Shown piece after piece: positions 1-64,000 of a stretch of 64,000 bases of DNA. The DNA is from Flavobacterium sp. 90 (GTDB lineage: Bacteria > Bacteroidota > Bacteroidia > Flavobacteriales > Flavobacteriaceae), in contig NZ_SMGE01000001.1 of the NCBI RefSeq assembly GCF_004339525.1, positions 434,001-498,000 on the forward strand. The letters run 5' to 3'. The notes under the pieces were generated by a model. It was given only the letters and a program-made list of their open reading frames with translations, was not told the DNA's origin and ran no database searches. The position numbers and the translations under genes are program-made. The stretch's first letter is position 1. Every line of letters begins with the position of its first letter.

Positions 1-660
1 AAAAAATTGATGGACGATGCGCAGTTTAAAGGAACTGATTTTGTGGATATTTATGCTACAAATGTCACTAATATGGTGATTCCAAAGCAGCTTCAGGATG
101 ATTTATTGGACATCAAAACTTACGGATTAAACGATAAATGGACCGTTTATCATAGCGCAAGACAAAAAAATATTACTTATGACTATAGTTTGATCGTAAA
201 CTTTGTACAGATAAATATTTCGCCTGAGCAAATAAAAGAGAAAGAATTCATCAAGGAAAGAGAAGTAAAAGATGGTGTAAGAACACTTTTGGACAGTCGC
301 GGAAGACCCGTAAAAGATAGTTTGGGCAAGGAAATAAAAGTTGATAATTATAGAATGCTTCGTGCAAATATATATGAATTCAGACAATTTAAATCTTGTC
401 AGGTAACGGCAAAAGTAGATTATGTTGACTTAAAAACGAATCAATTAATGCAATCATTCCCGCTTACGAGCGAGTTTATTTTTGAGAATATTTATTCGAC
501 TTACAAAGGAGACAGAAATGCTTGTGAGGATAATTATATGAATTATTTTAATAAACGCGCTGTGCCATTTCCTAACAATGAACAAATGGTTTTTGATACC
601 GGCGAAGATCTAAAAGCCCGACTCAAAGATATTATTGTCAAGAATAGAATTAGGGGATAA
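1..660 (+). CDS. Unknown protein, 5' end cut by the window edge
   Basis: The reading frame is open from base 1 to a TAA at 658-660. The first possible starts (TTG at 7, ATG at 10) have no upstream context, so this is most likely the C-terminal about 219 residues of a longer protein. The visible part is charged and has no membrane segment or recognisable catalytic motif. A central stretch holds alternating charged and hydrophobic residues (EKEFIKEREVKDG), followed by a predicted mixed alpha/beta region and a basic C-terminus. I do not recognise a family. The next gene begins 16 bases downstream on the same strand, so the two may be co-transcribed, but their functions give no clear link. Confidence 0.6.
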   Translation, partial: KKLMDDAQFKGTDFVDIYATNVTNMVIPKQLQDDLLDIKTYGLNDKWTVYHSARQKNITYDYSLIVNFVQINISPEQIKEKEFIKEREVKDGVRTLLDSRGRPVKDSLGKEIKVDNYRMLRANIYEFRQFKSCQVTAKVDYVDLKTNQLMQSFPLTSEFIFENIYSTYKGDRNACEDNYMNYFNKRAVPFPNNEQMVFDTGEDLKARLKDIIVKNRIRG

Positions 661-676
661 ATTAAAACTTCAAAAA

Positions 677-1075
677 ATGACTGAAGAATTCGACAGAACA
701 ATTCCGGTAGGAGCCGTAAATTATTTTCGTAATTGTATCGTTAGTGGCGATTTGCAAGGAACTTTAAGCTGTTTTGACAAAGAAGCTGTCTATATTGATC
801 GCGACGGAACAGAAATTAAAGGTCTGGATAATATCGAAAAAGCAATGCAACATCTATGCAATTGGAAACCTGAAATAAAAGGCAGCAAACATAGAGCTAC
901 AATTGTTGGCGATCTTGCAATTTGGGTTGACAACTGGTCGATGAAAGCAAAAATGCCAGACGGAAACCCAATTGAGATGAAGGGTGCAACGAGTTGTTTG
1001 ATGAAACAAAACGAGAAAGGAATTTGGTTATGGCTGGTGGATAATCCTTTTGCGGCAGAAATTTTCGAAAACTAA
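677..1075 (+). CDS. SnoaL-like / NTF2-fold protein
   Basis: A 132-residue protein with the pattern of the SnoaL/DUF4440 branch of the NTF2 fold. An N-terminal helix (GAVNYFRNCIVSGDLQGTL) is followed by a strand with the usual FDKEAVYIDRDG turn, a helix (GLDNIEKAMQHLC) and four antiparallel strands ending in WLWLVDNPF. Such small cone-shaped domains bind small hydrophobic ligands or act as isomerases, but the substrate cannot be told from sequence. I chose the ATG at 677, because the in-frame TTG at 635 would run into the preceding gene. A strong hairpin terminator follows at 1101, so this gene ends its transcription unit. A second SnoaL-like gene lies at 9480. Confidence 0.8.
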   Translation: MTEEFDRTIPVGAVNYFRNCIVSGDLQGTLSCFDKEAVYIDRDGTEIKGLDNIEKAMQHLCNWKPEIKGSKHRATIVGDLAIWVDNWSMKAKMPDGNPIEMKGATSCLMKQNEKGIWLWLVDNPFAAEIFEN

Positions 1076-1100
1076 CTATTCTACTTCAGATTAAGATATT

Positions 1101-1125
1101 AAAGACGCCTTGTGCGTCTTTTTTT
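1101..1125 (+). terminator. Rho-independent terminator after the SnoaL-like gene
   Basis: Stem AAAGACGC / GCGTCTTT with a 5-base loop, followed by an uninterrupted T run. It sits 26 bases after the stop codon of the preceding gene. Confidence 0.85.
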
Positions 1126-1170
1126 ATGCAAAAACACAAAATCATAAAAAAAGAAAGGATCTACTGTATG

Positions 1171-1336
1171 GAGACGCACTGCTGTGCGCCTCTACGGTCA
1201 ATTGCTTCTTAAAAAATATATTTATCCATCTGGAATCCGTAGAGGCGCACAGCAGTGCGCCTCTACAATCAATTGGTATTTAAAAACATTTTATTTATAA
1301 TCTAAATTCGTAGAGGCGCACAGCAGTGCGTCTCGG
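1171..1336. repeat. R1 palindromic repeat, three tandem copies
   Basis: Three copies of a GC-rich palindrome stand at 1171-1195, 1239-1266 and 1309-1336. The middle one is perfect: GTAGAGGCGCAC, loop AGCA, then its exact complement. The copies are about 70 bases apart and the AT-rich linkers also resemble each other (both contain TCAATTG then a TTTAAAAA-like run), so the array probably grew by duplication of a 70-base unit. The same palindrome recurs near 30304, 30377, 31553 and 31642. The rest of 1126-1398 shows no coding potential. Confidence 0.85.
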
Positions 1337-1398
1337 CTATCAATCTCAAACCCTACCACGTCCAAAAACGAATTTCTAAAAAAAAATCAAAAAATACA

Positions 1399-1442
1399 TT
1401 GCGCAACCAAAAAGTTGCTTATATTTGCAACTGATTGGTTGC
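1399..1442 (+). promoter_or_regulatory. Promoter with two tandem operator-like palindromes upstream of the ArsR gene
   Basis: A Bacteroidota-type promoter is visible: TTG at 1399-1401, 18 bases, then TATATTTG at 1420-1427. Two inverted repeats of identical design, GCAAC-N6-GTTGC, lie at 1403-1418 (inside the spacer) and 1427-1442 (starting at the last base of the -7 box and covering the expected start point). They are spaced 24 bases apart. Binding by a dimeric repressor at either site would block RNA polymerase. The likeliest ligand is the ArsR-family product starting 20 bases downstream. Confidence 0.7.
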
Positions 1443-1462
1443 TAATTTAAAATAAATCAAAA

Positions 1463-1789
1463 ATGAAACGAGATATTTTTCAGGCTATTGCTGACCCAAC
1501 CCGCAGAGCAATTTTAGTATTGGTGGCTACAAACGCTTTGACACCAAATGCTATTGCAGAAAAATTTAATACAACGCGACAAGCCGTTTCTAAACACATC
1601 AAGATTCTCAATGAATGTGAATTATTAGATGAGAAAAAAATGGGTCGTGAAATCTACTATCAACTTAGAATTGACAAAATGAAAGAAGTTGACAAATGGC
1701 TGGAACAATTCAAGGAAATTTGGGAAAACCGTTTTACTCAACTTGATCAAGTATTAATGAATCTAAAATCTAAAGAAAATGAAATCTAA
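1463..1789 (+). CDS. ArsR/SdpR-family winged-helix transcriptional regulator
   Basis: A 108-residue ArsR-family repressor. The opening [18 protein letters not shown] is the classic N-terminal helix of the SdpR/YgaV-like branch. It is followed by the recognition helix-turn-helix ([20 protein letters not shown], about residues 26-45) and the beta-wing ([10 protein letters not shown], about 59-68). No CxC or other metal-site cysteine pair is present in the DNA-binding helices, so it is unlikely to be a metal sensor. The stop overlaps the start of the next gene by 11 bases, which indicates translational coupling. ArsR-AHSA1 pairs of this kind are widespread in Bacteroidota. The upstream twin palindromes suggest autoregulation. 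Confidence 0.92.
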
Positions 1790-2282
1790 TCTATTGATGA
1801 ATTTTACCGTGGACAAAGAAAACAGCACGGTAAACGTAAAACGTGAATTTAATGCATCTCTTGCAAATGTTTGGTCTGCCTGGACTGAAGCTGAAATACT
1901 GGATCAATGGTGGGCGCCATCGCCGTGGAAAGCCAGAACCAAAAGTATGGAATTTAAAGAAGGCGGACGTAGACTTTATGCAATGGTTGGTCCTCAAGGC
2001 GAAGAGCATTGGGCTATTGCCGATTTTACTTCGATAACGCCTAAATCAAATTTTAAATACCTGGATGCTTTTTGTGATAACGAAGGCAATCTAAACGCAG
2101 ATTTTCCAAGATCTAAATGGAATGTGGATTTCTCTGAACAAGACGATTTGACTATTGTTGACATTGCTATTAAACACGATAATTTATCTGATTTGGAGAA
2201 AATTATCGAAATGGGATTCAAAGAAGGTTTCTCAATTGCTTTGGAAGGTCTGGACGAAATCTTTGCTTCAAGAGCGAAATAA
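1779..2282 (+). CDS. AHSA1/SRPBCC-domain protein
   Basis: A 167-residue protein of the AHSA1-like SRPBCC (START-related) fold. The hallmark N-terminal strand and helix [26 protein letters not shown] (residues 23-48) are present, followed by [18 protein letters not shown] and a long C-terminal helix ([17 protein letters not shown]) that closes the ligand cavity. The family binds hydrophobic ligands or acts as a co-chaperone-like domain; no specific ligand can be assigned. It overlaps the ArsR gene, and the expected partnership is a stress- or ligand-responsive two-gene operon. An alternative start is the ATG at 1797 (residue 7). Confidence 0.9.
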
Positions 2283-2301
2283 GTTTTATAATTTATTTAC
2301 T

Positions 2302-2338
2302 AAATCCCGTTTGTTTATTGACAAATGGGATTTTTTTT
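2302..2338 (+). terminator. Terminator after the ArsR/AHSA1 operon
   Basis: Imperfect 12-base stem AAATCCCGTTTG / CAAATGGGATTT with an 8-base loop and a run of eight Ts, 19 bases after the stop codon. Confidence 0.85.
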
Positions 2339-2445
2339 GAAATATAATATCTACAAAAGTTGTATTTTAGCTTCATTAGAAAGTCGTTCTAAAAATTTCA
2401 AAAATCAATGCTACAATGACCTGAGCGGTTATTAAATATTACAAA

Positions 2446-3318
2446 ATGAATAAAACTATTATCCTTGCCTTTTTACTTCTATCTTCAACTTTAATTTTTA
2501 GTCAAGCCAAAAAATCAAAAGCAACAGAAACCAACAAACCATTTGTTTTGGGTTTTATTGATGAAATTCAATCGAAAGAATTAGGCGAAAAAAGAATTCT
2601 GAATATCTATCTTCCAGAAGGTTATAAAGCCGAAGATGCAACAAAATATCCCGTAATTTATTTATTAGACGGTTCGGCTGATGAAGATTTCATTCATATT
2701 GCCGGATTAGTTCAGTTTAATAGTTTTGAATGGATCAATCAGGTTCCAAAATCTATTGTTGTAGGAATTGCAACAGTCGACAGAAGAAGAGATTTTACGT
2801 TTCCGACAACTATCGAGAAAGATCAAAAAAAGTTTCCAACCACTGGACATTCTGATAAATTTATTGCTTTTATTGAAAAAGAATTACAACCTTTTATTGA
2901 TAAAAAATATAAAACGACAGATTCTAAAACGATTATTGGTCAATCGCTCGGCGGACTTTTAGAAACTGAAATTTTATTAAAGAAACCAACTCTTTTTAAT
3001 AAATATGTGATCGTGAGCCCAAGTATTTGGTGGAATAATGGTTCTATATTAAATCTGGACAGTCCAATTTTTCAGGAAAACTTTACACAACAAACTGATA
3101 TTTATATCGCAGTTGGTAAAGAAGGTTTAACTCCAACCGAAATCCCGAGGGTTATGGAAGTTGATGCAAACTTACTGGCCGAAAAGATTAAAGCCTCAAA
3201 AAATAAAAATCTAAAAGTCTATTTTGATTATTTCCCTCTGGAAAATCATGGTACGATTTTACATCCCGCCGTTTCAAATTCGTTTAAATTCTTTTATCCA
3301 TTACCGAAACAAGAATAA
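2446..3318 (+). CDS. Secreted alpha/beta-hydrolase, esterase D / siderophore-esterase-like
   Basis: A 290-residue exported hydrolase. Residues 1-20 form a signal peptide (MNKTIILAFLLLSSTLIFSQ). The body matches the putative esterase family (PF00756, esterase D and IroE/BesA-like): LPEGY..KYPVIYLLDGSADEDF, the nucleophile elbow GQSLGG with Ser167, and a C-terminal histidine in ENHGT near residue 267. Family members cleave ester bonds such as those in trilactone siderophores or S-formylglutathione. Export to the periplasm favours a siderophore or acyl-ester substrate, but no iron genes are adjacent. A GNAT gene follows 35 bases later. Confidence 0.85.
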   Translation: MNKTIILAFLLLSSTLIFSQAKKSKATETNKPFVLGFIDEIQSKELGEKRILNIYLPEGYKAEDATKYPVIYLLDGSADEDFIHIAGLVQFNSFEWINQVPKSIVVGIATVDRRRDFTFPTTIEKDQKKFPTTGHSDKFIAFIEKELQPFIDKKYKTTDSKTIIGQSLGGLLETEILLKKPTLFNKYVIVSPSIWWNNGSILNLDSPIFQENFTQQTDIYIAVGKEGLTPTEIPRVMEVDANLLAEKIKASKNKNLKVYFDYFPLENHGTILHPAVSNSFKFFYPLPKQE

Positions 3319-3353
3319 GAATTTTGAAAATGCCTCAATAATAAATCATTATA

Positions 3354-4040
3354 ATGAAAACCATAGAAGAAAATAAATTAGACAATCCGGTTTGGCATTC
3401 ATTATCTGAAACTCATCAGGAATTTGCTATTGATTATAACGGAACTAAATTTTATAATCCTGATTATTGTCCGTTTGGTGGTTTTGAAGAATCAGAAAGT
3501 ACCTTAGAAGCTACAAATCAATATTCAGCTTTAGCAGAAAATTTCTTTATTGTGGGAGAAAAACCTGAAATAGCTGATTCTTTAAAAATTGTAAAAGAAT
3601 TAGTTTGTCTTCAAATGGTTATTTACAACAAAATAAAACTGCCAATAACAACAGAAATCGTAAAACTTAATAAAAAACATAATGCTGAATTAGTTCAATT
3701 AGTCAATTTGGTTCAACCGGGATATTTTAAAAATAAAACTCCTTTGCTGGGAGATTATTTTGGAATTTTTAAAGACAATCAATTAGTTGCTATTGCGGGC
3801 GAACGAATGAAAATGAATGATTTCACCGAAGTTAGCGCTATCATAACGCATCCGGATCATACGGGAAAAGGTTACGCAAAACAATTAATCGCTCATGTTG
3901 TAAATAGAATTTTTGGTAAAAATAAAACCCCTTATTTACATGTTGTCGAAAGTAATATCGGAGCAATTGGTTTATACGAAAAACTAGGTTTTGTAACCAG
4001 AAGAAAAATGAGCTTTTGGAATATTTCTAAAAATCAATAA
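3354..4040 (+). CDS. GNAT-family N-acetyltransferase
   Basis: A 228-residue protein whose C-terminal half is a GNAT (FR47-like) fold. The acetyl-CoA pyrophosphate loop is visible as HPDHTGKGYAKQLIAHV (about residues 168-184). It is followed by the typical VVESNIGAIGLYEKLGF segment. The N-terminal 110 residues (NPVWHSLSETHQEFA..YCPFGGF) are shared by flavobacterial GNAT proteins of unknown substrate. A decayed second copy of its 3' end lies about 4.8 kb downstream at 8811-9009, which shows a past duplication. The substrate is unknown. Confidence 0.88.
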   Translation: MKTIEENKLDNPVWHSLSETHQEFAIDYNGTKFYNPDYCPFGGFEESESTLEATNQYSALAENFFIVGEKPEIADSLKIVKELVCLQMVIYNKIKLPITTEIVKLNKKHNAELVQLVNLVQPGYFKNKTPLLGDYFGIFKDNQLVAIAGERMKMNDFTEVSAIITHPDHTGKGYAKQLIAHVVNRIFGKNKTPYLHVVESNIGAIGLYEKLGFVTRRKMSFWNISKNQ

Positions 4041-4063
4041 ATAATGCAAATCAAAAATTGAAA

Positions 4064-4217
4064 TGTGCCTTTAGGTACTAAATATTGGTAGGAAACAGAA
4101 ATAGTAATAAAATTAGCGTGCCGTAGGTACGCCACAAAACGATAAATATTGCGTACCTACGGCACGCCAACGTACGTCGAACTTAATGGCTACCAATATT
4201 TAGTGCCTATCGGCACA
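4064..4217. repeat. Nested inverted repeat (MITE- or REP-like element)
   Basis: Two palindromes are nested. The outer arms are 4064-4090 and 4191-4217, both containing the boundary motif TACCAATATTTAGT in opposite orientation. The inner arms are 4116-4132 and 4151-4167, a perfect 17-base pair beginning GCGTGCCGTAGG. No reading frame is present. A related element with the same TACCAATATTT motif occurs at 23781-23929. The symmetry suggests a mobile hairpin element or a highly structured transcript. Confidence 0.75.
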
Positions 4218-4261
4218 AATTGCAGATTTACAACCCTTTATTTGCATAAATAATTCAAAAT

Positions 4262-4300
4262 AAAAAAGAGCAGAAACTTATATTTAGTTTCTGCTCTTTT
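4262..4300 (-). terminator. Terminator of the nrf/ccs operon
   Basis: Perfect 13-base stem AAGAGCAGAAACT / AGTTTCTGCTCTT with a 7-base loop. On the minus strand it is followed by a U run and lies directly after the ccsA stop codon. T runs on both sides mean it could work in both directions. Confidence 0.85.
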
Positions 4301-4303
4301 GTT

Positions 4304-5107
4304 TTATGCGTTTGTATAAGTGTGAACACTTTGCGCTGCAGATGGCATATAATTGACTCCAAACCAGCAAAGCAATAATACAACAAATGCTAATGCTAAG
4401 GTTATCAAAACAGGTTTTACACTTTCCGGATAACGGTAATGAATGTGTATGTAAATTAAATACCCTAACCAGGTAAGCATCGCCCAGGTTTCTTTTGGAT
4501 CCCAAGTCCAATAATGTCCCCAGGCTTCTTTTGCCCATAAAGCTCCAAATAACAAACCTAAAGAAAGGAAACCAAACCCAACATAAACCAAATTATTGGC
4601 TAATTGTAGAATCGTGTTTTTATACGTGCCTCTATAATATTCGAATAATCCATAACAAGCTACAATAGATGATGCCGCAAGTAATGCATATGAAAAAATA
4701 TAAACCAAAACGTGCGGTACAAACCAAACACTTTGCAAAGCTGGCATTAGCGCTTTATTATAAGTATCCGGATTAAGATAATTGATTACTAAAAAAACGG
4801 TTGCCATAACCAAACTATAATTTAGTAACCACTTATATTTCCATCTTATAAAAGTTACAATCCCAATAATGGGTAAAAACAAAGCGTACCAAAGTCTGGT
4901 TTCTCCAAGTGTACGCATTGGGGGACGTCCTAAATTTTGCCATAAATTATAAGTAAATGCTATCATCGAAAAACCTCCTAATACAGCAAAAAGGATAATA
5001 GGGAGTGTTTTATCTCGTTTAATTTTTATAATCTGAAAAAGCATGCAAATTGCCCAACATATAATGGCGAAAAAAGCATAATGCGAAAAATAGATCCAAT
5101 AATTCAT
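4304..5107 (-). CDS. ccsA: Cytochrome c biogenesis protein CcsA (ResC/CcmC-like heme handling)
   Basis: A 267-residue integral membrane protein with about eight hydrophobic segments. The tryptophan-rich heme-handling motif WGHYWTWDPKETWA is at residues 196-209 between two membrane segments, as in System II cytochrome c maturation. A conserved membrane-boundary histidine is visible in VPHVLVY (about residue 132). Together with the ResB protein encoded upstream it should move heme to the periplasm and attach it to apocytochrome CxxCH/CxxCK sites. It is the last gene of the nrfH-nrfA-resB-ccsA unit, 54 bases after resB, so its natural clients are probably NrfA and NrfH. Confidence 0.92.
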   Translation of the reverse strand: MNYWIYFSHYAFFAIICWAICMLFQIIKIKRDKTLPIILFAVLGGFSMIAFTYNLWQNLGRPPMRTLGETRLWYALFLPIIGIVTFIRWKYKWLLNYSLVMATVFLVINYLNPDTYNKALMPALQSVWFVPHVLVYIFSYALLAASSIVACYGLFEYYRGTYKNTILQLANNLVYVGFGFLSLGLLFGALWAKEAWGHYWTWDPKETWAMLTWLGYLIYIHIHYRYPESVKPVLITLALAFVVLLLCWFGVNYMPSAAQSVHTYTNA

Positions 5108-5161
5108 TTAAAAAATCTTTAATTATATATAATTCCAAACCTTATTTTTTTCTAAAAAAGG

Positions 5162-6409
5162 TTAAATAACAGTTCCTCTACCTTTAAATATTAAATATAA
5201 GGCGCCAATAATCATCATGAAGATTCCAGAATATACAATAGGTAACCATGGATCACGAACTAATTCTATCACACTTAGTTTAGACCATTTTCCAAATTTT
5301 TCGTCGTAGCTTAATTGATATACTTTCCATCCGTCAACTTTGTAAGGCTTATTCACCTCGATAACTGTTTTATCGTTCTTGCCGTCTTTAACAAATACAT
5401 TTACGTGCGAACTGTATTTTTTTGCCTCAGGTTGCAACATTACAATTGCTTCTTTATTGTTTAATTGCAAATATGAATATTCGGTAGCAAAACTTCCGCA
5501 ACTAATCCATGCTGTTGTATCTATCGTTGCCGACCTTACTTCGATCAAAGCTGATGGTGTTGCGCCTTCTTCATTTACAGGAAAATAACCGTTCCCGGTA
5601 AATTTGCTGTTTTCGATATAATCAACGATTTTAATTTTATAACCTTTATAATCATAACTTTCGCCTTTGTTGATCATTCGCAAAGCATTAACTCCTTTTG
5701 TTTCAATACTATTATTGGTGATGTTTGCTAATGCTAATTTTGGAGTAAAAGTCTCCATTTCAAAACTTGTAAGTTCAAAAGCAATCGGCATTGGGATCAT
5801 TACTCCTTCTTCATTTTCGGCTCCCCAAACCAGTTGATTTTCATAAAGTTTCATGGTATAACGTTGTAAATCGCCACTTCCTAAAATTCCGGCTGTCATT
5901 GCAATAAAAAGCCCTAAGTGATTAAGAACAAATCCCCAGTTCTTCCATTGCCACGGCGTCATTCGGTTTAGAGTTGCAAGTCCTAATGTGGTAAGAAAAT
6001 ACAATTGTGCAATTATAAACGGCCAACTGGTTAATACAAACGAAAAACCAAACAAATCCGGCTCAACTCCTTCAACAAAATTCTGCTGAGGAAGTGTTCC
6101 CATAATAACTGCCTGAATCAAAACCAAAACTATTGCGCTAACAGATGCCGGAACTGACCTCAGCCATTTTACCCAAGGATGTGTTCTGCTTGTAAAATGC
6201 AACAAAAGTAACATGACAATAAACAATCCGCCAATGATGTAATTAACGGGAGAACTTACCGCTTTTATACTCGTTCTTGTGGTTATCTGCAACAAATATC
6301 CTGTTAGCAATAATCCAGCTGCAACTATAAACGATTCTTTATAATCCCACGGATATTGCCAAAGCTTCTTTTTAGTTACTTTATGATTTTCAAAATTAAC
6401 TACTCTCAT
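5162..6409 (-). CDS. resB: Cytochrome c biogenesis protein ResB (CcsB) family
   Basis: A 415-residue membrane protein. The N-terminal half has about five membrane segments, including WQWKNWGFVLNHLGLFIAMTAGILGSGDLQ, which holds a likely heme-ligand histidine. A periplasmic beta-rich domain follows (about 195-375; for example KGYKIKIVDY and KPYKVDGWKVYQLSYDEKFGKWS), then one last membrane helix (WLPIVYSGIFMMIIGALYLIF). The KVYQ/YDE pattern before the final helix is characteristic of ResB. In many Bacteroidota and Epsilonproteobacteria ResB and CcsA are fused; here they are separate adjacent genes. It lies about 110 bases downstream of nrfA on the same strand. Confidence 0.9.
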   Translation of the reverse strand: MRVVNFENHKVTKKKLWQYPWDYKESFIVAAGLLLTGYLLQITTRTSIKAVSSPVNYIIGGLFIVMLLLLHFTSRTHPWVKWLRSVPASVSAIVLVLIQAVIMGTLPQQNFVEGVEPDLFGFSFVLTSWPFIIAQLYFLTTLGLATLNRMTPWQWKNWGFVLNHLGLFIAMTAGILGSGDLQRYTMKLYENQLVWGAENEEGVMIPMPIAFELTSFEMETFTPKLALANITNNSIETKGVNALRMINKGESYDYKGYKIKIVDYIENSKFTGNGYFPVNEEGATPSALIEVRSATIDTTAWISCGSFATEYSYLQLNNKEAIVMLQPEAKKYSSHVNVFVKDGKNDKTVIEVNKPYKVDGWKVYQLSYDEKFGKWSKLSVIELVRDPWLPIVYSGIFMMIIGALYLIFKGRGTVI

Positions 6410-6519
6410 TCTTATTTTGAATTTGAAACATTTAACTTGAAAAGGGTTTCAAACAGTTAATCAAAACTTGTAAGAACCCTCTCCAACATTATTTGTTATT
6501 ATTTTACTGACTACAGCAA

Positions 6520-8007
6520 TTATTTTTTCTTTGCTTCTTCGAGCCATTTTGGTAATACTGTTTTCTTGAACTCTGCTTTATTTGCTCTTTCTTTACTCAT
6601 ATCAAGACCAATATATTGTTGTGCTTTTGCTTTAGTCGAAAGGTCCGGATATTGTATAGGACCTGTTTGTCCTAAAGAAGCCAATACTTTACTCAAAGCA
6701 ATTCTGGCTTCGGCAGCTTTATTTAAACCGTTTGAAATTACTCTTGCTGTTTCTAATGGAGCGTGAAATGATCCTCCGTGTGATGCTGCTGTAAAATCCC
6801 AACGCCATTGCGACTGACGAATCAATTGAAGAATATTTTTCATCTGAGCTTCGGTTGCTCCTTTTTCCCAAGCCAATTTTGCTTCGAGATGTGCTTTTAC
6901 CAATTGATCTTCAAGCTCAATACGCACCTGATAAATTTTATCCTGACGTTCATTTACATTCGCAACCAATGTTTTTTCTTCTTCACGGTGACAAACCTGA
7001 CAAGAATTTGCTACGTTGTTAAGAGGCGATTGTATTTTATGATCTGTAAATTTTTGTCCGCCTTCACTTTTGTATGGCATATGGCAATCTGCACAAGAAA
7101 CACCTCTTTGTCCGTGAATACCCATTTGATGAATCTCATAATCCGGGTGTTGCGCTTTTAAAATTGGCGCTTTACTCAAGGCATGCGTAAAATCTGAAAA
7201 TTCAATATCGTCATAATATTTTTCCATATTTTCTACTGTCATACCATTTTTCCATGGGAATTTTACTTTCGCCGCACCTTCTACAGATTTTTTATCAAAG
7301 TAATATTCTACGTGACACTGAGCACAAACTAGCGAACGCATTTCATTATGGGTTGCTTTGGTGATATCTTTTCCTTGTTCCTTAAAAGCTTCGATTAAAG
7401 CCGGACGAGTAATTTTTAGATTCATAGTTTTAGAATCATGACAATCAGCGCAACCAATCGGATTTACAATTTCCGATCCTAAAGCTGCCCAGGTTTGTTT
7501 GTAAAACTCGTCTATACCTAATTTATCCATCATACGTGGCACATCAGGAGATTTACATACCCAACAACTCGCCGGCTGTGGACCATCTTGCGGACCTTTT
7601 GGCGCTCCTGTTCTTAAAGTATTATAGATATCTTCTAAAGCATAAAAGTGTCCTCTACCCTGATTATAATCTTTAGCGAAAGCATAACCTGCCCAAAGAA
7701 TTACCATACGAGGATCTTCGTGCAACATATCTCTCATTTTTCCGCCACCATATTTACTTGAAAAAGTAGTATCAGCAGTTTCATAATAAGTTTGAAATTC
7801 ACGAGGATAATTTGCGCCCCAAACTTCATTTTTTGATTCAAATTCACCTACAGGAGCCAATACTTTATTTACAAATAAAGCTTCTGTACGTCGCTCCATT
7901 ACACTGTTAACCAATAATCCGAGCATAAACACAACTAACATCGTAATGCCAAACATTACCCATCCTAACCATGGTTTGCGTTTTATAATTTCTTTTAGAG
8001 GTGCCAT
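6520..8007 (-). CDS. nrfA: Ammonia-forming cytochrome c nitrite reductase NrfA
   Basis: A 495-residue pentaheme cytochrome that reduces nitrite to ammonium with six electrons. The diagnostic lysine-ligated active-site heme motif CWVCK is at residues 148-152. Four CxxCH sites follow: CADCH (186), CAQCH (228), CADCH (305) and CQVCH (336). The region after the third site (CHVEYYF) matches the conserved segment around the NrfA calcium and catalytic residues. Residues 14-36 form a hydrophobic segment after a basic start (KEIIKRKPWLGW), with no obvious cleavage site. The protein therefore appears membrane-anchored, unlike soluble enterobacterial NrfA. It lies 24 bases after nrfH, its quinol-oxidising partner. 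Confidence 0.97.
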   Translation of the reverse strand: MAPLKEIIKRKPWLGWVMFGITMLVVFMLGLLVNSVMERRTEALFVNKVLAPVGEFESKNEVWGANYPREFQTYYETADTTFSSKYGGGKMRDMLHEDPRMVILWAGYAFAKDYNQGRGHFYALEDIYNTLRTGAPKGPQDGPQPASCWVCKSPDVPRMMDKLGIDEFYKQTWAALGSEIVNPIGCADCHDSKTMNLKITRPALIEAFKEQGKDITKATHNEMRSLVCAQCHVEYYFDKKSVEGAAKVKFPWKNGMTVENMEKYYDDIEFSDFTHALSKAPILKAQHPDYEIHQMGIHGQRGVSCADCHMPYKSEGGQKFTDHKIQSPLNNVANSCQVCHREEEKTLVANVNERQDKIYQVRIELEDQLVKAHLEAKLAWEKGATEAQMKNILQLIRQSQWRWDFTAASHGGSFHAPLETARVISNGLNKAAEARIALSKVLASLGQTGPIQYPDLSTKAKAQQYIGLDMSKERANKAEFKKTVLPKWLEEAKKK

Positions 8008-8031
8008 AATTATATCTGTATTTAATTAATT

Positions 8032-8664
8032 TTAGTTTTTGTTTTCTTTGATTTGATCTGTTTTTTTCTGTTTTGCAATTGCTGTACTATCAGTTTGTTT
8101 TTGCAACCATTCCGGAATAGGAGATTCTAACAAAGGAACTCTCGCATTGGGAACAGATGACAAACTATTTACTTTACCATGCGGAACTTCGCGGTGGCAA
8201 TCCCAACATAACTTTCCTTCTCCATGTTTTTTACTTTCTAGCGTAACACCATTTGTGCTCACATTTGCATTAAGGTCTCCGTGACAACGCTGACAGTTTT
8301 TTTGAACCACATCTGTTCCCGCTTCTTTGATATGAATTACCTGAGGTTCTGCACGCCATGTAAATACTGTTGCGTGATAAATACCATCTTTTGCTTTAAA
8401 AAAATATTTATTAAAGACATTATTATGAGGTACATGGCAATCATTACAAGTAGTAACTCTCGCATGCGAACTGTGCTGCCATGTAGCATAAAATGGCATC
8501 ATTACATGACAGTTTACACATGTTTTAGGATCGTCTGACAGATAAGATACCGCATTTGACACATATAATAAGTAAGCAAACAATCCCGTTCCTATTCCAA
8601 CTGCTACTATAACAAAGGGTACCCATTTACGAGGAGGTAATAAATAATTTAGAATCTTTTTCAT
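8032..8664 (-). CDS. nrfH: NrfH, tetraheme quinol dehydrogenase of nitrite reductase
   Basis: A 210-residue NapC/NirT-family cytochrome. One N-terminal membrane anchor (residues about 14-36) precedes four CxxCH heme sites: CVNCH (49), CNDCH (73), CQRCH (124) and CWDCH (153). The CVNCHVMMPFYATWQHSSH pattern, with Met after the first heme site, matches NrfH. It oxidises menaquinol and passes electrons to NrfA, with which it forms a membrane complex. The lysine-rich C-terminal tail (about 190-210) is extra compared with short NrfH proteins. It is the first gene of the operon, with the promoter immediately upstream. Confidence 0.95.
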   Translation of the reverse strand: MKKILNYLLPPRKWVPFVIVAVGIGTGLFAYLLYVSNAVSYLSDDPKTCVNCHVMMPFYATWQHSSHARVTTCNDCHVPHNNVFNKYFFKAKDGIYHATVFTWRAEPQVIHIKEAGTDVVQKNCQRCHGDLNANVSTNGVTLESKKHGEGKLCWDCHREVPHGKVNSLSSVPNARVPLLESPIPEWLQKQTDSTAIAKQKKTDQIKENKN

Positions 8665-8688
8665 GATAATTTCCCTTAATTTTCATAT

Positions 8689-8731
8689 CAAAAATAGAAA
8701 GTTAAATCCTACAGGAATATGATAATTATCA
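8689..8731 (-). promoter_or_regulatory. nrfH promoter with an FNR/CRP-like palindrome
   Basis: Reading the minus strand, a -7 box TATTTTTG lies at 8696-8689, which predicts a start point near 8684, about 20 bases before the nrfH ATG. A perfect 12-base palindrome TGATAATTATCA lies at 8720-8731. Its centre is about 41-42 bases upstream of the predicted start, the standard class II activator position. No -33 TTG is found at the right distance, as expected for an activator-dependent promoter. The likely activator is an anaerobic or NO-responsive CRP/FNR-family protein not encoded in this window. Confidence 0.6.
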
Positions 8732-8810
8732 GACAATAAGATTTCTCTTAAAAATAGATTCAGATTCTGGAATATGCATGAAAACGAACATTTATGTCTA
8801 AGTCAGCCCT

Positions 8811-9009
8811 ATTATAACGCATTCTAATCATCCGAAAAAGGTTAAGCAAAACAATTAATCGCTCATGTTGTGAATAGAATATTTGACCAGAATAAAATTC
8901 CTTATTTACATATAATCGAAAATAATATTGGTGCAATCAAATTATACCAAAAACCAGGTTTCTTACGAGAGGAAAAATTAGTTTTTGGAATATTTCTAAA
9001 AAACAGTAA
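8811..9009 (+). pseudogene. Remnant of a GNAT acetyltransferase gene (duplicate of the 3354-4040 gene)
   Basis: The DNA aligns closely with the last about 200 bases of the GNAT gene at 3354-4040, including the near-identical 33-base block around GCAAAACAATTAATCGCTCA and the ending TTTTTGGAATATTTCTAAAAA. The copy has a one-base deletion near the pyrophosphate-loop codons and a TAC-to-TAA change (GGTTAAGC versus GGTTACGC), so it cannot make a working protein. The 5' two thirds are absent. A short frame starting at 8870 runs on past the natural end, but this is an accident of the decay. Confidence 0.8.
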
Positions 9010-9059
9010 CTTTACCCCTAACCTAAATCTACTATTAATCCCACTAATCTACTATGGTA

Positions 9060-9428
9060 ATGAAAAAAGTAATTTTAATCTTCATTTGTTTAATTGGTTT
9101 GTCAGTAAGCGCACAAACAGAAAAAGAGCTCGTTGGAAAATGGATGTTGGTAAAATGGACGAAAAACGGACGAACGCAAGACATTAAAGCTTATTATAAA
9201 ACGACTCAGGTTTTACAAATTTTCGAAGAAAATGGAGATTTTGAAAGTCGTATTGGTAGTGATAGCCAATATTCTAAATGGAAATTAACGCAAGACAATT
9301 CGCAACTTGTAATTGTTGACCCTTCTGTTTCAATTACATCCTCTATTGATTATTTTGATGCTAAAAAACGTATAATCACATCAGAAACCGGAACATTTGA
9401 ATATAAGAAGATTCCTTATGCTGAATAA
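9060..9428 (+). CDS. Small secreted lipocalin-like protein
   Basis: About 122 residues with a signal peptide (MKKVILIFICLIGLSVSAQ). The mature part starts TEKELVGKWMLVKWTKNGRTQD and continues with short beta strands: VLQIFEENGDFES, YSKWKLTQDNSQLVIVD, KRIITSETGTFEYKKI. This is the pattern of the lipocalin-like small beta-barrel families common in Flavobacteriia (GKW near the N-terminus). Function unknown; probably a periplasmic or surface small-molecule-binding protein. The start could also be the ATG at 9054, but 9060 gives the better signal peptide. It lies just after the GNAT remnant. Confidence 0.78.
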   Translation: MKKVILIFICLIGLSVSAQTEKELVGKWMLVKWTKNGRTQDIKAYYKTTQVLQIFEENGDFESRIGSDSQYSKWKLTQDNSQLVIVDPSVSITSSIDYFDAKKRIITSETGTFEYKKIPYAE

Positions 9429-9479
9429 GATATAACTATCTCACAACCAATATATTGACAACTAATTTATTATTTAAAT

Positions 9480-9848
9480 ATGACACCAAATAAACAAACC
9501 GTAAATGAATATATGGCAGCATTTAGAGTAAGTGATCATGGCCGGGTTTTAGCTTGTCTTACTGATGATGTTATATGGGAAATGCCTGGAATCTATCAAC
9601 ATGTTGGTAAAGAAGCATTTGACAAAGAAATTGAAAATGATAATTTTGTTGGAAGTCCCACAATTCAAATTATAAAACTTATCGAAGAAAATGATATTGT
9701 AATCGCAGAAGGCGCTGTACAAGGAAACATGAAAAACGGCAATATATTAGACGCCGTTTTTTGTGATGTTTTTGAGATGGAAAATGGGAAAATAAAAAAA
9801 CTGACTTCGTATTTGATGTCAAGGAATGCAAGTTTGAAGTTTGAATGA
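9480..9848 (+). CDS. SnoaL-like / NTF2-fold protein
   Basis: A 122-residue SnoaL-like protein. The sequence has the family's N-terminal helix and first strand (TVNEYMAAFRVSDHGRVLACLTDDVIWEMPG), the His/Gly helix start (VGKEAFDKEI), and strands with the FCDVFEMENGKIKKLTSYL ending typical of ketosteroid-isomerase-like SnoaL proteins. Asp and His residues line the predicted cavity but the reaction cannot be named. It follows the lipocalin-like gene by about 50 bases on the same strand and may be co-transcribed. Confidence 0.85.
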   Translation: MTPNKQTVNEYMAAFRVSDHGRVLACLTDDVIWEMPGIYQHVGKEAFDKEIENDNFVGSPTIQIIKLIEENDIVIAEGAVQGNMKNGNILDAVFCDVFEMENGKIKKLTSYLMSRNASLKFE

Positions 9849-9855
9849 GGTCTTT

Positions 9856-9974
9856 TACCGCAAAGAGCGCTAAGGTTTTTCGCAAAGTTCGCAAAGCTAT
9901 ATCTAGATAAAGCTTTGCGAACTTTGCGTTTACTAACCACAATCCAAAACAAAACAACTTTGCGTGCTTTGCGG
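9856..9974. repeat. Nested palindromic repeat (CGCAAAG family)
   Basis: An inner perfect 18-base inverted repeat (9881-9898 and 9911-9928, beginning CGCAAAGTTCGCAAAG) is enclosed by outer arms ACCGCAAAGAGCGC (9856) and TGCGTGCTTTGCGGT (9960-9974). The rest of the gap to 10109 includes a diverged copy of the R3 motif (CTCGTTCCTCGGAATGAC, about 10038) and no coding potential. Confidence 0.75.
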
Positions 9975-10109
9975 TTAGTAATCTTTTAAAGCAACCAAGA
10001 TTGGTGCTTTACTTTTCGGAGTTTCTCGTGAAGATTCCTCGTTCCTCGGAATGACAATATTGGGCAAAATCCAAATAATCTTAAATCTAAAGTCTAAAAT
10101 CTTAAATCA

Positions 10110-11645
10110 TTACCCCAACCAGCCATCACGATCCAAACTTCTATATTGAATAGCTTCGGCGATATGTTGTGAAACTACTGTTGGCGATGCATCCAGATCC
10201 GCTATTGTTCTGGAAACTTTCAGGATTCTGTCATAAGCTCGTGCAGAAAGATTCAGGCGTTCCATTGCGGTTTTTAATAATTGTTTCGATTGCTCATCTA
10301 GCGCACAATACTCCCGAATCAGTTTACTGCTCATTTGAGCATTATAATGAATATTTTCAATTTCTTCAAAACGCTTGGTTTGAATCTCTCTTGCTGCCGT
10401 GACACGCTTTCGGATTTCGACACTGCTTTCTGCTTTTTGATCATCGGCAAGTTTTTCAAAAGGAACCGGAGTTACTCCGATATGAATATCTATTCGATCT
10501 AATAATGGTCCTGAAATTTTACTCAAATAACGCTGCATTTCGTGTGGTGATGAAGTATTGGGCTGACTTGGATCATTGAAAAAACCACTTGGACTTGGAT
10601 TCATACTTGCGACCAACATAAACGAAGAGGGATAAGTAACAGTGAATTTTGCACGCGAAATTGTTACTTCACGATCTTCAAGCGGCTGACGCATTACTTC
10701 GAGAACATCGCGTTTGAATTCGGGTAATTCATCCAAAAACAAAACACCATTATGCGCCATCGAAATCTCGCCCGGTTGTGGATAACTGCCTCCGCCAACA
10801 AGTGCTACATTCGAAATTGTGTGATGTGGACTTCGAAATGGTCGTTGATTCATTAATCCTACTTCTTTTAATTTTCCGGCAACACTATGAATTTTTGTTG
10901 TTTCTAATGCTTCCCGTAAAGTCATTGGCGGCAAAATACTTGGTACTCGTTTGGCAAGCATGGTTTTTCCTGCTCCGGGCGGACCAATTAAAATAATATT
11001 ATGTCCTCCGGCGGCGGCAATTTCCATACAGCGTTTTATACTTTCCTGTCCGCGAACATCTGAAAAATCGAATTCAGGAAAATCCAATGTTTTATAAAAT
11101 TCCGCACGTGTATCGATAACGGTTGGCTCAAGAGTACCTTTTCTGGCAAAAAAATCAATTACTTCTTGTAGTTTTTCGACTCCATAAACATTTAATCCGG
11201 TTACAATTGCAGCTTCTTTCACGTTTTGAATTGGAAGAAAAAACCCAAGATAACCTTCTTCTTTTGCTTTTATAGCAATTGGCAAAGCGCCGCGAATAGG
11301 TTGCAAACTTCCGTCTAAAGAAAGTTCCCCCATAATAATATACTTTTCGATTTCAGGTGCTTTTATCTGATCTGAACCAACTAAAATTCCCATTGCAAGA
11401 GGCAAATCATAGGCAGAACCTTCTTTTCGCAAATCGGCAGGCGCCATATTAATCGTAATTCGCTTTCCCGGCAAACTTAATCCGTTGTTTTTTAAAGCAG
11501 CAGCAATTCTAAAACTGCTTTCTTTTATAGCACTATCCGGCAAACCAACTAAATGGTAGCCAATACCTTTATCCATATGAACTTCTACTGTAATTGTTGT
11601 CGCTTCGACTCCAAAAACGGCACTTCCGTAAACTTTTACTAACAT
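10110..11645 (-). CDS. comM: ComM/YifB-family Mg-chelatase-like AAA+ ATPase
   Basis: A 511-residue ATPase of the YifB/ComM family. The N-terminal ChlI/Lon-S16-like domain is at about 1-170 (SAVFGVEATTITVEVHMDKGIGYHLVGLPDSAIKES). The AAA+ core has Walker A GPPGAGKTM (near residue 220) and Walker B VLFLDELPEF. A C-terminal Mg-chelatase helical domain has the arginine-containing LNLSARAYDRILKVSRTIADL motif. In naturally competent bacteria ComM is a hexameric helicase that promotes branch migration of incoming DNA. I start at the ATG at 11645; the frame could also open at a TTG two codons upstream. It is monocistronic here. Confidence 0.95.
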   Translation of the reverse strand: MLVKVYGSAVFGVEATTITVEVHMDKGIGYHLVGLPDSAIKESSFRIAAALKNNGLSLPGKRITINMAPADLRKEGSAYDLPLAMGILVGSDQIKAPEIEKYIIMGELSLDGSLQPIRGALPIAIKAKEEGYLGFFLPIQNVKEAAIVTGLNVYGVEKLQEVIDFFARKGTLEPTVIDTRAEFYKTLDFPEFDFSDVRGQESIKRCMEIAAAGGHNIILIGPPGAGKTMLAKRVPSILPPMTLREALETTKIHSVAGKLKEVGLMNQRPFRSPHHTISNVALVGGGSYPQPGEISMAHNGVLFLDELPEFKRDVLEVMRQPLEDREVTISRAKFTVTYPSSFMLVASMNPSPSGFFNDPSQPNTSSPHEMQRYLSKISGPLLDRIDIHIGVTPVPFEKLADDQKAESSVEIRKRVTAAREIQTKRFEEIENIHYNAQMSSKLIREYCALDEQSKQLLKTAMERLNLSARAYDRILKVSRTIADLDASPTVVSQHIAEAIQYRSLDRDGWLG

Positions 11646-11980
11646 AATCAATCTTTATCAAGAATGTAAATGTATCCAATTAAGGAATCAAAATACTATT
11701 TTTTGTAAATATTTTCTTTCTTTATTTTACCTTTATGATTTGACCTAAAATTAATTTTAATATATTTTCTCCTAAAGTTTATTATAGTTTTTAATTGCTA
11801 TATTAGTTTTTTAAAACCTGATAATATCATAAATTTAGTTGGTAAATTAGTTAATAGAAAAAATTAATCTTGGCGGTGATGAAAATGGTCAGGTAAAAAG
11901 TATTTATTTTATCACGATAACATATTCAAACAAAATTTAAAATTAAAATCATACAAGTGATACATAACAACTATAGAAAT
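11646..11980. other. AT-rich divergent intergenic region
   Basis: About 310-335 bases between the divergent comM and the unknown gene at 11981. It is very AT-rich with poly-T tracts and no repeat family. A short GC-richer patch (CTTGGCGGTGATG, about 11869) is unexplained. It should contain both outward promoters, but I see no complete TTG-N17-23-TAnnTTTG match. Confidence 0.5.
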
Positions 11981-12496
11981 ATGTTTGTCCAAGATTTAAA
12001 AGCAAATGCTATTGAATTTGACAATGACTACAAAAGAATAATTGAAGAAAATGGACAGTCTAATGAAACCAAACTAGAATTTTATAACGCTACTTTTCAT
12101 TCTATAATCAATACACTTAAAAGTGAAACTCCTGTGGATTCAGATAAAATTCAATATAGTTATAGACGTTATATGAATGCATTAAAAGAAGATAATATAA
12201 GTACTACCGATTTACTAATTGAAAAATCAAAATTTACAATAAGCGAGATTAACACTACTTATCCTTGGCTTAAAGAGAGTAAATCAAATGAAAACAACTA
12301 TACTCCTACCCACATTGCGTATAATCCTAACACAAAATATGGAAGGAGAAAAGCACGCGAACAAGCCCAAAGAAATTATGAGAATGGCACTGATGAATAT
12401 AGAAACGAGATTGATAATATAAAATTTGTTATCTGGTTAATTATTATTCTAATAGCAGTATTTATATTTTTTATAAAAGCAAGTCTATCGAAATAA
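11981..12496 (+). CDS. Unknown protein with a C-terminal membrane anchor
   Basis: About 171 residues (or 179 if the GTG at 11957 is used). Residues 1-135 are hydrophilic, with an N-terminal helical region (FVQDLKANAIEFDNDYKRI) and basic patches (KYGRRKAREQAQRNYENG). The last 25 residues are a single membrane helix (NIKFVIWLIIILIAVFIFFIKASL). The topology suggests a tail-anchored cytoplasmic-face protein. I do not recognise a family and the neighbours give no hint. Base composition is at the AT-rich end for this window. A hairpin terminator overlaps the stop. Confidence 0.7.
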   Translation: MFVQDLKANAIEFDNDYKRIIEENGQSNETKLEFYNATFHSIINTLKSETPVDSDKIQYSYRRYMNALKEDNISTTDLLIEKSKFTISEINTTYPWLKESKSNENNYTPTHIAYNPNTKYGRRKAREQAQRNYENGTDEYRNEIDNIKFVIWLIIILIAVFIFFIKASLSK

Positions 12497-12521
12497 AAAG
12501 GATGAACTAAATTCATCCTTT
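12495..12521 (+). terminator. Terminator after the tail-anchored unknown gene
   Basis: Stem AAAGGATGAA / TTCATCCTTT with a 5-base loop starting right at the stop codon. The T tract is short, so efficiency may be moderate. Confidence 0.65.
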
Positions 12522-12596
12522 CTAATAATGTATTTTATATTTCCAATCTTATTTCATCACAACTCCAAAAGAAAAATTTGAAGATTTATTAATATT

Positions 12597-13580
12597 TTAA
12601 AACTCTAATCCAATCTGATTCTTTATCTCCTCCACAATTTTACTCAAATCTAAACTATTTTGATGTGACCAAAGCAAACTTTCAATTTGATTGTTTCTGA
12701 TGCATTTATGACATTCAATAGCTTCGTAAGTGTATCCTTTTCCAAAATTTGGTAAATTATATTTGGATTCCTTTTCTCCTTTAAAAACCGAATATCCATC
12801 AGCAATAAACCACGGCGCATTAAGCTGAATATAACCTTCTGTTCCGCTTATTGTGGCTTTCATATCAGATTCTGAAACTATCGAAGCCTGCAAAGTCGAT
12901 TGTGCATTTTCATATTGCAAAATCATTGAAGTCTGAAGATCAATTCCGTTTTTATGGTTGATAGATTTCCCTATAATTTCCTTCGGATTACCGAGTATTA
13001 TATAGGATAGAAACAATGGATAAACGCCAATATCAAATAAAGCTCCGCCTCCATTATTTTTTTCAAAAAGCCTTCCTCCCAACTTTTCATCGGCATAAAA
13101 AGAAAAATCAGCTTTTACAGACTTTATATCTCCAATTATTCCTTGATTAATTTTTGCTAAAACCTCCTGAACCGATGGAATAAAACGTGTCCAAAATGCT
13201 TCCATAAAAAACTTATTATACTTTTTGGACGCTTCAATCATTCGAATAGCATCATTATACGAAAGCGACATTGGTTTTTCGCATAAAACATGTTTTCCGT
13301 TTTCTAATGCTTTTATCGATAATTCGGCGTGCGAATCGTGCGGAGTTGCAATGTATATGATATCAACTTGATCGTCTTTAAAAAGTTCGTCGTAAGAATC
13401 ATATGCTTTTGGACAATTGTATTTATTAGCAAATTCAATCGCTTTATCCTTATTTCTCGAAGCAACTGCAAATATTTCAGCATCTTCCAAGAGTAATAAA
13501 TCGCTGGCAAATTGATTTGCAATATTTCCCAAGCCAATAATTCCCCATTTAATTGTATTATTATTTTTCATAATATTCAT
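12597..13580 (-). CDS. Gfo/Idh/MocA-family NAD(P)-dependent oxidoreductase
   Basis: A 327-residue oxidoreductase. The N-terminal Rossmann fold has the dinucleotide motif WGIIGLGNIANQFASDL (about residues 12-28). The family's catalytic CEKPMSLS (Lys of the EKP motif, near residue 101) is followed by the C-terminal alpha/beta domain (GGGALFDIGVYPLFLS with the conserved Asp and Tyr). Members oxidise or reduce sugars, polyols or trans-dihydrodiols; the substrate is not determined. The ATG at 13580 is preceded by AAGGAG six bases upstream, a purine-rich ribosome site that is unusual here and supports this start over the ATG at 13571. It is divergent from the amidohydrolase operon. Confidence 0.9.
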   Translation of the reverse strand: MNIMKNNNTIKWGIIGLGNIANQFASDLLLLEDAEIFAVASRNKDKAIEFANKYNCPKAYDSYDELFKDDQVDIIYIATPHDSHAELSIKALENGKHVLCEKPMSLSYNDAIRMIEASKKYNKFFMEAFWTRFIPSVQEVLAKINQGIIGDIKSVKADFSFYADEKLGGRLFEKNNGGGALFDIGVYPLFLSYIILGNPKEIIGKSINHKNGIDLQTSMILQYENAQSTLQASIVSESDMKATISGTEGYIQLNAPWFIADGYSVFKGEKESKYNLPNFGKGYTYEAIECHKCIRNNQIESLLWSHQNSLDLSKIVEEIKNQIGLEF

Positions 13581-13700
13581 TAAGTTCTCCTTATCAATGC
13601 TTTAATTAAAATTTTATGTAAATAAAGAAAAATCATTCAAAAAAATGAATTTTAGATAACATATATTTCATATTTTTAGCAACAAATTTGCAAATAAACT

Positions 13701-16691
13701 ATGAAAAAAGCCCTATTCCTACTCTTTCTGAGTGTATTTTTAACAAAAACATACGCGCAGGATTACTTTCCAGTTAATGAGACTGTTCATAATACAAACA
13801 AAAACTACACTGTTTTTACCAATGCCACGATTTATGTAACCCCAACGCAAAAAATCGAAAAAGGAACTTTACTAGTTCAGGACGGAAAAGTTGTTGCCGT
13901 TGGAAATAATATCGCGATTCCTAAAAACAGCATTTCGATTGATCTTGCAGGAAAAACAATTTACCCTTCGTTTATAGATATCTACACTAGTTTTGGAGTC
14001 GAAAAACCAAAAAGCAATAATAGATATGATCAAGATCCTTTGTACGATACTAAAAGAGTTGGTTATTACTGGAACGAAAGTATTCGTCCTGAAGTAAATA
14101 CTTATGAAACTTTTAAATACGATCAGCCAAAAGCCGAAGAATTATTAAAAGCCGGTTTTGGTGTTGTCGGAACTCATATTCCTGACGGAGTTGCACAAGG
14201 AACCGGAATTTTGGTCGCCTTGAATAATGCCGAAAACAATAAACGAATTATTGCTAATAAAATCACCAATCACTTAGCTTTTTCGAGAAGTGCATTGACA
14301 AATCAAGCTTATCCAAGTTCCTTAATGGGAATGATGGCTTTGCTACGCCAAATGTATTTAGACCTTGATTGGTATAAAAAAGGTAATTCTGAAACTAAAG
14401 ATTTGTCTTTGGAAGCTATGGCAAACAATGAAAAATTAGTTCAAATTTTTACCGCAGAAGATAAATTGAACAGTTTAAGAGCCGCTAAAATTGCGAAAGA
14501 ATTTGGTTTAACTTATATTCTAAAAGGTAGTGGAAATGAATTTGAAAGAATCGACGAAATCAAAAACACTAACGCTAAATATATTATTCCGATAAGCTTT
14601 CCTGAAGCTTACGATGTTTCAAATCCGTATTTATCAAACCAAATCGAATTGGCTGATATGCGTTTTTGGAATCAGGCGCCAACAAATCTAAAAGTACTTT
14701 CAGACAACGGAGTTATTTTTGCTTTAACAACTGATAAATTAAAAAAGACAGAAGATTTTAAGCCTAATTTATTGAAAGCCATTAAATATGGTTTTGATAA
14801 AACAAAAGCTTTAGAGGCTTTGACTACAATTCCGGCAGCAATTCTTGGGAAAAGTAATGAAGTTGGAAGTTTAAAAACGGGAAGTTTTGCCAATTTTGTG
14901 ATTACTTCCGGAGAAATTTTCGATGAAAAAACTATTCTATATGAAAACTGGGTTCAAGGAACCAAATATGTTGTTAATGATATTAATGCCAAAGATATTC
15001 GCGGTAATTATGATTTAACCGTTGGAAAAGATAGTTATAAATGGAAAATTGACGGAACTGCTGAAGCTGCAAAATCAGAAATTACTACAGCTGATGCTAA
15101 AAAGGTAAACAGTACTTTTTCTATTTCTAAAAACTGGGTTTCGCTATTGATTAAACCATCTGATACTATCAAAGGTAATTTTACACGTTTAACAGGATTT
15201 GTCGAAAAACCGGAAAAATTATCCGGAAAAGCGATATTACCAAACGGAGATGAATTGGTTTGGACGGCTTTAAAAACAAGTGCATTTGTTGCTGTAAAAG
15301 ATTCTTCTAAAGTAGAGAAACCAAATCCAATTGTTCCAACAACTTTCCCAAACATTGCTTTTGGTGATTCTAAAAAGTTAACAGCTCAGACTTTATTATT
15401 CAAAAATGCTACGGTTTGGACAAACGAAAAAGACGGTATTTTAACTGAAACTGATGTTTTAATCAAAAACGGAAAAATCGCCGCTGTTGGTAAAAATCTT
15501 TCAGACGCATCTGCTACTGTTATTGATGCAAAAGGCAAACATATCACAAGCGGAATCATTGACGAACACTCACATATTGCAATTTCGAGAGGTGTTAACG
15601 AAAGCGGACACAACTCTACTGCCGAAGTTACCATTGAAGATGTTGTAAACTCAGAAGACATTGATATATACAGAGATCTTGCCGGAGGTGTAACAACTTC
15701 TCAATTACTACACGGATCTGCAAACCCAATTGGTGGTCGTTCTGCAATCGTAAAATGGAAATGGGGTGCTGCACCTGATGAAATGTTATACAAAAATCAA
15801 CCTAAGTTTATCAAGTTTGCTTTGGGGGAAAACGTAAAACAAGCCAATTGGGGAATTGATAATCCGACTCGTTTTCCGCAAACCAGAATGGGTGTTGAGC
15901 AAGTTTTCACCGATTATTTTCAACGTGCTAAAGAATATGACGAAAGCTGGAAAAAATTCAATGCAGGTTCTAAAAAAGGAAAAGCTCCAAGAGTAGATTT
16001 AGAAATGCAAACTTTAGCAGAAATTATCAATAAACAACGCTTTATTACTTGTCACTCTTATGTAGAATCTGAGATTTTGATGTTGATGAATGTTGCGGAA
16101 AAATTCAATTTTAGAGTAAACACATTCACGCATATTCTTGAAGGTTATAAAGTTGCTGATAAAATGAAAGAACACGGAGTTGGTGCTTCGACTTTCTCAG
16201 ATTGGTGGGCTTATAAATTTGAAGTAAATGATGCAATTCCGTTTAACGGACCAATTATGCATAACGCAGGTCTTGTTGTTGCTTATAATTCTGATGATTC
16301 CGAAATGTCAAGAAGATTAAATCAGGAAGCTGCAAAAGCAGTTAAATACGGAAATATTTCTGAAGAAGATGCCTGGAAATTTGTAACTCTGAATCCTGCT
16401 AAATTATTACATATCGATGATAAAGTAGGAAGTCTAAAAGTGGGTAAAGATGCTGATGTTGTTTTATGGAGCGATAATCCTTTGTCTATTTATGCCGTAG
16501 TTGAAAAAACAATTGTTGATGGTGTTGTCTATTTTGATATTCAAAAAGATGCCGAAAAACAATTGGCAATTACCAAAGAAAGAAGCTTGTTGATTGGACA
16601 AATGCTGTTGGAGAAAAACAAAGGAATGGTTACACAAGCGCCTACCAAAAAAGAGAAAGTAGAATATCACTGTGATACTTTAGAGCAATAA
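13701..16691 (+). CDS. Exported tandem amidohydrolase (imidazolonepropionase-like), N-terminal copy degenerate
   Basis: A 996-residue protein with a signal peptide (ending TYAQ, residue 19) and two amidohydrolase-like halves. The C-terminal half (about 565-985) keeps the metal site: GIIDEHSHIA with His623 and His625, later CHSYVE, FTHILEGYK and the aspartate in YNSDDSEMSRRL. The N-terminal half (about 35-430) has the matching beta-sandwich entry (TIYVTPTQKIEKGTLLVQDGKVVAVG), but its equivalent strand reads IYPSFIDIYTSFG with no HxH, so it should be inactive. Family members hydrolyse dipeptides such as Xaa-Pro or cyclic amides. The next gene, 41 bases downstream, is another degenerate amidohydrolase, so the two probably form a complex in the periplasm. 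Confidence 0.9.
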   Translation: MKKALFLLFLSVFLTKTYAQDYFPVNETVHNTNKNYTVFTNATIYVTPTQKIEKGTLLVQDGKVVAVGNNIAIPKNSISIDLAGKTIYPSFIDIYTSFGVEKPKSNNRYDQDPLYDTKRVGYYWNESIRPEVNTYETFKYDQPKAEELLKAGFGVVGTHIPDGVAQGTGILVALNNAENNKRIIANKITNHLAFSRSALTNQAYPSSLMGMMALLRQMYLDLDWYKKGNSETKDLSLEAMANNEKLVQIFTAEDKLNSLRAAKIAKEFGLTYILKGSGNEFERIDEIKNTNAKYIIPISFPEAYDVSNPYLSNQIELADMRFWNQAPTNLKVLSDNGVIFALTTDKLKKTEDFKPNLLKAIKYGFDKTKALEALTTIPAAILGKSNEVGSLKTGSFANFVITSGEIFDEKTILYENWVQGTKYVVNDINAKDIRGNYDLTVGKDSYKWKIDGTAEAAKSEITTADAKKVNSTFSISKNWVSLLIKPSDTIKGNFTRLTGFVEKPEKLSGKAILPNGDELVWTALKTSAFVAVKDSSKVEKPNPIVPTTFPNIAFGDSKKLTAQTLLFKNATVWTNEKDGILTETDVLIKNGKIAAVGKNLSDASATVIDAKGKHITSGIIDEHSHIAISRGVNESGHNSTAEVTIEDVVNSEDIDIYRDLAGGVTTSQLLHGSANPIGGRSAIVKWKWGAAPDEMLYKNQPKFIKFALGENVKQANWGIDNPTRFPQTRMGVEQVFTDYFQRAKEYDESWKKFNAGSKKGKAPRVDLEMQTLAEIINKQRFITCHSYVESEILMLMNVAEKFNFRVNTFTHILEGYKVADKMKEHGVGASTFSDWWAYKFEVNDAIPFNGPIMHNAGLVVAYNSDDSEMSRRLNQEAAKAVKYGNISEEDAWKFVTLNPAKLLHIDDKVGSLKVGKDADVVLWSDNPLSIYAVVEKTIVDGVVYFDIQKDAEKQLAITKERSLLIGQMLLEKNKGMVTQAPTKKEKVEYHCDTLEQ

Positions 16692-16732
16692 TTTAAGCGT
16701 TAAAAAATCAGAAAAGATAAAAAACAGATATC

Positions 16733-18040
16733 ATGATCAATAAAAACATCTATATAATATTGCTCTTATTTTGTGCTTCGGTACACATAAAAGCACAACA
16801 AATACCAGCACCCAAACAAAGCAAATCGGTTTTGATTCTAAATGCAACGGCGCATTTAGGTAACGGAACTGTTATTCAAAATAGCGCGATTGGATTTAAA
16901 GACGGTAAAATTACTTTGGTTGCGGATGCTACAACTATCAGACTTGCGGCAAATGCTTATGACACAACAATTAATGCAAGTGGGAAACACGTTTACCCCG
17001 GATTTATCGTTCCTAACGCGACATTAGGTTTAGTCGAAATTGACGCTGTAAAATCATCAGACGATCAGGAAGAAATTGGAAGTTTTAATCCGAATGTGAG
17101 AAGTATTATCGCTTATAATTCTGAATCGAAAGTAGTAGAAACTGTTCGTCCAAATGGTGTTTTGATCGCTCAGGTTACACCTCGCGGTGGCCGAATTTCA
17201 GGAAGCTCTTCAGTAGTACAATTAGATGCCTGGAGCTGGAGTGATGCTATTATAAAAGAAAATGACGGAATTCATCTTAATTTTCCATCTGGTTTTAGAA
17301 GATCGGGAACTTGGTACGAACCGGGAATTATCGAAGCCAATAAAGATTATCCTAAACAAGCTGAAGAAGTTGCTACTTTTCTAAGAAATTCAAAAGCATA
17401 TAATCAAGATACGCCAAAAGAACGAAACCTGGTTCTGGAAGCTACAAAAGGACTTTTTGACGGAACACAAACACTTTATATTCATGCCGATGAAGAAAAA
17501 CAAATCGTAGATGCTATACAATTAGCCGTTGACAATCAAGTCAAAAAGATTGTTATTGTAGGCGGATTCGAAGCTTATAAATCTGCTGATATTTTACAAA
17601 AATATAATGTTGGTGTTCTCCTAAGACGTGTTCACGAATTGCCTACAAGCGACGATCAAGACGTAAATTTACCATATAAAATGGCTAAAATACTTACTGA
17701 TAAAGGAATTGTTGTTGGTCTTGAAAATAGTGGTGATCATGAACGTATGAGTGTTAGAAACCTTCCGTTTTTAGCAGGAACTTGTGCCGCTTTTGGTTTG
17801 GATAAAGAAAAGGCGTTACAACTTATTACTTCAAATACAGCAAAGTTATTAGGTATAGACGATACTTGTGGTACATTAGAAGCTGGAAAAGATGCTACGC
17901 TTTTTATCTCAGAAGGCGATGCGCTTGACATGAGAACTAATAAATTGACAAGTGCATTTATTCAGGGAAGAACCATTAATCTGGAAACCTTTCAAACCAA
18001 ATTGAATGATAAATTCAAAGCAAAATACAACCAGAAATAA
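16733..18040 (+). CDS. Exported amidohydrolase-like protein lacking the HxH metal site
   Basis: A 435-residue protein with a signal peptide (MINKNIYIILLLFCASVHIKAQ). It has the amidohydrolase beta-sandwich (SVLILNATAHLGNGTVIQNSAIGFKDGKITLV) and the C-terminal return (NTAKLLGIDDTCGTLEAGKDATLFISEGD) that marks imidazolonepropionase-like proteins. The strand that should carry HxH reads YPGFIVPNATLGL, and the later histidines are mostly missing (IVGGFEAYKS, GLENSGDHERM). Only YIHADEE keeps a histidine. It is probably a non-catalytic partner of the 996-residue protein encoded just upstream. A terminator follows at 18056. Confidence 0.88.
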   Translation: MINKNIYIILLLFCASVHIKAQQIPAPKQSKSVLILNATAHLGNGTVIQNSAIGFKDGKITLVADATTIRLAANAYDTTINASGKHVYPGFIVPNATLGLVEIDAVKSSDDQEEIGSFNPNVRSIIAYNSESKVVETVRPNGVLIAQVTPRGGRISGSSSVVQLDAWSWSDAIIKENDGIHLNFPSGFRRSGTWYEPGIIEANKDYPKQAEEVATFLRNSKAYNQDTPKERNLVLEATKGLFDGTQTLYIHADEEKQIVDAIQLAVDNQVKKIVIVGGFEAYKSADILQKYNVGVLLRRVHELPTSDDQDVNLPYKMAKILTDKGIVVGLENSGDHERMSVRNLPFLAGTCAAFGLDKEKALQLITSNTAKLLGIDDTCGTLEAGKDATLFISEGDALDMRTNKLTSAFIQGRTINLETFQTKLNDKFKAKYNQK

Positions 18041-18055
18041 ACAAACCATTTTTAT

Positions 18056-18096
18056 AAAAAAGGCATCATTTGAAAAATTCATCTGATGCCTTTTTT
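18056..18096 (+). terminator. Terminator of the amidohydrolase operon
   Basis: Stem AAAAAAGGCATCA / TGATGCCTTTTTT with a 15-base loop, followed by Ts, 16 bases after the stop codon. Confidence 0.85.
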
Positions 18097-18273
18097 ATTT
18101 ATAATTCTAATTATTTTGAATGTTTCACTAATTATTTAGACAGAATTACTCTTAAAAATAGAAATATTCTCACGCTTTTTTGTTAACAAATCTTTCAAAT
18201 ATCTCAAAATCTATTTTTTTGATTAACAAATTGTAAATTTTAAGTTCATTTTAACAAATACACGCAAAATTTA

Positions 18274-18340
18274 GGGGGTCAAATTTAAAAATTAACAAAA
18301 ATTAACCATTGAACTGTATTTTTTATAGGGGTGTCAATTG
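18274..18340 (+). promoter_or_regulatory. Direct G-rich repeats upstream of the ammonium transporter
   Basis: Two similar motifs, GGGGGTCAAATTT (18274) and GGGGTGTCAATTG (18328), lie 54 bases apart in otherwise AT-rich DNA 40-105 bases before the amt start. They are the only G runs in this gap and may be binding sites for a nitrogen-related regulator. I could not find a convincing -33/-7 pair or a sigma-54 (-24 GG, -12 GC) pair. Confidence 0.3.
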
Positions 18341-18378
18341 ATTTTATACTTTTATAAAAAATTTAAAACTAAATAACT

Positions 18379-19695
18379 ATGCGAAAAATTATTTTAAGTG
18401 TGATTCTTATCACTATTTTGGTACTAACCTTTATTTCGAACTTTATCCTGACTGACAACCCAATTCCGGCTGAAGCTGTAAAGTTTGATACAGGAGATAC
18501 AGCTTGGATGATCGTAGCAACTGCATTTGTATTGCTTATGACACCAGGACTAGGATTTTTCTACGGAGGAATGGTAGGTAAGAAAAACGTTATCAGCACC
18601 ATGCTACAAAGTTTTATGGCAATGGTAATTGTTACTATATTATGGGTTATTGTTGCTTTTGGCTTAGCTTTCGGACCAACTATTGGCGGAATCATTGGAA
18701 ATCCACTTCCAAATTTATTCTTTCAAGGCGTTGGTACTAGTACTGCCTGGAGTCTTGCACCAACAATTCCTTTCATGTTATTCGCATTATTTCAAGCAAA
18801 ATTTGCCATCATTACTCCTGCATTAATTACAGGTGCTTTTGCAGAGCGTGTACGTTTCTGGGCTTATTTATTATTCATGGTTTTATTTATATTAATTATA
18901 TACGCTCCATTAGCACACATGACGTGGCATCCTGATGGATATTTCTTTAAAATGGGAGTTCTAGACTTCGCTGGTGGAACTGTAGTACACATGAGTGCTG
19001 GTTGGGCTGCATTAGCAGGAGCGATCTTCTTAGGAAAAAGAAAAGTTCAAAAAGTAAATCCTGCAAGAATCACTTATGTATTATTAGGAACAGGTTTATT
19101 ATGGTTTGGATGGTTTGGTTTCAACGCAGGTTCTGCTTTAGGATCTAACGGTTTAGCTGTACAGGCTTTAGGAACTACAACTGTTGCTGCTGCCGCTGCT
19201 GCAATGGCATGGGTTTTCCTTGATAAAATCATCGGACATAAATTATCTGCACTTGGAGCTTGTATTGGAGCTGTTGTAGGTCTTGTTGCTATTACTCCTG
19301 CTGCAGGTTTCGTAAGTATTCCTCATGCTATTTTCATAGGAGCTTTTGCTGCAATCGTTAGTAATATTGTAGTAAGCAAATTCCCTAAAGGAAAAATTGA
19401 TGATGCATTAGATGTATTTGCTTGTCACGGTGTTGGTGGTATGGTTGGTATGTTGTTGACAGGAGTTTTTGCTTCAAAAGCAATTAACCCAGCTGTTGGA
19501 GATAATCAAGGTTTGATTTTCGGAACTCCAACTTTATTTATCAATCAATTAATTGCTTTGGTTGCGGTTTCAATCTTTGCTTTTGTAGGCTCATATATTT
19601 TATTCTTTGTTGTAAATAAAATTACGCCACTAAGAGTTACTGAAGAAAAAGAAGAATTAGGATTAGACATCTCTCAACACGGAGAATTCTTATAA
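18379..19695 (+). CDS. amt: Ammonium transporter, Amt family
   Basis: A 438-residue channel protein. The N-terminus starts with a long hydrophobic helix and a periplasmic segment (DNPIPAEAVKFDTGDTAWMIVATAFVLLM). The Amt/Rh fold of eleven membrane helices follows. The twin pore histidines are visible as VVHMSAGWAA (His204) and ACHGVGGMVG (His350), and the family signature DFAGGTVVH is intact. It imports ammonium at low concentration. No glnK/PII gene is directly linked; a terminator follows the stop. Upstream by kilobases is the nrf operon, which makes ammonium, but there is no evidence they are co-regulated. Confidence 0.96.
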   Translation: MRKIILSVILITILVLTFISNFILTDNPIPAEAVKFDTGDTAWMIVATAFVLLMTPGLGFFYGGMVGKKNVISTMLQSFMAMVIVTILWVIVAFGLAFGPTIGGIIGNPLPNLFFQGVGTSTAWSLAPTIPFMLFALFQAKFAIITPALITGAFAERVRFWAYLLFMVLFILIIYAPLAHMTWHPDGYFFKMGVLDFAGGTVVHMSAGWAALAGAIFLGKRKVQKVNPARITYVLLGTGLLWFGWFGFNAGSALGSNGLAVQALGTTTVAAAAAAMAWVFLDKIIGHKLSALGACIGAVVGLVAITPAAGFVSIPHAIFIGAFAAIVSNIVVSKFPKGKIDDALDVFACHGVGGMVGMLLTGVFASKAINPAVGDNQGLIFGTPTLFINQLIALVAVSIFAFVGSYILFFVVNKITPLRVTEEKEELGLDISQHGEFL

Positions 19696-19724
19696 GAAAT
19701 TAAATCCCCCCTTTTGCCTAAATA

Positions 19725-19757
19725 AAATCCCTCTGAGTTTTAGCTTAGAGGGATTTT
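19725..19757 (+). terminator. Terminator after amt
   Basis: Stem AAATCCCTCT..AG paired with CT..AGAGGGATTT around a short T-rich loop, followed by Ts. Confidence 0.85.
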
Positions 19758-20038
19758 TGTTTTCAAGAAGATGTAGTAGAGGAAAGATTATAGAAGCAAG
19801 ATGTTAGAAGCAAGAATATAGAGTAAAGAAAATAGAATATAGAGATTAGATAATAGATTTTAGAAAATGACTAAATAAAAAAGCACTCTCAGTTTGTTAC
19901 TAAGAGTGCTTTTTACTTTGAATTAATTTCAACCCTTTATTATAATTTTAGATTTCAGATTGTAGATTTTAGATTTCCGTATAAACTATTGTCTATTTTC
20001 TATACTCTAAAATCTATTATCTTGCTTCTTAAAAAGAC
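19758..20038. repeat. Short repeat region with a second terminator between amt and dsbD
   Basis: Contains a strong hairpin AAAAAGCACTCT..AG / CT..AGAGTGCTTTTT at 19878-19914 that can end the leftward dsbD transcript or the rightward amt transcript. Around it are low-complexity pieces (TAGAAGCAAGAT, ATAGATTTTAGAA on the left; TCTAAAATCTATTATC, TTGCTTCTT on the right) that form loose long-range inverted repeats about 200 bases apart. No gene. Confidence 0.6.
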
Positions 20039-22138
20039 CTATTTAAAATTCCCAATTCCTTCTTTCAGCCAATGCAAATATTCATCAGCGCTAACATAAC
20101 TAATCGTAGGTTTTGAACTGTTTAGGTTCTTTCCTTCCAAGTCAGTTATAACATATAAAGGCTGTGTATTTGTTTTATATTTTGAGATCATAAAATCTGT
20201 CCATTTATCACCAACCGTAATAATTTTATCACCAGATTTAGTTACAAACTGCTCTTCTATTGGCAATTCACGTTTATCATCTACATAAAGCGAAATCAAA
20301 ACAACCTCATTTTTTAAGATTGGTAAAATAGTTGGTTCAGACCAAACATTGTTTTCCATTTTTCGGCAATTTACACAAGCATAACCTGTAAAATCAAGCA
20401 TAATTGGTTTATTGATTGATTTTGCATAAGCTAATCCATCTTCGTAATCATGAAAAACCATAATCCCATGTGGACCTAATTCTGCTCCGTCAGGTAAACC
20501 TTTTGCCGATTCTGCACTAACATTTGAATTTGACGAACCACCTACTCCAAACGGACTTTCGCTATATTGTGGTGGTGGTGGAAAAGCACTGATTAATTTC
20601 AAAGGCGCTCCCCAAAGTCCAGGAATTAAATATACTGTAAACACAAGCGTAAGCAATCCTAAATACAATCTGCCTACAGAAATATGATGCAACGGACTAT
20701 CGTGTGGCAATGAAATTTTTCCGAATAAATACAATGTCAGAGCTGCAAAAATGGCGATCCAAATTGCGATAAATACTTCTCTTTCTAAAAAGTGCAATTG
20801 AAGCACTAAATCAGCATTTGATAAAAATTTAAACGCTAATGCTAATTCTAAAAATCCTAAAACTACTTTTACTGTATTCAACCATCCACCAGATTTTGGT
20901 AATGAATTTAACCATCCCGGGAACATTGCAAACAACATAAAAGGTAAGGCTAATGCCAATGAGAATCCTAACATTCCAACTATCGGAGCGATTCCACCGT
21001 TTGAAGCTGCTTCAACTAATAATGTTCCAACGATTGGTCCTGTACAAGAAAAAGATACAATTGCCAAAGCCAAAGCCATAAACAATATCCCAACTAATCC
21101 GCCTCTGTCTGCTTGTTGATCTGCTTTGTTTGCCCATGAATTTGGTAACATAATTTCGAAAGCTCCCAAAAACGAAGTAGCAAAAATGATCAATATCACG
21201 AAGAAAATTAAGTTAAACCAAACATCTGTAGACAAAGCATTTAATGCATCTGCACCAAATACTTTAGTAACAATTAAACCTAGAACAACATAAATAGCAA
21301 TTATTGAAAAACCATAAATAATAGCATTTCTAATTCCTTTTGCCCTGCTTTTACTTTGTTTCGTAAAGAAACTTACCGTCATTGGAATCATCGGGAACAC
21401 ACAAGGCGTCAACAATGCAGCAAATCCCGAAATAAACGCTACGAAAAAGATCGACCATAAACTTCTTGTTGGAGCTGGTGCAGGAATTTCTTCTTTTGCC
21501 GGAGCTTCAGCAACTTCAGTTTTTGAAGTCTCTGTTTTAGCAGTTTCTACAACTGGTTTTACCGTATCAACAGCCAAACCTGTAACTTTAGTTTCATCTA
21601 ATTTTGATTCTGCTACAGTTGCAACTGCGTCCATTTTGAAAGTAGACGGAATTGCTATTGAGAATTTTTTATTCGAATTGATACAAACTTCTTTACAAAC
21701 CTGAAAATCAAAATCAACATCAACCGTTTTTAAATTTGGGTTAATGATTTTTATTTCCTGTTCGATATGAGCTTTACCTTCAAAGAAAGTTTCGTTTACT
21801 CCAAAAACGTCATTAAAAGCAGTTTTTGTTTTTCCTTCTTTGGCTTTGCCAACAAGTTCATAATTTCCTTTTTGATTTTTAAATGTAATTTCCAACGCAA
21901 GCGGACCACCTTCTGGAGTAAACTGCGAATACATATGCCAGTCTTTTTCGATTGTTCCATCAAAAACCAAAACAGCATTGTTTCCTGATTTTTTTTCAAT
22001 TTTAGAAGTCCATTTTACCGGCTCCAGAATTTGAGCATTCCCTTTTGCAAAAGCAAACAAGAAAAGCAGTAAAAATAAAATGTGTTTAGTCCAAGTATTT
22101 TTCGGCATTATCGTTTGATGGTATTGATTAAATTTCAT
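20039..22138 (-). CDS. dsbD: Thiol:disulfide interchange protein DsbD
   Basis: A 699-residue electron-transport protein. A signal peptide ends at NAQ (residue 36). An N-terminal DsbD-alpha-like domain follows, with a cysteine pair in QVCKEVC (Cys148 and Cys152). After a Pro/Glu/Ala-rich linker the membrane domain of about eight helices holds the redox cysteines in LLTPCVFPMIPM (Cys246) and FSCTGPIVGTLL (near 366). The C-terminal thioredoxin domain has GYACVNCRKME (CxxC near 588). It passes electrons from cytoplasmic thioredoxin to periplasmic thiol proteins and supports cytochrome c maturation. Its ATG overlaps the tilS stop as ATGA. The ATG at residue 11 is an alternative start. Confidence 0.94.
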   Translation of the reverse strand: MKFNQYHQTIMPKNTWTKHILFLLLFLFAFAKGNAQILEPVKWTSKIEKKSGNNAVLVFDGTIEKDWHMYSQFTPEGGPLALEITFKNQKGNYELVGKAKEGKTKTAFNDVFGVNETFFEGKAHIEQEIKIINPNLKTVDVDFDFQVCKEVCINSNKKFSIAIPSTFKMDAVATVAESKLDETKVTGLAVDTVKPVVETAKTETSKTEVAEAPAKEEIPAPAPTRSLWSIFFVAFISGFAALLTPCVFPMIPMTVSFFTKQSKSRAKGIRNAIIYGFSIIAIYVVLGLIVTKVFGADALNALSTDVWFNLIFFVILIIFATSFLGAFEIMLPNSWANKADQQADRGGLVGILFMALALAIVSFSCTGPIVGTLLVEAASNGGIAPIVGMLGFSLALALPFMLFAMFPGWLNSLPKSGGWLNTVKVVLGFLELALAFKFLSNADLVLQLHFLEREVFIAIWIAIFAALTLYLFGKISLPHDSPLHHISVGRLYLGLLTLVFTVYLIPGLWGAPLKLISAFPPPPQYSESPFGVGGSSNSNVSAESAKGLPDGAELGPHGIMVFHDYEDGLAYAKSINKPIMLDFTGYACVNCRKMENNVWSEPTILPILKNEVVLISLYVDDKRELPIEEQFVTKSGDKIITVGDKWTDFMISKYKTNTQPLYVITDLEGKNLNSSKPTISYVSADEYLHWLKEGIGNFK

Positions 22139-23448
22139 GATTGTAATTCAATTTTAAGTATTCTATTTGTGGTATTCTCAATTTTAAAGCGTTCGTCCTG
22201 TCTGATTCCAATAACCCAAACAATTTGATTATCAGAACACAAAATCCATATTTTTTCTTTTTCAATCAGTGATAATTTCTCATCTTTAAAAAGCTTACTT
22301 ACTTTTTTAGACTTTCCCTGCATTCCAAAAGGATGAAAAACATCCCCTTCATTCCATTTACGCAAAATCAAAGGGAATTGGATTTTTTCAGCGTCCACAA
22401 ATATAGCTTTATTTGAATCTATAGTAATGTCGTCTACTTGACAAAGCCTTAATTTTAAGGGAAAATTAACGTCTTGGTCACTTTCCTGAATTTCAAATTC
22501 TTCTTTCTCTGAGATTTCAGAAATTGGACTCAAAATCAACGTATCTCTGTTTTTCAACAATCTAAATTCAGCCGAAATTACTTGCTTTCCTGATTGACTA
22601 TCTACCAAATCATAAATATCATTCCAAGCCAAAAAGCCAAATTCATTCAGCCATTGATACAAATAGGATTTATAATTGGGTAGTTTTTTTAGTTGATTTA
22701 GATCAAAATGTATATCATCACCAACTTCACTTGCCACCTGTTGATAAATCATAATAGACGCATCTTCAACCATTATTTGAGATTCCTGCAAATAAGATTG
22801 TGTTTTTTGAAAAGCATTCAAAAAGTTGGGATTGATTTCTTTTAACATCGGAACTAAATCATGTCGAATTTTATTCCGAAGATATTTATTGGACGCATTG
22901 CTGCTGTCTTCTCGCCAGTCGATATTATTTTCCTGCGCATATTTCAGGATTTCGTCTCTGGAAAATGGCAAAAGCGAACGAATAAGTCGGTCATTTTCTT
23001 CCGGAATTCCAATTAATCCGTCTAATCCCGTTCCTCGCGTTAGATTAATTATAAAAGTTTCGAGATTATCATCGGCATGATGCGCTGTTAAAATATAGTC
23101 GAAATTCTCAGTTTCCAGAAGTTCATAAAACCAACTGTATCGCAACTCGCGTGCTGCAACCTGAGTCGATAATTTATAGTCTTTTGCAAAAGCTTCGGTA
23201 TCAAATTGTGTAACAAAAACAGGAATTTCATTTTGATCACAATAATTCTGAATAAAACTCTGATCGCCAAAACTTTCTAATCCGCGCAATTGAAAATTAC
23301 AATGCAAAACGGCAATTTCATACGGTAATTGCTGTAATAAATGCAATAAAACCATACTGTCTAATCCGCCGCTAACTGCTAGAAATAGTTTTTTATTTTC
23401 CAAAAATGGAAATCTGGACGAGATGTGATTTTGAAATTTTGAAAACAT
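22135..23448 (-). CDS. tilS: tRNA(Ile)-lysidine synthetase TilS
   Basis: A 437-residue enzyme that converts cytidine at the wobble position of the AUA-reading tRNA(Ile) into lysidine. The PP-loop ATPase motif SGGLDS is at residues 26-31, followed by VLHCNFQLRG and the AARELRYSWF and TAHHADDNLET motifs. A C-terminal TilS domain ends with LRKWNEGDVFHPFGMQGKSKK and IWVLxxD-like segments. Full length for the Bacteroidota type. The stop codon overlaps the dsbD start by four bases, so the two are translated from one message; the pairing is probably only positional. Confidence 0.95.
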   Translation of the reverse strand: MFSKFQNHISSRFPFLENKKLFLAVSGGLDSMVLLHLLQQLPYEIAVLHCNFQLRGLESFGDQSFIQNYCDQNEIPVFVTQFDTEAFAKDYKLSTQVAARELRYSWFYELLETENFDYILTAHHADDNLETFIINLTRGTGLDGLIGIPEENDRLIRSLLPFSRDEILKYAQENNIDWREDSSNASNKYLRNKIRHDLVPMLKEINPNFLNAFQKTQSYLQESQIMVEDASIMIYQQVASEVGDDIHFDLNQLKKLPNYKSYLYQWLNEFGFLAWNDIYDLVDSQSGKQVISAEFRLLKNRDTLILSPISEISEKEEFEIQESDQDVNFPLKLRLCQVDDITIDSNKAIFVDAEKIQFPLILRKWNEGDVFHPFGMQGKSKKVSKLFKDEKLSLIEKEKIWILCSDNQIVWVIGIRQDERFKIENTTNRILKIELQS

Positions 23449-23780
23449 GTGATAAAAGTAGAAAATTAAATTCGATCTATTTTTAAATGAATTGTTAAGC
23501 GTGTGTTTTTGCCATGAATTTTATTTTTTTTTTGCCACGAATTACACGAATTTTATCGAATTATTTTCTCGCAGATTATGCATATTTATTTTTCTTGCCA
23601 CTGATTAAAATGATTTACACAGATTTTTTAATCATTTTTAATCTTTTAATCTGTGGCTAATATTTTTTTCGCCGCGAATTTCACAAATTAGCACGAATTT
23701 CTTTTTCTCGCAGATTATGCATATTTATTTTTCTTGCCACTGATTAAAATGATTTACACAGATTTTTTAATCATTTATCT
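23449..23780. repeat. Mosaic repeat region with a 74-base direct repeat
   Basis: A 74-base block starting TTTTCTCGCAGATTATGC occurs twice without a mismatch, at 23564-23637 and 23703-23776 (period 139). Pieces of the R4 family are interleaved (TTGCCACGAATTACACGAA, CTGATTAAAATGATTTACAC, TTAATCTGTGGCTAA). The first two recur as mirror-image forms elsewhere in the window (about 34130-34210, 42360-42690). No coding potential. Confidence 0.8.
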
Positions 23781-23929
23781 TAGCGTAGTCCCTAAGGGAC
23801 ATTTTTACTAAACTTTTATTCTTTCTTTTTACCAATATTTAAATCCTAACGGATTATATCTCGTAGAGATTATATATTGGTAAAAACACAAAGACAATCA
23901 CTGAATAATGTCGCGTAGGGACTACACTA
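23781..23929. repeat. Nested inverted repeat related to the 4064-4217 element
   Basis: Outer arms TAGCGTAGTCCCTA (23781) and TAGGGACTACACTA (23916). Inner arms TTTTTACCAATAT (23826-23838) and ATATTGGTAAAAA (23874-23886). Inside these are two small hairpins (AATCC-TAAC-GGATT and ATCTC-GTA-GAGAT). The TACCAATATTT motif is shared with the 4064-4217 element. The remaining bases to 23993 carry an R4 arm (AATTCGTGGCGAAAAAAA). Confidence 0.7.
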
Positions 23930-23993
23930 TAATTCATAACTACCAATCGCGAAAAAAATTTGTGTTAATTCGTGTAATTCGTGGCGAAAAAAA

Positions 23994-25304
23994 TTACTGC
24001 AAAACCTCATGCATCGCTTTCGCCTTCAATAAACATTCTTCGTATTCTTTTTCAGGAATTGAAAGCGATGTAATGGCGCTTCCAACAGAAAATGAAACAT
24101 ATTTATTTTCCTGATTGTACAAAATACTTCTTATTACAACATTAAAATCAAAATCACCTTCGGGAGTAAAATATCCAACTGATCCGCTGTATAATCCGCG
24201 TTTTGTTTCTTCCAGATTTTCGATGATATTCATAACCGAAATTTTTGGCGCTCCGGTCATACTTCCCATTGGGAAAGTCGTTTTCAGAACTTCTATTGGT
24301 GAATATTGAGGATCTATTTTAGATGTTATAGTCGAAATCATTTGATGCACTTGCAGAAACGAATAGATTTTACAAAGCTCTGTAACTTCAACAGAACCTT
24401 TTTGTGCGGTATGCGACAAATCATTACGAACAAGATCTGTAATCATAATATTTTCGGCACGTTCTTTTGCGTCGGATTCTAAATATTGTTTTGATTTTTC
24501 GTCTTCTATTGGATCTGAAGATCGTTTTGAAGTTCCTTTTATAGGTTGGGAAATCAAAGTTTCTCCTGATTTTTTCAGATATCTTTCCGGTGAAGCCGAA
24601 AGTAAATATTGTTTGTGATTTTTGAAGAAAACCGAAAAAGGCGCTTGTGAAATGGCATTCAGTTTCTCAAACTTTTCTAATGGATTTATAATCGCATTTT
24701 CAGCAAAAAATTCCATACAAAAATTAGCTTCATACATATCTCCTTTATGAATATGATCAAGCATTTTTGTTACTTTTTCTACATATAAATCTTTTGAAAT
24801 TCTTTGTTCAATTTCCAAAGATTCCTGACTTCTAACTTCTAACTTTTCACTTTGAACAATTTCCTCAAAATCATCTTCAACCTCATCATCACAAAGAAAT
24901 AAATATTGAATTTCAAGCTGATTTTCTTTCAATAAGAATATTTTTTTTGGCTGAAAGAAAAACATATCCGGAAAATCTAAACCATCAAAATTAGCTGATT
25001 TTAAATCTTCAATATCATTTTTCAGATCGTAAGTCAAATACCCAAAAAGCCAGTCTTTTGTAGTTTGCTGATATTGTTTAAGATCTTCAAAAGCATTATG
25101 AAAATCGGTTTTCAAAGATGTAAAAGCATCTACAGCCAACACACAATTGAAGTTTGAATATCCTTGTGGATAAGAATTACTGTCCAAAAAAACGACCTCA
25201 CGAAATTGTTGTGACCAAGCTAGAAGTTGTTGTTTAAACTGCTCTGGATTTGAAATATGCTTATGAATTGAAACTCTCAAAAATGGGTAAATTTTAGACT
25301 TCAA
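23994..25304 (-). CDS. pabB: Aminodeoxychorismate synthase component I (PabB-like chorismate-binding enzyme)
   Basis: A 436-residue chorismate-utilising enzyme of the PabB/TrpE family. The chorismate-binding C-terminal domain begins near residue 165 (DLYVEKVTKMLDHIHKGDMYEANFCMEF) and shows LLSASPERYLK, PIKGTSKR, ENIMITDLVRNDLS, GSMTGAPKISVMNIIE and GLYSGSVGYF. The PIKGT lysine is typical of the PabB branch that makes 4-amino-4-deoxychorismate for folate, so I favour PabB over TrpE. No tryptophan genes are nearby. The start is uncertain: the frame opens at a TTG (25304) and there is no ATG before the conserved region, so a non-ATG start is implied. Confidence 0.9.
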   Translation of the reverse strand: MKSKIYPFLRVSIHKHISNPEQFKQQLLAWSQQFREVVFLDSNSYPQGYSNFNCVLAVDAFTSLKTDFHNAFEDLKQYQQTTKDWLFGYLTYDLKNDIEDLKSANFDGLDFPDMFFFQPKKIFLLKENQLEIQYLFLCDDEVEDDFEEIVQSEKLEVRSQESLEIEQRISKDLYVEKVTKMLDHIHKGDMYEANFCMEFFAENAIINPLEKFEKLNAISQAPFSVFFKNHKQYLLSASPERYLKKSGETLISQPIKGTSKRSSDPIEDEKSKQYLESDAKERAENIMITDLVRNDLSHTAQKGSVEVTELCKIYSFLQVHQMISTITSKIDPQYSPIEVLKTTFPMGSMTGAPKISVMNIIENLEETKRGLYSGSVGYFTPEGDFDFNVVIRSILYNQENKYVSFSVGSAITSLSIPEKEYEECLLKAKAMHEVLQ

Positions 25305-25600
25305 AATTACGACAAAAAAAATCCTTCAATAAAATAATCCTCAAAAAATATTGGCTTTCCGCAATTACGGAGAAAACCTAAAATAAAACATTAAAACTGT
25401 TAATAAAACAACAATTTCGTAAGGAAAAATTCGTTATATTTGATATAGCATTATTGAAATCTTAAAATAAGATTATAAAGATGGTAAAATTCTCAATAGA
25501 ACAGCTTTAAAATTGGACTTTCACTTTATTAGAGAATTTAGATTGTAACGTTTTCCAAAAATAAATTATACATTTTTAACCCATTAAAAATTCTAGTATT
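25305..25600 (+). promoter_or_regulatory. Region upstream of the DoxX-like gene, with a -7 box
   Basis: A TATATTTG box lies at 25435-25442. No TTG is found 17-23 bases upstream. If used, it gives an untranslated leader of about 150 bases before the ATG at 25601. The leader is AT-rich; a short MVKFSIEQL frame at 25480 is probably chance. Confidence 0.4.
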
Positions 25601-25975
25601 ATGAAAATTGCTACCATTATTGTCCGTGTTTTGATTGGTCTGTTGTTATTGTTTGCCTCTATTAGTTTCTTCTTTCATTTAATGCCTGAACCTCAAACAA
25701 CGGGAGATTTCAAAGCCTTTAATGTTGGTTTGATGGCTTCTACTTATTTGATGCCTTTAGCAAAATCAATAGAATTACTTTGCGGAATTGCTTTTGTAAC
25801 AGGACGTTATGTAACATTAGCCAATATTTTGATTTTACCTATTACGGTAAATATCTTGTTTATCAACTATTTTCTTACTCCGGATGGTTTGCCAATTGCG
25901 ATTTTATTATTTCTGGCTAACCTATTTTTGATTTACAGATATTGGGATAATTACAGAAGTGTTTTCACTGCATAA
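25601..25975 (+). CDS. DoxX-like small membrane protein
   Basis: A 124-residue protein with four membrane helices. The first helix contains RVLIGLLLLFASISFFFHLMP, the second YLMPLAKSIELLCGIAFVTGRY, then ILILPITVNILFINYFL and IAILLFLANLFLIYRYW. The helix pattern with GLLLLFAS and a Glu-Leu-Cys-Gly segment in helix 2 matches the DoxX/DUF417-like family seen across Flavobacteriia. Members have been tied to thiol or sulfur redox in other phyla, but the role here is unknown. Single-gene unit with a strong terminator. Confidence 0.85.
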   Translation: MKIATIIVRVLIGLLLLFASISFFFHLMPEPQTTGDFKAFNVGLMASTYLMPLAKSIELLCGIAFVTGRYVTLANILILPITVNILFINYFLTPDGLPIAILLFLANLFLIYRYWDNYRSVFTA

Positions 25976-25994
25976 ATCATTTTCGAACTAAAAT

Positions 25995-26033
25995 AAAAGA
26001 AACCCGACAGCCTATAACTGTCGGGTTTCTTTT
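25995..26033. terminator. Bidirectional terminator between the DoxX-like and lipocalin genes
   Basis: Perfect 16-base stem AAAAGAAACCCGACAG / CTGTCGGGTTTCTTTT with a 7-base loop, between two convergent genes. T runs on both sides. Confidence 0.92.
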
Positions 26034-26576
26034 TCAACCTCTTTTGTCATGTTTTACCCAGACAAGATCTAAAACGTTATAACCTATTTCCTGGGCTTTA
26101 ATTAGAAAATCAGCTTTGATACTTTCCGGAATAGTCGTTTCTCTCGAAAGTATCCACATATATTTTAAACTCTCGCCGGCAACAAGAGCATATTTGTAAT
26201 CTGCGTCAATCGCAATTATATTATAACCGGAATAAAAAGGACCAAAAAATGAAACCTTAAGCATACCTACATTGTCCTTTTTGACTAACTTGGCTTTCCC
26301 GATGCTTTCCTCCCATTTGTCTTTTTTGACATTATAGCCCCTGTTATCAACTTTAATCGTGCCGTTATCGTTCAAAGAATATTCGGCAGTTACGTTGTTT
26401 AAACCTTTTTCCCATTTATAATCTAATCTTGCAATTTCAAACCATTTTCCCAGATATTTAGCTTTGTCAAAATTAGAAATTGCAACAGCTTTTTTCGGAA
26501 TATTTGAACGACAGGAATAAAGTATAAATGCAATTCCTGCTCCAAGTAGAATTGGAGTTATATATCTATTTTTCAT
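26034..26576 (-). CDS. Bacterial lipocalin (Blc-like lipoprotein)
   Basis: A 180-residue lipoprotein starting at the ATG at 26576 (an upstream in-frame start would add 15 unlikely residues). Residues 1-22 form a lipoprotein signal with lipobox LYSC. The lipocalin signature GKWFEIARLDYKWEKG follows at about residues 41-56. Then come beta strands TAEYSLNDNGTIKVDNRGY, AKLVKKDNVGMLKVSFFGPF, YNIIAIDADYKYALVAGES, and the C-terminal motif MWILSRETTIPE with its structural arginine. It should bind lysophospholipids or other lipids at the inner face of the outer membrane. Single gene. Confidence 0.93.
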   Translation of the reverse strand: MKNRYITPILLGAGIAFILYSCRSNIPKKAVAISNFDKAKYLGKWFEIARLDYKWEKGLNNVTAEYSLNDNGTIKVDNRGYNVKKDKWEESIGKAKLVKKDNVGMLKVSFFGPFYSGYNIIAIDADYKYALVAGESLKYMWILSRETTIPESIKADFLIKAQEIGYNVLDLVWVKHDKRG

Positions 26577-26740
26577 AATGTTATCTTTTAAAGAAGTAAA
26601 GATAACATCTGAAATACACATCTAATTTACAAAATTTTTATTGAATTTTACATTTTCTGACGTTAAGATTAAAAGAATAAAATCAAAAATTCTAAATATT
26701 TTTACTAAACACTTATATTTAACTAAAACTTTAGCTTTCG

Positions 26741-27394
26741 ATGAAAAAATATCTTTTTGTAGTTCTGTTACTTTGCGTTAATTTTTCGAGATCACAATCC
26801 ATAAAATCCGTTGATTCTCTAAATGTTGAAATCTGCAAATCCCTTGTTCAGAATAAAGATTTGAACAATGAAATAAGAATTAACACCATCAACAAAGCGC
26901 ATATAAGCCCTTATTTGGCAAGATTCACAGATAGTATAACTCAGAAAACAGTTTTTGAACAAATCTTTTTCAGGTTACAAAAAAACTGCAATGAATTTGT
27001 GGCGCTTTTTCCAAATAAAGCCAAAGAAAGCAGTTGGGCAATGCAAAATGAAAAACCTGTTCAAAAAATAACCAAAGAGCAATGCAATCATTTTAATACT
27101 CTTTCAAAATACTATTATTTCGAAAATGATGGCAATATTGTAGAAGTAACTTTAAGTGATAATTTATGGACCGAAAATTTTTATGACGGGACTTTTTCAA
27201 AACTAACTTTTCGAAAAAAAGGAAGCTGCGAATTTGAACTTGAATTCATCGAAAGCAACAATATATCGAGAAAGAACTTAAGCATTAAAGGCGATAAATA
27301 CTTGTATAAATTGTATGATGAAGAAAATGAAACCTACAGCGTATACACTCAAAACAAAGAAACTTATTATACTTTTAAAATTTTAAAACAATAA
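26741..27394 (+). CDS. Secreted unknown protein
   Basis: A 217-residue protein with a signal peptide (MKKYLFVVLLLCVNFSRSQ). The mature part begins with a helical region (SVDSLNVEICKSLVQNKDLNNE) that resembles short flavobacterial periplasmic proteins, followed by a beta-rich half (YYFENDGNIVEVTLSDNLWTENFYDGTFSKLTF). Cysteines at about residues 32, 84, 113 and 168 could form disulfides. I do not recognise a family. Convergent with lpdA; the two share the terminator at 27394. Confidence 0.72.
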   Translation: MKKYLFVVLLLCVNFSRSQSIKSVDSLNVEICKSLVQNKDLNNEIRINTINKAHISPYLARFTDSITQKTVFEQIFFRLQKNCNEFVALFPNKAKESSWAMQNEKPVQKITKEQCNHFNTLSKYYYFENDGNIVEVTLSDNLWTENFYDGTFSKLTFRKKGSCEFELEFIESNNISRKNLSIKGDKYLYKLYDEENETYSVYTQNKETYYTFKILKQ

Positions 27395-27429
27395 AAAAAC
27401 CGCCGAAATTAATATCTCGGCGGTTTTTT
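27394..27429. terminator. Bidirectional terminator between the secreted unknown gene and lpdA
   Basis: GC-rich stem AAAAACCGCCGA / TCGGCGGTTTTT, about 10-base loop, T runs on both sides, between convergent genes. Confidence 0.92.
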
Positions 27430-27449
27430 AAATTATAATTCTACGTAAA

Positions 27450-28853
27450 TTATACGTGTAATGCTCTGTTATCAGTTGCAGCCAAAGCTGCTTCTTTTAC
27501 CGCTTCCGCGAAAGTTGGATGCGCATGACTCATTCTTGAAATATCTTCAGCAGACGCTTTGAATTCCATTGCTGTAACTGCTTCTGCAATTAAATCAGCT
27601 GTACGAGCTCCAATCATGTGAACTCCTAAAACCTCATCAGTTTTAGCATCAGCAATGATTTTTACAAATCCGTCAAGATCTCCACTTGCTCTTGCACGCC
27701 CTAAAGCTTTGAAAGGGAAACTTCCAACTTTATATTCTGTTCCTGTAGCTTTTACCTGCTCTTCAGTTTGTCCAACTGCAGCAACTTCCGGCCAAGTGTA
27801 AACTACACCAGGAATTAAGTTATAATCGATATGTGGTTTTTGACCAGCTAAGATTTCAGCAACCATAGTTCCTTCTTCTTCTGCTTTGTGCGCCAACATT
27901 GCTCCACGAACAACATCACCAATTGCATAGATATTAGGAACATTAGTTTGTAAATGATCGTTTACTTCAACTTGTCCTCTGTCTGAAATTTTAACTCCTG
28001 CTTTGTCAGCGTTTAATCCGTCTGTGTATGGACGACGACCAACAGAAACTAATGAATAATCTCCTTCAAGAGTGATTGTTTCTCCTTTTGCATTTTCAGC
28101 CTGAACTACCACAGCATCGCCGTTTCTTTCTACTGATTTTACTTTATGAGAAACGTAGAATTTCATTCCTTGTTTTTTCAATACTTTAGTCAATTCTTTA
28201 GACAATGAACTATCCATTCCAGGAATAATTCTGTCCATGAATTCTACTACAGAAACTTGCGCTCCTAAACGTAGGTAAACTTGTCCAAGCTCGATTCCGA
28301 TAACTCCACCACCAATAATTACTAAGTGTTTTGGAACTTCTTTTAAAGCCAATGCTTCTGTAGAAGTGATGATTCTTTCTTTGTCAATTTTGATAAATGG
28401 CAAAGAAGATGGTTTTGAACCTGTAGCAATTACAGCATATTTAGTTTCGATAGTTTCAGATGTTCCGTCAGCTTTTGCAACTGCAATGTGCGTTGCGTCT
28501 TCGAAAGAACCTAAACCATTGAAAACAGTAATTTTATTTTTATCCATTAAGTAGTTGATTCCACCTACGGTTTGATCTACAACTGCTTGTTTACGAGCAA
28601 TCATTTTCTCTAAATTGATTTTTACATCTCCCGAAACTTCGATTCCGTGATCTGCAAAATGTGCAATTTCAGCATAATGATGAGAAGAAGATAATAGTGC
28701 TTTTGAAGGAATACAACCTACGTTAAGGCAAGTTCCGCCTAATGAATTATATTTTTCTACAATTGCAGTTTTGAAACCTAATTGTGCGCAACGAATTGCT
28801 GATACATATCCGCCAGGACCTGAACCTATAATGACTACGTCAAATGAACTCAT
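27450..28853 (-). CDS. lpdA: Dihydrolipoyl dehydrogenase (E3)
   Basis: A 467-residue flavoprotein disulfide reductase that re-oxidises dihydrolipoamide in the pyruvate, 2-oxoglutarate and branched-chain dehydrogenase complexes and the glycine cleavage system. Visible features are the FAD site DVVIIGSGPGGYVSAIRCAQ (4-23), the redox disulfide GGTCLNVGCIPSK (Cys42 and Cys47), the NAD site VIIGGGVIGIELG (about 178-190), and the C-terminal catalytic His-Glu motif HAHPTFAEAVKEAA. A -7-like TAATTTTG is on the minus strand at 28888-28881. Monocistronic. Confidence 0.97.
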   Translation of the reverse strand: MSSFDVVIIGSGPGGYVSAIRCAQLGFKTAIVEKYNSLGGTCLNVGCIPSKALLSSSHHYAEIAHFADHGIEVSGDVKINLEKMIARKQAVVDQTVGGINYLMDKNKITVFNGLGSFEDATHIAVAKADGTSETIETKYAVIATGSKPSSLPFIKIDKERIITSTEALALKEVPKHLVIIGGGVIGIELGQVYLRLGAQVSVVEFMDRIIPGMDSSLSKELTKVLKKQGMKFYVSHKVKSVERNGDAVVVQAENAKGETITLEGDYSLVSVGRRPYTDGLNADKAGVKISDRGQVEVNDHLQTNVPNIYAIGDVVRGAMLAHKAEEEGTMVAEILAGQKPHIDYNLIPGVVYTWPEVAAVGQTEEQVKATGTEYKVGSFPFKALGRARASGDLDGFVKIIADAKTDEVLGVHMIGARTADLIAEAVTAMEFKASAEDISRMSHAHPTFAEAVKEAALAATDNRALHV

Positions 28854-29033
28854 AGTTTGTCTATTTTATTTTTAGCGATACAAAATTAAGGAATAAAGTT
28901 TTGTTTAAAGTTTAAATCTCAATGTTTTTTGTGTGAAATTTAAGGGACGGTTTTTACCAAGAGGACTCTTAGATCAGAAGCTTTTTTTTGGATTGCGAAT
29001 TTTAATGTAAGGTTTACTAAGTTTTGTTTTTTT

Positions 29034-29191
29034 AGTCTCGCGAAGACGCAGAAGCGCAAAGTTTTTTTTTAAAACAATGATTCTATCGTACTATTTGTCA
29101 TTTCGACGAAGGAGAAATCTCCACAAGAAGCTCGACAAAGATTGGATTTTCGTTGCGGAGCTACTTACGAAGATTTCTCCTTCGTCGAAAT
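29034..29191. repeat. Left part of a composite palindrome (R5 + R2) split by an IS
   Basis: An outer arm (29034-29066, TCTCGCGAAGACGCAG then CGCAAAG) is mirrored by 30241-30272 beyond the IS (CTTTGCGCCTCTGCGTC). An inner R2 palindrome runs from GTCATTTCGACGAAGGAG (29097) to CTCCTTCGTCGAAAT (29191) and resumes with GAAATGAC at 30233. Joining 29191 to 30238 restores the complete R2 end seen intact at 39795-39897. The upstream bases 28889-29033 hold nothing recognisable. Confidence 0.85.
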
Positions 29192-30232
29192 TGTAGATGT
29201 TAGATATTTCGGTAACAAAATTTAACTTTAATAAATTTTGTTACGATGAGAAATAATAGTCAGGATTCCACTTTAGAGCGGAACTACTTAGAGAAGTATC
29301 GTTTTCTAATAAAAGAATATGAACAGGTAAAAAATAAAACTCATCCTTTGTATAAAAAAGCAATGGATTTTTATGCAGCAAATAATACTTGCCGAAAGAG
29401 TTTTTTAAAGTATTATAATCGCTTTAAACAAAGTGGGAAATCTATTGATTTATTGCCCCAAAAAAGAGGTCCCAAATATAAAACAAGACGTCCTTTGCCT
29501 TTTATAGAGCAAAAAGTAATTGCATTACGAGAAAAAGGAAACAACAAATATGAAATTGTTAGTATCTTAAGGCCCAAATTAGGGAAGCATACACCATCAT
29601 ATTCAGGAGTTTATAATATTTTAAAACGCAATAAAATAAATAGATTAACTCCGAAGATTAAAAAGAATCATCAAAAAATAATCAAGGAAAGAATGGGACA
29701 ACTTGGTCATATTGATTGTCATTATTTGAGCAAAAGTATAATTAAAGGGGAAAATAAAAATCGCTATTTAGTTTGTGTAATAGATGATTACAGTCGAATT
29801 GCCTGGGCTGAATTAGTTTCTGATATTACCAGTTTAACAGTTATGTTTGCGGCATTGAAATGTTTAAACATCCTAAGTGATCATTATGAAATAAAATTTG
29901 AAGAGATATTATCTGATAATGGAGCTGAATTTGGACCTAAAACAAGCAAAGTGAAAAATAATCACCCTTTTGAGAGGATGTTAATGGAATTAGGTATTGT
30001 TCATAGGTACACAAAACCCTACAGACCACAAACTAATGGTAAAGTTGAACGCTTTTGGAGAACTCTTGAAGATGATTTATTGAGAGACACAGATTTTGAT
30101 TCTCATGAAGAATTAAAAGAAGAATTATTGCAATACTTATATTATTATAATCATGAAAGACCACATCAAGGTATTGATGGAAAAAAACCAATCGAAATGA
30201 TAAATCCGTTACCGAAATAAGTAACCTTTACA
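29192..30232 (+). mobile_element. Complete IS481-like insertion sequence, 1041 bases
   Basis: Terminal inverted repeats of 25 bases (29192-29216 and 30208-30232) match at 21 positions; both ends begin TGTA and share the inner TTTCGGTAAC. A 5-base direct repeat GAAAT flanks the element (29187-29191 and 30233-30237), the expected target-site duplication. Removing the IS plus one GAAAT rebuilds an R2 palindromic repeat. The single transposase gene occupies 29246-30220. A short inner hairpin, TAACAAAATTTA / TAAATTTTGTTA, lies between the left end and the start codon. The element appears intact. Confidence 0.9.
29246..30220 (+). CDS. IS481-like transposase with DDE integrase core
   Basis: A 324-residue transposase. 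Residues about 20-125 hold helix-turn-helix DNA-binding segments (CRKSFLKYYNRFKQSGKSID and NKYEIVSILRPKLG). The rve core follows with the three acidic catalytic residues visible as GHIDCHYL, EILSDNGAEF and TNGKVERFWRTL, and the ending YYNHERPHQGIDGKKPIEM is classic for IS481/IS3-type integrases. The gene ends within the right inverted repeat. The start ATG lies 54 bases inside the left end. No frameshift is needed and no residue appears lost, so it is probably functional. Confidence 0.95.
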   Translation: MRNNSQDSTLERNYLEKYRFLIKEYEQVKNKTHPLYKKAMDFYAANNTCRKSFLKYYNRFKQSGKSIDLLPQKRGPKYKTRRPLPFIEQKVIALREKGNNKYEIVSILRPKLGKHTPSYSGVYNILKRNKINRLTPKIKKNHQKIIKERMGQLGHIDCHYLSKSIIKGENKNRYLVCVIDDYSRIAWAELVSDITSLTVMFAALKCLNILSDHYEIKFEEILSDNGAEFGPKTSKVKNNHPFERMLMELGIVHRYTKPYRPQTNGKVERFWRTLEDDLLRDTDFDSHEELKEELLQYLYYYNHERPHQGIDGKKPIEMINPLPK

Positions 30233-30303
30233 GAAATGACAAAAACTTTGCGCCTCTGCGTCTTTGCGAGATTATTTTTAAAACTTCAGAAACTCATCCT
30301 GTA

Positions 30304-30404
30304 TTAGACGCACTGCAGTGCGTCTCTACGGAAAACCTTTGTTCCTTTGAACCTTCCGCAAAAAACTCATCCTGTGTTAGACGCACTGCTGTGCGCCTCT
30401 ACGG
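30304..30404. repeat. R1 palindromic repeat, two copies
   Basis: Copies at 30304-30331 and 30377-30404 (TTAGACGCACTG..GTGCG..CTCTACGG), 73 bases apart, each embedded in the longer shared flank AACTCATCCTGT..GGAAAACCTTTGT. Related to the three copies at 1171-1336. Confidence 0.85.
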
Positions 30405-30448
30405 AAAACCTTTGTCGCTTTGATCCTCTGAAACTTTGAACCTCTTTT

Positions 30449-30748
30449 CTAAGGTTTTCTTTGTGGATTTCTTGACGTATGAAAAACTGAATAAACGATT
30501 ACTTCATTTTTGATAATTTCATAAATAATTACAAACGGAAATTTAACCAAAGTTAATTCGCGAAAACCTGGTTCTTTCTTTATTTCAAATAATTCCGGAT
30601 GTAATTTTAAAACTTGTAGATGTGATTTTAAATACGTTAGAAATTGCTTTCCCAAACCTTTCCTTCTACTTTCATAAAATTCAACAGATTCATCAATTTC
30701 ATTTTCTGCTAAGGGTAAAATTTTGATCTTAAAAACCATACTTAGCAT
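30449..30748 (-). CDS. ParE/RelE-superfamily toxin
   Basis: A 96-99-residue protein of the ParE/RelE toxin fold. It shows the family's opening KIKILPLAENEIDESVEFYESRRKGLGKQFL, the helix LLxxH-like KSHLQVLKLHPELFEIK, and the strand block GFRELTLVKFPFVIIYEIIKNEVIVYSVFHTSRNP with the conserved arginine and VFHTSR ending. The gene overlaps the upstream antitoxin by 11 or 20 bases, depending on whether the ATG at 30739 or 30748 is used. ParE-type toxins block gyrase and RelE-types cleave mRNA; the VFHTSRNP tail fits ParE better, but the target is not certain. Confidence 0.9.
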   Translation of the reverse strand: MLSMVFKIKILPLAENEIDESVEFYESRRKGLGKQFLTYLKSHLQVLKLHPELFEIKKEPGFRELTLVKFPFVIIYEIIKNEVIVYSVFHTSRNPQRKP

Positions 30749-30974
30749 TCAGGCGCTGTTCTACTTCTTGCCATGAACTAGCTTCCTTTTCGTTTGAGAG
30801 ATATTTTTCTCTTTCTTCAGCAACTAAGTCATAATGAGCGTCTGAAACAATTGATTTCTTTTCGTCATGATTTATGGCATCAAAAACACTTTCTAAAATT
30901 TCTAATTTAGAATCATCTTCTATGAATTTTCCAAAATCTTTTATGAGTTTACGTCTCAGTTCTTTCGTTTCCAT
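30729..30974 (-). CDS. Antitoxin of a ParE/RelE-type module
   Basis: An 81-residue acidic protein directly upstream of and overlapping the toxin gene. It is largely helical (ELRRKLIKDFGKFIEDDSKLEILESVFDAI). Its tail SWQEVEQRLNAKYGF matches the toxin-wrapping C-terminus of the addiction-module-component (PF09720-like) antitoxins, which lack a helix-turn-helix. The family call is therefore moderate, and the pairing with the toxin is strong. The module is surrounded by R1 and R5 repeats and the IS, a setting typical of recently acquired toxin-antitoxin pairs. Confidence 0.82.
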   Translation of the reverse strand: METKELRRKLIKDFGKFIEDDSKLEILESVFDAINHDEKKSIVSDAHYDLVAEEREKYLSNEKEASSWQEVEQRLNAKYGF

Positions 30975-31043
30975 TTCATTTGTATTTAATTCAAATTTAA
31001 GTCTTTTAAGCTTTGGATTTTGTTAAGATGATTTTCTTTTTAA

Positions 31044-31415
31044 TTAGAGCATCCTTTCTGCCGGACCGCGCCTTCCTCCTATAGTTTCTCTTTCACCTTT
31101 CACAAATTCAACCAATTGGTAAATTACATGAACAAGCTCATACTGATTACACCAATAATCTTCAATTTTTCCGAATGTTTTATAGTCAGAAATATTAAAT
31201 CCTTCCTCAATATCATTATACCAAATTATTTGATGCCCAAAAATAGCGACAACCCAGAAACCACCTCCCATTTCACCACATTCTTTCTCCTCCCATTTTA
31301 TTGGTTCAATTTTAATCAGATTCCAGTAGTTTTTTAATTCTTCTTCCAGAATTCTTTCTGTTTTCTGAATTTCATTAAAGAGTTCATCAAATGATATTGG
31401 TTCCCATTCTTCCAT
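31044..31415 (-). CDS. Unknown small acidic protein
   Basis: A 123-residue acidic, Trp/Glu-rich protein. It opens MEEWEPISFDELFNEIQKTERILEEELKNYW and has a central segment GGGFWVVAIFGHQIIWYNDIEEGFNIS that resembles the beta core of SMI1/SUKH- or Imm-type immunity proteins in overall style, but I cannot assign a family. It lies 69 bases upstream of the antitoxin gene on the same strand and could be part of that accessory block. No signal peptide or membrane segment. Confidence 0.65.
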   Translation of the reverse strand: MEEWEPISFDELFNEIQKTERILEEELKNYWNLIKIEPIKWEEKECGEMGGGFWVVAIFGHQIIWYNDIEEGFNISDYKTFGKIEDYWCNQYELVHVIYQLVEFVKGERETIGGRRGPAERML

Positions 31416-31552
31416 TATTATAGGTGTTTATTATTAGTTTTAAATTTAAAGAATTTCATTTCAGGATTGTAAAAATTTTTCTCGCAGATTTTGCAAATTA
31501 AGCAGATTTTTTTTTCTCTAAAAATCAAAAAGTTATTAGGATTCATCCTGTG

Positions 31553-31669
31553 TTAGACGCACTGCTGTGCGTCTCTACGGAAAACCTTTATTCCTTTGAA
31601 CATTTGCAACTTTGAACCTTCCGCAAAAAACTCATCCTGTGTTAGACGCACTGCTGTGCGCCTCTACGA
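31553..31669. repeat. R1 palindromic repeat, two copies
   Basis: Copies at 31553-31580 and 31642-31669, 89 bases apart, with the same flank (CTCATCCTGTGTTAGACGC..AAACCTTTGT) as the pair at 30304-30404. The rest of 31416-31760 contains low-complexity GAACCTC/AACTCAG runs (31690-31755) and no gene. Confidence 0.85.
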
Positions 31670-31760
31670 TAAACCTTTGTCCATTTGAACCTCTGAACCT
31701 TTGCACCTAAACCTTTGCACCTAAACCTTAGAACCTCAGCAACTCAGAACCTCAGTACCT

Positions 31761-32216
31761 TTAAAAAACAATCGTTGAATTCTTTACTTCACTAATCATA
31801 AACATACTTTGTGTGCTACCAATATGCTGTAACGTTGTGAGTTTTGTTACTAAGAATTCGCGATAAGCTTCCATATCTTTTACTAATACTTTTAGGATAT
31901 AATCGTAATCGCCGCTTACGTGATGGCATTCTAAAACTTCGTTGAGTTTGATGACTTCGCTTTCGAATTTGGTTAGGAATTCTTTAGTATGCTGAATGAG
32001 TTTTAAATGACAGAAAACCACAAATCCTTTTTCCATTTTTGATTTGTCGACTAACGCTACGTAGTTTTTGATTATTCCTTCGCGCTCTAACTTTTTGATT
32101 CTTTCATACACGGCAGTTACCGAAAGATTGAGTTTTAGAGACAATTCTTTGGTTGTTTTTTTACTGTCGGTTTGTAATAAAACCAAAAGTTTTTTGTCCG
32201 TGGCGTCTAAAGTCAT
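31761..32216 (-). CDS. Lrp/AsnC-family transcriptional regulator
   Basis: A 151-residue Lrp/AsnC regulator. The N-terminal helix-turn-helix is MTLDATDKKLLVLLQTDSKKTTKELSLKLNLSVTAVYERIKKLEREGII (about 1-49). The C-terminal RAM ligand-binding domain follows (VVFCHLKLIQH, VLECHHVSGDYDYILKVLVKDMEAYREFL). The VSGDYDY motif is the usual amino-acid effector region. It is divergent from a Cys/Met PLP enzyme gene at 32683, which makes that gene a natural target in response to methionine or another amino acid. The R3 repeat starts 6-7 bases before its start codon. Confidence 0.95.
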   Translation of the reverse strand: MTLDATDKKLLVLLQTDSKKTTKELSLKLNLSVTAVYERIKKLEREGIIKNYVALVDKSKMEKGFVVFCHLKLIQHTKEFLTKFESEVIKLNEVLECHHVSGDYDYILKVLVKDMEAYREFLVTKLTTLQHIGSTQSMFMISEVKNSTIVF

Positions 32217-32222
32217 TTTTGA

Positions 32223-32675
32223 GTCATTGCGAGGAACGAAGCAATCTCATCCTCTGATTATTTATTGCTTTCTGAAAGAAAATCTATTGATTTGGATTTT
32301 CTGAATCAAATTTAGAATAATAATCTTTACAAATACACTATTGTAGTTTTAAAATCTAATTATTAAACACATCATTGATTAATTTTCTAATAAGATGTTA
32401 TTTTGAATAGAATTTAATTTTGAAACTGAGTGCCTAGCCCTGATAGAAGTGGAAAGCCCGGAGTAAAAAAGGCAAAAGTTTCTTGTTCTAAAAAAGCGAC
32501 CAGCGGAAGCTCTTTTTTGAACATTAGAAACTTTGCATTTTTTATGTCCCGATAGCTATCGGGATGAAGTGGATAGCAGGAAATAGCTCTTAAAAATTCC
32601 AAAAAATAAATTCCAACACAAACGCAAAACCAATACTAACAAACGGGATGAGATTGCTTCGTTCCTCGCAATGAC
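32223..32675. repeat. R3 arms: 30-base perfect inverted repeat bracketing the lrp/megL intergenic region
   Basis: Left arm 32223-32252 (GTCATTGCGAGGAACGAAGC...) and right arm 32646-32675 are perfect reverse complements over 30 bases. They enclose 393 bases that include the ncRNA candidate at 32433-32590. The arms lie 6 bases before the lrp start codon and 7 bases before the megL start codon. Other copies of the arm are at 62598-62621 and 62668-62695. Confidence 0.88.
32433..32590 (+). ncRNA. Candidate structured RNA, copy A (possibly Flavo-1-like)
   Basis: Begins CCTAGCCCTGATAGAAGTGG and ends GGATAGCAGGAAATAGCTC, sharing both ends with the elements at 39930 and 45911. A helix CCTG (32439-32442) / CAGG (32577-32580) closes the element, with AGC/GCT extending it. 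The central insert is longer here (about 110 bases) and ends with a hairpin TCCCGATAG-CTATCGGGA. A TAATTTTG box at 32415-32422 would start transcription about 5 bases before the element. Confidence 0.6.
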
Positions 32676-32682
32676 ATAAAAA

Positions 32683-33885
32683 ATGAAAAACTTTAATCCA
32701 GCTGATAAAATTCAGGACTTACAATATTTTGGGGAATTTGGGGGTGTGAATCCATCGATTTCTGATTCTTCGACTTATACATTTTTATCGGCAAAAACTA
32801 TGTTCGATACTTTTGAAGGTAATATGGAAGGCTGTTATTTGTATTCGCGCCATTCTTCGCCAAGTAATTTGTATCTGGATCAAGCTTTGGCAGCGATGGA
32901 AGGAACGGAAACTGCAAATGTATCGGCATCAGGAATGGGCGCAATTACGCCTACATTATTACAATTGTGCGGCGCTGGCGATCATATCGTTTCAAGCAGA
33001 ACAATTTATGGCGGAACTTATGCCTTTTTGAAGAATTTTACGCCTCGTTTTGGGATTGAAACAAGCTTTGTAGACATTACTAAACTTGATGTTGTTGAAG
33101 CTGCAATTACTGCAAACACGAAAGTTTTATACTGTGAAACAGTAAGTAATCCGTTATTAGAAGTTGCCGATATTGCTGGTTTGGCTCAAATTGCTAAAAA
33201 GCATAATCTGAAATTGGTTGTTGATAATACGTTTTCGCCGTTGTCGGTTTCTCCTGCAAAATTGGGTGCTGATATCGTGATTCATAGTTTGACAAAATAC
33301 ATTAACGGAAGCAGCGATACAGTTGGTGGCGTGACTTGTGCATCGAAAGAATTTATCAATTCGCTTAAAAATGTGAATTCTGGAGCGAGTATGCTTTTGG
33401 GACCAACTATGGATAGTTTGCGATCTGCTTCGGTGATGAAAAATCTTCGAACGCTTCATATTAGAATCAAACAACACAGTCATAATGCGCATTTTTTGGC
33501 AGATCAATTTGAAAATGATGGTTTAAAAACGGTTTATCCGGGATTAAAAAGCCATCCGAGTCATGAATTATACAAAACGATGATTAATCCGGAATATGGT
33601 TTTGGCGGAATGCTGACGATTGACGTTGGAACTTTGGCTAAAGCCAATGAATTAATGGAGTTGATGCAAGCGCGAAACCTTGGATATCTAGCGGTAAGTT
33701 TAGGATTCTACAAAACATTATTTAGCGCGCCCGGAACTTCGACTTCTAGTGAAATTCCGCTTGAAGAACAACACGAAATGGGATTGACGGATGGTTTAAT
33801 TCGTTTCTCGATTGGTTTGGATAATGATATTCAGCGTACTTATGAAATGATGAAGCAATGCATGGTGGAACTTGGAATTTTATAG
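32683..33885 (+). CDS. Cys/Met-metabolism PLP enzyme, methionine gamma-lyase-like
   Basis: A 400-residue fold-type I PLP enzyme of the Cys/Met metabolism family. The PLP lysine is Lys205 in HSLTKYINGSSD. Other conserved elements are YSRHSSPSNLYLDQALAAMEGTE, ASGMGAITPTLLQL, YGGTYAFLK, CETVSNPLLEVADI, VVDNTFSP and SLGFYKTLFSAPGTSTSSE. The family includes methionine gamma-lyase, cystathionine gamma-synthase and beta-lyase. A Lrp/AsnC neighbour in divergent orientation favours a catabolic methionine gamma-lyase role, but substrate specificity cannot be read from the sequence. The start follows the R3 arm by only seven bases. Confidence 0.9.
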   Translation: MKNFNPADKIQDLQYFGEFGGVNPSISDSSTYTFLSAKTMFDTFEGNMEGCYLYSRHSSPSNLYLDQALAAMEGTETANVSASGMGAITPTLLQLCGAGDHIVSSRTIYGGTYAFLKNFTPRFGIETSFVDITKLDVVEAAITANTKVLYCETVSNPLLEVADIAGLAQIAKKHNLKLVVDNTFSPLSVSPAKLGADIVIHSLTKYINGSSDTVGGVTCASKEFINSLKNVNSGASMLLGPTMDSLRSASVMKNLRTLHIRIKQHSHNAHFLADQFENDGLKTVYPGLKSHPSHELYKTMINPEYGFGGMLTIDVGTLAKANELMELMQARNLGYLAVSLGFYKTLFSAPGTSTSSEIPLEEQHEMGLTDGLIRFSIGLDNDIQRTYEMMKQCMVELGIL

Positions 33886-34544
33886 ATTTTAGCCCGCAGA
33901 TTTTGCTGATTTTACTGATTAACGCAGATTTAATTTCACATACTAAATCTGCTAAATCTGCGAGAGAAAATTTAGAAATCCAATAAAAGCAAAAGCCGTT
34001 CTTTATAAATAAATTTCATAGCGATTTACTAAAGATTTTTTTTACGCAGATTGGGCGGATTACGCTAGTCTATTATAGGAATCTATAAAACTGCTAAAAC
34101 TGCAGGATCTGCGCGAAAAAAAGTTTAGCCACTAATGGCACGAATTTTCACTAATTAGAAATCTTCAAAAGGAAAAATTCGAGAAAATTTGTGGAATTCG
34201 TGGCGAAAAAAAATACAGTTTCTTACAAAAACAAAACACTTCTTTATAAATAAATTTGCACAATTTTTTATTAGGTTGTTTAAATCCGCTGGAGTCTTCT
34301 CTAAGCGGATTTCTTGTTTTAAAAACATTACTCACTCATTTTCAAATAATTAAAAACATAATAAGTCAATTTATTAAAATAAACCAACAAATTCTGCGAA
34401 TAAAGTTTTTTTCTTCGATAATCATAAAAAGTTTTAAACACTAAAACGTTGTAGTTAATCAATTTCAGATTATTAAATAATTTTAACGTTAATAAAATAT
34501 ACTTTTAACAAAAAAATAACCACTTAACTAACTAAAATTGAATT
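33886..34544. repeat. Intergenic region rich in short palindromes, then AT-rich leader
   Basis: 33886-34210 contains mirror pairs GCAGATTTTGCTGATTTT / AAATCTGCTAAATCTGC (33891, about 33943) and GCCACTAATGGCACGAATT / AATTCGTGGCGAAAAAA (about 34128 and 34193) of the R4 type. 34211-34544 is AT-rich with no clear gene; a 62-codon frame there has no support. The promoter of the GH57 gene must lie here. Confidence 0.65.
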
Positions 34545-37500
34545 ATGAAAAAAACCTTACTTTTGCTTTATGCGTTACTAATTCCCTTTGCTTTTTTACA
34601 GGCACAGGTGAATACATCTTACTTATGGCACTTGCATCAACCCACGTATTGGGGAGATATCAGTAAAAAGAATCCGAACCGATATCAGATCGTAAAAGAG
34701 TCTCAGGATTTAAAAGTTTCCGGTGCTAATAATGACAAAAACGGACTGGCGCATCCTACAAATAATCTTGAAGAAATTTTTGGCACCGGTGATCGTGTTG
34801 CGGCTTATCAATTTGCACCAAAAAATGCTATTAATTCGATCAGGGATTTATCCAAAGCCGGAGCGCAAATCACGTACGGTGGTTCTTTGATGGAAAACGT
34901 CAACGAACTTGCTCAAGCCAATCAATGGGGATATTCTAATTCCTGGACGCAGAATATTAAAGATGCTAAAGGCTGGAAAACTTCGGGCGGATTTCCTCGT
35001 ATGGAAGTTGTTTCGTTTACAATGCATCACGCACTTTCGCCACTTTTGAGCGATGAAGCTCTGAAAAAAGAAATTAAAGCGCATCAATATTACAGCGCTC
35101 AATTATTTGGTTCTCATGATTCTAAAGGATATTGGCCCGCAGAATGTGCTTTTTCTGAAAGGATTATTAAAACCTTGACAGAATGTGGTATAGAATGGTC
35201 TGTTATTGCAAATAGTCACTTGTCCAGAACACTTGCCGATTATCCAATAAAATATGGTTCTGGCGGTACAATGTGTGATGTTCCTAATAAGGCAGATCAG
35301 GTAGAAACTACCGGAAACACATGGTTTTCAGCTCAAAAAGATGCTCGTGGCGGTCAGTTTGCCGTGCCGTATTCTTATCTTCCGTACAAGGCAAAATATG
35401 TTGATCCGGAAACAGCTCAGGAATACAAAATTACTGTAGTTCCTATGGCTGATTATGAGAGTTATGAGGATGGATATGCCACAATTGGTACTTCGCTGAT
35501 TGCTCCAATTGTTGCAAAAGCTTCGACTTCGCCAAGACCTCCTTTGGTATTATTTGCGCATGATGGCGATAATGCCTGGGGTGGAGGTTCTTCATATTAC
35601 AACGAATCGGTTACGGGATTTTCGCATGCATCTGCAGCAAATGGAAATATTCCGACTACAATTCCGCAGTATTTACAAGATAATCCGGTTCCGGAATCGG
35701 CAGTTGTGCACGTTGAAGACGGAGCTTGGGTAAATGCCGATGGTGATTTTGGACATCCACAATTTACAAACTGGTTGTGGCCATTTTTTGATCCGGTTAC
35801 GAAAAAATTCAATCCAAATGGCTGGACGGAAGATATGATGAATCAAGCGATTACAACTGCCGGAGAAAACCATGCAATCATGGCGGAGCAACTGGAAGGA
35901 AATAATCTTAGAATGAGCGAAATTGTAAATCCAACATCTGCTGTAAGTCCTGCCGAAAAAGCTTGGCATTTTTTAATGGCGGGTTACGATAGCGGAAATG
36001 CTTATTACGGTCTAGCCGAAGATTTAGAAATAAAAACAACTCTGGCCGTGAACCGATGTGTACAATTTGCAAAACCAACTTTGGATGCTCATCCTGGTGT
36101 AGATGCTACAAAACCGTCAGTTTTTATTCCGCAGCGATGGCCTTACAATCCGGGAGAAAAAGGATATGGAGCGCCTTATGCTTATAAAGATTTCCTGAAT
36201 TCGGCAGATTTTACGGTTTATACTTTTGCTTATGATGTAAGCGGAATTCAAAGATCTGAATTGAAATATCGCGTTGATGTCGATGGAAAAAATAGTCTTG
36301 CCTCCAATCAAAATGAAACTTATTCTGGTGGTGCCGAAGTTGGAAGCTGGGTAACATTGCCAATGACAGAAAGAGTTTTCCCTAAAGGGAATTTCACTAA
36401 CAATCCTCAAGCTGATTTGTACATGCTTCCTGATGTAATTGCCAATCAATATTCGGCTGAAATTGCTGGAATATCTGAGAAATTATTAGACTATTATGTT
36501 GAAGTTACCGATAAAAAAGGTAATGTGACTAAATCTAAAATTCAGCATGTTTGGGTTGGGAAAAATCTGGATGTTGCTCCAAAAATTGCTTTTACTCCAG
36601 ATACCAGCAATTCTACAACGGCAATCGATGTAACAATTACAGCAACTGATAGCACAGATCCGAAACCAAAATTGTATTATACAACTGATGGTTCTACTCC
36701 TACTCTTTCGTCTGCTTTTGTTGAATCTACCAAAACGCTGAATATTGCACAAACTACAACTGTTAAAGCATTTGCGGTAGACAAAGACGGAAATCAATCT
36801 GATATTGTTACTAAAACTTATACGATTGGAGCGATTCCTGAATTCACGGTTTATTTTAAAAAACCTGCCAATTGGAACTCAGCTGTAAAAATATATTACT
36901 GGTTGCCAACCGGAACTGCTCCTGCGGTAACCTATCCTGGTGTAGCAATGACGCAGGATTGTGGCGATTGGTATAAATATACTTTCCCTTCTACAGTAAC
37001 GGCTTCAAATTTATTATTTAATGACGGAACTTTAAAAACTGCCGACTTAAATGCTACTGGCGGAATTAAGTTTTATGACGGCGCCTGGTTAGCTTCCGAA
37101 CCTGCAAACAGATGTTCAACTGTAATAGCGCCTGATTTTACAATTTCGCAAGCAGGCGGATCTTTTACAACCGGAACAACTGTAAACCTGACTTTGACAG
37201 CAAACGTAAACACTTCGACAATTTATTACACCTTAGACGGAACTACGCCTACAACTGCTTCGGCATCTTCTGTTGGTTCTAAAACATTGGCGATAAACAG
37301 TACAACTACGCTTAAAGCTTTTGTTAAAAATGCTGCAGGAACAAGTTCTGCCGTTAAAACTGAAACGTACACTTTTAGTACGCCAACTACTTTTACGGTT
37401 TACTTTAAAAAACCAACCAACTGGAATTCGGCAGTAAAAATATATTACTGGTCACCAACCGGAACTGCTCCTGCGGTAACCTATCCGGGAGTTGCAATGA

Positions 37501-38468
37501 CTCAGGATTGCGGAGATTGGTATACCTATACTTTTCCGTCGACTGTAAGCGCAACAAATTTATTGTTTAATGACGGAAGCCTTAAAACTGCCGATTTGAG
37601 TACAACTGCAGGAATCAAATTCTACGATTCGGCTTGGTTGGGCGCAGAACCTGCCAATAGATGTCCTGTTATTGCTCCTGATTTTACAAATTCAAAATCA
37701 GGCGGAACTTTTACAACCGGAACTACCGTAAATGTTGTTTTGACAGCAAACCAAACAACTTCTACCATTTATTATACTTTAGACGGAACAACGCCAACTA
37801 CAAGTTCAGCATCTGCAATTGGGTCTAAATCATTTGCTTTTACTGCAAATACAACTTTAAAAGCTTTTGTAGTTAATACAAGCGGAGTTTCTTCAGCAAT
37901 AAAAACAGAAGTTTATACTTTTAATGCCGTTCCAACGCTTACGGTTTATTTTAAACCTCCAACAAACTGGACAGGAATTCCAAAAGTACATTATTGGAAT
38001 GCTGTTCCATCCGGAAGTGTTGCCAATACAACCTGGCCGGGAGTTGCAATGGTTGCCGATACAAATGGTTTTTATAAATACACCATTACCGGACCAACAT
38101 CGATAAATGTAATTTTTAATAATGGTTCAAGTGGTTCTGCAAATCAAACTGCCGATTTATTGAATAAAACAGATGGCTACTCTTATACTTGGGGTTCAAC
38201 AACTTCTAAACTGATTGCCGCTCCAACAACCGAAGAAGAAAGTTATGCCGTTCGTTTATTCCCAAATCCTGTAGATAATACTTTGCAGGTAAACTCAACG
38301 ATTCCGATAACGGATTATAGTATTATTTCGGCACAAGGAAGTATTGTTCAGGAAGGAAAATCGAATACCAATACCATCGATGTAAGTCGTTTGAGTACCG
38401 GACTTTATTTTATCACAATCCGATTGGAAAACGGAAAAGAAACCATGCAAAAAATTATTAAAAAATAA
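34545..38468 (+). CDS. Secreted GH57-like amylase with three CBM26 modules, three chitobiase-C-like domains and a T9SS tail
   Basis: A 1307-residue exoenzyme. Signal peptide 1-21 (ending LQAQ). The GH57-like catalytic part (about 22-640) has WHLHQPTYWGD with His31, GYWPAECAFSERII and FAHDGDNAWGGG. Three chitobiase/beta-hexosaminidase C-terminal-type Ig domains (LYYTTDGSTPT and IYYTLDGTTPTT) at about 674-762, 862-945 and 1045-1130 alternate with three CBM26 starch-binding modules (VYFKKPxNWNSAVKIYYW) at about 767-860, 951-1044 and 1133-1225. Residues 1234-1307 form a type A T9SS sorting domain (RLFPNPVDNTLQV..GKETMQKIIKK). CBM modules 1 and 2 repeat with a 549-base period. Likely role: extracellular or surface-attached degradation of starch-like glucans. 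Confidence 0.9.
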   Translation: MKKTLLLLYALLIPFAFLQAQVNTSYLWHLHQPTYWGDISKKNPNRYQIVKESQDLKVSGANNDKNGLAHPTNNLEEIFGTGDRVAAYQFAPKNAINSIRDLSKAGAQITYGGSLMENVNELAQANQWGYSNSWTQNIKDAKGWKTSGGFPRMEVVSFTMHHALSPLLSDEALKKEIKAHQYYSAQLFGSHDSKGYWPAECAFSERIIKTLTECGIEWSVIANSHLSRTLADYPIKYGSGGTMCDVPNKADQVETTGNTWFSAQKDARGGQFAVPYSYLPYKAKYVDPETAQEYKITVVPMADYESYEDGYATIGTSLIAPIVAKASTSPRPPLVLFAHDGDNAWGGGSSYYNESVTGFSHASAANGNIPTTIPQYLQDNPVPESAVVHVEDGAWVNADGDFGHPQFTNWLWPFFDPVTKKFNPNGWTEDMMNQAITTAGENHAIMAEQLEGNNLRMSEIVNPTSAVSPAEKAWHFLMAGYDSGNAYYGLAEDLEIKTTLAVNRCVQFAKPTLDAHPGVDATKPSVFIPQRWPYNPGEKGYGAPYAYKDFLNSADFTVYTFAYDVSGIQRSELKYRVDVDGKNSLASNQNETYSGGAEVGSWVTLPMTERVFPKGNFTNNPQADLYMLPDVIANQYSAEIAGISEKLLDYYVEVTDKKGNVTKSKIQHVWVGKNLDVAPKIAFTPDTSNSTTAIDVTITATDSTDPKPKLYYTTDGSTPTLSSAFVESTKTLNIAQTTTVKAFAVDKDGNQSDIVTKTYTIGAIPEFTVYFKKPANWNSAVKIYYWLPTGTAPAVTYPGVAMTQDCGDWYKYTFPSTVTASNLLFNDGTLKTADLNATGGIKFYDGAWLASEPANRCSTVIAPDFTISQAGGSFTTGTTVNLTLTANVNTSTIYYTLDGTTPTTASASSVGSKTLAINSTTTLKAFVKNAAGTSSAVKTETYTFSTPTTFTVYFKKPTNWNSAVKIYYWSPTGTAPAVTYPGVAMTQDCGDWYTYTFPSTVSATNLLFNDGSLKTADLSTTAGIKFYDSAWLGAEPANRCPVIAPDFTNSKSGGTFTTGTTVNVVLTANQTTSTIYYTLDGTTPTTSSASAIGSKSFAFTANTTLKAFVVNTSGVSSAIKTEVYTFNAVPTLTVYFKPPTNWTGIPKVHYWNAVPSGSVANTTWPGVAMVADTNGFYKYTITGPTSINVIFNNGSSGSANQTADLLNKTDGYSYTWGSTTSKLIAAPTTEEESYAVRLFPNPVDNTLQVNSTIPITDYSIISAQGSIVQEGKSNTNTIDVSRLSTGLYFITIRLENGKETMQKIIKK

Positions 38469-38495
38469 ATTCTTTAAACTTTATTAAGACAAATA

Positions 38496-38534
38496 AAAAG
38501 GCCGTTCCGAAATTATTTTCAGAACGGCTTTTCG
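38496..38534. terminator. Bidirectional terminator after the GH57 gene
   Basis: Stem AAAAGGCCGTTC / GAACGGCTTTT with one bulged G, flanked by A and T runs, between convergent genes. A near-identical hairpin recurs at 39713-39753. Confidence 0.85.
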
Positions 38535-38538
38535 ATTT

Positions 38539-39633
38539 TTAATTATGTTCAAGATGTTTGAAAGATTGCCAGTATTTGTCTTTATATATTTCGTAACTAA
38601 TCTCTAACTGATTATACTTCTTAATTATAGCATTTAAAACTTTTGTTGGTTTTCTAAATTCTTTACAAGCAAAATAGATTTCGCGTTTTCCCGCACTTGT
38701 TTCTCTTCCTACATTTAAATAACCATCTAAATCTTTAAGATCGAGCATTATTTCATCTTCTATATTATTCAATAATTGATAAGTTTCATTATCTGGCATT
38801 CCATTATTATTATTACTTCCATCAAATGGAATTTCAATACTCAAAACCCATGGATGAGAAGCTTTTTTATCCCAATCTAAAACCTCGCTATTAACTATCG
38901 CTAAAACAATTTGTCCATCTTTTGTTTTTGCTTCCAGACTCGAATAATTGTCATGTTCTGTATCATGCCTCACACCTTCGTATTTTTCAACAAATTCTTT
39001 TTCTCTCCAAATTAAATAATCTTTTAATTTTTCAATTGGAATTAATTCCTCAGAAGTATCTTTTTTACCAACGATCTTTAAACTATCTATTAATGTAACT
39101 GAATGCAATTCTCCTAAAAAATTATCTAGAAAAATATAAATACCATTAGTTTGCATTCCCTTTTCATCTTCGACAAAATCGTCATAGATAATCGTTAAAT
39201 CAATTTCATCTGGATAATCCTTATGTAAATTAGGATAAAACTTTAAATTGTCACTATTAAACTTAAATCCTCCCATATTAATGCTAACATCTTTAATATC
39301 TGATGCGGGTTTAAGAGCAGTAAACTTCCAACCTTTAATTATAGGAGCCGCATCAACTAATTCTTCAATTAAAAAAATATTTCTTATTGCACCATCAGGA
39401 GTTAAAATTAATTCTGCAGTATGTTCATCGAGCATTCCTGTCAAAAAATAAATTTCTTCATGAATCTCATCCAATTTTGGACTTAATTTCTTAAAGAAAT
39501 CCTGATCTATATTTTCACCATTTTGAACAGCTTTAAAAAACTCTTTTTCATGTTTTAAGAACCAATTCCAAAAATCACTGTACGTTACTATTGGAGATTC
39601 TTTTTTACCCAATATCTTATCTAGAAAACCCAT
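38539..39633 (-). CDS. DUF695-like unknown protein
   Basis: A 364-residue cytoplasmic protein without signal or membrane segments. The N-terminal part (YSDFWNWFLKHEKEFFKAVQ) and the segment ELHSVTLIDSLKIVG suit an uncharacterised domain. The C-terminal third (HPWVLSIEIPFDGSNNNNGMPDNETYQLLNNIEDEI and VGRETSAGKREIYFACKEFRKPTKVL) matches the DUF695 style, in which a conserved G-R-x-T-x-x-G..R-E-I-Y-F patch is found. Function unknown. It is convergent with the GH57 gene, and the terminator at 38496 serves both. Confidence 0.75.
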   Translation of the reverse strand: MGFLDKILGKKESPIVTYSDFWNWFLKHEKEFFKAVQNGENIDQDFFKKLSPKLDEIHEEIYFLTGMLDEHTAELILTPDGAIRNIFLIEELVDAAPIIKGWKFTALKPASDIKDVSINMGGFKFNSDNLKFYPNLHKDYPDEIDLTIIYDDFVEDEKGMQTNGIYIFLDNFLGELHSVTLIDSLKIVGKKDTSEELIPIEKLKDYLIWREKEFVEKYEGVRHDTEHDNYSSLEAKTKDGQIVLAIVNSEVLDWDKKASHPWVLSIEIPFDGSNNNNGMPDNETYQLLNNIEDEIMLDLKDLDGYLNVGRETSAGKREIYFACKEFRKPTKVLNAIIKKYNQLEISYEIYKDKYWQSFKHLEHN

Positions 39634-39712
39634 GCATCAAAAAAATTAAATTAAAATTTTACTATAGGCAAACCTAAGAAAAAGCTTTTAAAAACATAAT
39701 AATATATTTACA

Positions 39713-39753
39713 AAAAAAAGCCGTTCTGAGATTATTTTTCAGAACGGCTTTTT
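39713..39753. terminator. Terminator-like hairpin, twin of 38496-38534
   Basis: Stem AAAAAGCCGTTCTGA / TCAGAACGGCTTTTT with a 9-base loop and T run. It lies upstream of the DUF695 gene, not after any gene, so it may be part of a duplicated terminator block rather than acting on a local transcript. Confidence 0.65.
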
Positions 39754-39794
39754 GTTTTGTACCATTTTTAATGGATTAATCCTTCGCACAATCT

Positions 39795-39897
39795 TGTCAT
39801 TTCGACAAAGGAGAAATCACACAAGAAATTCTGCAACGAAAATCGCCAATCTTTGTCGAGCTTCTTGCGAAGATTTCTCCTTTGTCGAAATGACAAA
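39795..39897. repeat. Intact R2 palindromic repeat
   Basis: Arms TTGTCATTTCGACAAAGGAG and CTCCTTTGTCGAAATGACAA enclose a middle with TCTTTGTCGAGCTTCTTGCGAAG. This is the complete form of the repeat disrupted by the IS at 29192. A half copy ends at 40186 (CTCCCTCCGGTCGAAATGAC), and a degenerate copy is at 51739-51842. Confidence 0.85.
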
Positions 39898-39929
39898 CCA
39901 GACGAAAATATTATTATGAAAATGATTAT

Positions 39930-40010
39930 CCTAGCCCCGATAGTAGTGGAAATCCTTTTACTTTTTTCTTTAAAAAGTAAAAGATTGAAACGGATAGCGG
40001 GATTAGCTCC
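39930..40010 (+). ncRNA. Candidate structured RNA, copy B (possibly Flavo-1-like)
   Basis: Begins CCTAGCCCCGATAGTAGTGG and ends GGATAGCGGGATTAGCTCC. The closing helix is CCCG (39936-39939) / CGGG (39998-40001), a two-sided change from the CCTG/CAGG of the other copies. The central hairpin CTTTTACTTTTT / AAAAAGTAAAAG (39955-39966 and 39972-39983) is compact. 40011-40194 is a mixture of repeat fragments, and the 131-codon frame crossing this area is not a gene. Confidence 0.65.
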
Positions 40011-40194
40011 TAAAAAAAAGATTTGCTTTTATTATAGAGATCGAAATGACAAAAATGTGGGCAAAATCAGTGTGAATCTGCGTTTTCGCTATAGTGAATC
40101 AGTGTCATCCGCGTGCCATAAAAACACAGTAACCAATCGTTGTCGATCTTCTAGTGTGATTTCTCCCTCCGGTCGAAATGACAAAAAAACCATA

Positions 40195-40233
40195 AAAAAA
40201 GCCCTTCTAAGAATAATCTCAGAAAGGCTTTTC
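40195..40233. terminator. Terminator at the 3' end of the APC permease gene
   Basis: Stem AAAAGCCCTTCT / AGAAAGGCTTTT with A and T runs, about 34 bases beyond the permease stop on the minus strand. Confidence 0.75.
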
Positions 40234-40266
40234 ATTAATAATTTATAACTAATAATTTATAATTAT

Positions 40267-42195
40267 CTAAGCAATAGTATTCAGTTTACTATTTTTTCGA
40301 CTATAAGTAAAGTAAATAACCAATCCAAGTAGTAACCAAACTGTGAAGTAAATCCAGTTCCAAACACTTAATTCTGCCATCATATAAAGACAACAAATAA
40401 GTCCTAATAACGGAATTAAAGAAAGATTTTGTCTGAATGACCAAACTGCTAATCCAATCAAAACAAATATAAAAATCCACATTGGAATCTTGTGTTTGAA
40501 TAAACTGAAACCTGATTCGTATTTCAATGAATCATTGATTGGCAAACCTTTTACAACGGTAGCATATTTAGCATCGTCGTCTTGATATTGGCTTAATAAA
40601 TGCTCTAAATCTGATGTTTCGGCAGTTTTATTGTGAACATCAATACTTTCCAAATAATTGAAAACTTTCGTTGATTCTTCTTTATTCAAAGAGGTAATAA
40701 TTGTCGTTGCATCGTTTGTTTGCGCTTCATTATTGATAAAAGCCATTGTCGCTTTATTATTGAAAGCAAAAGCATAATACAATCCTGCAATCAATAAAAC
40801 AGGCATAATAAATTTAGAATTGATATAAGGCGTTTTAAACTTCCCTCTTGGAATATCTGTTTTATTCTGCAATACCAAAACTCCTGCACAAACCAATACA
40901 AAGGCAAACAAAGTCCCGATACTACATAAATCTGTTACCATTGTTAAGTTCAGAAACAAAGCCGGAACTGCAACCACAAAACCAGTTACAATTGTTGCAA
41001 AAGATGGCGTTTTGAATTTTGGATGCACCGTAGAAAATTTCTTTGGCAATAAACCGTCACGGCTCATACTCATCCAGATACGAGGTTGTCCCATTTGGAA
41101 AACCAACAAAACGCTCGCCATTGCAATTACGGCACTTACGGCAATAATTCCCGACATCCATTTTAGGTTTAATTTATCGAAAACAAATGCAAGAGGATCT
41201 CCAACATTCAGTTCGTTATAACGCACCATTCCGGTTAAAACCAAGGCAATGGCGATGTATAAAATAGTACAAATAATAATCGCCCACATCATTCCGCGTG
41301 GTAAATCACGTTGCGGGTTTTTACATTCTTCTGCCGTTGTAGAAATGGCATCAAAACCAATATAAGCAAAGAAAACAGCAGAAACTCCTTTTAAAACTCC
41401 GCTAACTCCATTTGGTGCAAACGGATCCCAATTAGCAGTATCAACATAAAATATACCAACCGCAATAACCAAAAGTACAATACAAAGTTTTACAACTACC
41501 ATTGCATTACTGGCGTTACGAGACTCTTTCATTCCTCTGTAAACCAATGCTGTAATTAAAATAATGATGAATAAAGCCGGTAAATCAGCCACAAAATGGA
41601 AAGAACCAATTGTTGGCGCCGTTGTCCAAGCTGTATAAGAAGCTTGTAAAGCAGTACTTAAATTTTCGAATGATTTTCCGCCTTGCATTAAAGCAGTAGC
41701 GTCTTTAAATCCGTTTGAAGCCGTTAGATAATCCATTTGAATCCACTGTGGCAAATGAATCCCGCCACTCTGGAGCAGTCCTGTAAAATAATCACTCCAC
41801 GAAATCGCGACCGTAATATTCCCTACAGCATATTCCATGATTAAAGCCCAACCAATAATCCAGGCGATAATTTCTCCAAAAGCAACATACGAATACGTAT
41901 AAGCACTTCCTGAAACGGGAACCATCGACGCAAATTCGGCGTAAGCAAAAGCAGCAAAACTACACGCAAGTGCTGTAAACAAAAACAAGAAAATAACAGC
42001 AGGACCACCATCTGCACTGGCTTTTCCGATAGTACTAAAAATCCCTGCACCAACAATCGCTGCGATTCCAAATGCAGTTAAATCCCTAGTGGTCAAATGC
42101 TTTCCTAATGCATTATGCCCATCTGCTTCATTTTTTGCAACTTGTTTCAGAATATCTTGTACCGTCTTTTTACGGAATAAACCTGATAATGCCAT
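40267..42195 (-). CDS. APC-superfamily amino acid permease (cationic amino acid transporter type)
   Basis: A 642-residue membrane protein with about fourteen hydrophobic helices. The N-terminus GKHLTTRDLTAFGIAAIVGAGIFSTIGKAS has the GAGIF signature of the APC fold in helix 1. FAYIGFDAISTTAEECKNPQRDLPRG is the classic CAT/YfnA loop. The extra stretch (about 480-575) between the last helix pairs is a periplasmic domain not found in short permeases (NNEAQTNDATTIITSLNKEE). It should import or exchange cationic or neutral amino acids. Monocistronic. Confidence 0.93.
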   Translation of the reverse strand: MALSGLFRKKTVQDILKQVAKNEADGHNALGKHLTTRDLTAFGIAAIVGAGIFSTIGKASADGGPAVIFLFLFTALACSFAAFAYAEFASMVPVSGSAYTYSYVAFGEIIAWIIGWALIMEYAVGNITVAISWSDYFTGLLQSGGIHLPQWIQMDYLTASNGFKDATALMQGGKSFENLSTALQASYTAWTTAPTIGSFHFVADLPALFIIILITALVYRGMKESRNASNAMVVVKLCIVLLVIAVGIFYVDTANWDPFAPNGVSGVLKGVSAVFFAYIGFDAISTTAEECKNPQRDLPRGMMWAIIICTILYIAIALVLTGMVRYNELNVGDPLAFVFDKLNLKWMSGIIAVSAVIAMASVLLVFQMGQPRIWMSMSRDGLLPKKFSTVHPKFKTPSFATIVTGFVVAVPALFLNLTMVTDLCSIGTLFAFVLVCAGVLVLQNKTDIPRGKFKTPYINSKFIMPVLLIAGLYYAFAFNNKATMAFINNEAQTNDATTIITSLNKEESTKVFNYLESIDVHNKTAETSDLEHLLSQYQDDDAKYATVVKGLPINDSLKYESGFSLFKHKIPMWIFIFVLIGLAVWSFRQNLSLIPLLGLICCLYMMAELSVWNWIYFTVWLLLGLVIYFTYSRKNSKLNTIA

Positions 42196-42299
42196 ATGTG
42201 ATTTTGCTTTTAAAATTAATATCTTTCAGTCTTTATGGTTTTATTTTGCAAATAATGTAAAAATTATCCTGATTTCAAACATATAAAGCGATTTTGTTT

Positions 42300-42689
42300 T
42301 ATTAGAATATTTTTTGCCCGCGGATTGTGCGGATTAAACTGATTAACGCGGATTTTTTTTGCCGCGAATTGCACAAATTTTCTCGAATTATTCTTTTGTC
42401 CGCGGATTTTACTGATCAAACGGATTGACGCTGGTTTATTTTTTTTGCCACAAATTACACGAATTTCCGCTAATTTTTTTGCCACTGATTAAAATGATTT
42501 TCACAGATTATTTTAATAAAAATCTGCTCAATCTGCAGAATCTGCGTGAAACAAAAATCTTTTTAATTCTTTTAATCTGTGGCTAAACTTTTTCTCCCGC
42601 AGATTTGGCAGATTAAGCAGATATTTTTTGCATAAAGATTAGAAACAAAAAATTCGTGCTCATTCGTGAAATTCGTGGCGAACATTTTT
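42300..42689. repeat. R4 mosaic repeat array upstream of the permease gene
   Basis: About 390 bases composed of short related units: CCCGCGGATTGTGCGGATT, TTGCCGCGAATTGCACAAAT, TTGCCACAAATTACACGAATT, CTGATTAAAATGATTTTCACAG and their mirror forms ATTCGTGAAATTCGTGGCG, TTTTAATCTGTGGCTAA, GAATCTGCGTGAAAC. The left half mostly carries one orientation and the right half the other, so the whole can fold into a long imperfect hairpin. No coding potential. 42196-42299 is AT-rich and unremarkable. Confidence 0.7.
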
Positions 42690-45596
42690 TTACTTTAAAC
42701 AGCTTTTCAAAATACTTACCGGATGTTGCGCTTCTCTACTCGTTCCGTCATAAATTTGATGACGGCAACTTGTTCCTGCTGCGGCAATTTTTACATCTTG
42801 AGCCGTTGCACGCACTTTTGGGAACAATGTATCTTCTCCCATTTGCATACTCACCTGATAATGTTCTTTTTCGTAACCAAAAGATCCCGCCATTCCGCAA
42901 CAACCCGAATTGTAAATTGTAACCGTATTATTGGTTGGTAAATTCAGCATTGCGAAAGTTGCTTCTACAGAACTCAAAGATTTCTGATGGCAGTGTCCGT
43001 GAATTTTGATTTCTTTCTTTTCATCCGAGAAAGAATCCGCTTTTATTTTTCCGTCTAAAATTTCTTTTTTAAAGAATTCCTCAATCGTGAAAGCACTTTT
43101 CGATACTTTTTCGGCACTTTCTTTATCATCCGCAAGACGTAAATATTCGTCTCTAAAAGTCAAAATTGCCGAAGGTTCGATTCCTATTAAAGGCGCTTTC
43201 GCGGAAATTAAATCCTTAAAAATCCCTACGTTTATATCTGCTATTTTTTTTGCTTCCTCCAGAAAACCTTTCGATAAATATGTTCTTCCGCTTTCTTCAT
43301 GATCTACGATTAAAACTTCATAACCTAATTTTGTCAATAATTCAAAAGCGTCGATTCCGATATTTACATCATAATAATTCGTGAATTCGTCATTAAACAA
43401 ATACACTTGTCCGTTTGGGAAATTATTATTTTGCGGTTTATGATTCTCGTACCATTTTTTGAAAGTCCTTTTCGCCAAAAGCGGAACTTGTCTTTCCGGC
43501 GCAATTCCCATGCTTTTTTTAACGAGAGATTGATTCGAAATAAAATTCGTAATTGACGGAAACAAACTTCCCATTTTATTCAATTTTGCATTGTGTGCAA
43601 AAATCTTATTTCGGGTCGAAAATCCGTTTGCTTTTTGGTATTGGTATAAAAATTCTGCTTTAAGAGTTGCAACATCTACGTTACTCGGGCATTCGCTTGC
43701 GCAGGCTTTACAGCTCACACACAACTCAAAAACTTCGTATAATTCTTTCTGATCAAACTTGTTTTCTTTTTCCGAATAAGTCAAATATTCACGTAACGCA
43801 TTGGCTCTCGCACGCGTCGTTTCTTTTTCATTTTTGGTCGCACGATAACTCGGACACATTGCTCCTCCTGCCGATGGCAATTTTCTACAATCACCAGATC
43901 CGTTGCATTTTTCGGCAGCGCGCAAAATTCCTAAACTGTCTGAGAAATCCTGAAATGTCTTAATATCCGGTTCTACTCTGCCCGAAACTACACGATGATT
44001 TTCGTCCATTTTCAAAGCATTTACAATCTTCCCGATATTCAAAACCGAATTCGGATCAAACGCTAATTTGATTCTTTTCAGCAATTCATAATTCGTTTCG
44101 CCAATCATAAACGGAATAAACTCTCCGCGCACAATTCCGTCGCCATGTTCACCGCTTAATGAACCTCTATATTTTTTAACCAAAATCGCAACATCAGTCG
44201 CAATCGTTCTGAACAATTTTAAGTCAGATGTTTTCTTCAAATTCAAAACCGGACGCAAATGCAATTCTCCCGCTCCAGCATGTGCATAATATATTGCCTC
44301 TTGTCCGTGACGCAACATCATTGCCGAAAATTCTTCAATATAAGCAGGTAAATCCCTCAACTCAACCGCTGTATCTTCAATAGAATCGGCTGCTTTATTG
44401 TCTCCAACAATACTTCCTAAAAGTCCAAGACCGGCTTTTCTAAGTTCGTTTACCTTTTCAATATCGGCACCATAAATTTTTACAAGCGCATATCCAAAGT
44501 TATTTTTTTCTAAATCTGCCATTAAAGCATTCGCCTGATTTTCGGCATCTTCAGCATCATGCGAAGCGACCTCAAACATCATAATCGCTTTGGGTTCACC
44601 AACCAAAAAGAATCTGTTTTTTGACTGTTCCCGATTCGTTTTAGTACAATCCAAAATCGTGTCGTCGATCATTTCTGCTGTATACAAATGATGTTTCATT
44701 GCCACTACAACAGATTCCAGCGATTCCTGAATACTGTGATAATGCGCCACAACCATAATATTATTGGCAGGCGGCAAATCATCAACTTTCAACGTAATTT
44801 CATAAGTAAAAACCAGCGTTCCTTCACTTCCGCAAAGCAGTTTTCCAACGTTAATTGTTGGTTCCGTTCCTCCAAACAAATCCGATTTTAACAGAATATC
44901 AACCGCATAACCCGTATTTCGTCTGTGAATTTCAGGTTTCGGAAATTCTTTTATAATTTCGTCTTGTGTCGCTTTTACCGAAAGTTCGTCGTAAAGACTT
45001 TTATATATTTTATTTTCTAAAGTATCCCCTTTGGTTTTTTCAATAAATTCAGCCGAAGTCAATTCCTTAAAAACTACTTCAGAACCATCGCTCAAAATTC
45101 CTTTGATTTCGACAATTTTATCGCGCGTTACGCCATACCGAATCGAAGTAGTTCCCGAAGAATTATTCCCAACCATTCCGCCAATCATACAACGATTTGA
45201 AGTCGAAGTATTCGGACCAAAAAATACACCGTGAGGTTTCAGAAATAAGTTCAATTCATCGCGAATAACACCAGGCTGAACCGTAACCGTTTTTTTAATC
45301 GGATCAAAATTCAAAATCTTGGTAAAATTCTTCGAAACATCGACTACAATTCCGTCACCAACCGTTTGTCCCGCAAGTGAAGTTCCCGCAGTTCTTGGCG
45401 TAATCGAAATATGATGTTTCCCCGCAAACTTGATTAGTTTACTAATATCTTCTATCGTTTTAGGCACGGCAACCGCTTTTGGTCGAATTCGATACACCGA
45501 AGCATCCGTCGAATAAAGCGTTTTATGAAGATCGTCGTATAAAAGTGTTCCTTCTAAGGATTCTGATAATTGTTCTAACTCTTTAACTATTGACAT
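42690..45596 (-). CDS. FAD-linked oxidase with C-terminal Fe-S/CCG domain (YdiJ/GlcD-GlcF-like fusion)
   Basis: A 968-residue fusion. The N-terminal FAD_binding_4 domain has PRTAGTSLAGQTVGDGIVVD (about 85-104) and GVFFGPNTSTSNRCMIGGMVGNNSSG, followed by FAD-oxidase C (LSGEHGDGIVRGEFIPF). The C-terminal third carries a ferredoxin-type cluster CVSCKACASECPSNVD and a cysteine-rich CCG domain (HGHCHQKSL, NSGCCGMAGSFGYEKEHY). Such proteins oxidise D-2-hydroxy acids (D-lactate, D-2-hydroxyglutarate, glycolate) and feed electrons to quinone or a carrier. I start at the ATG at 45596 (MSIVKELEQL); the open frame extends 62 codons further but that part is repeat-derived. Confidence 0.9.
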   Translation of the reverse strand: MSIVKELEQLSESLEGTLLYDDLHKTLYSTDASVYRIRPKAVAVPKTIEDISKLIKFAGKHHISITPRTAGTSLAGQTVGDGIVVDVSKNFTKILNFDPIKKTVTVQPGVIRDELNLFLKPHGVFFGPNTSTSNRCMIGGMVGNNSSGTTSIRYGVTRDKIVEIKGILSDGSEVVFKELTSAEFIEKTKGDTLENKIYKSLYDELSVKATQDEIIKEFPKPEIHRRNTGYAVDILLKSDLFGGTEPTINVGKLLCGSEGTLVFTYEITLKVDDLPPANNIMVVAHYHSIQESLESVVVAMKHHLYTAEMIDDTILDCTKTNREQSKNRFFLVGEPKAIMMFEVASHDAEDAENQANALMADLEKNNFGYALVKIYGADIEKVNELRKAGLGLLGSIVGDNKAADSIEDTAVELRDLPAYIEEFSAMMLRHGQEAIYYAHAGAGELHLRPVLNLKKTSDLKLFRTIATDVAILVKKYRGSLSGEHGDGIVRGEFIPFMIGETNYELLKRIKLAFDPNSVLNIGKIVNALKMDENHRVVSGRVEPDIKTFQDFSDSLGILRAAEKCNGSGDCRKLPSAGGAMCPSYRATKNEKETTRARANALREYLTYSEKENKFDQKELYEVFELCVSCKACASECPSNVDVATLKAEFLYQYQKANGFSTRNKIFAHNAKLNKMGSLFPSITNFISNQSLVKKSMGIAPERQVPLLAKRTFKKWYENHKPQNNNFPNGQVYLFNDEFTNYYDVNIGIDAFELLTKLGYEVLIVDHEESGRTYLSKGFLEEAKKIADINVGIFKDLISAKAPLIGIEPSAILTFRDEYLRLADDKESAEKVSKSAFTIEEFFKKEILDGKIKADSFSDEKKEIKIHGHCHQKSLSSVEATFAMLNLPTNNTVTIYNSGCCGMAGSFGYEKEHYQVSMQMGEDTLFPKVRATAQDVKIAAAGTSCRHQIYDGTSREAQHPVSILKSCLK

Positions 45597-45831
45597 TTTT
45601 GCTGAATATGATTTCACAAAAATACTTATTTTTTTTAGGTTCACAGGCTCAAAGTAACAAAGGTTCAGAGGATTTCTTTTCTTTGGCTTTCCTGAGTTGA
45701 AATTTGGATTTTTTCTATCGGAATTCATCCCAAGTGTCGCCCTGAGCGTAGTCGAAGGCTTATGAAACTTAAACTCGAACAAACAAAAATTGGAATTTGG
45801 AATTTATTTATTGGAATTTCATTTTTTATTT
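45597..45831. repeat. Intergenic region with a CCTGAGCGTAGTCGAAGG-type short repeat
   Basis: Contains the motif CGCCCTGAGCGTAGTCGAAGG (45738-45758), a widespread flavobacterial intergenic motif by appearance, and low-complexity AT-rich DNA (TTTGGAATTTATTTATTGG). No gene. Confidence 0.5.
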
Positions 45832-45911
45832 GAAGCTATTTCCTGCTGTCCTTCCAATCTTTTGTGCCGAACCCCGGCACAAAAGGATTTTCCCTCCCAT
45901 CAGGGCTAGGA
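45832..45911 (-). ncRNA. Candidate structured RNA, copy C (possibly Flavo-1-like), minus strand
   Basis: Read on the minus strand it begins CCTAGCCCTGATGGGAGG and ends CAGCAGGAAATAGCTTC. Closing helix CCTG / CAGG as in copy A. The central hairpin CTTTTGTGCCG / CGGCACAAAAG has a different sequence from copies A and B but the same position, so both sides of the helix have changed together. It lies just downstream of the unknown gene cluster ending at 45941 on the same strand. Confidence 0.65.
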
Positions 45912-45940
45912 CTTTTGGTTTTATCAGAAAGTTTGTGCTT

Positions 45941-46384
45941 TTAAAAATTTTTATATAAAAAGATAATTAAACCTATAACACCAATTATCATTAATATCAT
46001 GCTTATCAACATACTAAAAGATGCAAAAAAAGTAAAAATTTGAACTTTTTCATTATATTTCTTTATTTCAGGCTCTTCATAAAATGCAAGGTCTTCTTCG
46101 ATTTTAAGAACATTGCGACATATGTTGAAGCTGCAAAATTGTGATATAAAATTAAATATAATTGAAATAGCCAGGCACATTCCAAAAGCTTTCAAAGAGA
46201 CATTAATAGGCTTGTGATGCTCGTATAAAAATTTCATTAATTCCAACGAAAGATAAATCCCTGCTCCATCAATAGTTATCAAGAGATAATCAAATCTTTG
46301 ATGTGTCGTTCGAAGATCTTCCCATGTTCTTTTATATAATTCTTTTATATAATCTTCCTTCTTCTTTGATTGCTTTTCTTCCAT
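45941..46384 (-). CDS. Unknown membrane protein
   Basis: A 147-residue protein. The first 35 residues are hydrophilic and basic (KKKEDYIKELYKRTWEDLRTTH). At least two strongly hydrophobic regions follow: AFGMCLAISIIFNFISQFCSF and FFASFSMLISMILMIIGVIGLIIFLY at the C-terminus; a weaker one lies at YLLITIDGAGIYLSLELMKF. I do not recognise a family. It is the last of three small same-strand genes (46920-47225, 46454-46873, 45941-46384) without known function. Confidence 0.65.
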   Translation of the reverse strand: MEEKQSKKKEDYIKELYKRTWEDLRTTHQRFDYLLITIDGAGIYLSLELMKFLYEHHKPINVSLKAFGMCLAISIIFNFISQFCSFNICRNVLKIEEDLAFYEEPEIKKYNEKVQIFTFFASFSMLISMILMIIGVIGLIIFLYKNF

Positions 46385-46453
46385 ATTTTAATAATTTCAC
46401 TTAAGTATTTATCTAATTTTTTTTTGAATTGAAAATTAGTTTTTAATAAAATT

Positions 46454-46873
46454 CTATTCCTGAAGAACTCTATAACTCATAAAAACACATCCAAAAGGAG
46501 TTCCTTCTATTCCCTCAATAATTAACCAACCCAAGATTCCTTTATTTATAAGTTGATATAATTCGTATTCGACATAATCAGGACTATAATTTAATTTTTG
46601 ATATTCCGGATGCGTTCTAATAAACTCTGAAAATTTCCATTGCGAAAACTTAATTTCGTTTACAATTATATCATATTCATAAATGACTCCATCTTTTTCG
46701 GCTGTACATCCACTTCCATGAAACCAATAGTCAATTCCTTCGATAGTTCCTTTTCTTTCGAAAAAGGTATATGAAAACGAACATGGATTTATTTCTTGTT
46801 TGTATTTCTTTTTTAATAGAGTTTCAAAACTTCTTATAAAACTGATATAGTCATGTAGAATTTTTTCGATCAT
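46454..46873 (-). CDS. Unknown small cytoplasmic protein, DUF6896-like by eye
   Basis: A 139-residue protein without signal or membrane parts. It has helix EKILHDYISFIRSFETLLKKKY, then WFHGSGCTAEKDGVIYEYDIIVNEIKFSQWKFSEFIR and YELYQLINKGILGWLIIEG. The YWFHGSGC.. and F-S-x-W-x-x-x-E-F pattern resembles small proteins annotated DUF6896 that sit near toxin or immunity genes, but I hold this only as a resemblance. It is surrounded by two small membrane proteins on the same strand. Confidence 0.6.
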   Translation of the reverse strand: MIEKILHDYISFIRSFETLLKKKYKQEINPCSFSYTFFERKGTIEGIDYWFHGSGCTAEKDGVIYEYDIIVNEIKFSQWKFSEFIRTHPEYQKLNYSPDYVEYELYQLINKGILGWLIIEGIEGTPFGCVFMSYRVLQE

Positions 46874-46919
46874 AATTTATTACAAATTCCTAATTTGAAT
46901 TATTTATCCAAACTTAATA

Positions 46920-47225
46920 TTATAAACGTAAAGAACTATTTCCTTTAAAAGCAAAAAGAAACAACGCGATCAAAATCACACAGAAAACTAGAGAATAAGC
47001 TCTTAATTTTTTATTGACAACATCTGGAATCTCAAAAGTAATAGTAAATAAATACAGAAAAAGTCCCACAAAAAATAAACCAAAAGTAGAAATAAGCATA
47101 AAAAGAGAACCTTCACCAACCACAACTTGTTTCAATGTTATAATTTCCTGAATTGTATAAAAAAGAAAATATATAAACCAAACCCAATATAAAAAATGGA
47201 ATAAATATGCGAATGTGCTTTTCAT
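46920..47225 (-). CDS. Unknown small membrane protein
   Basis: A 101-residue protein with three membrane segments: TFAYLFHFLYWVWFIYFLFYT, LFMLISTFGLFFVGLFLYLF and AYSLVFCVILIALFLFAF. A basic, short C-terminal tail follows. No recognised family. It lies upstream of the other two small genes on the same strand and may start that unit. The 234 bases upstream (47226-47459) show nothing identifiable. Confidence 0.6.
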   Translation of the reverse strand: MKSTFAYLFHFLYWVWFIYFLFYTIQEIITLKQVVVGEGSLFMLISTFGLFFVGLFLYLFTITFEIPDVVNKKLRAYSLVFCVILIALFLFAFKGNSSLRL

Positions 47226-47459
47226 GTTTTATTTAATCGTTACAAATATTATTTACAATTCGAATATAACCTATTTTCTATAATGCCTGGAATTAATTCA
47301 AAACTTCTTTTTACGCCTTGTAAACTGTCTTTTCTGTTTTTAAATAATTACTTTTTTAATTAGCGGAAAAGTCCAAAGCTTATAAAACTTAAACTCGTTC
47401 ATTAATCATCAAGCAAAAATTAAAAAGTCAATTTCTATGATCTTCTTTGCCAAGCTAGA

Positions 47460-47828
47460 TTACAACTTATTTTTATCCAATTTACTTCTAAGATAAGCAA
47501 TTTCATTTTTTAAATTAGCAATCTGTTCTTTATACAATTCACGTTCTAAATTAAAAGATTCAATAATTATTCTTTTTTCATTACTATCCATCTCTTTTGA
47601 ACTAATTTCAGTTGTTCTTGTTAAAAATTGACTCTCACTAAAATCAATGATATAATTCACATCAAGTTCAAAAATTAAGGCCACTTTTCTTAATCTTTCT
47701 AAATTAATCTTTGTCTTACCTCTTTCAATATCAGAGTATGCAGATTGCGATATCTCTAGCAAATCAGCAATATATTCCTGAGAATATCCCCTAATAATTC
47801 TGATTTTTCTAATTTTTTCTCCAATCAT
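47460..47828 (-). CDS. XRE-family transcriptional regulator with coiled-coil tail
   Basis: A 122-residue regulator. Residues about 1-60 are an HTH_3 domain (GEKIRKIRIIRGYSQEYIADLLEISQSAYSDIERGKTKINLERLRKVALIFEL). The C-terminal half (about 70-122) is a charged helix with heptad-like leucines (ESFNLERELYKEQIANLKNEIAYLRSKLDK) that should form a coiled-coil dimer. I start at the ATG at 47828; the frame extends to a TTG at 47840. It is divergent from the lipoprotein operon at 47951, and the 122-base gap contains a perfect palindrome. The simplest model is that it regulates that operon and itself. Confidence 0.88.
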   Translation of the reverse strand: MIGEKIRKIRIIRGYSQEYIADLLEISQSAYSDIERGKTKINLERLRKVALIFELDVNYIIDFSESQFLTRTTEISSKEMDSNEKRIIIESFNLERELYKEQIANLKNEIAYLRSKLDKNKL

Positions 47829-47885
47829 TTTTTTTAACAAAAATAAGAAATAACTTATAATTTTAGATTTTAATTATAAAGTAAA

Positions 47886-47921
47886 ACCTATAAATTATAG
47901 GTAAATATTGCTTTAGTTTTG
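47886..47921 (+). promoter_or_regulatory. Operator palindrome and -7 box between the XRE gene and the lipoprotein operon
   Basis: A perfect palindrome ACCTATAA-A-TTATAGGT is at 47886-47902. A -7 box TAGTTTTG is at 47914-47921, so the palindrome covers the -33 region of the rightward promoter. A second, imperfect dyad (ACTTATAATT ... AATTATAAAGT) is at about 47853-47883, and the leftward -7-like box TATTTTTG is at 47845-47838, just before the XRE start codon. The arrangement fits a repressor covering both promoters. Confidence 0.65.
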
Positions 47922-47950
47922 AAAATATTAACAATCTAAAACCAGTAATT

Positions 47951-49561
47951 ATGCAGAATGGAAAATTATTTTTAGTATTATTTTCAATACTAACTTGCTG
48001 TTTATCTTGCGAAAAAGATCATAATAGTGAATCAAATGAAAAAATAGTTTCGATGGATAAAATTAACATTGAAGGCGGAAGAATTTCTTTTCCAAATAAA
48101 GCTACTTTCTCTGAATTTTACAATACATCTAAAAAAGAAGACAATGATGAGATTGCTTCCATGTTAGAAGAAAAATTCTACAGAAAAGATTTTTATTCTT
48201 TAAAACCTATTGTCAATGATAAAACAGAAATTAAAGAAATTCAAAAACACTTTGCGAAAATTAAACAACATCAATTGACTAACAAATCAAAAAATGCTAA
48301 AAACACCTCACAAATAGTAGATGGAATATTACTGGATGAGGCAATAATTGATCACTATGATATAGTAGAAGATATAATAGGTGACGAATTTTTTCTTAGT
48401 CTTCTAAATGAAAATGCAGAAATACAAGTTGACGACATAATATATAAATATACCGATCAGGGAATTTTATTTTGCAATAAAGAAAATATAAATGAACTGT
48501 ATACTTTCATGAGTATTTATCAAATTAAATCACTTAGCGATATCGGAGAAGTAGACGTTCATCAAAAATATCCAAAATTTAATCCTAATGGTGGTTTAAA
48601 ACAGGTTACAGCCCATATAAGCTCATTTGTTGATGATAAAGGAACCGAGAATATTTCTAATTCTATAACCAATATTTCTGCAAAATCAATGGCAACGGAA
48701 GCCCTCATGGCTTCTACTGATCCTGTTTTTAACAATGTTGTAAATAATCTTCAAATATGCAATCCAAGTAGTCCCTGGTTAGCAAATCTTTTTGGACAAA
48801 CTAAAATCTGTACAACAAATTACGAGAGCAAGCGTCGAGTAAAATTAAAATACTATAATGTAAACTTGTTTTTAGCATTCTCAATTGGAGTCAATGTAAA
48901 ACATCAATTTAGAGGCTGGACTGGAATTTGGAGAGAGGAAAACACAGATTCAGTTGCTCTTGGAGTAAATAGTGTAACGTGGTTTTTTGACAACTCAAAG
49001 GTCTTTAGCAATCCTTATAATAGCATGATCGTGAATTATTATGTAGCTGACACCGGAAAACTTTACACCAGTTTAAACAGTTATAATAATGCTATATATG
49101 CTGGAACAGACAAACCTGTCCCTAATTTACCAATTAAAAAACTTGACATGATAATTGAAGTTGCCGCCGACTTTATAGGTAAAGATCTCACAGAAAATGA
49201 AACACGAAAATTATTCTATGGATCAATATATGGACAAGCTGAAAAAATTATGAAATCACTGAACAAACCAATGAATGAAATTGGAGTGATCCTAAATCAA
49301 AGAGGACAGACTATTGTTCAGTATTATAATCTAGGCGCAAAATGCACTAATTGTTCTGAAAAACAAAAACCATTCGATTGGGGAGTAGTTACACCAAAAA
49401 TGACATACACTTTTGGAGCGGGGAATGGTGGTAATTTTAATGTTAAAACTGGTTTTAATGACTTAAAATTTGATTTCAAAAACCCTAAAGTTACAGGATT
49501 AAATATATATGGAATGGCAAACAAACACGGAAAATGGTATGGTTTTAAAATGGTATTTTAA
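47951..49561 (+). CDS. Large unknown lipoprotein
   Basis: A 536-residue predicted lipoprotein with signal MQNGKLFLVLFSILTCCLSC; the last Cys is the lipidation site and CEKDHN follows. No known domain is recognised. Residues 25-200 are acidic and helical (FPNKATFSEFYNTSKKEDND..KQHQLTNKSKNAKNT), then a beta-rich region with VKLKYYNVNLFLAFSIGVNVKHQFRGWTGIWREENTDSVALGVNSVTWFFDN. The C-terminal 60 residues (MTYTFGAGNGGNFNVKTGFNDLKFDF) look like strands. A CTNC pair near residue 460 could form a disulfide. It is the first gene of a three-gene unit with two predicted outer-membrane barrels. The sequence style suggests surface exposure. Confidence 0.72.
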   Translation: MQNGKLFLVLFSILTCCLSCEKDHNSESNEKIVSMDKINIEGGRISFPNKATFSEFYNTSKKEDNDEIASMLEEKFYRKDFYSLKPIVNDKTEIKEIQKHFAKIKQHQLTNKSKNAKNTSQIVDGILLDEAIIDHYDIVEDIIGDEFFLSLLNENAEIQVDDIIYKYTDQGILFCNKENINELYTFMSIYQIKSLSDIGEVDVHQKYPKFNPNGGLKQVTAHISSFVDDKGTENISNSITNISAKSMATEALMASTDPVFNNVVNNLQICNPSSPWLANLFGQTKICTTNYESKRRVKLKYYNVNLFLAFSIGVNVKHQFRGWTGIWREENTDSVALGVNSVTWFFDNSKVFSNPYNSMIVNYYVADTGKLYTSLNSYNNAIYAGTDKPVPNLPIKKLDMIIEVAADFIGKDLTENETRKLFYGSIYGQAEKIMKSLNKPMNEIGVILNQRGQTIVQYYNLGAKCTNCSEKQKPFDWGVVTPKMTYTFGAGNGGNFNVKTGFNDLKFDFKNPKVTGLNIYGMANKHGKWYGFKMVF

Positions 49562-50105
49562 TATTTTATTCTTAATTCCGATAATGGTTTATTCTCAGAG
49601 AGAAGAATTTAAAAATAAAGGATTTAGCGTTGATGCATCAGCGCTAATCCTATTCCCTTATGATTTCAGTATACCATCAGAACACGATGAAATATCTGAA
49701 ACTAGTACAAAATCTAAAATATTAGGTACAAGCATACACTTAAACTATTACATCTCTAAATGTTTTGCTTTCACGGCAAGTAGTGGTTATGAATCTATCA
49801 ACCAGCCAAAAATTGATTACATCCCAATTACTGGCGGAATTAAATGGGTTTTGAACGACACAAAAGAAAGCCTGTTAACCTCTTTTGATTTGGGCGGACA
49901 TTTGGGACAAGTAGAAAAATTTGGTGTTTTGATGAGAATTGGTGTTGGATATCGATTTGTGATTGCAAAAAAAATACTTGGAGATTTTGAATTGTGCTAC
50001 TCTCATCAAAACTTATATAAAACATTTACCAATTCAGACAATCAAAAAAAGGACTATCACAATATTGAAAGCGCCGGATTTAAAATAGGAATAGAAATAT
50101 ATTAA
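49539..50105 (+). CDS. Small predicted outer-membrane beta-barrel protein
   Basis: A 188-residue protein that I start at the ATG at 49539, which gives a signal peptide (MVLKWYFNILFLIPIMVYSQ); the open frame extends upstream to 49509. The mature part alternates hydrophobic and polar residues in short strands ending in aromatic residues (GTSIHLNYYISKCFAFTASSGYESI, GVGYRFVIAKKILGDFELCYSH, AGFKIGIEIY), as in an eight-stranded barrel. The C-terminal tyrosine is typical of outer-membrane proteins. It overlaps the lipoprotein gene end by 23 bases, so the two are translationally coupled. Confidence 0.72.
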   Translation: MVLKWYFNILFLIPIMVYSQREEFKNKGFSVDASALILFPYDFSIPSEHDEISETSTKSKILGTSIHLNYYISKCFAFTASSGYESINQPKIDYIPITGGIKWVLNDTKESLLTSFDLGGHLGQVEKFGVLMRIGVGYRFVIAKKILGDFELCYSHQNLYKTFTNSDNQKKDYHNIESAGFKIGIEIY

Positions 50106-50116
50106 TAATTTAGAGT

Positions 50117-50677
50117 ATGAAACTATCAAAAATAATAACCCTTTTACTCGTATTAACATTTGGGACAAAGAGTATATCGCAAAATAAAGCAACATTAGAA
50201 AAATCTATTTTTGGAATAGAAACCGGTTTTTTAGGTTTTTGGGTCAATAACGAAACCAGATTGATTTCTCACTTATCATTAAAAAGTGAATTAGGTCTTG
50301 ATGCAGGCTTTTTTGGAGGAGCATCTGATACCAAAATTGGTACTGTACTTGTTCCTGTGATTACGTTAGAACCGAGATATTATTACAATATTGAAAAAAG
50401 AGCACGTAACAATAAAACAACATCGAACAACAGTGCTAATTTCATTGCATTGAATTTAAAATATCAACCTGATTTATTTGTCATTTCAAATAGTGATGTT
50501 GATGCAATAACTAACATTTCTATTATTCCTAAATGGAGTATACGCAGAAACTTAGGAAATCATTTTCATTATGAAACGGGTTTTGGTCTTGGTTACAGAT
50601 ATTTTTTAGAAAAAATAAATACTGAAAAAGGAGAAGTAGCTGTTGATTTACACTTAAGAATTGGATATAATTTTTAA
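50117..50677 (+). CDS. Small predicted outer-membrane beta-barrel protein
   Basis: A 186-residue protein with signal peptide (MKLSKIITLLLVLTFGTKSISQ). The mature part shows barrel-like strands (IFGIETGFLGFWVNNETRLISHLSLKSELGL, FHYETGFGLGYRYFL, VAVDLHLRIGYNF) ending in a C-terminal Phe, the outer-membrane sorting signature. It follows the first barrel by 11 bases and looks like a different paralog (opposite loop lengths). It is the last gene of the unit; a terminator follows. Confidence 0.75.
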   Translation: MKLSKIITLLLVLTFGTKSISQNKATLEKSIFGIETGFLGFWVNNETRLISHLSLKSELGLDAGFFGGASDTKIGTVLVPVITLEPRYYYNIEKRARNNKTTSNNSANFIALNLKYQPDLFVISNSDVDAITNISIIPKWSIRRNLGNHFHYETGFGLGYRYFLEKINTEKGEVAVDLHLRIGYNF

Positions 50678-50686
50678 AATAAATAG

Positions 50687-50720
50687 AAAACCCTCGATCT
50701 TAAAAAATCGAGGGTTTTTT
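50687..50720 (+). terminator. Terminator of the lipoprotein/barrel operon
   Basis: Stem AAAACCCTCGAT / ATCGAGGGTTTT with an 8-base loop and a T run, 10 bases after the stop codon. Confidence 0.9.
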
Positions 50721-50858
50721 ATTCTCTTGATTGATTTATTTGAACAGGTATTAAGTCAGATTCCAATACCTAACAAAATTGTACAGCGCATAATTTATAA
50801 TACTATTTTTGGTTTCCAAAAGACTTCGAAGACCAGAAGAACTGCAGTGATTTCCAAC

Positions 50859-51389
50859 CTATTTATTGACGCTGAATGAATTCCTAAAGTTCTTTATAAA
50901 AAATTTTGCAAGTTCCTGTGTCTTGCCTTTTTTTATAGTACATATCAAAGCTTGTTCTTTTCCTTCAGACTGAGCAATAATTATAAGACTATCACTATCT
51001 TTAATTATTTTGTCCTTTACTCCACTTGCTCCACCTAAAATTGCACCAATTGGTCCTAATATTAACCCTCCAACAATTGCTCTTTTAAGTACAGAACGTT
51101 CTTCAATATCAATTATTCCACCTGATTCCAGAGTTATACTTTTTATATCAGAATTGTTAATAGCAAGATAATAAAGTTTGAAATTATGCATGATTGAAAT
51201 TTCAATTCCATCGGAATATTTAGTAAAATTTACCAATGGATTTATTTTAAAAAAGTTTTGTTCCCCTAAAGCATCATCAATTTCTTCGATACCTGCCCCG
51301 TATTCACATAGCCCAACTATTTTTTTAGGCGACCAAAAGCCTTTTTTACCTATTGTTTTTTCAAGTTCACTTTTCTTGATTAATTTCAT
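50859..51389 (-). CDS. Unknown protein with a glycine-zipper-like segment
   Basis: A 176-residue protein. The first half holds short beta strands (KLYYLAINNSDIKSITLESGGIID) that resemble a PH-like or SHOCT-associated domain. A segment LKRAIVGGLILGPIGAILGGASGVKDK is glycine-rich and may insert into or touch a membrane. The end (ALICTIKKGKTQELAKFFIKNFR) is basic. No signal peptide. No catalytic motif. I cannot give a function. It is convergent with the lipoprotein operon and marks the right edge of the accessory block. Confidence 0.6.
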   Translation of the reverse strand: MKLIKKSELEKTIGKKGFWSPKKIVGLCEYGAGIEEIDDALGEQNFFKINPLVNFTKYSDGIEISIMHNFKLYYLAINNSDIKSITLESGGIIDIEERSVLKRAIVGGLILGPIGAILGGASGVKDKIIKDSDSLIIIAQSEGKEQALICTIKKGKTQELAKFFIKNFRNSFSVNK

Positions 51390-51993
51390 ATTATCGCTTT
51401 ATTAATTAGTTTATTTTTTGGCTATGCTAAATCCTATATATTTACAGCATCAAATTAGGATTAATTATTACGAATATAAAACTATTTTTATTACGAATAT
51501 TATTATTATTTTTTGAAATGTAGTTTAATAAATTATCGTACACTTTTTAATTAATATGTACATAAAAAACTTTCTAATTGCTTAAGAAGTTTTTGATAAC
51601 TCATGTACTTTGCATATTATTTTAAAATGATAAAACTCAGCTAAATCAACACACTCTAGCTCCAGCATCTATAAAACTTCTAATTCTGGAACTTTTTGGG
51701 TTTAGCTACGTTACGATTGTATCTATTTTGTCGAGATAAGAACTTTGTCTGAGGCGTTGATCATTTCTTTTATGATGATGGAGAATTCATATAGCATTAC
51801 GGAGTTACTTGTGGAAATTTATCCTCCGTCGAAATGATAATATTGTGTTTAATTAGACTTTCGTGTAGGCATAAATATTACAAATTAATTTCACAAAATA
51901 ATTCGTGATAATTCGTGAAATTTGTGTTTAATTGAAATTTTAAATTACACCAACCAAATTAAAAAATGATTTCATAACTAATCCGAAACCAAA
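51390..51993. other. Intergenic region with degenerate R2 and R4 pieces
   Basis: Long AT-rich stretch (51400-51700) with no gene. A degenerate R2 copy lies at about 51739-51842 (GTCGAGATAAGAACTTTGTC ... ATCCTCCGTCGAAATGAT). An R4-like mirror pair TTCACAAAATAATTCGTG / AATTCGTGAAATTTGTG is at about 51889-51925. The promoter of the symporter gene should be in the last 70 bases, but no clear -33/-7 pair was found. Confidence 0.55.
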
Positions 51994-53499
51994 ATGTCTT
52001 CAAGCGCCATCTTAATTTTTATCATTGCATATTTTGGACTGTTATTGCTGATTTCGCAAGTCATCAGTAAAAAAGGACAAGACAATGATTCGTTTTTTAA
52101 AGCCAATAAAAATTCCAAATGGTATTTAGTTGCTTTTGGAATGATTGGAACTGCATTGTCCGGCGTGACTTTTATTTCGGTTCCCGGCGAAGTAGGATCA
52201 CCAAACGGAGAACAATTCAAGTATTTTCAGTTTATTTTAGGAAACGCGATTGGGTTTATTATTGTCGCCAAAGTATTGCTTCCGTTGTATTATAGAATGA
52301 ACCTTACCTCGATTTATGGTTATATCGAACAAAGAATGGGCAAAAACAGTTATAAAACTGCCGCTTCTATTTTTTTGGTAAGCAGAACCGTAAGTTCGGC
52401 TTTTCGATTGTATTTAGTGGTTATTGTGTTACAGCGTTATGTCTTTGATTTTTACGGAATCCCATTTCCTATGACCGTGTTTTTAGCTTTAACGCTAATC
52501 TTTTTATACACTTATAAAAGCGGTTTAAAAACCATTATTATTACGGATACTTTACAGACTTTTTTCTTAGTTACTTCTGTTTTTATCACCATTTATTTTG
52601 TGTGCGACAGTTTGAATTTAACCGTAATTGAATCTGTTTCAACCATTCGAAAAAGTAACTATTCTCAAGTATTTTTCTTTGATAATTTCTTAACCAGCAA
52701 ATACCATTTCGTAAAACAAATTCTTGGCGGAATCTTTGTAACCATTGCGATGGTTGGACTTGATCAGGATTTAATGCAAAAAAATTTAAGCTGTAAAAAT
52801 ATCGGCGAAGCACAAAAAAACATGTTTACGTTTACGGGCGTATTTGTGCTTATCAATATGATTTTTCTAAGTTTAGGCGCTTTATTATACCTCTATGCAA
52901 ACCAAAACGGCATCTCAATTCCGCTTGATTTAGTAACCGGAAAACCAAGAACAGATTTACTTTTTCCGGAAATTGCGCTGAATCATTTGTCAATTGTTCC
53001 GGCATTTGTTTTTCTATTAGGAATTATCGCCGCCACTTTTGCCACGACAGATTCAGCTTTGACAGCTTTAACCACTTCTTTTTGTGTGGATTTTATGGGA
53101 ATGGACAAAACAGAAAACCTTTCTAATTCCAACAATATTAAAAGAAGACATTTGGTCCATTTTGGATTTTCGATAGTATTATTTCTGGTCATTATTGTCT
53201 TGAATTCTTTTAATGATAGTTCTGTAGTTGCCTTAATTTTCAGAGCAGCATCTTATACTTATGGACCGTTATTAGGTTTATATGCCTTTGGATTATTACA
53301 AAAATCAAGACGCGTAAACGACAAAATCGTTCCTGTAATTTGTATAATCGCTCCAATTTTGACATATTTTGTGAGTGAACATTCGGCTTCAGTTATAGGT
53401 TATACTTTTGATAATGAACTTATAATCTTAAACGGATTATTCACTTATAACGGACTTTATTTTACGGGCAAAACTTCTAAAGAAAAAATCTCTTTTTAA
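51994..53499 (+). CDS. Sodium/solute symporter (SSS family)
   Basis: A 501-residue transporter with about thirteen membrane helices. The SSS fold signature is seen in FGMIGTALSGVTFISVPGEVG (helices 1-2) and the core stretch KYHFVKQILGGIFVTIAMVGLDQDLMQKNLSCKNIGEAQKNM, with an LFLGxxAAxFATTDSALTALTTSFCVDF helix later. It should import a sugar or other small solute with Na+. The gene directly downstream is anmK and further on are AmpG- and NagZ-like genes, so a cell-wall sugar (MurNAc, GlcNAc or a derivative) is a reasonable substrate guess, similar to MurT in Tannerella; sequence alone cannot prove it. Confidence 0.9.
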   Translation: MSSSAILIFIIAYFGLLLLISQVISKKGQDNDSFFKANKNSKWYLVAFGMIGTALSGVTFISVPGEVGSPNGEQFKYFQFILGNAIGFIIVAKVLLPLYYRMNLTSIYGYIEQRMGKNSYKTAASIFLVSRTVSSAFRLYLVVIVLQRYVFDFYGIPFPMTVFLALTLIFLYTYKSGLKTIIITDTLQTFFLVTSVFITIYFVCDSLNLTVIESVSTIRKSNYSQVFFFDNFLTSKYHFVKQILGGIFVTIAMVGLDQDLMQKNLSCKNIGEAQKNMFTFTGVFVLINMIFLSLGALLYLYANQNGISIPLDLVTGKPRTDLLFPEIALNHLSIVPAFVFLLGIIAATFATTDSALTALTTSFCVDFMGMDKTENLSNSNNIKRRHLVHFGFSIVLFLVIIVLNSFNDSSVVALIFRAASYTYGPLLGLYAFGLLQKSRRVNDKIVPVICIIAPILTYFVSEHSASVIGYTFDNELIILNGLFTYNGLYFTGKTSKEKISF

Positions 53500-53568
53500 G
53501 TCATTTTCTACGTAAAATAATCTGATTTTAGCATTTCAATTCAACGGACTTCATAAAATTCAATTTTC

Positions 53569-54777
53569 ATGAACAAAAACATAACCGCACTTTACCAAAT
53601 CGCGCAAAAGGAAACCCGAAAAATCATCGGATTAATGTCAGGAACTTCGCTTGACGGACTCGATATTGCGTTATGCGAAATTTCGGGCTCAGGTCAAAAT
53701 ACCGCTGTCGAAGTAACTCAATTTGAAACTATCGATTACTCGGAAGAAATTAAAATTGAGATTCGTAAAGTTTTTGCGAAGAAAGAAATTGATTTTCAGC
53801 ATTTGGTAATGCTCAACGAATGGATTGGTATTTTACACGCCGAAATGATCAACGCTTTTCTTAAAAAACGTAATATTTCTTCCGATGAAATTGATTTAAT
53901 TGCATCGCACGGTCAAACGGTTTTACACGCTCCAAAGTTTTTGCATCAACAGGAGAAATTTCCAAATGCTACTTTACAAATTGGCGATGGCGATCATATT
54001 GCGGTAAAAACAGGTATTATCACTCTGTCTGATTTTAGACAAAAACATATTGCCGCAGGTGGCGAAGGCGCTCCATTGGCGGTTTATGGCGATTATTTTT
54101 TATTTGGAAAAAAGGGAGAAAATCGCATTATGCTAAACATGGGCGGAATTGCCAATTTTACTTTTTTGCCTGCTTCTCTAAATGCCGAAGAAACTTTTGT
54201 AACCGATACCGGAACCGGAAATACCTTAATTGATCTTTTTACAAAACAATATTATCCTGAAAAAAGTTACGACAAAGACGCCGAAATAGCCCAACAAGGA
54301 ATCGTAAATAAATTGTTATTAGACAATCTGAAAGACGATGCGTTTTTCAGTCAGGAATTTCCAAAAACTATTGGTCCGGAACTTTTTGGCGAAGCTTACG
54401 TAAAAGCTGCTTTGGCAAAAAGCAATATTGATACAATTTCTGCTCCGGATTTATTGGCAACTTTAACCCGTTTTAGCGCCGAAACAATTGCCGAAGCGAT
54501 TTATTATTCTGTAAAAAACAGCGCTTCTAAACTTGAAGATTTCAAAATCTATATGTCGGGCGGAGGAACACATAATCCGTTATTAGTAAAATGGCTAAAA
54601 GAATTATTGCCTTGTGAATTTCACAAAACTGATGATTTGGGGATTTCGGGCGATGCCAAAGAAGCAGTTTTATTTGCCATTTTAGCCAATCAAACCGTAG
54701 CGGGAGAAGATTTTAATTTTGGTTCTTATCAAGGAATTCCATCTGTAACAATGGGAAAAATTTCATTACCTCAATAA
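53569..54777 (+). CDS. anmK: Anhydro-N-acetylmuramic acid kinase AnmK
   Basis: A 402-residue kinase that hydrolyses the anhydro bond and phosphorylates 1,6-anhydro-MurNAc to MurNAc-6-phosphate in peptidoglycan recycling. The ATP site IIGLMSGTSLDGLDIALCEI (near 19-38) is intact. The family segments IASHGQTVLHAP, NATLQIGDGDHIAVKTG, DFRQKHIAAGGEGAPL, MLNMGGIANFTF, TDTGTGNTLIDLF and MSGGGTHNPLL also match AnmK. It follows the symporter by 69 bases on the same strand. No murQ etherase gene is present in the window. Confidence 0.97.
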   Translation: MNKNITALYQIAQKETRKIIGLMSGTSLDGLDIALCEISGSGQNTAVEVTQFETIDYSEEIKIEIRKVFAKKEIDFQHLVMLNEWIGILHAEMINAFLKKRNISSDEIDLIASHGQTVLHAPKFLHQQEKFPNATLQIGDGDHIAVKTGIITLSDFRQKHIAAGGEGAPLAVYGDYFLFGKKGENRIMLNMGGIANFTFLPASLNAEETFVTDTGTGNTLIDLFTKQYYPEKSYDKDAEIAQQGIVNKLLLDNLKDDAFFSQEFPKTIGPELFGEAYVKAALAKSNIDTISAPDLLATLTRFSAETIAEAIYYSVKNSASKLEDFKIYMSGGGTHNPLLVKWLKELLPCEFHKTDDLGISGDAKEAVLFAILANQTVAGEDFNFGSYQGIPSVTMGKISLPQ

Positions 54778-55208
54778 ATAAAGCATTGTTGAATGTAATT
54801 AATTTTAACACATAAAAGAAACATAGAATTTTGCAAACTAAAAATAAGTATTTCAATTTTTAAAAACACATATAACTGTTCCTAATTATGAGATTTCCGA
54901 AATATTACCTTGCGCATTGTTCTGATTAAAGTTCAGAACCCGGAAAATATTTCAGAACAAATAAACGTTAGAGATTAGGTCTGCCGATATTGAATAAATC
55001 CGTTTTTTGAAAATCAAATGATAGTGTTCCTTACTTATTCCGTACTATATATAATTTTATCGAGTTGTTTATTATGGTATTTTTACAAAAAAGGGCATGA
55101 TTTTTAAGGTATAAATTCGACGAAAAAACAAGAGGAACTATTCTAATATTATAATTTCTTATACTCATCTAAAAAAACTATTTTTGGTTTCTGTTAAAAA
55201 AGATTGAA
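54778..55208. other. Intergenic region before the GHL10 gene, with a TCAGAAC hairpin
   Basis: About 430 bases without a gene. A hairpin GTTCTGA-N7-TCAGAAC lies at 54919-54939, with a third TTCAGAAC at 54951. The flanks CCGAAATATT and CGGAAAATATTTC are loosely mirrored as well. The rest is AT-rich and includes a TATATATAATTTTATCG tract. Function unknown; may be a leader hairpin or operator. Confidence 0.55.
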
Positions 55209-56783
55209 ATGCATAAAAATCAGCTACTATTATTCTCTATACTATTTTTATTTTTCTTTGGATGGAAATCCAACGCACAGGAAAGAACTGTACATCCTAA
55301 AAACGAATTTAGAGGTGTCTGGATTGCGACCGTTGTAAATATCGACTGGCCAAAAACTGCCACTGATGGTGTAGAAAAAGAAAAAGCAGATTATATTGAG
55401 ATTTTAGACGCTTATAAAAAACTAAATTATAATGCCGTAATCGTTCAGGTTAGAAGCGTTGGTGATGCATTTTATCCTTCAGAACTTGCTCCGTGGTCAC
55501 GATTTTTGACTGGAAAAGAAGGTCAGGCGCCAAACCCGTATTACGATGTATTGGCTTGGATGATTGAGGAAGCGCACAAAAGAGGTTTCGAATTTCACGC
55601 TTGGCTGAATCCTTATCGTGCGACTTTCGACTTAAACAAACAACAATTAAGTCCAAATCACGACATTTTTAAACATCCGGAATGGATGATTGAATATGGC
55701 GGAAAAATATATTATGATCCTGCTTTGCCTGAAGTTCAGGAACATTTAACCAAAGTTGTAAAAGAAGTTGTAGATAAATATGATATCGATGCGATTCACT
55801 TTGATGATTATTTTTATCCTTATACTGTTCCCGGAAAAACATTTAACGATACCACATCTTACAAAAAATATGGCGCAGGTTTGAGTCTTGGAGATTGGCG
55901 TCGTGCCAATGTGAGCAACTTTGTTCACACTATTTCGACAACTATCAAAACCAGCAAACCTTGGGTACAATTCGGGATAAGTCCGTTTGGGGTTTGGCGT
56001 AATAAATCAGTAGATCCAAAAGGTTCTGAAACTCAATCAACAGCAAATTACGACGATTTGTATGCAGATCCTGTTTTATGGATGGACCAAAAATGGATCG
56101 ATTATATTCTGCCACAATTGTATTGGAGCATGAATAACCCAAGAGCCTCTTATTCGAAATTAGTAAAATGGTGGTCAGAAAACTCTAATAATACAGCACT
56201 TTATATTGGACACGCTTCTTATAAAATTAGAGGCGACGGTGACAAAAGCTGGAATTTTGCTACTGAACTTCCAAATCAGGTTGATTTTGCCAGAAGTTTT
56301 AAAAATGTTGGCGGAAGTGCTTATTTCAGTTCTAAATGGTTCATGGATAAGAACTTTGATGTGGTGCGTTTATTAGCAGAAAACCAATATAAATATCCGG
56401 CACTTCCGGCTGCGGTTCCTAATTTGAAACACATTGTAATTGATACTCCGGTTTTTAACGAATTTCAAAAAGACAGTACAAATAAATATGTATTCAATAT
56501 TAAATCTCCATTAAATACTCAGGTTCGTTATATGGTGATTTATGGAGGAGAAAATGTCTCTAAAGTAGATATTAATGATCCATCGAAAATAGTTGACAAA
56601 ATCGCGGTTAATCAATATGACGGAACAATTGTATTTTCTATTGCTGCCGAAAAAATGAAACAGTACAAAGCTTGTGCTGTAACATTTATTGATTATTTTG
56701 CAAACGAAAGTACCCCAACTGCAATTGACTTAAAAAAGAATTATAAAATCTATACCCCTGCACAACCTGATGAAAACAGATAA
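55209..56783 (+). CDS. Family 10-like glycosyl hydrolase (GHL10), exported
   Basis: A 524-residue secreted hydrolase. Signal peptide 1-24 (LFFFGWKSNAQ). The GHL10 barrel (PF02638-type) opens with NEFRGVWIATVVNIDWP and continues with LDAYKKLNYNAVIVQVRSVGDAFYPSELAPWSRFLTG, EAHKRGFEFHAWLNPYRA, YDIDAIHFDDYFYPYTVPG (acidic catalytic candidates) and QFGISPFGVWRN. The C-terminal beta domain starts around residue 410. Family members are linked to peptidoglycan glycan chains, and the position between anmK and ampG supports this. The stop codon overlaps the ampG-like gene by 14 bases. Confidence 0.88.
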   Translation: MHKNQLLLFSILFLFFFGWKSNAQERTVHPKNEFRGVWIATVVNIDWPKTATDGVEKEKADYIEILDAYKKLNYNAVIVQVRSVGDAFYPSELAPWSRFLTGKEGQAPNPYYDVLAWMIEEAHKRGFEFHAWLNPYRATFDLNKQQLSPNHDIFKHPEWMIEYGGKIYYDPALPEVQEHLTKVVKEVVDKYDIDAIHFDDYFYPYTVPGKTFNDTTSYKKYGAGLSLGDWRRANVSNFVHTISTTIKTSKPWVQFGISPFGVWRNKSVDPKGSETQSTANYDDLYADPVLWMDQKWIDYILPQLYWSMNNPRASYSKLVKWWSENSNNTALYIGHASYKIRGDGDKSWNFATELPNQVDFARSFKNVGGSAYFSSKWFMDKNFDVVRLLAENQYKYPALPAAVPNLKHIVIDTPVFNEFQKDSTNKYVFNIKSPLNTQVRYMVIYGGENVSKVDINDPSKIVDKIAVNQYDGTIVFSIAAEKMKQYKACAVTFIDYFANESTPTAIDLKKNYKIYTPAQPDENR

Positions 56784-58311
56784 TAAACCCTGGTTCTGGA
56801 TTCCGCTTCTTAATTTTGCATCCGGTTTGCCTTATGCCGTAATTATCTCCGTTTCGGTAATTATGTACAAAAAACTCGGAATCACTAACAAAGACATTGG
56901 CCTTTACACCAGTTTATTATATCTGCCTTGGGTAATCAAACCGTTATGGAGTCCGTTTATTGAATTATTCGGAACTAAAAGAAAATGGTTTTTATCGATG
57001 CAATTATTGATTTCGATTGCCTTTTTATTAGTAGGTTTTACCATTCCTACAAGCGGTTTTTTCATGATGACTTTGGCTATTTTTTGGGTTGCTGCTTTTG
57101 CTTCCGCTTCGAATGATATTGCCAGCGATGGATTTTATTTATTGGTTTTACCTGAAGATAAGCAATCTTTTTTTATCGGAATCAGAAGCACCTTTTATAG
57201 ACTGGCAATGTTAGCCGGAAACGGATTAATCGTTTTATTAGCAGGACATCTGGAGCGCAAATACGGAGACAATACCAAAGCCTGGTCGTATACAATGATT
57301 GCTGTTGGTTTACTAATGACTTTTATAACGGTTTATAATTTTTTCTTAACACCAAAAACCGAAATAAACGCACGCGAAAAACCTATTGATACTAACAAAC
57401 AAAGTTTTGCAAGCATTTTTGCAAGTTTCTTCAGGAAAAAACAAATTATAATAGTTCTTGCTTTTATACTATTATTCAGATTAGGAGAATCGCAATTAAT
57501 CAAAATGCTGACGCCCTTTTTAGTAGATCCAATTAAATACGAATTAGTTGAAACCGGATTAGACGAAGGTCAGACAAAGGCATTAGAATTATACAATTCA
57601 AAGGTAAAAAATGGAGAAAAATTATCCGATTTAGAATTACAATCACTTTATTCTAAACTGCCTATTTTAGTGGAAATGAGAGATCAAAAGAAACCACTGG
57701 CAGAAGTAAAAAACAAAGATAAAGAAGAATATAAAAATGCAAACAAGGCCAGAATTGATTTTGTAGATTTATTAATTGCTAATAAAGGAAATCAAAAAAC
57801 AATTAAAAAAGGCGGCATGGGACTTGAGACCGAAGATATTGGTCTGATTTATGGAACTTTTGGATTAATGGCTTTGACATTAGGGGGAATTCTTGGTGGG
57901 ATTGCAATCTCAAAACAAGGTCTTACAAAATGGATGCTTCCAATGATTTTGACCATGCATTTACCTATAATTGGCTTTATCTTGTTGGCGCATTTTCACC
58001 CCGCTTCCATTTATTATATTTATGCTGTTGTAATAATCGAACAGTTTGGTTACGGTTTTGGTTTTGCGGCTTTCATGATGTATTTGATTTATGTAGCTGA
58101 AGGAGAATCCAAAACTGCGCATTACGCTCTTGCAACCGGATTTATGGCTATGGGAATGATGTTGCCTGGAATGGTTAGCGGTTATATTCAGGAATATTTA
58201 GGCTACGGAAATTTCTTTATTTGGGTATTTCTAGCTACGATTCCTGGAATTATATTATCACGTTTTTTAATTTTCCCAAAAGATTTTGGGAAAAAATCTG
58301 AAGAAGTTTAA
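56770..58311 (+). CDS. MFS transporter, AmpG-like muropeptide permease
   Basis: A 513-residue MFS protein with about twelve membrane helices. The N-terminus NKPWFWIPLLNFASGLPYAVIISVSVIMYKKLGITNKDIGLYTSLLYLPWVIKPLWSPFIE has the AmpG pattern (SGLPY and LPWVIKPLWSP), and ASASNDIASDGFYLLVLP is the AmpG helix 4 motif. An unusual charged central loop (about 255-350, EKLSDLELQSLYSKL...) sits between the two six-helix halves and is longer than in Escherichia coli AmpG. It should import GlcNAc-anhydroMurNAc peptides. Translationally coupled to the GHL10 gene. Confidence 0.88.
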   Translation: MKTDNKPWFWIPLLNFASGLPYAVIISVSVIMYKKLGITNKDIGLYTSLLYLPWVIKPLWSPFIELFGTKRKWFLSMQLLISIAFLLVGFTIPTSGFFMMTLAIFWVAAFASASNDIASDGFYLLVLPEDKQSFFIGIRSTFYRLAMLAGNGLIVLLAGHLERKYGDNTKAWSYTMIAVGLLMTFITVYNFFLTPKTEINAREKPIDTNKQSFASIFASFFRKKQIIIVLAFILLFRLGESQLIKMLTPFLVDPIKYELVETGLDEGQTKALELYNSKVKNGEKLSDLELQSLYSKLPILVEMRDQKKPLAEVKNKDKEEYKNANKARIDFVDLLIANKGNQKTIKKGGMGLETEDIGLIYGTFGLMALTLGGILGGIAISKQGLTKWMLPMILTMHLPIIGFILLAHFHPASIYYIYAVVIIEQFGYGFGFAAFMMYLIYVAEGESKTAHYALATGFMAMGMMLPGMVSGYIQEYLGYGNFFIWVFLATIPGIILSRFLIFPKDFGKKSEEV

Positions 58312-58334
58312 CCCCCAAATCAAACATCTTACCT

Positions 58335-58676
58335 ATGGAAATCAATGAAAATTTGCAGGCCGAACGCAACTTAAAAGGAGCTGAGTTCGAAAAAACAGGA
58401 AATTTAGAAAAAGCGATTGAGTTATATGAGGAAAATGTCAAGGAAAGCTTTAAAGGAAATCATCCTTATGATCGATTAGCAACGATCTATAAAAATGAAA
58501 ATGATATTGAGAATGAAATTAGAGTTTTAGAAAAAGCCATTATCGTTTACGAAGAAATTACTCTGGTAGACAGACTTGAAGGTTTACCAAAACTTTTCCG
58601 TTTCAAAAACCGATTGGAAAAAGCGATTGAAACAAAAAAACAATTGGCTAAGCAAAAGAAAACAAAATTGAAATAA
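58335..58676 (+). CDS. Small TPR-like protein
   Basis: A 113-residue, charged, all-helical protein. The segment GAEFEKTGNLEKAIELYEENVKESFKGNHPYDRLATIYKNENDIENEIRVLEKAI follows the TPR helix pairs (A-x-x-Y/F-x-x-A-I-x-x-Y/L-E). It is cytoplasmic, with no signal peptide. It follows the ampG-like gene by 23 bases in the same direction. The function is unknown, perhaps a scaffold, and it may be an unrelated passenger in the cluster. Confidence 0.78.
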   Translation: MEINENLQAERNLKGAEFEKTGNLEKAIELYEENVKESFKGNHPYDRLATIYKNENDIENEIRVLEKAIIVYEEITLVDRLEGLPKLFRFKNRLEKAIETKKQLAKQKKTKLK

Positions 58677-58804
58677 GCGGATTTAAATTAAACTTAATTT
58701 TCTTTTACCATTAAAATAGGAAGCAATTTAAGCACAGCTTTATGAACTTAATTTCTTAATGGTAAAATTTTGACATAATTTATCAGACTATTTTTTATTG
58801 AATC

Positions 58805-59254
58805 ATGAGCACCTTAAAAAGAACCAATTCAGACGATATCGATTTTATAAATCTTGTTGCTTTGTTAGACAAAGATTTAGCAATTAGAGACGGCGAAGAT
58901 CATGCTTTTTACAATCAGTTTAATAAAACCGATAAGATTAAACATACTATCGTTTATTACGAAAATGACATTCCTGTTGGCTGTGGCGCTTTTAGAGAAA
59001 AAGAAAGCGGTTCAACCGAAATCAAACGAATGTTTGTTCATCCTGATTTCAGAAAAAGAGGAATTGCATCTCAGGTTTTGGCCGAATTAGAAATTTGGGC
59101 AAAAGAAGTTGGTTACACTTATACTATTCTGGAAACCGGAAAAAACCAACCGGAAGCAATCAATTTATATCAAAAATTAGGTTACAATATAATTCCGAAT
59201 TATCCTCCTTACGAAAAAATGGATAATAGCGTTTGCATGAAAAAGACTTTATAA
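58805..59254 (+). CDS. GNAT-family N-acetyltransferase
   Basis: A 149-residue GNAT protein. The acetyl-CoA pyrophosphate loop VHPDFRKRGIASQVLAELEIWA (about 79-100) has the R-x-x-G-I/A pattern, and the TILETGKNQPEAINLYQKLGYNIIPNY stretch is typical of the family. The substrate is unknown; its place next to NagZ-like and AmpG-like genes could suggest an amino-sugar, but family proteins also modify other substrates. The next gene starts only two bases after its stop. Confidence 0.9.
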   Translation: MSTLKRTNSDDIDFINLVALLDKDLAIRDGEDHAFYNQFNKTDKIKHTIVYYENDIPVGCGAFREKESGSTEIKRMFVHPDFRKRGIASQVLAELEIWAKEVGYTYTILETGKNQPEAINLYQKLGYNIIPNYPPYEKMDNSVCMKKTL

Positions 59255-59256
59255 TA

Positions 59257-60870
59257 ATGAAAATGACAGCACAAGCATTAAGACAAAAAGTGGGACAATT
59301 CTTTTTTCCCGCAGTTTTCATAAACGATACCGAAGAAAACATTCAGGAAACCGAACGTTTGATAAAAGAACACAATATTGGCGGATTGACTTTTTTTCAT
59401 AGTCGTGCCAGTGCTGCAACGAACTACGAAAGCAAGAAAAAAGTTGTTTTTAATGACGATAGTTATCAAAAAATCAAAGACTTAATTGTTCGTTACCAAA
59501 AAGCCGCTTCTACTCCACTTTTAATCAGTATTGATGCCGAATGGGGTTTGGCAATGCGTATCGAAAAAACTCCGCAATATCCATATGCAATTACGCTTGG
59601 AGCTTTGCCGGAAAGTAAATCAGCTTTGGTTTATGAAGTTGGAAAACAAATTGGTTTAGACTTAAAAGCTGCTGGAATTCATTATAATTTATCGCCTTTG
59701 GCAGATATTAATAACAATCCGAATAATCCGGTTATTGGATATCGTTCTTTTGGCGAAAACAAAGAAAAAGTTGCTAATTTTGCTGTTGAATATCTTAACG
59801 GAATGTCTGAAGTTGGCGTTTTAGGTTGTCTAAAACACTTTCCCGGACACGGAAATACCAATGTTGATTCGCATTTGGGATTACCGGTTTTAAAGGAAAC
59901 TTTAGAAGAATTATTAGAAAACGAATTATATCCATTCATTAAAGGAATCGAGAATAATGTTGATTCAATTATGATTGGGCATTTAGCCGTTCCGAGTTTA
60001 AATGACGAAAAAGACACATCGGCAACATTATCAAAACCTATTATCGAAACACTTTTACGTAAACAATTGGGTTACGATGGTTTGGTAATTTCTGATGCGT
60101 TAAATATGCACAGCGTTTCTAAATTGTATGAAACAAAAGGCGAATTGGAATGGGAAGCTTTCAACGCTGGAAACGATGTTTTATGCTTTGCCGAAAATGT
60201 TCCGGAAGGAATCGAAGCAATTCTTAAAAATGCATCGCCAGAACGCATAGAAGAAAGTTTCAACCGAATCATGAAAGCCAAAGAAAAAGTTGGAATTATT
60301 GCTAATTCTAATTTTACTTCGGGAGAACTAAATTTCGGAAAAACATCAAAACTAAATCTTGAAATTGCTCAAAATTCAATTACTAAAATTATTGATAATT
60401 CAAATACTGAATTAGCTTTTGAATCTCAAAAAAGCAATCAATTAGCAAAATTGAGTTTATATAAAAATGTAGAAAACACATTCTTCAAAACTTTAAATTC
60501 AAAACTAGAATCTCCTGAATTTGCTTTTGAAAACTTAGAAGTTTCAAATATTTCTTCAATCGAAAAAGAACTTCAAAATTTCGAAACTATAATTATTTCA
60601 TTGTTTGTTCCAAAGGCAAAACCAATGAATAATTTCGAAATTAATACTGAAGTTTTAGATTTACTTTCGAGATTGCTTCAAACCAAAAAATGTATCGTTT
60701 ATGTTTTCGGAAATCCGTATGTTTTGCCAATAATCCCGAATCTTTCTAAGGCTTCAGGATTAATTCAGGCGTATCAGGATTTTGAAGAATTTCAAAAAAT
60801 TGCAGGAATTCAATTTCTTGAAAATAGCAATTTCAACGGAAGCTTACCCGTAAATATTGAACTTCAATAA
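59257..60870 (+). CDS. nagZ: Glycoside hydrolase family 3, NagZ-like beta-N-acetylhexosaminidase
   Basis: A 538-residue GH3 enzyme. I start at the ATG at 59257 (MKMTAQALRQ), two bases after the GNAT stop. The core motif KHFPGHGNTNVDSHLGLP is at residues 193-210; in NagZ the Asp/His of DSH (Asp204, His206) form the catalytic acid/base dyad. The nucleophile Asp is in VISDALNMHSV (near 280). ISIDAEWGLAMR and GYRSFGENKE also fit. It has a longer C-terminal part (about 345-538) than bacterial NagZ of 340 residues. No signal peptide, so it is cytoplasmic. It should release GlcNAc from GlcNAc-anhydroMurNAc, upstream of AnmK. Confidence 0.9.
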   Translation: MKMTAQALRQKVGQFFFPAVFINDTEENIQETERLIKEHNIGGLTFFHSRASAATNYESKKKVVFNDDSYQKIKDLIVRYQKAASTPLLISIDAEWGLAMRIEKTPQYPYAITLGALPESKSALVYEVGKQIGLDLKAAGIHYNLSPLADINNNPNNPVIGYRSFGENKEKVANFAVEYLNGMSEVGVLGCLKHFPGHGNTNVDSHLGLPVLKETLEELLENELYPFIKGIENNVDSIMIGHLAVPSLNDEKDTSATLSKPIIETLLRKQLGYDGLVISDALNMHSVSKLYETKGELEWEAFNAGNDVLCFAENVPEGIEAILKNASPERIEESFNRIMKAKEKVGIIANSNFTSGELNFGKTSKLNLEIAQNSITKIIDNSNTELAFESQKSNQLAKLSLYKNVENTFFKTLNSKLESPEFAFENLEVSNISSIEKELQNFETIIISLFVPKAKPMNNFEINTEVLDLLSRLLQTKKCIVYVFGNPYVLPIIPNLSKASGLIQAYQDFEEFQKIAGIQFLENSNFNGSLPVNIELQ

Positions 60871-60929
60871 GTTACAAACCCACCACTATCACTTATAACT
60901 AAATACTATCGGTAAATAAATTTTTATAA

Positions 60930-60971
60930 TTACATCTTATTGTAAGTAAATCTACTTATGCCCTACTTTTG
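60930..60971 (+). promoter_or_regulatory. Promoter and dyads upstream of the peroxiredoxin gene
   Basis: TTG at 60940-60942 and TACTTTTG at 60964-60971, separated by 21 bases, give a full Bacteroidota promoter. Two inverted repeats lie at it: TTACA-N6-TGTAA (60930-60945, across the -33 element) and AAGTA-AATC-TACTT (60944-60957, in the spacer). They may be binding sites for a peroxide-responsive repressor. The leader to the ATG is about 30 bases. Confidence 0.6.
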
Positions 60972-61006
60972 CACCAGAAATAAATTTTTAACGTAAAACG
61001 AAAAAT

Positions 61007-61645
61007 ATGTCTTTAGTAGGAAAAAAATTCCCAAGTATTGCAGTAGATGCTATCTCAGAAATGGGTGACAACTTAAAAATCAACATCTTTGAAGAAGCAG
61101 TAAACAACAACAAAAAAGTATTATTGTTTTGGTATCCAAAAGATTTCACTTTTGTATGTCCAACTGAATTACACGCCTTTCAAGCTGCATTACCAGAATT
61201 TGAAAAAAGAAATACTATCGTAATCGGAGCTTCATGTGATACAAACGAAGTACACTTTGCTTGGTTAAACACTCCAAAAAACAACGGTGGAATTGAAGGT
61301 GTAACTTACCCAATCTTAGCGGATACAAACCGTAACTTATCTAACATTTTAGGAATTTTAGATATCGATTCTACAGAATACAGCGAAGAAACTGATTCAG
61401 TTATCATCGAAGGTTCAAACGTAACTTACAGAGCTACTTACCTTATTGACGAAACTGGAAAAATCTTCCACGAAAGTGTTAACGATATGCCATTAGGTCG
61501 TAACGTAAACGAATATTTACGTATGGTTGATGCTTATACTCATATCCAGGAAAAAGGTGAAGTTTGTCCTGCAAACTGGGAAGCTGGAAAAGAAGCTATG
61601 TCTGCTGACAGAGTTAGTACTGCTGAGTACTTAAGCGCTAATTAA
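61007..61645 (+). CDS. 2-Cys peroxiredoxin (AhpC/TSA family)
   Basis: A 212-residue thiol peroxidase. The peroxidatic cysteine is Cys51 in WYPKDFTFVCPTELHAFQ and the resolving cysteine is Cys187 in GEVCPANWEAGKEAMS, near the C-terminus, as in typical 2-Cys AhpC. The VLLFWYPKDFTFVCPTE and RATYLIDETGKI segments are canonical. It reduces peroxides and should be re-reduced by thioredoxin or AhpF; a thioredoxin-like gene lies in the same unit. No ahpF gene is in the window. It is the first gene of a three-gene operon. Confidence 0.96.
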   Translation: MSLVGKKFPSIAVDAISEMGDNLKINIFEEAVNNNKKVLLFWYPKDFTFVCPTELHAFQAALPEFEKRNTIVIGASCDTNEVHFAWLNTPKNNGGIEGVTYPILADTNRNLSNILGILDIDSTEYSEETDSVIIEGSNVTYRATYLIDETGKIFHESVNDMPLGRNVNEYLRMVDAYTHIQEKGEVCPANWEAGKEAMSADRVSTAEYLSAN

Positions 61646-61818
61646 TTCCTTTTAAAGGTTCTAAGATACTAAGATGCTAAGGCTCTAAGATTTTCTCTTA
61701 AAGCCTTAGTAACTTAAAATCTCTGTGCCAAAAATTATTCAAAAGAAACTGAGACAAAGAAGCTAAAAAACTTAGCAACTCAGAACCTCAGTAACTCAGA
61801 ACCTCAAAAAACAAAAAC
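61646..61818. repeat. Palindromic spacer inside the peroxiredoxin operon
   Basis: Low-complexity CTAAGAT/CTCAGAACC-type repeat. A clear hairpin CTAAGGCT (61677) / AGCCTTAG (61702) is followed by CAACTCAGAACCTCAGTAACTCAGAACCTC. Similar CTCAGAACCTCAG text is at 31735-31760. Confidence 0.65.
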
Positions 61819-62127
61819 ATGTTAATCGACTTAAACGAAGATACGTTAGCAGATTTAGTTGCTAAAAACGAAAAAGTAGTAGTACAATATTCAGCTTCAT
61901 GGTGTGGAAATTGCCGTATTATGAAACCAAAATTCAAAAAATTAGCAACAGAAAATGAAGCTATCACTTTTGTTTTGGTTGATGCAGAAAATTCTCCGGA
62001 ATCAAGAAAACTTGCCAATGTAAGCAACTTGCCAACATTTGCAACTTTTGTAAACGGACAATTAGTTGGAGAAACTCAAACCAACAAACAAGAAGTTTTA
62101 ATCGACCTGGTAAATGCTATCGCTTAA
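61819..62127 (+). CDS. Thioredoxin-family protein
   Basis: A 102-residue thioredoxin fold with the active site SASWCGNCRIMKPKF; Cys29 and Cys32 form a CGNC motif instead of the usual CGPC. The cis-Pro loop appears in NVSNLPTFATFVNGQ. It is small and single-domain, with no signal. In this operon it most likely reduces the peroxiredoxin encoded upstream. The change of Pro to Asn in the motif should alter redox potential and suggests a specialised partner rather than general thioredoxin. Confidence 0.92.
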   Translation: MLIDLNEDTLADLVAKNEKVVVQYSASWCGNCRIMKPKFKKLATENEAITFVLVDAENSPESRKLANVSNLPTFATFVNGQLVGETQTNKQEVLIDLVNAIA

Positions 62128-62131
62128 TGAG

Positions 62132-62234
62132 ATCAATTAGACTTGCTTAGATTTTTAGACTTCTTAGAAGATGTCTGAATTTTCAAAAAAATCTAAGAAG
62201 TCTGAGAATGTCTAAAAATCTAAGAAATCTAATT
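62132..62234. repeat. Palindromic spacer between the thioredoxin and DUF6952 genes
   Basis: A perfect 12-base inverted repeat AGACTTCTTAGA (62157-62168) / TCTAAGAAGTCT (62192-62203), with further GTCTGA and TTAGATTTTTAGAC pieces on both sides. It is a repeat-derived spacer inside an operon. Confidence 0.7.
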
Positions 62235-62492
62235 ATGAAATTACCCGTAATAAAGCAATTGACCCAATTTATCGAAGAAAACGATCAGGATTATATCATT
62301 GAAACGATTGAAGTTCTGGAAGCGATGACTGAAATTCCGTCTCTAAAAGATGAAGAATTAGATGTAATTGGAGAATTAATTTCAAATATGTATGGTGCAC
62401 TTGAAGTACACAAAATGGTAGTTCAGGGTACTGATAAAAAAGAAGCTTTAAATGCGTTCATGAAACGTGTTCTAGGTTCTATCGATAAATAA
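62235..62492 (+). CDS. DUF6952-like small protein
   Basis: An 85-residue helical acidic protein starting at the ATG at 62235 (MKLPVIKQLTQFIEEND); the open frame extends upstream into repeat DNA. The pattern VLEAMTEIPSLKDEELDVIGELISNMYGALEVHKMVVQGTDKKEALNAFMKRV suits the small family seen next to AhpC-type peroxiredoxin and thioredoxin genes in Flavobacteriia. Function unknown; co-location suggests a role in peroxide defence. The gene is third in the operon. Confidence 0.85.
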   Translation: MKLPVIKQLTQFIEENDQDYIIETIEVLEAMTEIPSLKDEELDVIGELISNMYGALEVHKMVVQGTDKKEALNAFMKRVLGSIDK

Positions 62493-62533
62493 TCGACCTT
62501 TTTTTCTTAAGAAGAAATAAAAAAACATGACTT

Positions 62534-62569
62534 AAAAAACGCTTTCATTCCAAGGAGGCGTTTTTTTTT
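62534..62569 (+). terminator. Terminator of the peroxiredoxin operon
   Basis: Stem AAAACGC / GCGTTTT with a 15-base middle (TTTCATTCCAAGGAG) and a long T run, 42 bases after the DUF6952 stop. Confidence 0.75.
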
Positions 62570-62597
62570 GTTTTTTTTAGTTTTTAGCACAAACAAA

Positions 62598-62695
62598 GTC
62601 ATTGCGAGGAACGAAGCAACCACACTAACAATAATCAAACTTTACAAAATAAAAGCGCAAACTATAGTGAGATTGCTTCGTTCCTCGCAAAGACA
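62598..62695. repeat. R3 palindromic repeat
   Basis: Arm GTCATTGCGAGGAACGAAGC (62598) is mirrored by GCTTCGTTCCTCGCAAAGAC (62676-62695) with about 58 bases between the arms. Same family as 32223-32675, with one mismatch in the core of the right arm. Confidence 0.8.
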
Positions 62696-62802
62696 AAACA
62701 TCACGTTGATAACATAAATCATCAAATTATTCGTTATCTTATTACTAGCTTAATTGTAGCGACAACCCGTAACAAATACTTTTAGATTCAAATATTAATC
62801 CT

Positions 62803-62810
62803 TACTTTTG
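62803..62810 (+). promoter_or_regulatory. -7 box of tpx
   Basis: TACTTTTG 26 bases before the tpx ATG. It is identical to the -7 box of the peroxiredoxin operon. No TTG at the usual spacing was found, so an activator may be needed. Confidence 0.5.
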
Positions 62811-62835
62811 AACCTCATTAATTTAAACAAAAATC

Positions 62836-63333
62836 ATGGCTTCAATAACATTAGGAGGAAATCCAATTCATACATCAGGCGAATTACCAACAGTTGGATC
62901 GCAACTTGCTGATTTCAAATTAGTACAAAACGATTTATCAGTTGCTTCATTGAGCAATTTCGCAGGAAAAAAATTAGTTTTAAACATTTTCCCAAGCATT
63001 GATACAGGAACTTGCGCAACTTCAGTTAGAAAATTCAACGAAAGTGCAAGCAACTTAGAGAACACTACAGTTTTATGTATTTCAAGAGATTTACCTTTTG
63101 CTCAAAAACGTTTTTGTGGAGCCGAAGGATTAGAAAATGTTGTAAACTTATCTGATTTTCAAGAAGGTGCATTTGGTAAAACTAACGGATTAGAAATCGT
63201 TGACGGACCATTGGCAGGTTTACACTCAAGAGCAATCATTGTGGTTGACGCAAACGGAAAAATTACACATACAGAACAAGTTGCAGAAATTGCAAACGAA
63301 CCAAATTACGAAGCAGCTTTAGCAGCACTATAA
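62836..63333 (+). CDS. tpx: Thiol peroxidase Tpx
   Basis: A 165-residue atypical 2-Cys peroxiredoxin. The peroxidatic cysteine is Cys60 in FPSIDTGTCATSVRKFN and the resolving cysteine is Cys94 in LPFAQKRFCGAEGLEN. It starts MASITLGGNPIHTSGELPTVGSQ, the standard Tpx N-terminus. It reduces organic and hydrogen peroxides using thioredoxin. The next gene starts nine bases later, so tpx is co-transcribed with dgkA and probably ftsK. Confidence 0.97.
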   Translation: MASITLGGNPIHTSGELPTVGSQLADFKLVQNDLSVASLSNFAGKKLVLNIFPSIDTGTCATSVRKFNESASNLENTTVLCISRDLPFAQKRFCGAEGLENVVNLSDFQEGAFGKTNGLEIVDGPLAGLHSRAIIVVDANGKITHTEQVAEIANEPNYEAALAAL

Positions 63334-63342
63334 TACCAATAA

Positions 63343-63717
63343 ATGGAATTTCAAAAAGACAATACTTTTGTTACAGGCCGACTTAAAAGCATGACTTATG
63401 CTTTTAACGGTGCTGTAAAACTTATAAAAACAGAACACAGCATTATGGTTCAATTCTCATTGGGAATTTTCATGACCATTGCTGGTTTTTATTTTCATAT
63501 TTCGCAAACTGAATGGCTTTGCCAAACATTAGCAATCGGCTTAGTTTTAAGTGTCGAAGGATTGAATACGGCTGTTGAAAAAATAGCAGATTTTATTCAT
63601 CCTGATTACAGCAGACGAATCGGATTTATAAAAGATATTGCCGCTGGAGCGGTATTTTTTGCTGCAATGACAGCGATCGCAATAGGCTTGATTATTTATA
63701 TACCAAAATTTATATAG
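63343..63717 (+). CDS. dgkA: Diacylglycerol kinase family protein
   Basis: A 124-residue membrane protein of the DgkA family. Motif LSVEGLNTAVEKIADFIHP has the conserved Glu and Asn of the active site. Membrane segments lie at SIMVQFSLGIFMTIAGFYF, WLCQTLAIGLVLSV and AGAVFFAAMTAIAIGLIIY. DgkA members phosphorylate diacylglycerol or undecaprenol. The gene lies between tpx and ftsK, the conserved order in Flavobacteriia. Confidence 0.95.
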   Translation: MEFQKDNTFVTGRLKSMTYAFNGAVKLIKTEHSIMVQFSLGIFMTIAGFYFHISQTEWLCQTLAIGLVLSVEGLNTAVEKIADFIHPDYSRRIGFIKDIAAGAVFFAAMTAIAIGLIIYIPKFI

Positions 63718-63736
63718 GCAATAGGAAACCCCAATA

Positions 63737-64000
63737 ATGGCAAAAACAACAAAAAAGGAAACTCCAGACAAAAAAAACGAACCAAAAGCGGAGACGATAA
63801 GATCCCGAAAATTAACCAAACAACAAAAGTTTGTTTTGGGATGCCTTTTGATACTCTTTTCAGTTGCATTATTAGTTGCATTCATTTCTTTTTACGTCAA
63901 CGGACAATGGCAAGCTGATCAAAGTGCAGTTAGCCAGCTTAGTGACCGTTCTGAAGTTGTAGAGAATTGGCTCGGAAAATTCGGAGCTTATCTCGCCGAC
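63737..64000 (+). CDS. ftsK: DNA translocase FtsK, 5' end (continues beyond the window)
   Basis: The ATG at 63737 opens a frame running to the window edge (88 residues). The start is Lys/Thr-rich (MAKTTKKETPDKKN) with TKQQKFVLGCLLILFSVALLVAFISFY as the first membrane helix, as in the N-terminal membrane domain of flavobacterial FtsK/SpoIIIE. The text after it (QLSDRSEVVENWLGKFGAYLAD) also fits the FtsK N-terminal domain. FtsK segregates chromosome termini at the division septum. The motor domain lies beyond the window, so the call rests on the N-terminus and the conserved position after dgkA. Confidence 0.88.
   Translation, partial: MAKTTKKETPDKKNEPKAETIRSRKLTKQQKFVLGCLLILFSVALLVAFISFYVNGQWQADQSAVSQLSDRSEVVENWLGKFGAYLAD

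Follow-up and report, generated by a model that had tools for sequence, protein, structure and literature searches.

Flavo-1 (RF01705) is an already known family of folded sequences, and we find more than 100 copies of it between the genes of Flavobacterium sp. 90, three of them in the 64,000-nucleotide stretch of DNA analysed here (the window). The best explanation of the sequences is an intergenic unit of about 78 nt, one strand of which folds into a stem that contains a bulge and symmetric internal loops rich in purines, together with a variable hairpin. The placement of the copies and the way in which they change argue against independently expressed small RNA genes, and two readings remain live, one in which Flavo-1 is a passenger RNA element and one in which it is a folded single-stranded DNA site. 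We tentatively favour the second, with confidence that falls short of even: Flavo-1 may be a dispersed element that works as a folded single-stranded DNA site and is recognised by a predicted factor. The data that support this reading are a single folding strand, sites and orientations that are kept between species, the lack of an orientation rule or a promoter signal, replacement of the inner hairpin, and copy numbers that vary in the genus between none and over 100.

Background

The Flavo-1 motif dates from a 2010 study (Weinberg et al. 2010) and is catalogued as a small RNA. The table of that paper places the motif in Bacteroidetes and enters it as RNA "y", cis-regulatory "n" and switch "n" (PMC2864571). 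In the portions of the literature available to us (PMC2864571, PMC9723704, PMC9029176, PMC6006769, PMC3733652), we found no functional assignment for it. An initial annotation of the window, made from its letters, had proposed that three elements form a conserved structured RNA, perhaps of the Flavo-1 class; as a whole, this interpretation is partly supported by the comparisons below.

Three copies in the window

All three elements are present in the sequence at the places and on the strands described. With their associated features, they are:

32415..32422, + strand: -7-like box TAATTTTG, a sequence upstream of copy 1
32432..32590, + strand: Flavo-1 copy 1, long-arm subtype, outer core CCTAGCCCTGATAG...GGATAGCAGGAAATAGC
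32547..32564, no strand: 18-bp palindrome TCCCGATAGCTATCGGGA, a sequence within the arm of copy 1
39929..40008, + strand: Flavo-1 copy 2, inner-loop type GGAAATCC/GATTG
45835..45911, - strand: Flavo-1 copy 3, inner-loop type GAAAATCC/GATTG, hairpin GTGCCGGGGTTCGGCAC

The shared start, CCTAGCCC, begins at 32433 (+), 39930 (+) and 45910 (-); the end that the annotation gave for copy 3 (...GCTC) needs correction to GGAAATAGCTTC (...GCTTC). Its two-sided change in the closing helix is there (CCTG/CAGG in copies 1 and 3, CCCG/CGGG in copy 2), and so are the central hairpins that differ with both arms changed (CTTTTACTTTTT... versus CTTTTGTGCCG...). Assignment to Flavo-1 was borne out when the proposed Rfam check was run: against RF01705 (gathering score 42), copy 2 reaches 81.1 bits (E 2.3e-16) and copy 3 62.3 bits (E 3.3e-11), and copy 1 falls below the cut-off at 29.5 bits (E 2.2e-4 in a 401-base search). 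The copies share with the published family the covariance-model match, the paired core, the occurrence in Bacteroidota and the conserved ends TAGCC...GAT and AGC.GGA. Copy 1 differs in its score and in its apical arm of about 110 nt, against 30 in the Rfam model. We place copy 1 in Flavo-1 on the basis of the shared outer core and its score of 36.4 bits with a covariance model of our own, built from 30 copies of the window's genome (copy 2 among them), with which copies 2 and 3 score 89.0 and 76.2 bits.

A long arm like that of copy 1 was seen by eye at four more sites in the genome (L069, L083, L142 and L151), and our model recovers all of these copies except L151. The inner 16 bp of the palindrome occur 18 times in our sample of the genome, five times inside Flavo-1 matches. 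Other repeats lie close by. Copy 2 is enclosed in a larger stretch with inverted ends, TTGTCATTTCGA (39794-39805) and TCGAAATGACAA (40041-40052), and similar flanks were seen by eye at several other copies in the genome; another repeat, CATTGCGAGGAACGAAGCAATCTCATC and its reverse complement, stands as an inverted pair on either side of copy 1 (32225-32251 / 32647-32673).

A conserved fold, on one strand

Folded singly and compared with shuffled sequences, copy 2 (z -2.87) and copy 3 (z -2.55) fold better than expected; so do their complements (z -2.19 and -3.29), and only copy 2 shows the whole consensus in its best single-sequence fold. Aligned across many species, 72 distinct rows show pairing in 97.5% of cells and changes on both sides in 17 of the 20 pairs. 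Their covariation score of 0.501 compares with 0.105 or less for slid partners, so that the covariation beyond chance anticipated by the annotation is found. Among 110 distinct sequences of the window's genome, 18 of the 20 pairs covary (0.527 versus at most 0.100 when slid); both alignments were fitted to a model of the same structure, which favours that structure. The two sides of the inner loop are linked as well: in 155 distinct cores, a GAAATCC-type strand goes with GATT in 94 and [CT]ATCC goes with GATA in 52, with five crossed and four unclassified. Apical loops are of few kinds among distinct hairpins, the commonest being TCTTT (27), GGGTT (15) and CCTTT (9).

What pairs as wobble on one strand is mismatched on its complement. 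In a model-free count over apical stems (148 usable of the 155 distinct cores), we observe 32 G.T/T.G against 4 A.C/C.A combinations, or 21 against 4 with one count per hairpin, and this excess of G.T over A.C identifies the annotated strand as the folding strand. The model-fitted alignments give G.T and A.C counts of 74 versus 37 (A2) and 10 versus 10 (A3). There, 31 (A2) and 9 (A3) of the A.C cells belong to a single pair next to the bulged C, a position at which the alignment of the two loop types is ambiguous; when this pair is left out post hoc, the counts become 74 versus 6 and 10 versus 1, in agreement with the model-free count. The fold is thus real and the data favour one strand, and the wobble evidence fits RNA as well as single-stranded DNA.

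Copy number and distribution

The window's genome has at least 107 Flavo-1 matches at E <= 0.001, 102 of them above the cut-off; this is a lower bound, as 150 of 1872 first-look candidates were scored. Matches occur in 26 of 40 genomes comprising this one and its relatives. The search of the genus that the annotation had suggested found at least one match in 140 of 150 genomes (own included) and none in the other 10, two of which are less than 90% complete. By hand count, about 90 genomes have at least 29 matches and the others 1 to 28. Within the genus, copy number varies between zero and over 100. A draw across the class gave a match in 109 of 295 genomes (own included), 69 of them above the cut-off, with matches counted up to 15 per genome. 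None of 14 named control genomes has one.

A second architecture and other variants

In some copies, the TAGCCC end is replaced by GCGTNAGGG or similar, and the element continues past AGCCCGA, adding a closing helix and, by eye, a third arm. We hand-picked 22 such matches and could anchor 19. A perfect five-base downstream partner for the outer arm is found in 17 of these 19, across five kinds of arm sequence (GCGTT, GCGTG, GCATG, GCGCG, GGGTT), compared with a mean of 4.4 and a maximum of 10 when partners were shuffled among copies (500 shuffles); several of the 19 are near-identical and hence not independent. In L316, the third arm itself contains the first partner found, and the same bases recur further on. 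The arrangement looks like a three-way junction around the same core. It was seen in 6 of 12 class-wide loci examined, extends beyond the 76-position Rfam model and is undescribed in those parts of the Flavo-1 literature that we found.

In five copies of the window's genome (G000), an additional segment, TGCTTYGCCAGTTCG...TTTCAGGCTCGGGTGC, replaces the AGC of the 3' strand:

L131, at 5089176
L074, at 868070
L095, at 1984303
L097, at 2364421
L109, at 3460577

The 5' half of the element lacks a 3' half within 80 bases in 15 of 155 matches. We considered genes lying between half-elements and saw none; by eye, most of the 15 are complete elements whose 3' end is altered or whose arm is long.

Sites persist between species while inner hairpins are replaced

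The closest relative among the genomes searched (G118) is 94% identical at the serC-serA locus, a name that we infer from Pfam matches (an aminotransferase and a hydroxyacid dehydrogenase gene). Among its 108 listed matches we examined 96, of which 77 mapped onto the sample of the window's genome and 19 did not. At 71 of the 77 mapped sites the counterpart is filled in the same orientation, a proportion that favours shared sites because the sample is centred on copies of the window's genome and 19 of 96 sites were unmapped; six are not filled by listed copies. Viewed in reverse, 68 of 109 copies in the window's genome have a filled counterpart among the 96 sites. Four of the six non-filled sites could be aligned and none is a clean insertion, one of them holding an apparent decayed copy in the window's genome; a fifth spans a probable long-arm copy.

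For 15 of 29 distant loci, an adjacent gene has a match in the sample at 50% identity or more, and 10 of the 15 loci lie at a copy of the window's genome on the same side and in the same orientation. One candidate was rejected: at L059, an element stands beside a homologue of a gene near window copy 1, but side and orientation are not both the same. We read the serC-serA spacer at 30 loci, the best matches among 149 genomes that have one: 24 contain the element, in one case truncated (G129), and six lack it (G092, G015, G068, G111, G064 and G094). Three species share an extra insert in one of the internal loops at this same site (L185 in G067, L195 in G081, L196 in G075). The serC-serA query matches one contig of the closest relative twice (G118:C1, 422561-424360 at 94% and 2323939-2325711 at 89%), each time with a Flavo-1, which reflects either a duplicated locus or a mixed assembly.

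We could parse 56 of the 71 orthologous pairs, covering 54 distinct copies of the window's genome. On average, the two ends of the element are 0.96 and 0.97 identical and its inner part 0.86 (median 0.91); the 45-base flanks average 0.79 and 0.80. Part of the high identity at the ends is to be expected, as parser and model both require these letters; the inner part is free of this effect. In 18 of the 56 pairs, the inner identity is 0.46 to 0.81. The hairpins of both species pair at 9 or more of 10 positions in 13 of these 18 (for example at G000:1581494, 5522532 and 6472247), and the other five are other subtypes or parser misreads; four of the 18 lie beside rRNA operons, whose orthology is uncertain and which evolve in concert. 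At three or more sites (1258095, 3328599, 3520433), the difference is confined to the hairpin tip. Eight hairpin motifs were looked for in the sample, and four are exclusive to Flavo-1 there (12/12, 5/5, 4/4 and 3/3); the others fall inside Flavo-1 in 4/5, 5/18, 0/2 and 0/4 occurrences. For most of the 18 divergent pairs we found no identical donor hairpin elsewhere in the same genome (some hairpins were read too long by the parser), and we therefore only infer copying between units.

Placement relative to genes and promoters

By our own longest-ORF gene calls, 108 copies divide into 34 sense and 32 antisense within codirectional gene pairs, 26 between convergent genes, 12 between divergent genes and 4 overlapping predicted frames. 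The copies thus have no strand preference relative to genes. Given spacer length, divergent spacers are depleted (11 versus 21.6 expected, p 0.03). In F. psychrophilum, according to the sections of a transcriptome study that we consulted (PMC9723704), Flavo-1 matches lie indistinctly sense or antisense of transcribed regions and many are outside them, while several coincide with 5' transcribed regions.

Further associations were sought in the sample. A copy lies upstream of 16S in all six rRNA operons (six by layout, four of them located by Rfam) and downstream of 5S in five of the six; as the sample was chosen around copies, operons that lack one would not show. None of 37 tRNA or tmRNA predictions is within 600 bases of a copy, and 18 neighbouring proteins examined have no common function. 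Orientation with respect to the replication fork is not clearly biased (46 of 109 copies co-oriented, p 0.125), with origin and terminus inferred from the skew of the sampled stretches. An encoded small peptide was rejected: a few copies are open across the element by hand inspection, but the start is not conserved (at position -14, G in 37% and A in 33% of 93 copies).

The main competitor of the DNA reading, which we consider less likely, is a promoterless passenger RNA element that would act in any transcript containing the annotated strand, as a 3'-end stabiliser, a processing site or a protein-binding site. The single-strand polarity with wobble, the purine-rich internal loops, the depletion in divergent spacers and the F. 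psychrophilum copies at 5' transcribed regions are all consistent with it. However, sense and antisense copies are equally common, yet the orientation of a site is kept between the two species; antisense copies would have to be inactive or to act on antisense or read-through RNA. The neighbouring proteins, with no function in common, also speak against such a role.

Free-standing small RNA genes, which is Rfam's reading (type Gene; sRNA) and agrees with the RNA entry in the 2010 table, fare worse. The annotation had noted a -7 box, and TAATTTTG is indeed present before copy 1, but it is not a feature of the family: TAnnTTTG has 7 occurrences upstream of 93 copies, fewer than in either control (21 downstream, 19 upstream on the antisense strand), so that no such promoter signal is enriched upstream of the set. 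Weak conservation extends about 21 bases upstream of TAG (93 of 107 copies with the anchor). More than 100 copies in a genome without a common upstream promoter, together with a F. psychrophilum transcriptome that is not consistent with such genes, make this reading improbable. The annotation's proposal that the RNA is expressed from its own start is not supported, with neither a set-wide promoter signal nor a strand preference relative to genes, and here the present data argue against the published account of Flavo-1.

Search for a mover or a binding factor

A dispersed, intergenic, folded repeat with many copies resembles the REP elements associated with RAYT/TnpA-REP transposases (subclass 2.6 in Bacteroidetes, in the portion of PMC6006769 available to us, which describes that subclass with such flanks). 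REP or MITE-like DNA moved in trans by a Y1/HUH transposase (RAYT) would be further suggested by the probable long-arm copy at L151, about 200 bases downstream of the genome's RAYT-like gene, on one side only (our own model misses this copy). Against this, all seven RAYT-like loci inspected carry their own repeats beside the gene, and a Flavo-1-like element was seen only at L151; these loci were judged by eye over flanks of at most about 450 to 550 bases (L167 is truncated upstream), with the Flavo-1 model scanned over one of the seven. The five Y1 loci of the window's genome have no Flavo-1 above the cut-off. Nor do Y1 counts track Flavo-1 copies across 40 genomes (own included): G004 has at least 88 copies and G011 has 44, both without Y1, and G022 has 15 copies with 8 Y1. 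Flavo-1 thus differs from REP/RAYT systems in that it does not bound the inspected RAYT-like genes and its abundance does not follow Y1 genes. On account of the other repeats at the RAYT-like loci and of the Y1 counts, we reject a RAYT/REP origin; with no clean insertion among the four aligned non-filled sites either, there is little chance that Flavo-1 is mobile DNA of this type. The RAYT-like Y1 transposase itself (L151 6699-7247, 182 aa) has HIH and YIHQNP motifs and its own flanking repeat, GCTAGCGCGAGCGTCCCGCTCGTGCC, and resembles subclass 2.6 as far as the consulted part of PMC6006769 describes it.

Two other families were tried and set aside. Reverse transcriptase (RVT_1) does not track Flavo-1 in 40 genomes, with four matches in the copy-free G020 and none in the copy-rich G001, G003, G008 and G013. 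GIY-YIG nuclease is present with and without Flavo-1 and is therefore uninformative. No binding factor thus emerged from the three families tried (Y1_Tnp, RVT_1, GIY-YIG). We observed five tandem GIY-YIG nuclease frames with nearly equal scores and 350-base spacing at G022:C1:181321-182930, and a similar set in G007 (C24).

Finally, replication template switching that perfects quasi-palindromes, so that arms co-change without selection for folding, might explain whole hairpins that differ at orthologous sites with near-identical flanks, and is very improbable: it should erase mismatched internal loops, which persist in two linked types, the wobble is asymmetric between strands, and mean identity is higher in the inner part than in the flanks.

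Discussion

If Flavo-1 is a folded single-stranded DNA site, as we favour, the annotated strand would fold when exposed as single-stranded DNA in replication, repair or transcription bubbles, and a trans-acting protein would recognise the loops. The inner hairpin may be renewed by copying between Flavo-1 units or by paired substitution, with the outer core staying put. Several observations count against the DNA reading: no binding factor emerged from the three families tried, a lagging-strand process might show the fork bias that is not clear here, the wobble excess is smaller or absent in the model-fitted alignments as counted, identical donors were not found for most replaced hairpins, and the depletion in divergent spacers also fits a 3'-end RNA role. 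A more speculative form, which we regard as rather unlikely, is that the copies are host-domesticated, homing-like folded single-stranded DNA sites, whose dedicated factor would recognise the internal loops of one strand and repeatedly rewrite inner hairpins from other units while core and position stay long fixed, and whose loss would cost a lineage all of its sites.

The idea has a precedent in print. For STAXI, a covarying motif of the same 2010 study, a single-stranded DNA function was considered, with the authors favouring RNA in the part of the paper that we consulted (PMC2864571). Flavo-1 shares with it covariation and a possible single-stranded DNA function; STAXI is a repeated pseudoknot near DNA-handling genes, whereas Flavo-1 is a single, dispersed unit with no gene theme in the loci examined.

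The comparisons presented here turn a family described in 2010 and listed as a small RNA into a set of testable statements: the annotated strand folds, there is no set-wide promoter, sites and their orientation persist, the inner hairpin is replaceable, and 10 of 150 genomes of the genus have no match. If the folded single-stranded DNA reading is true, an "RNA" family defined by covariance would have to be reclassified, and there would be a mechanism to look for behind a repeat that is abundant in these bacteria.
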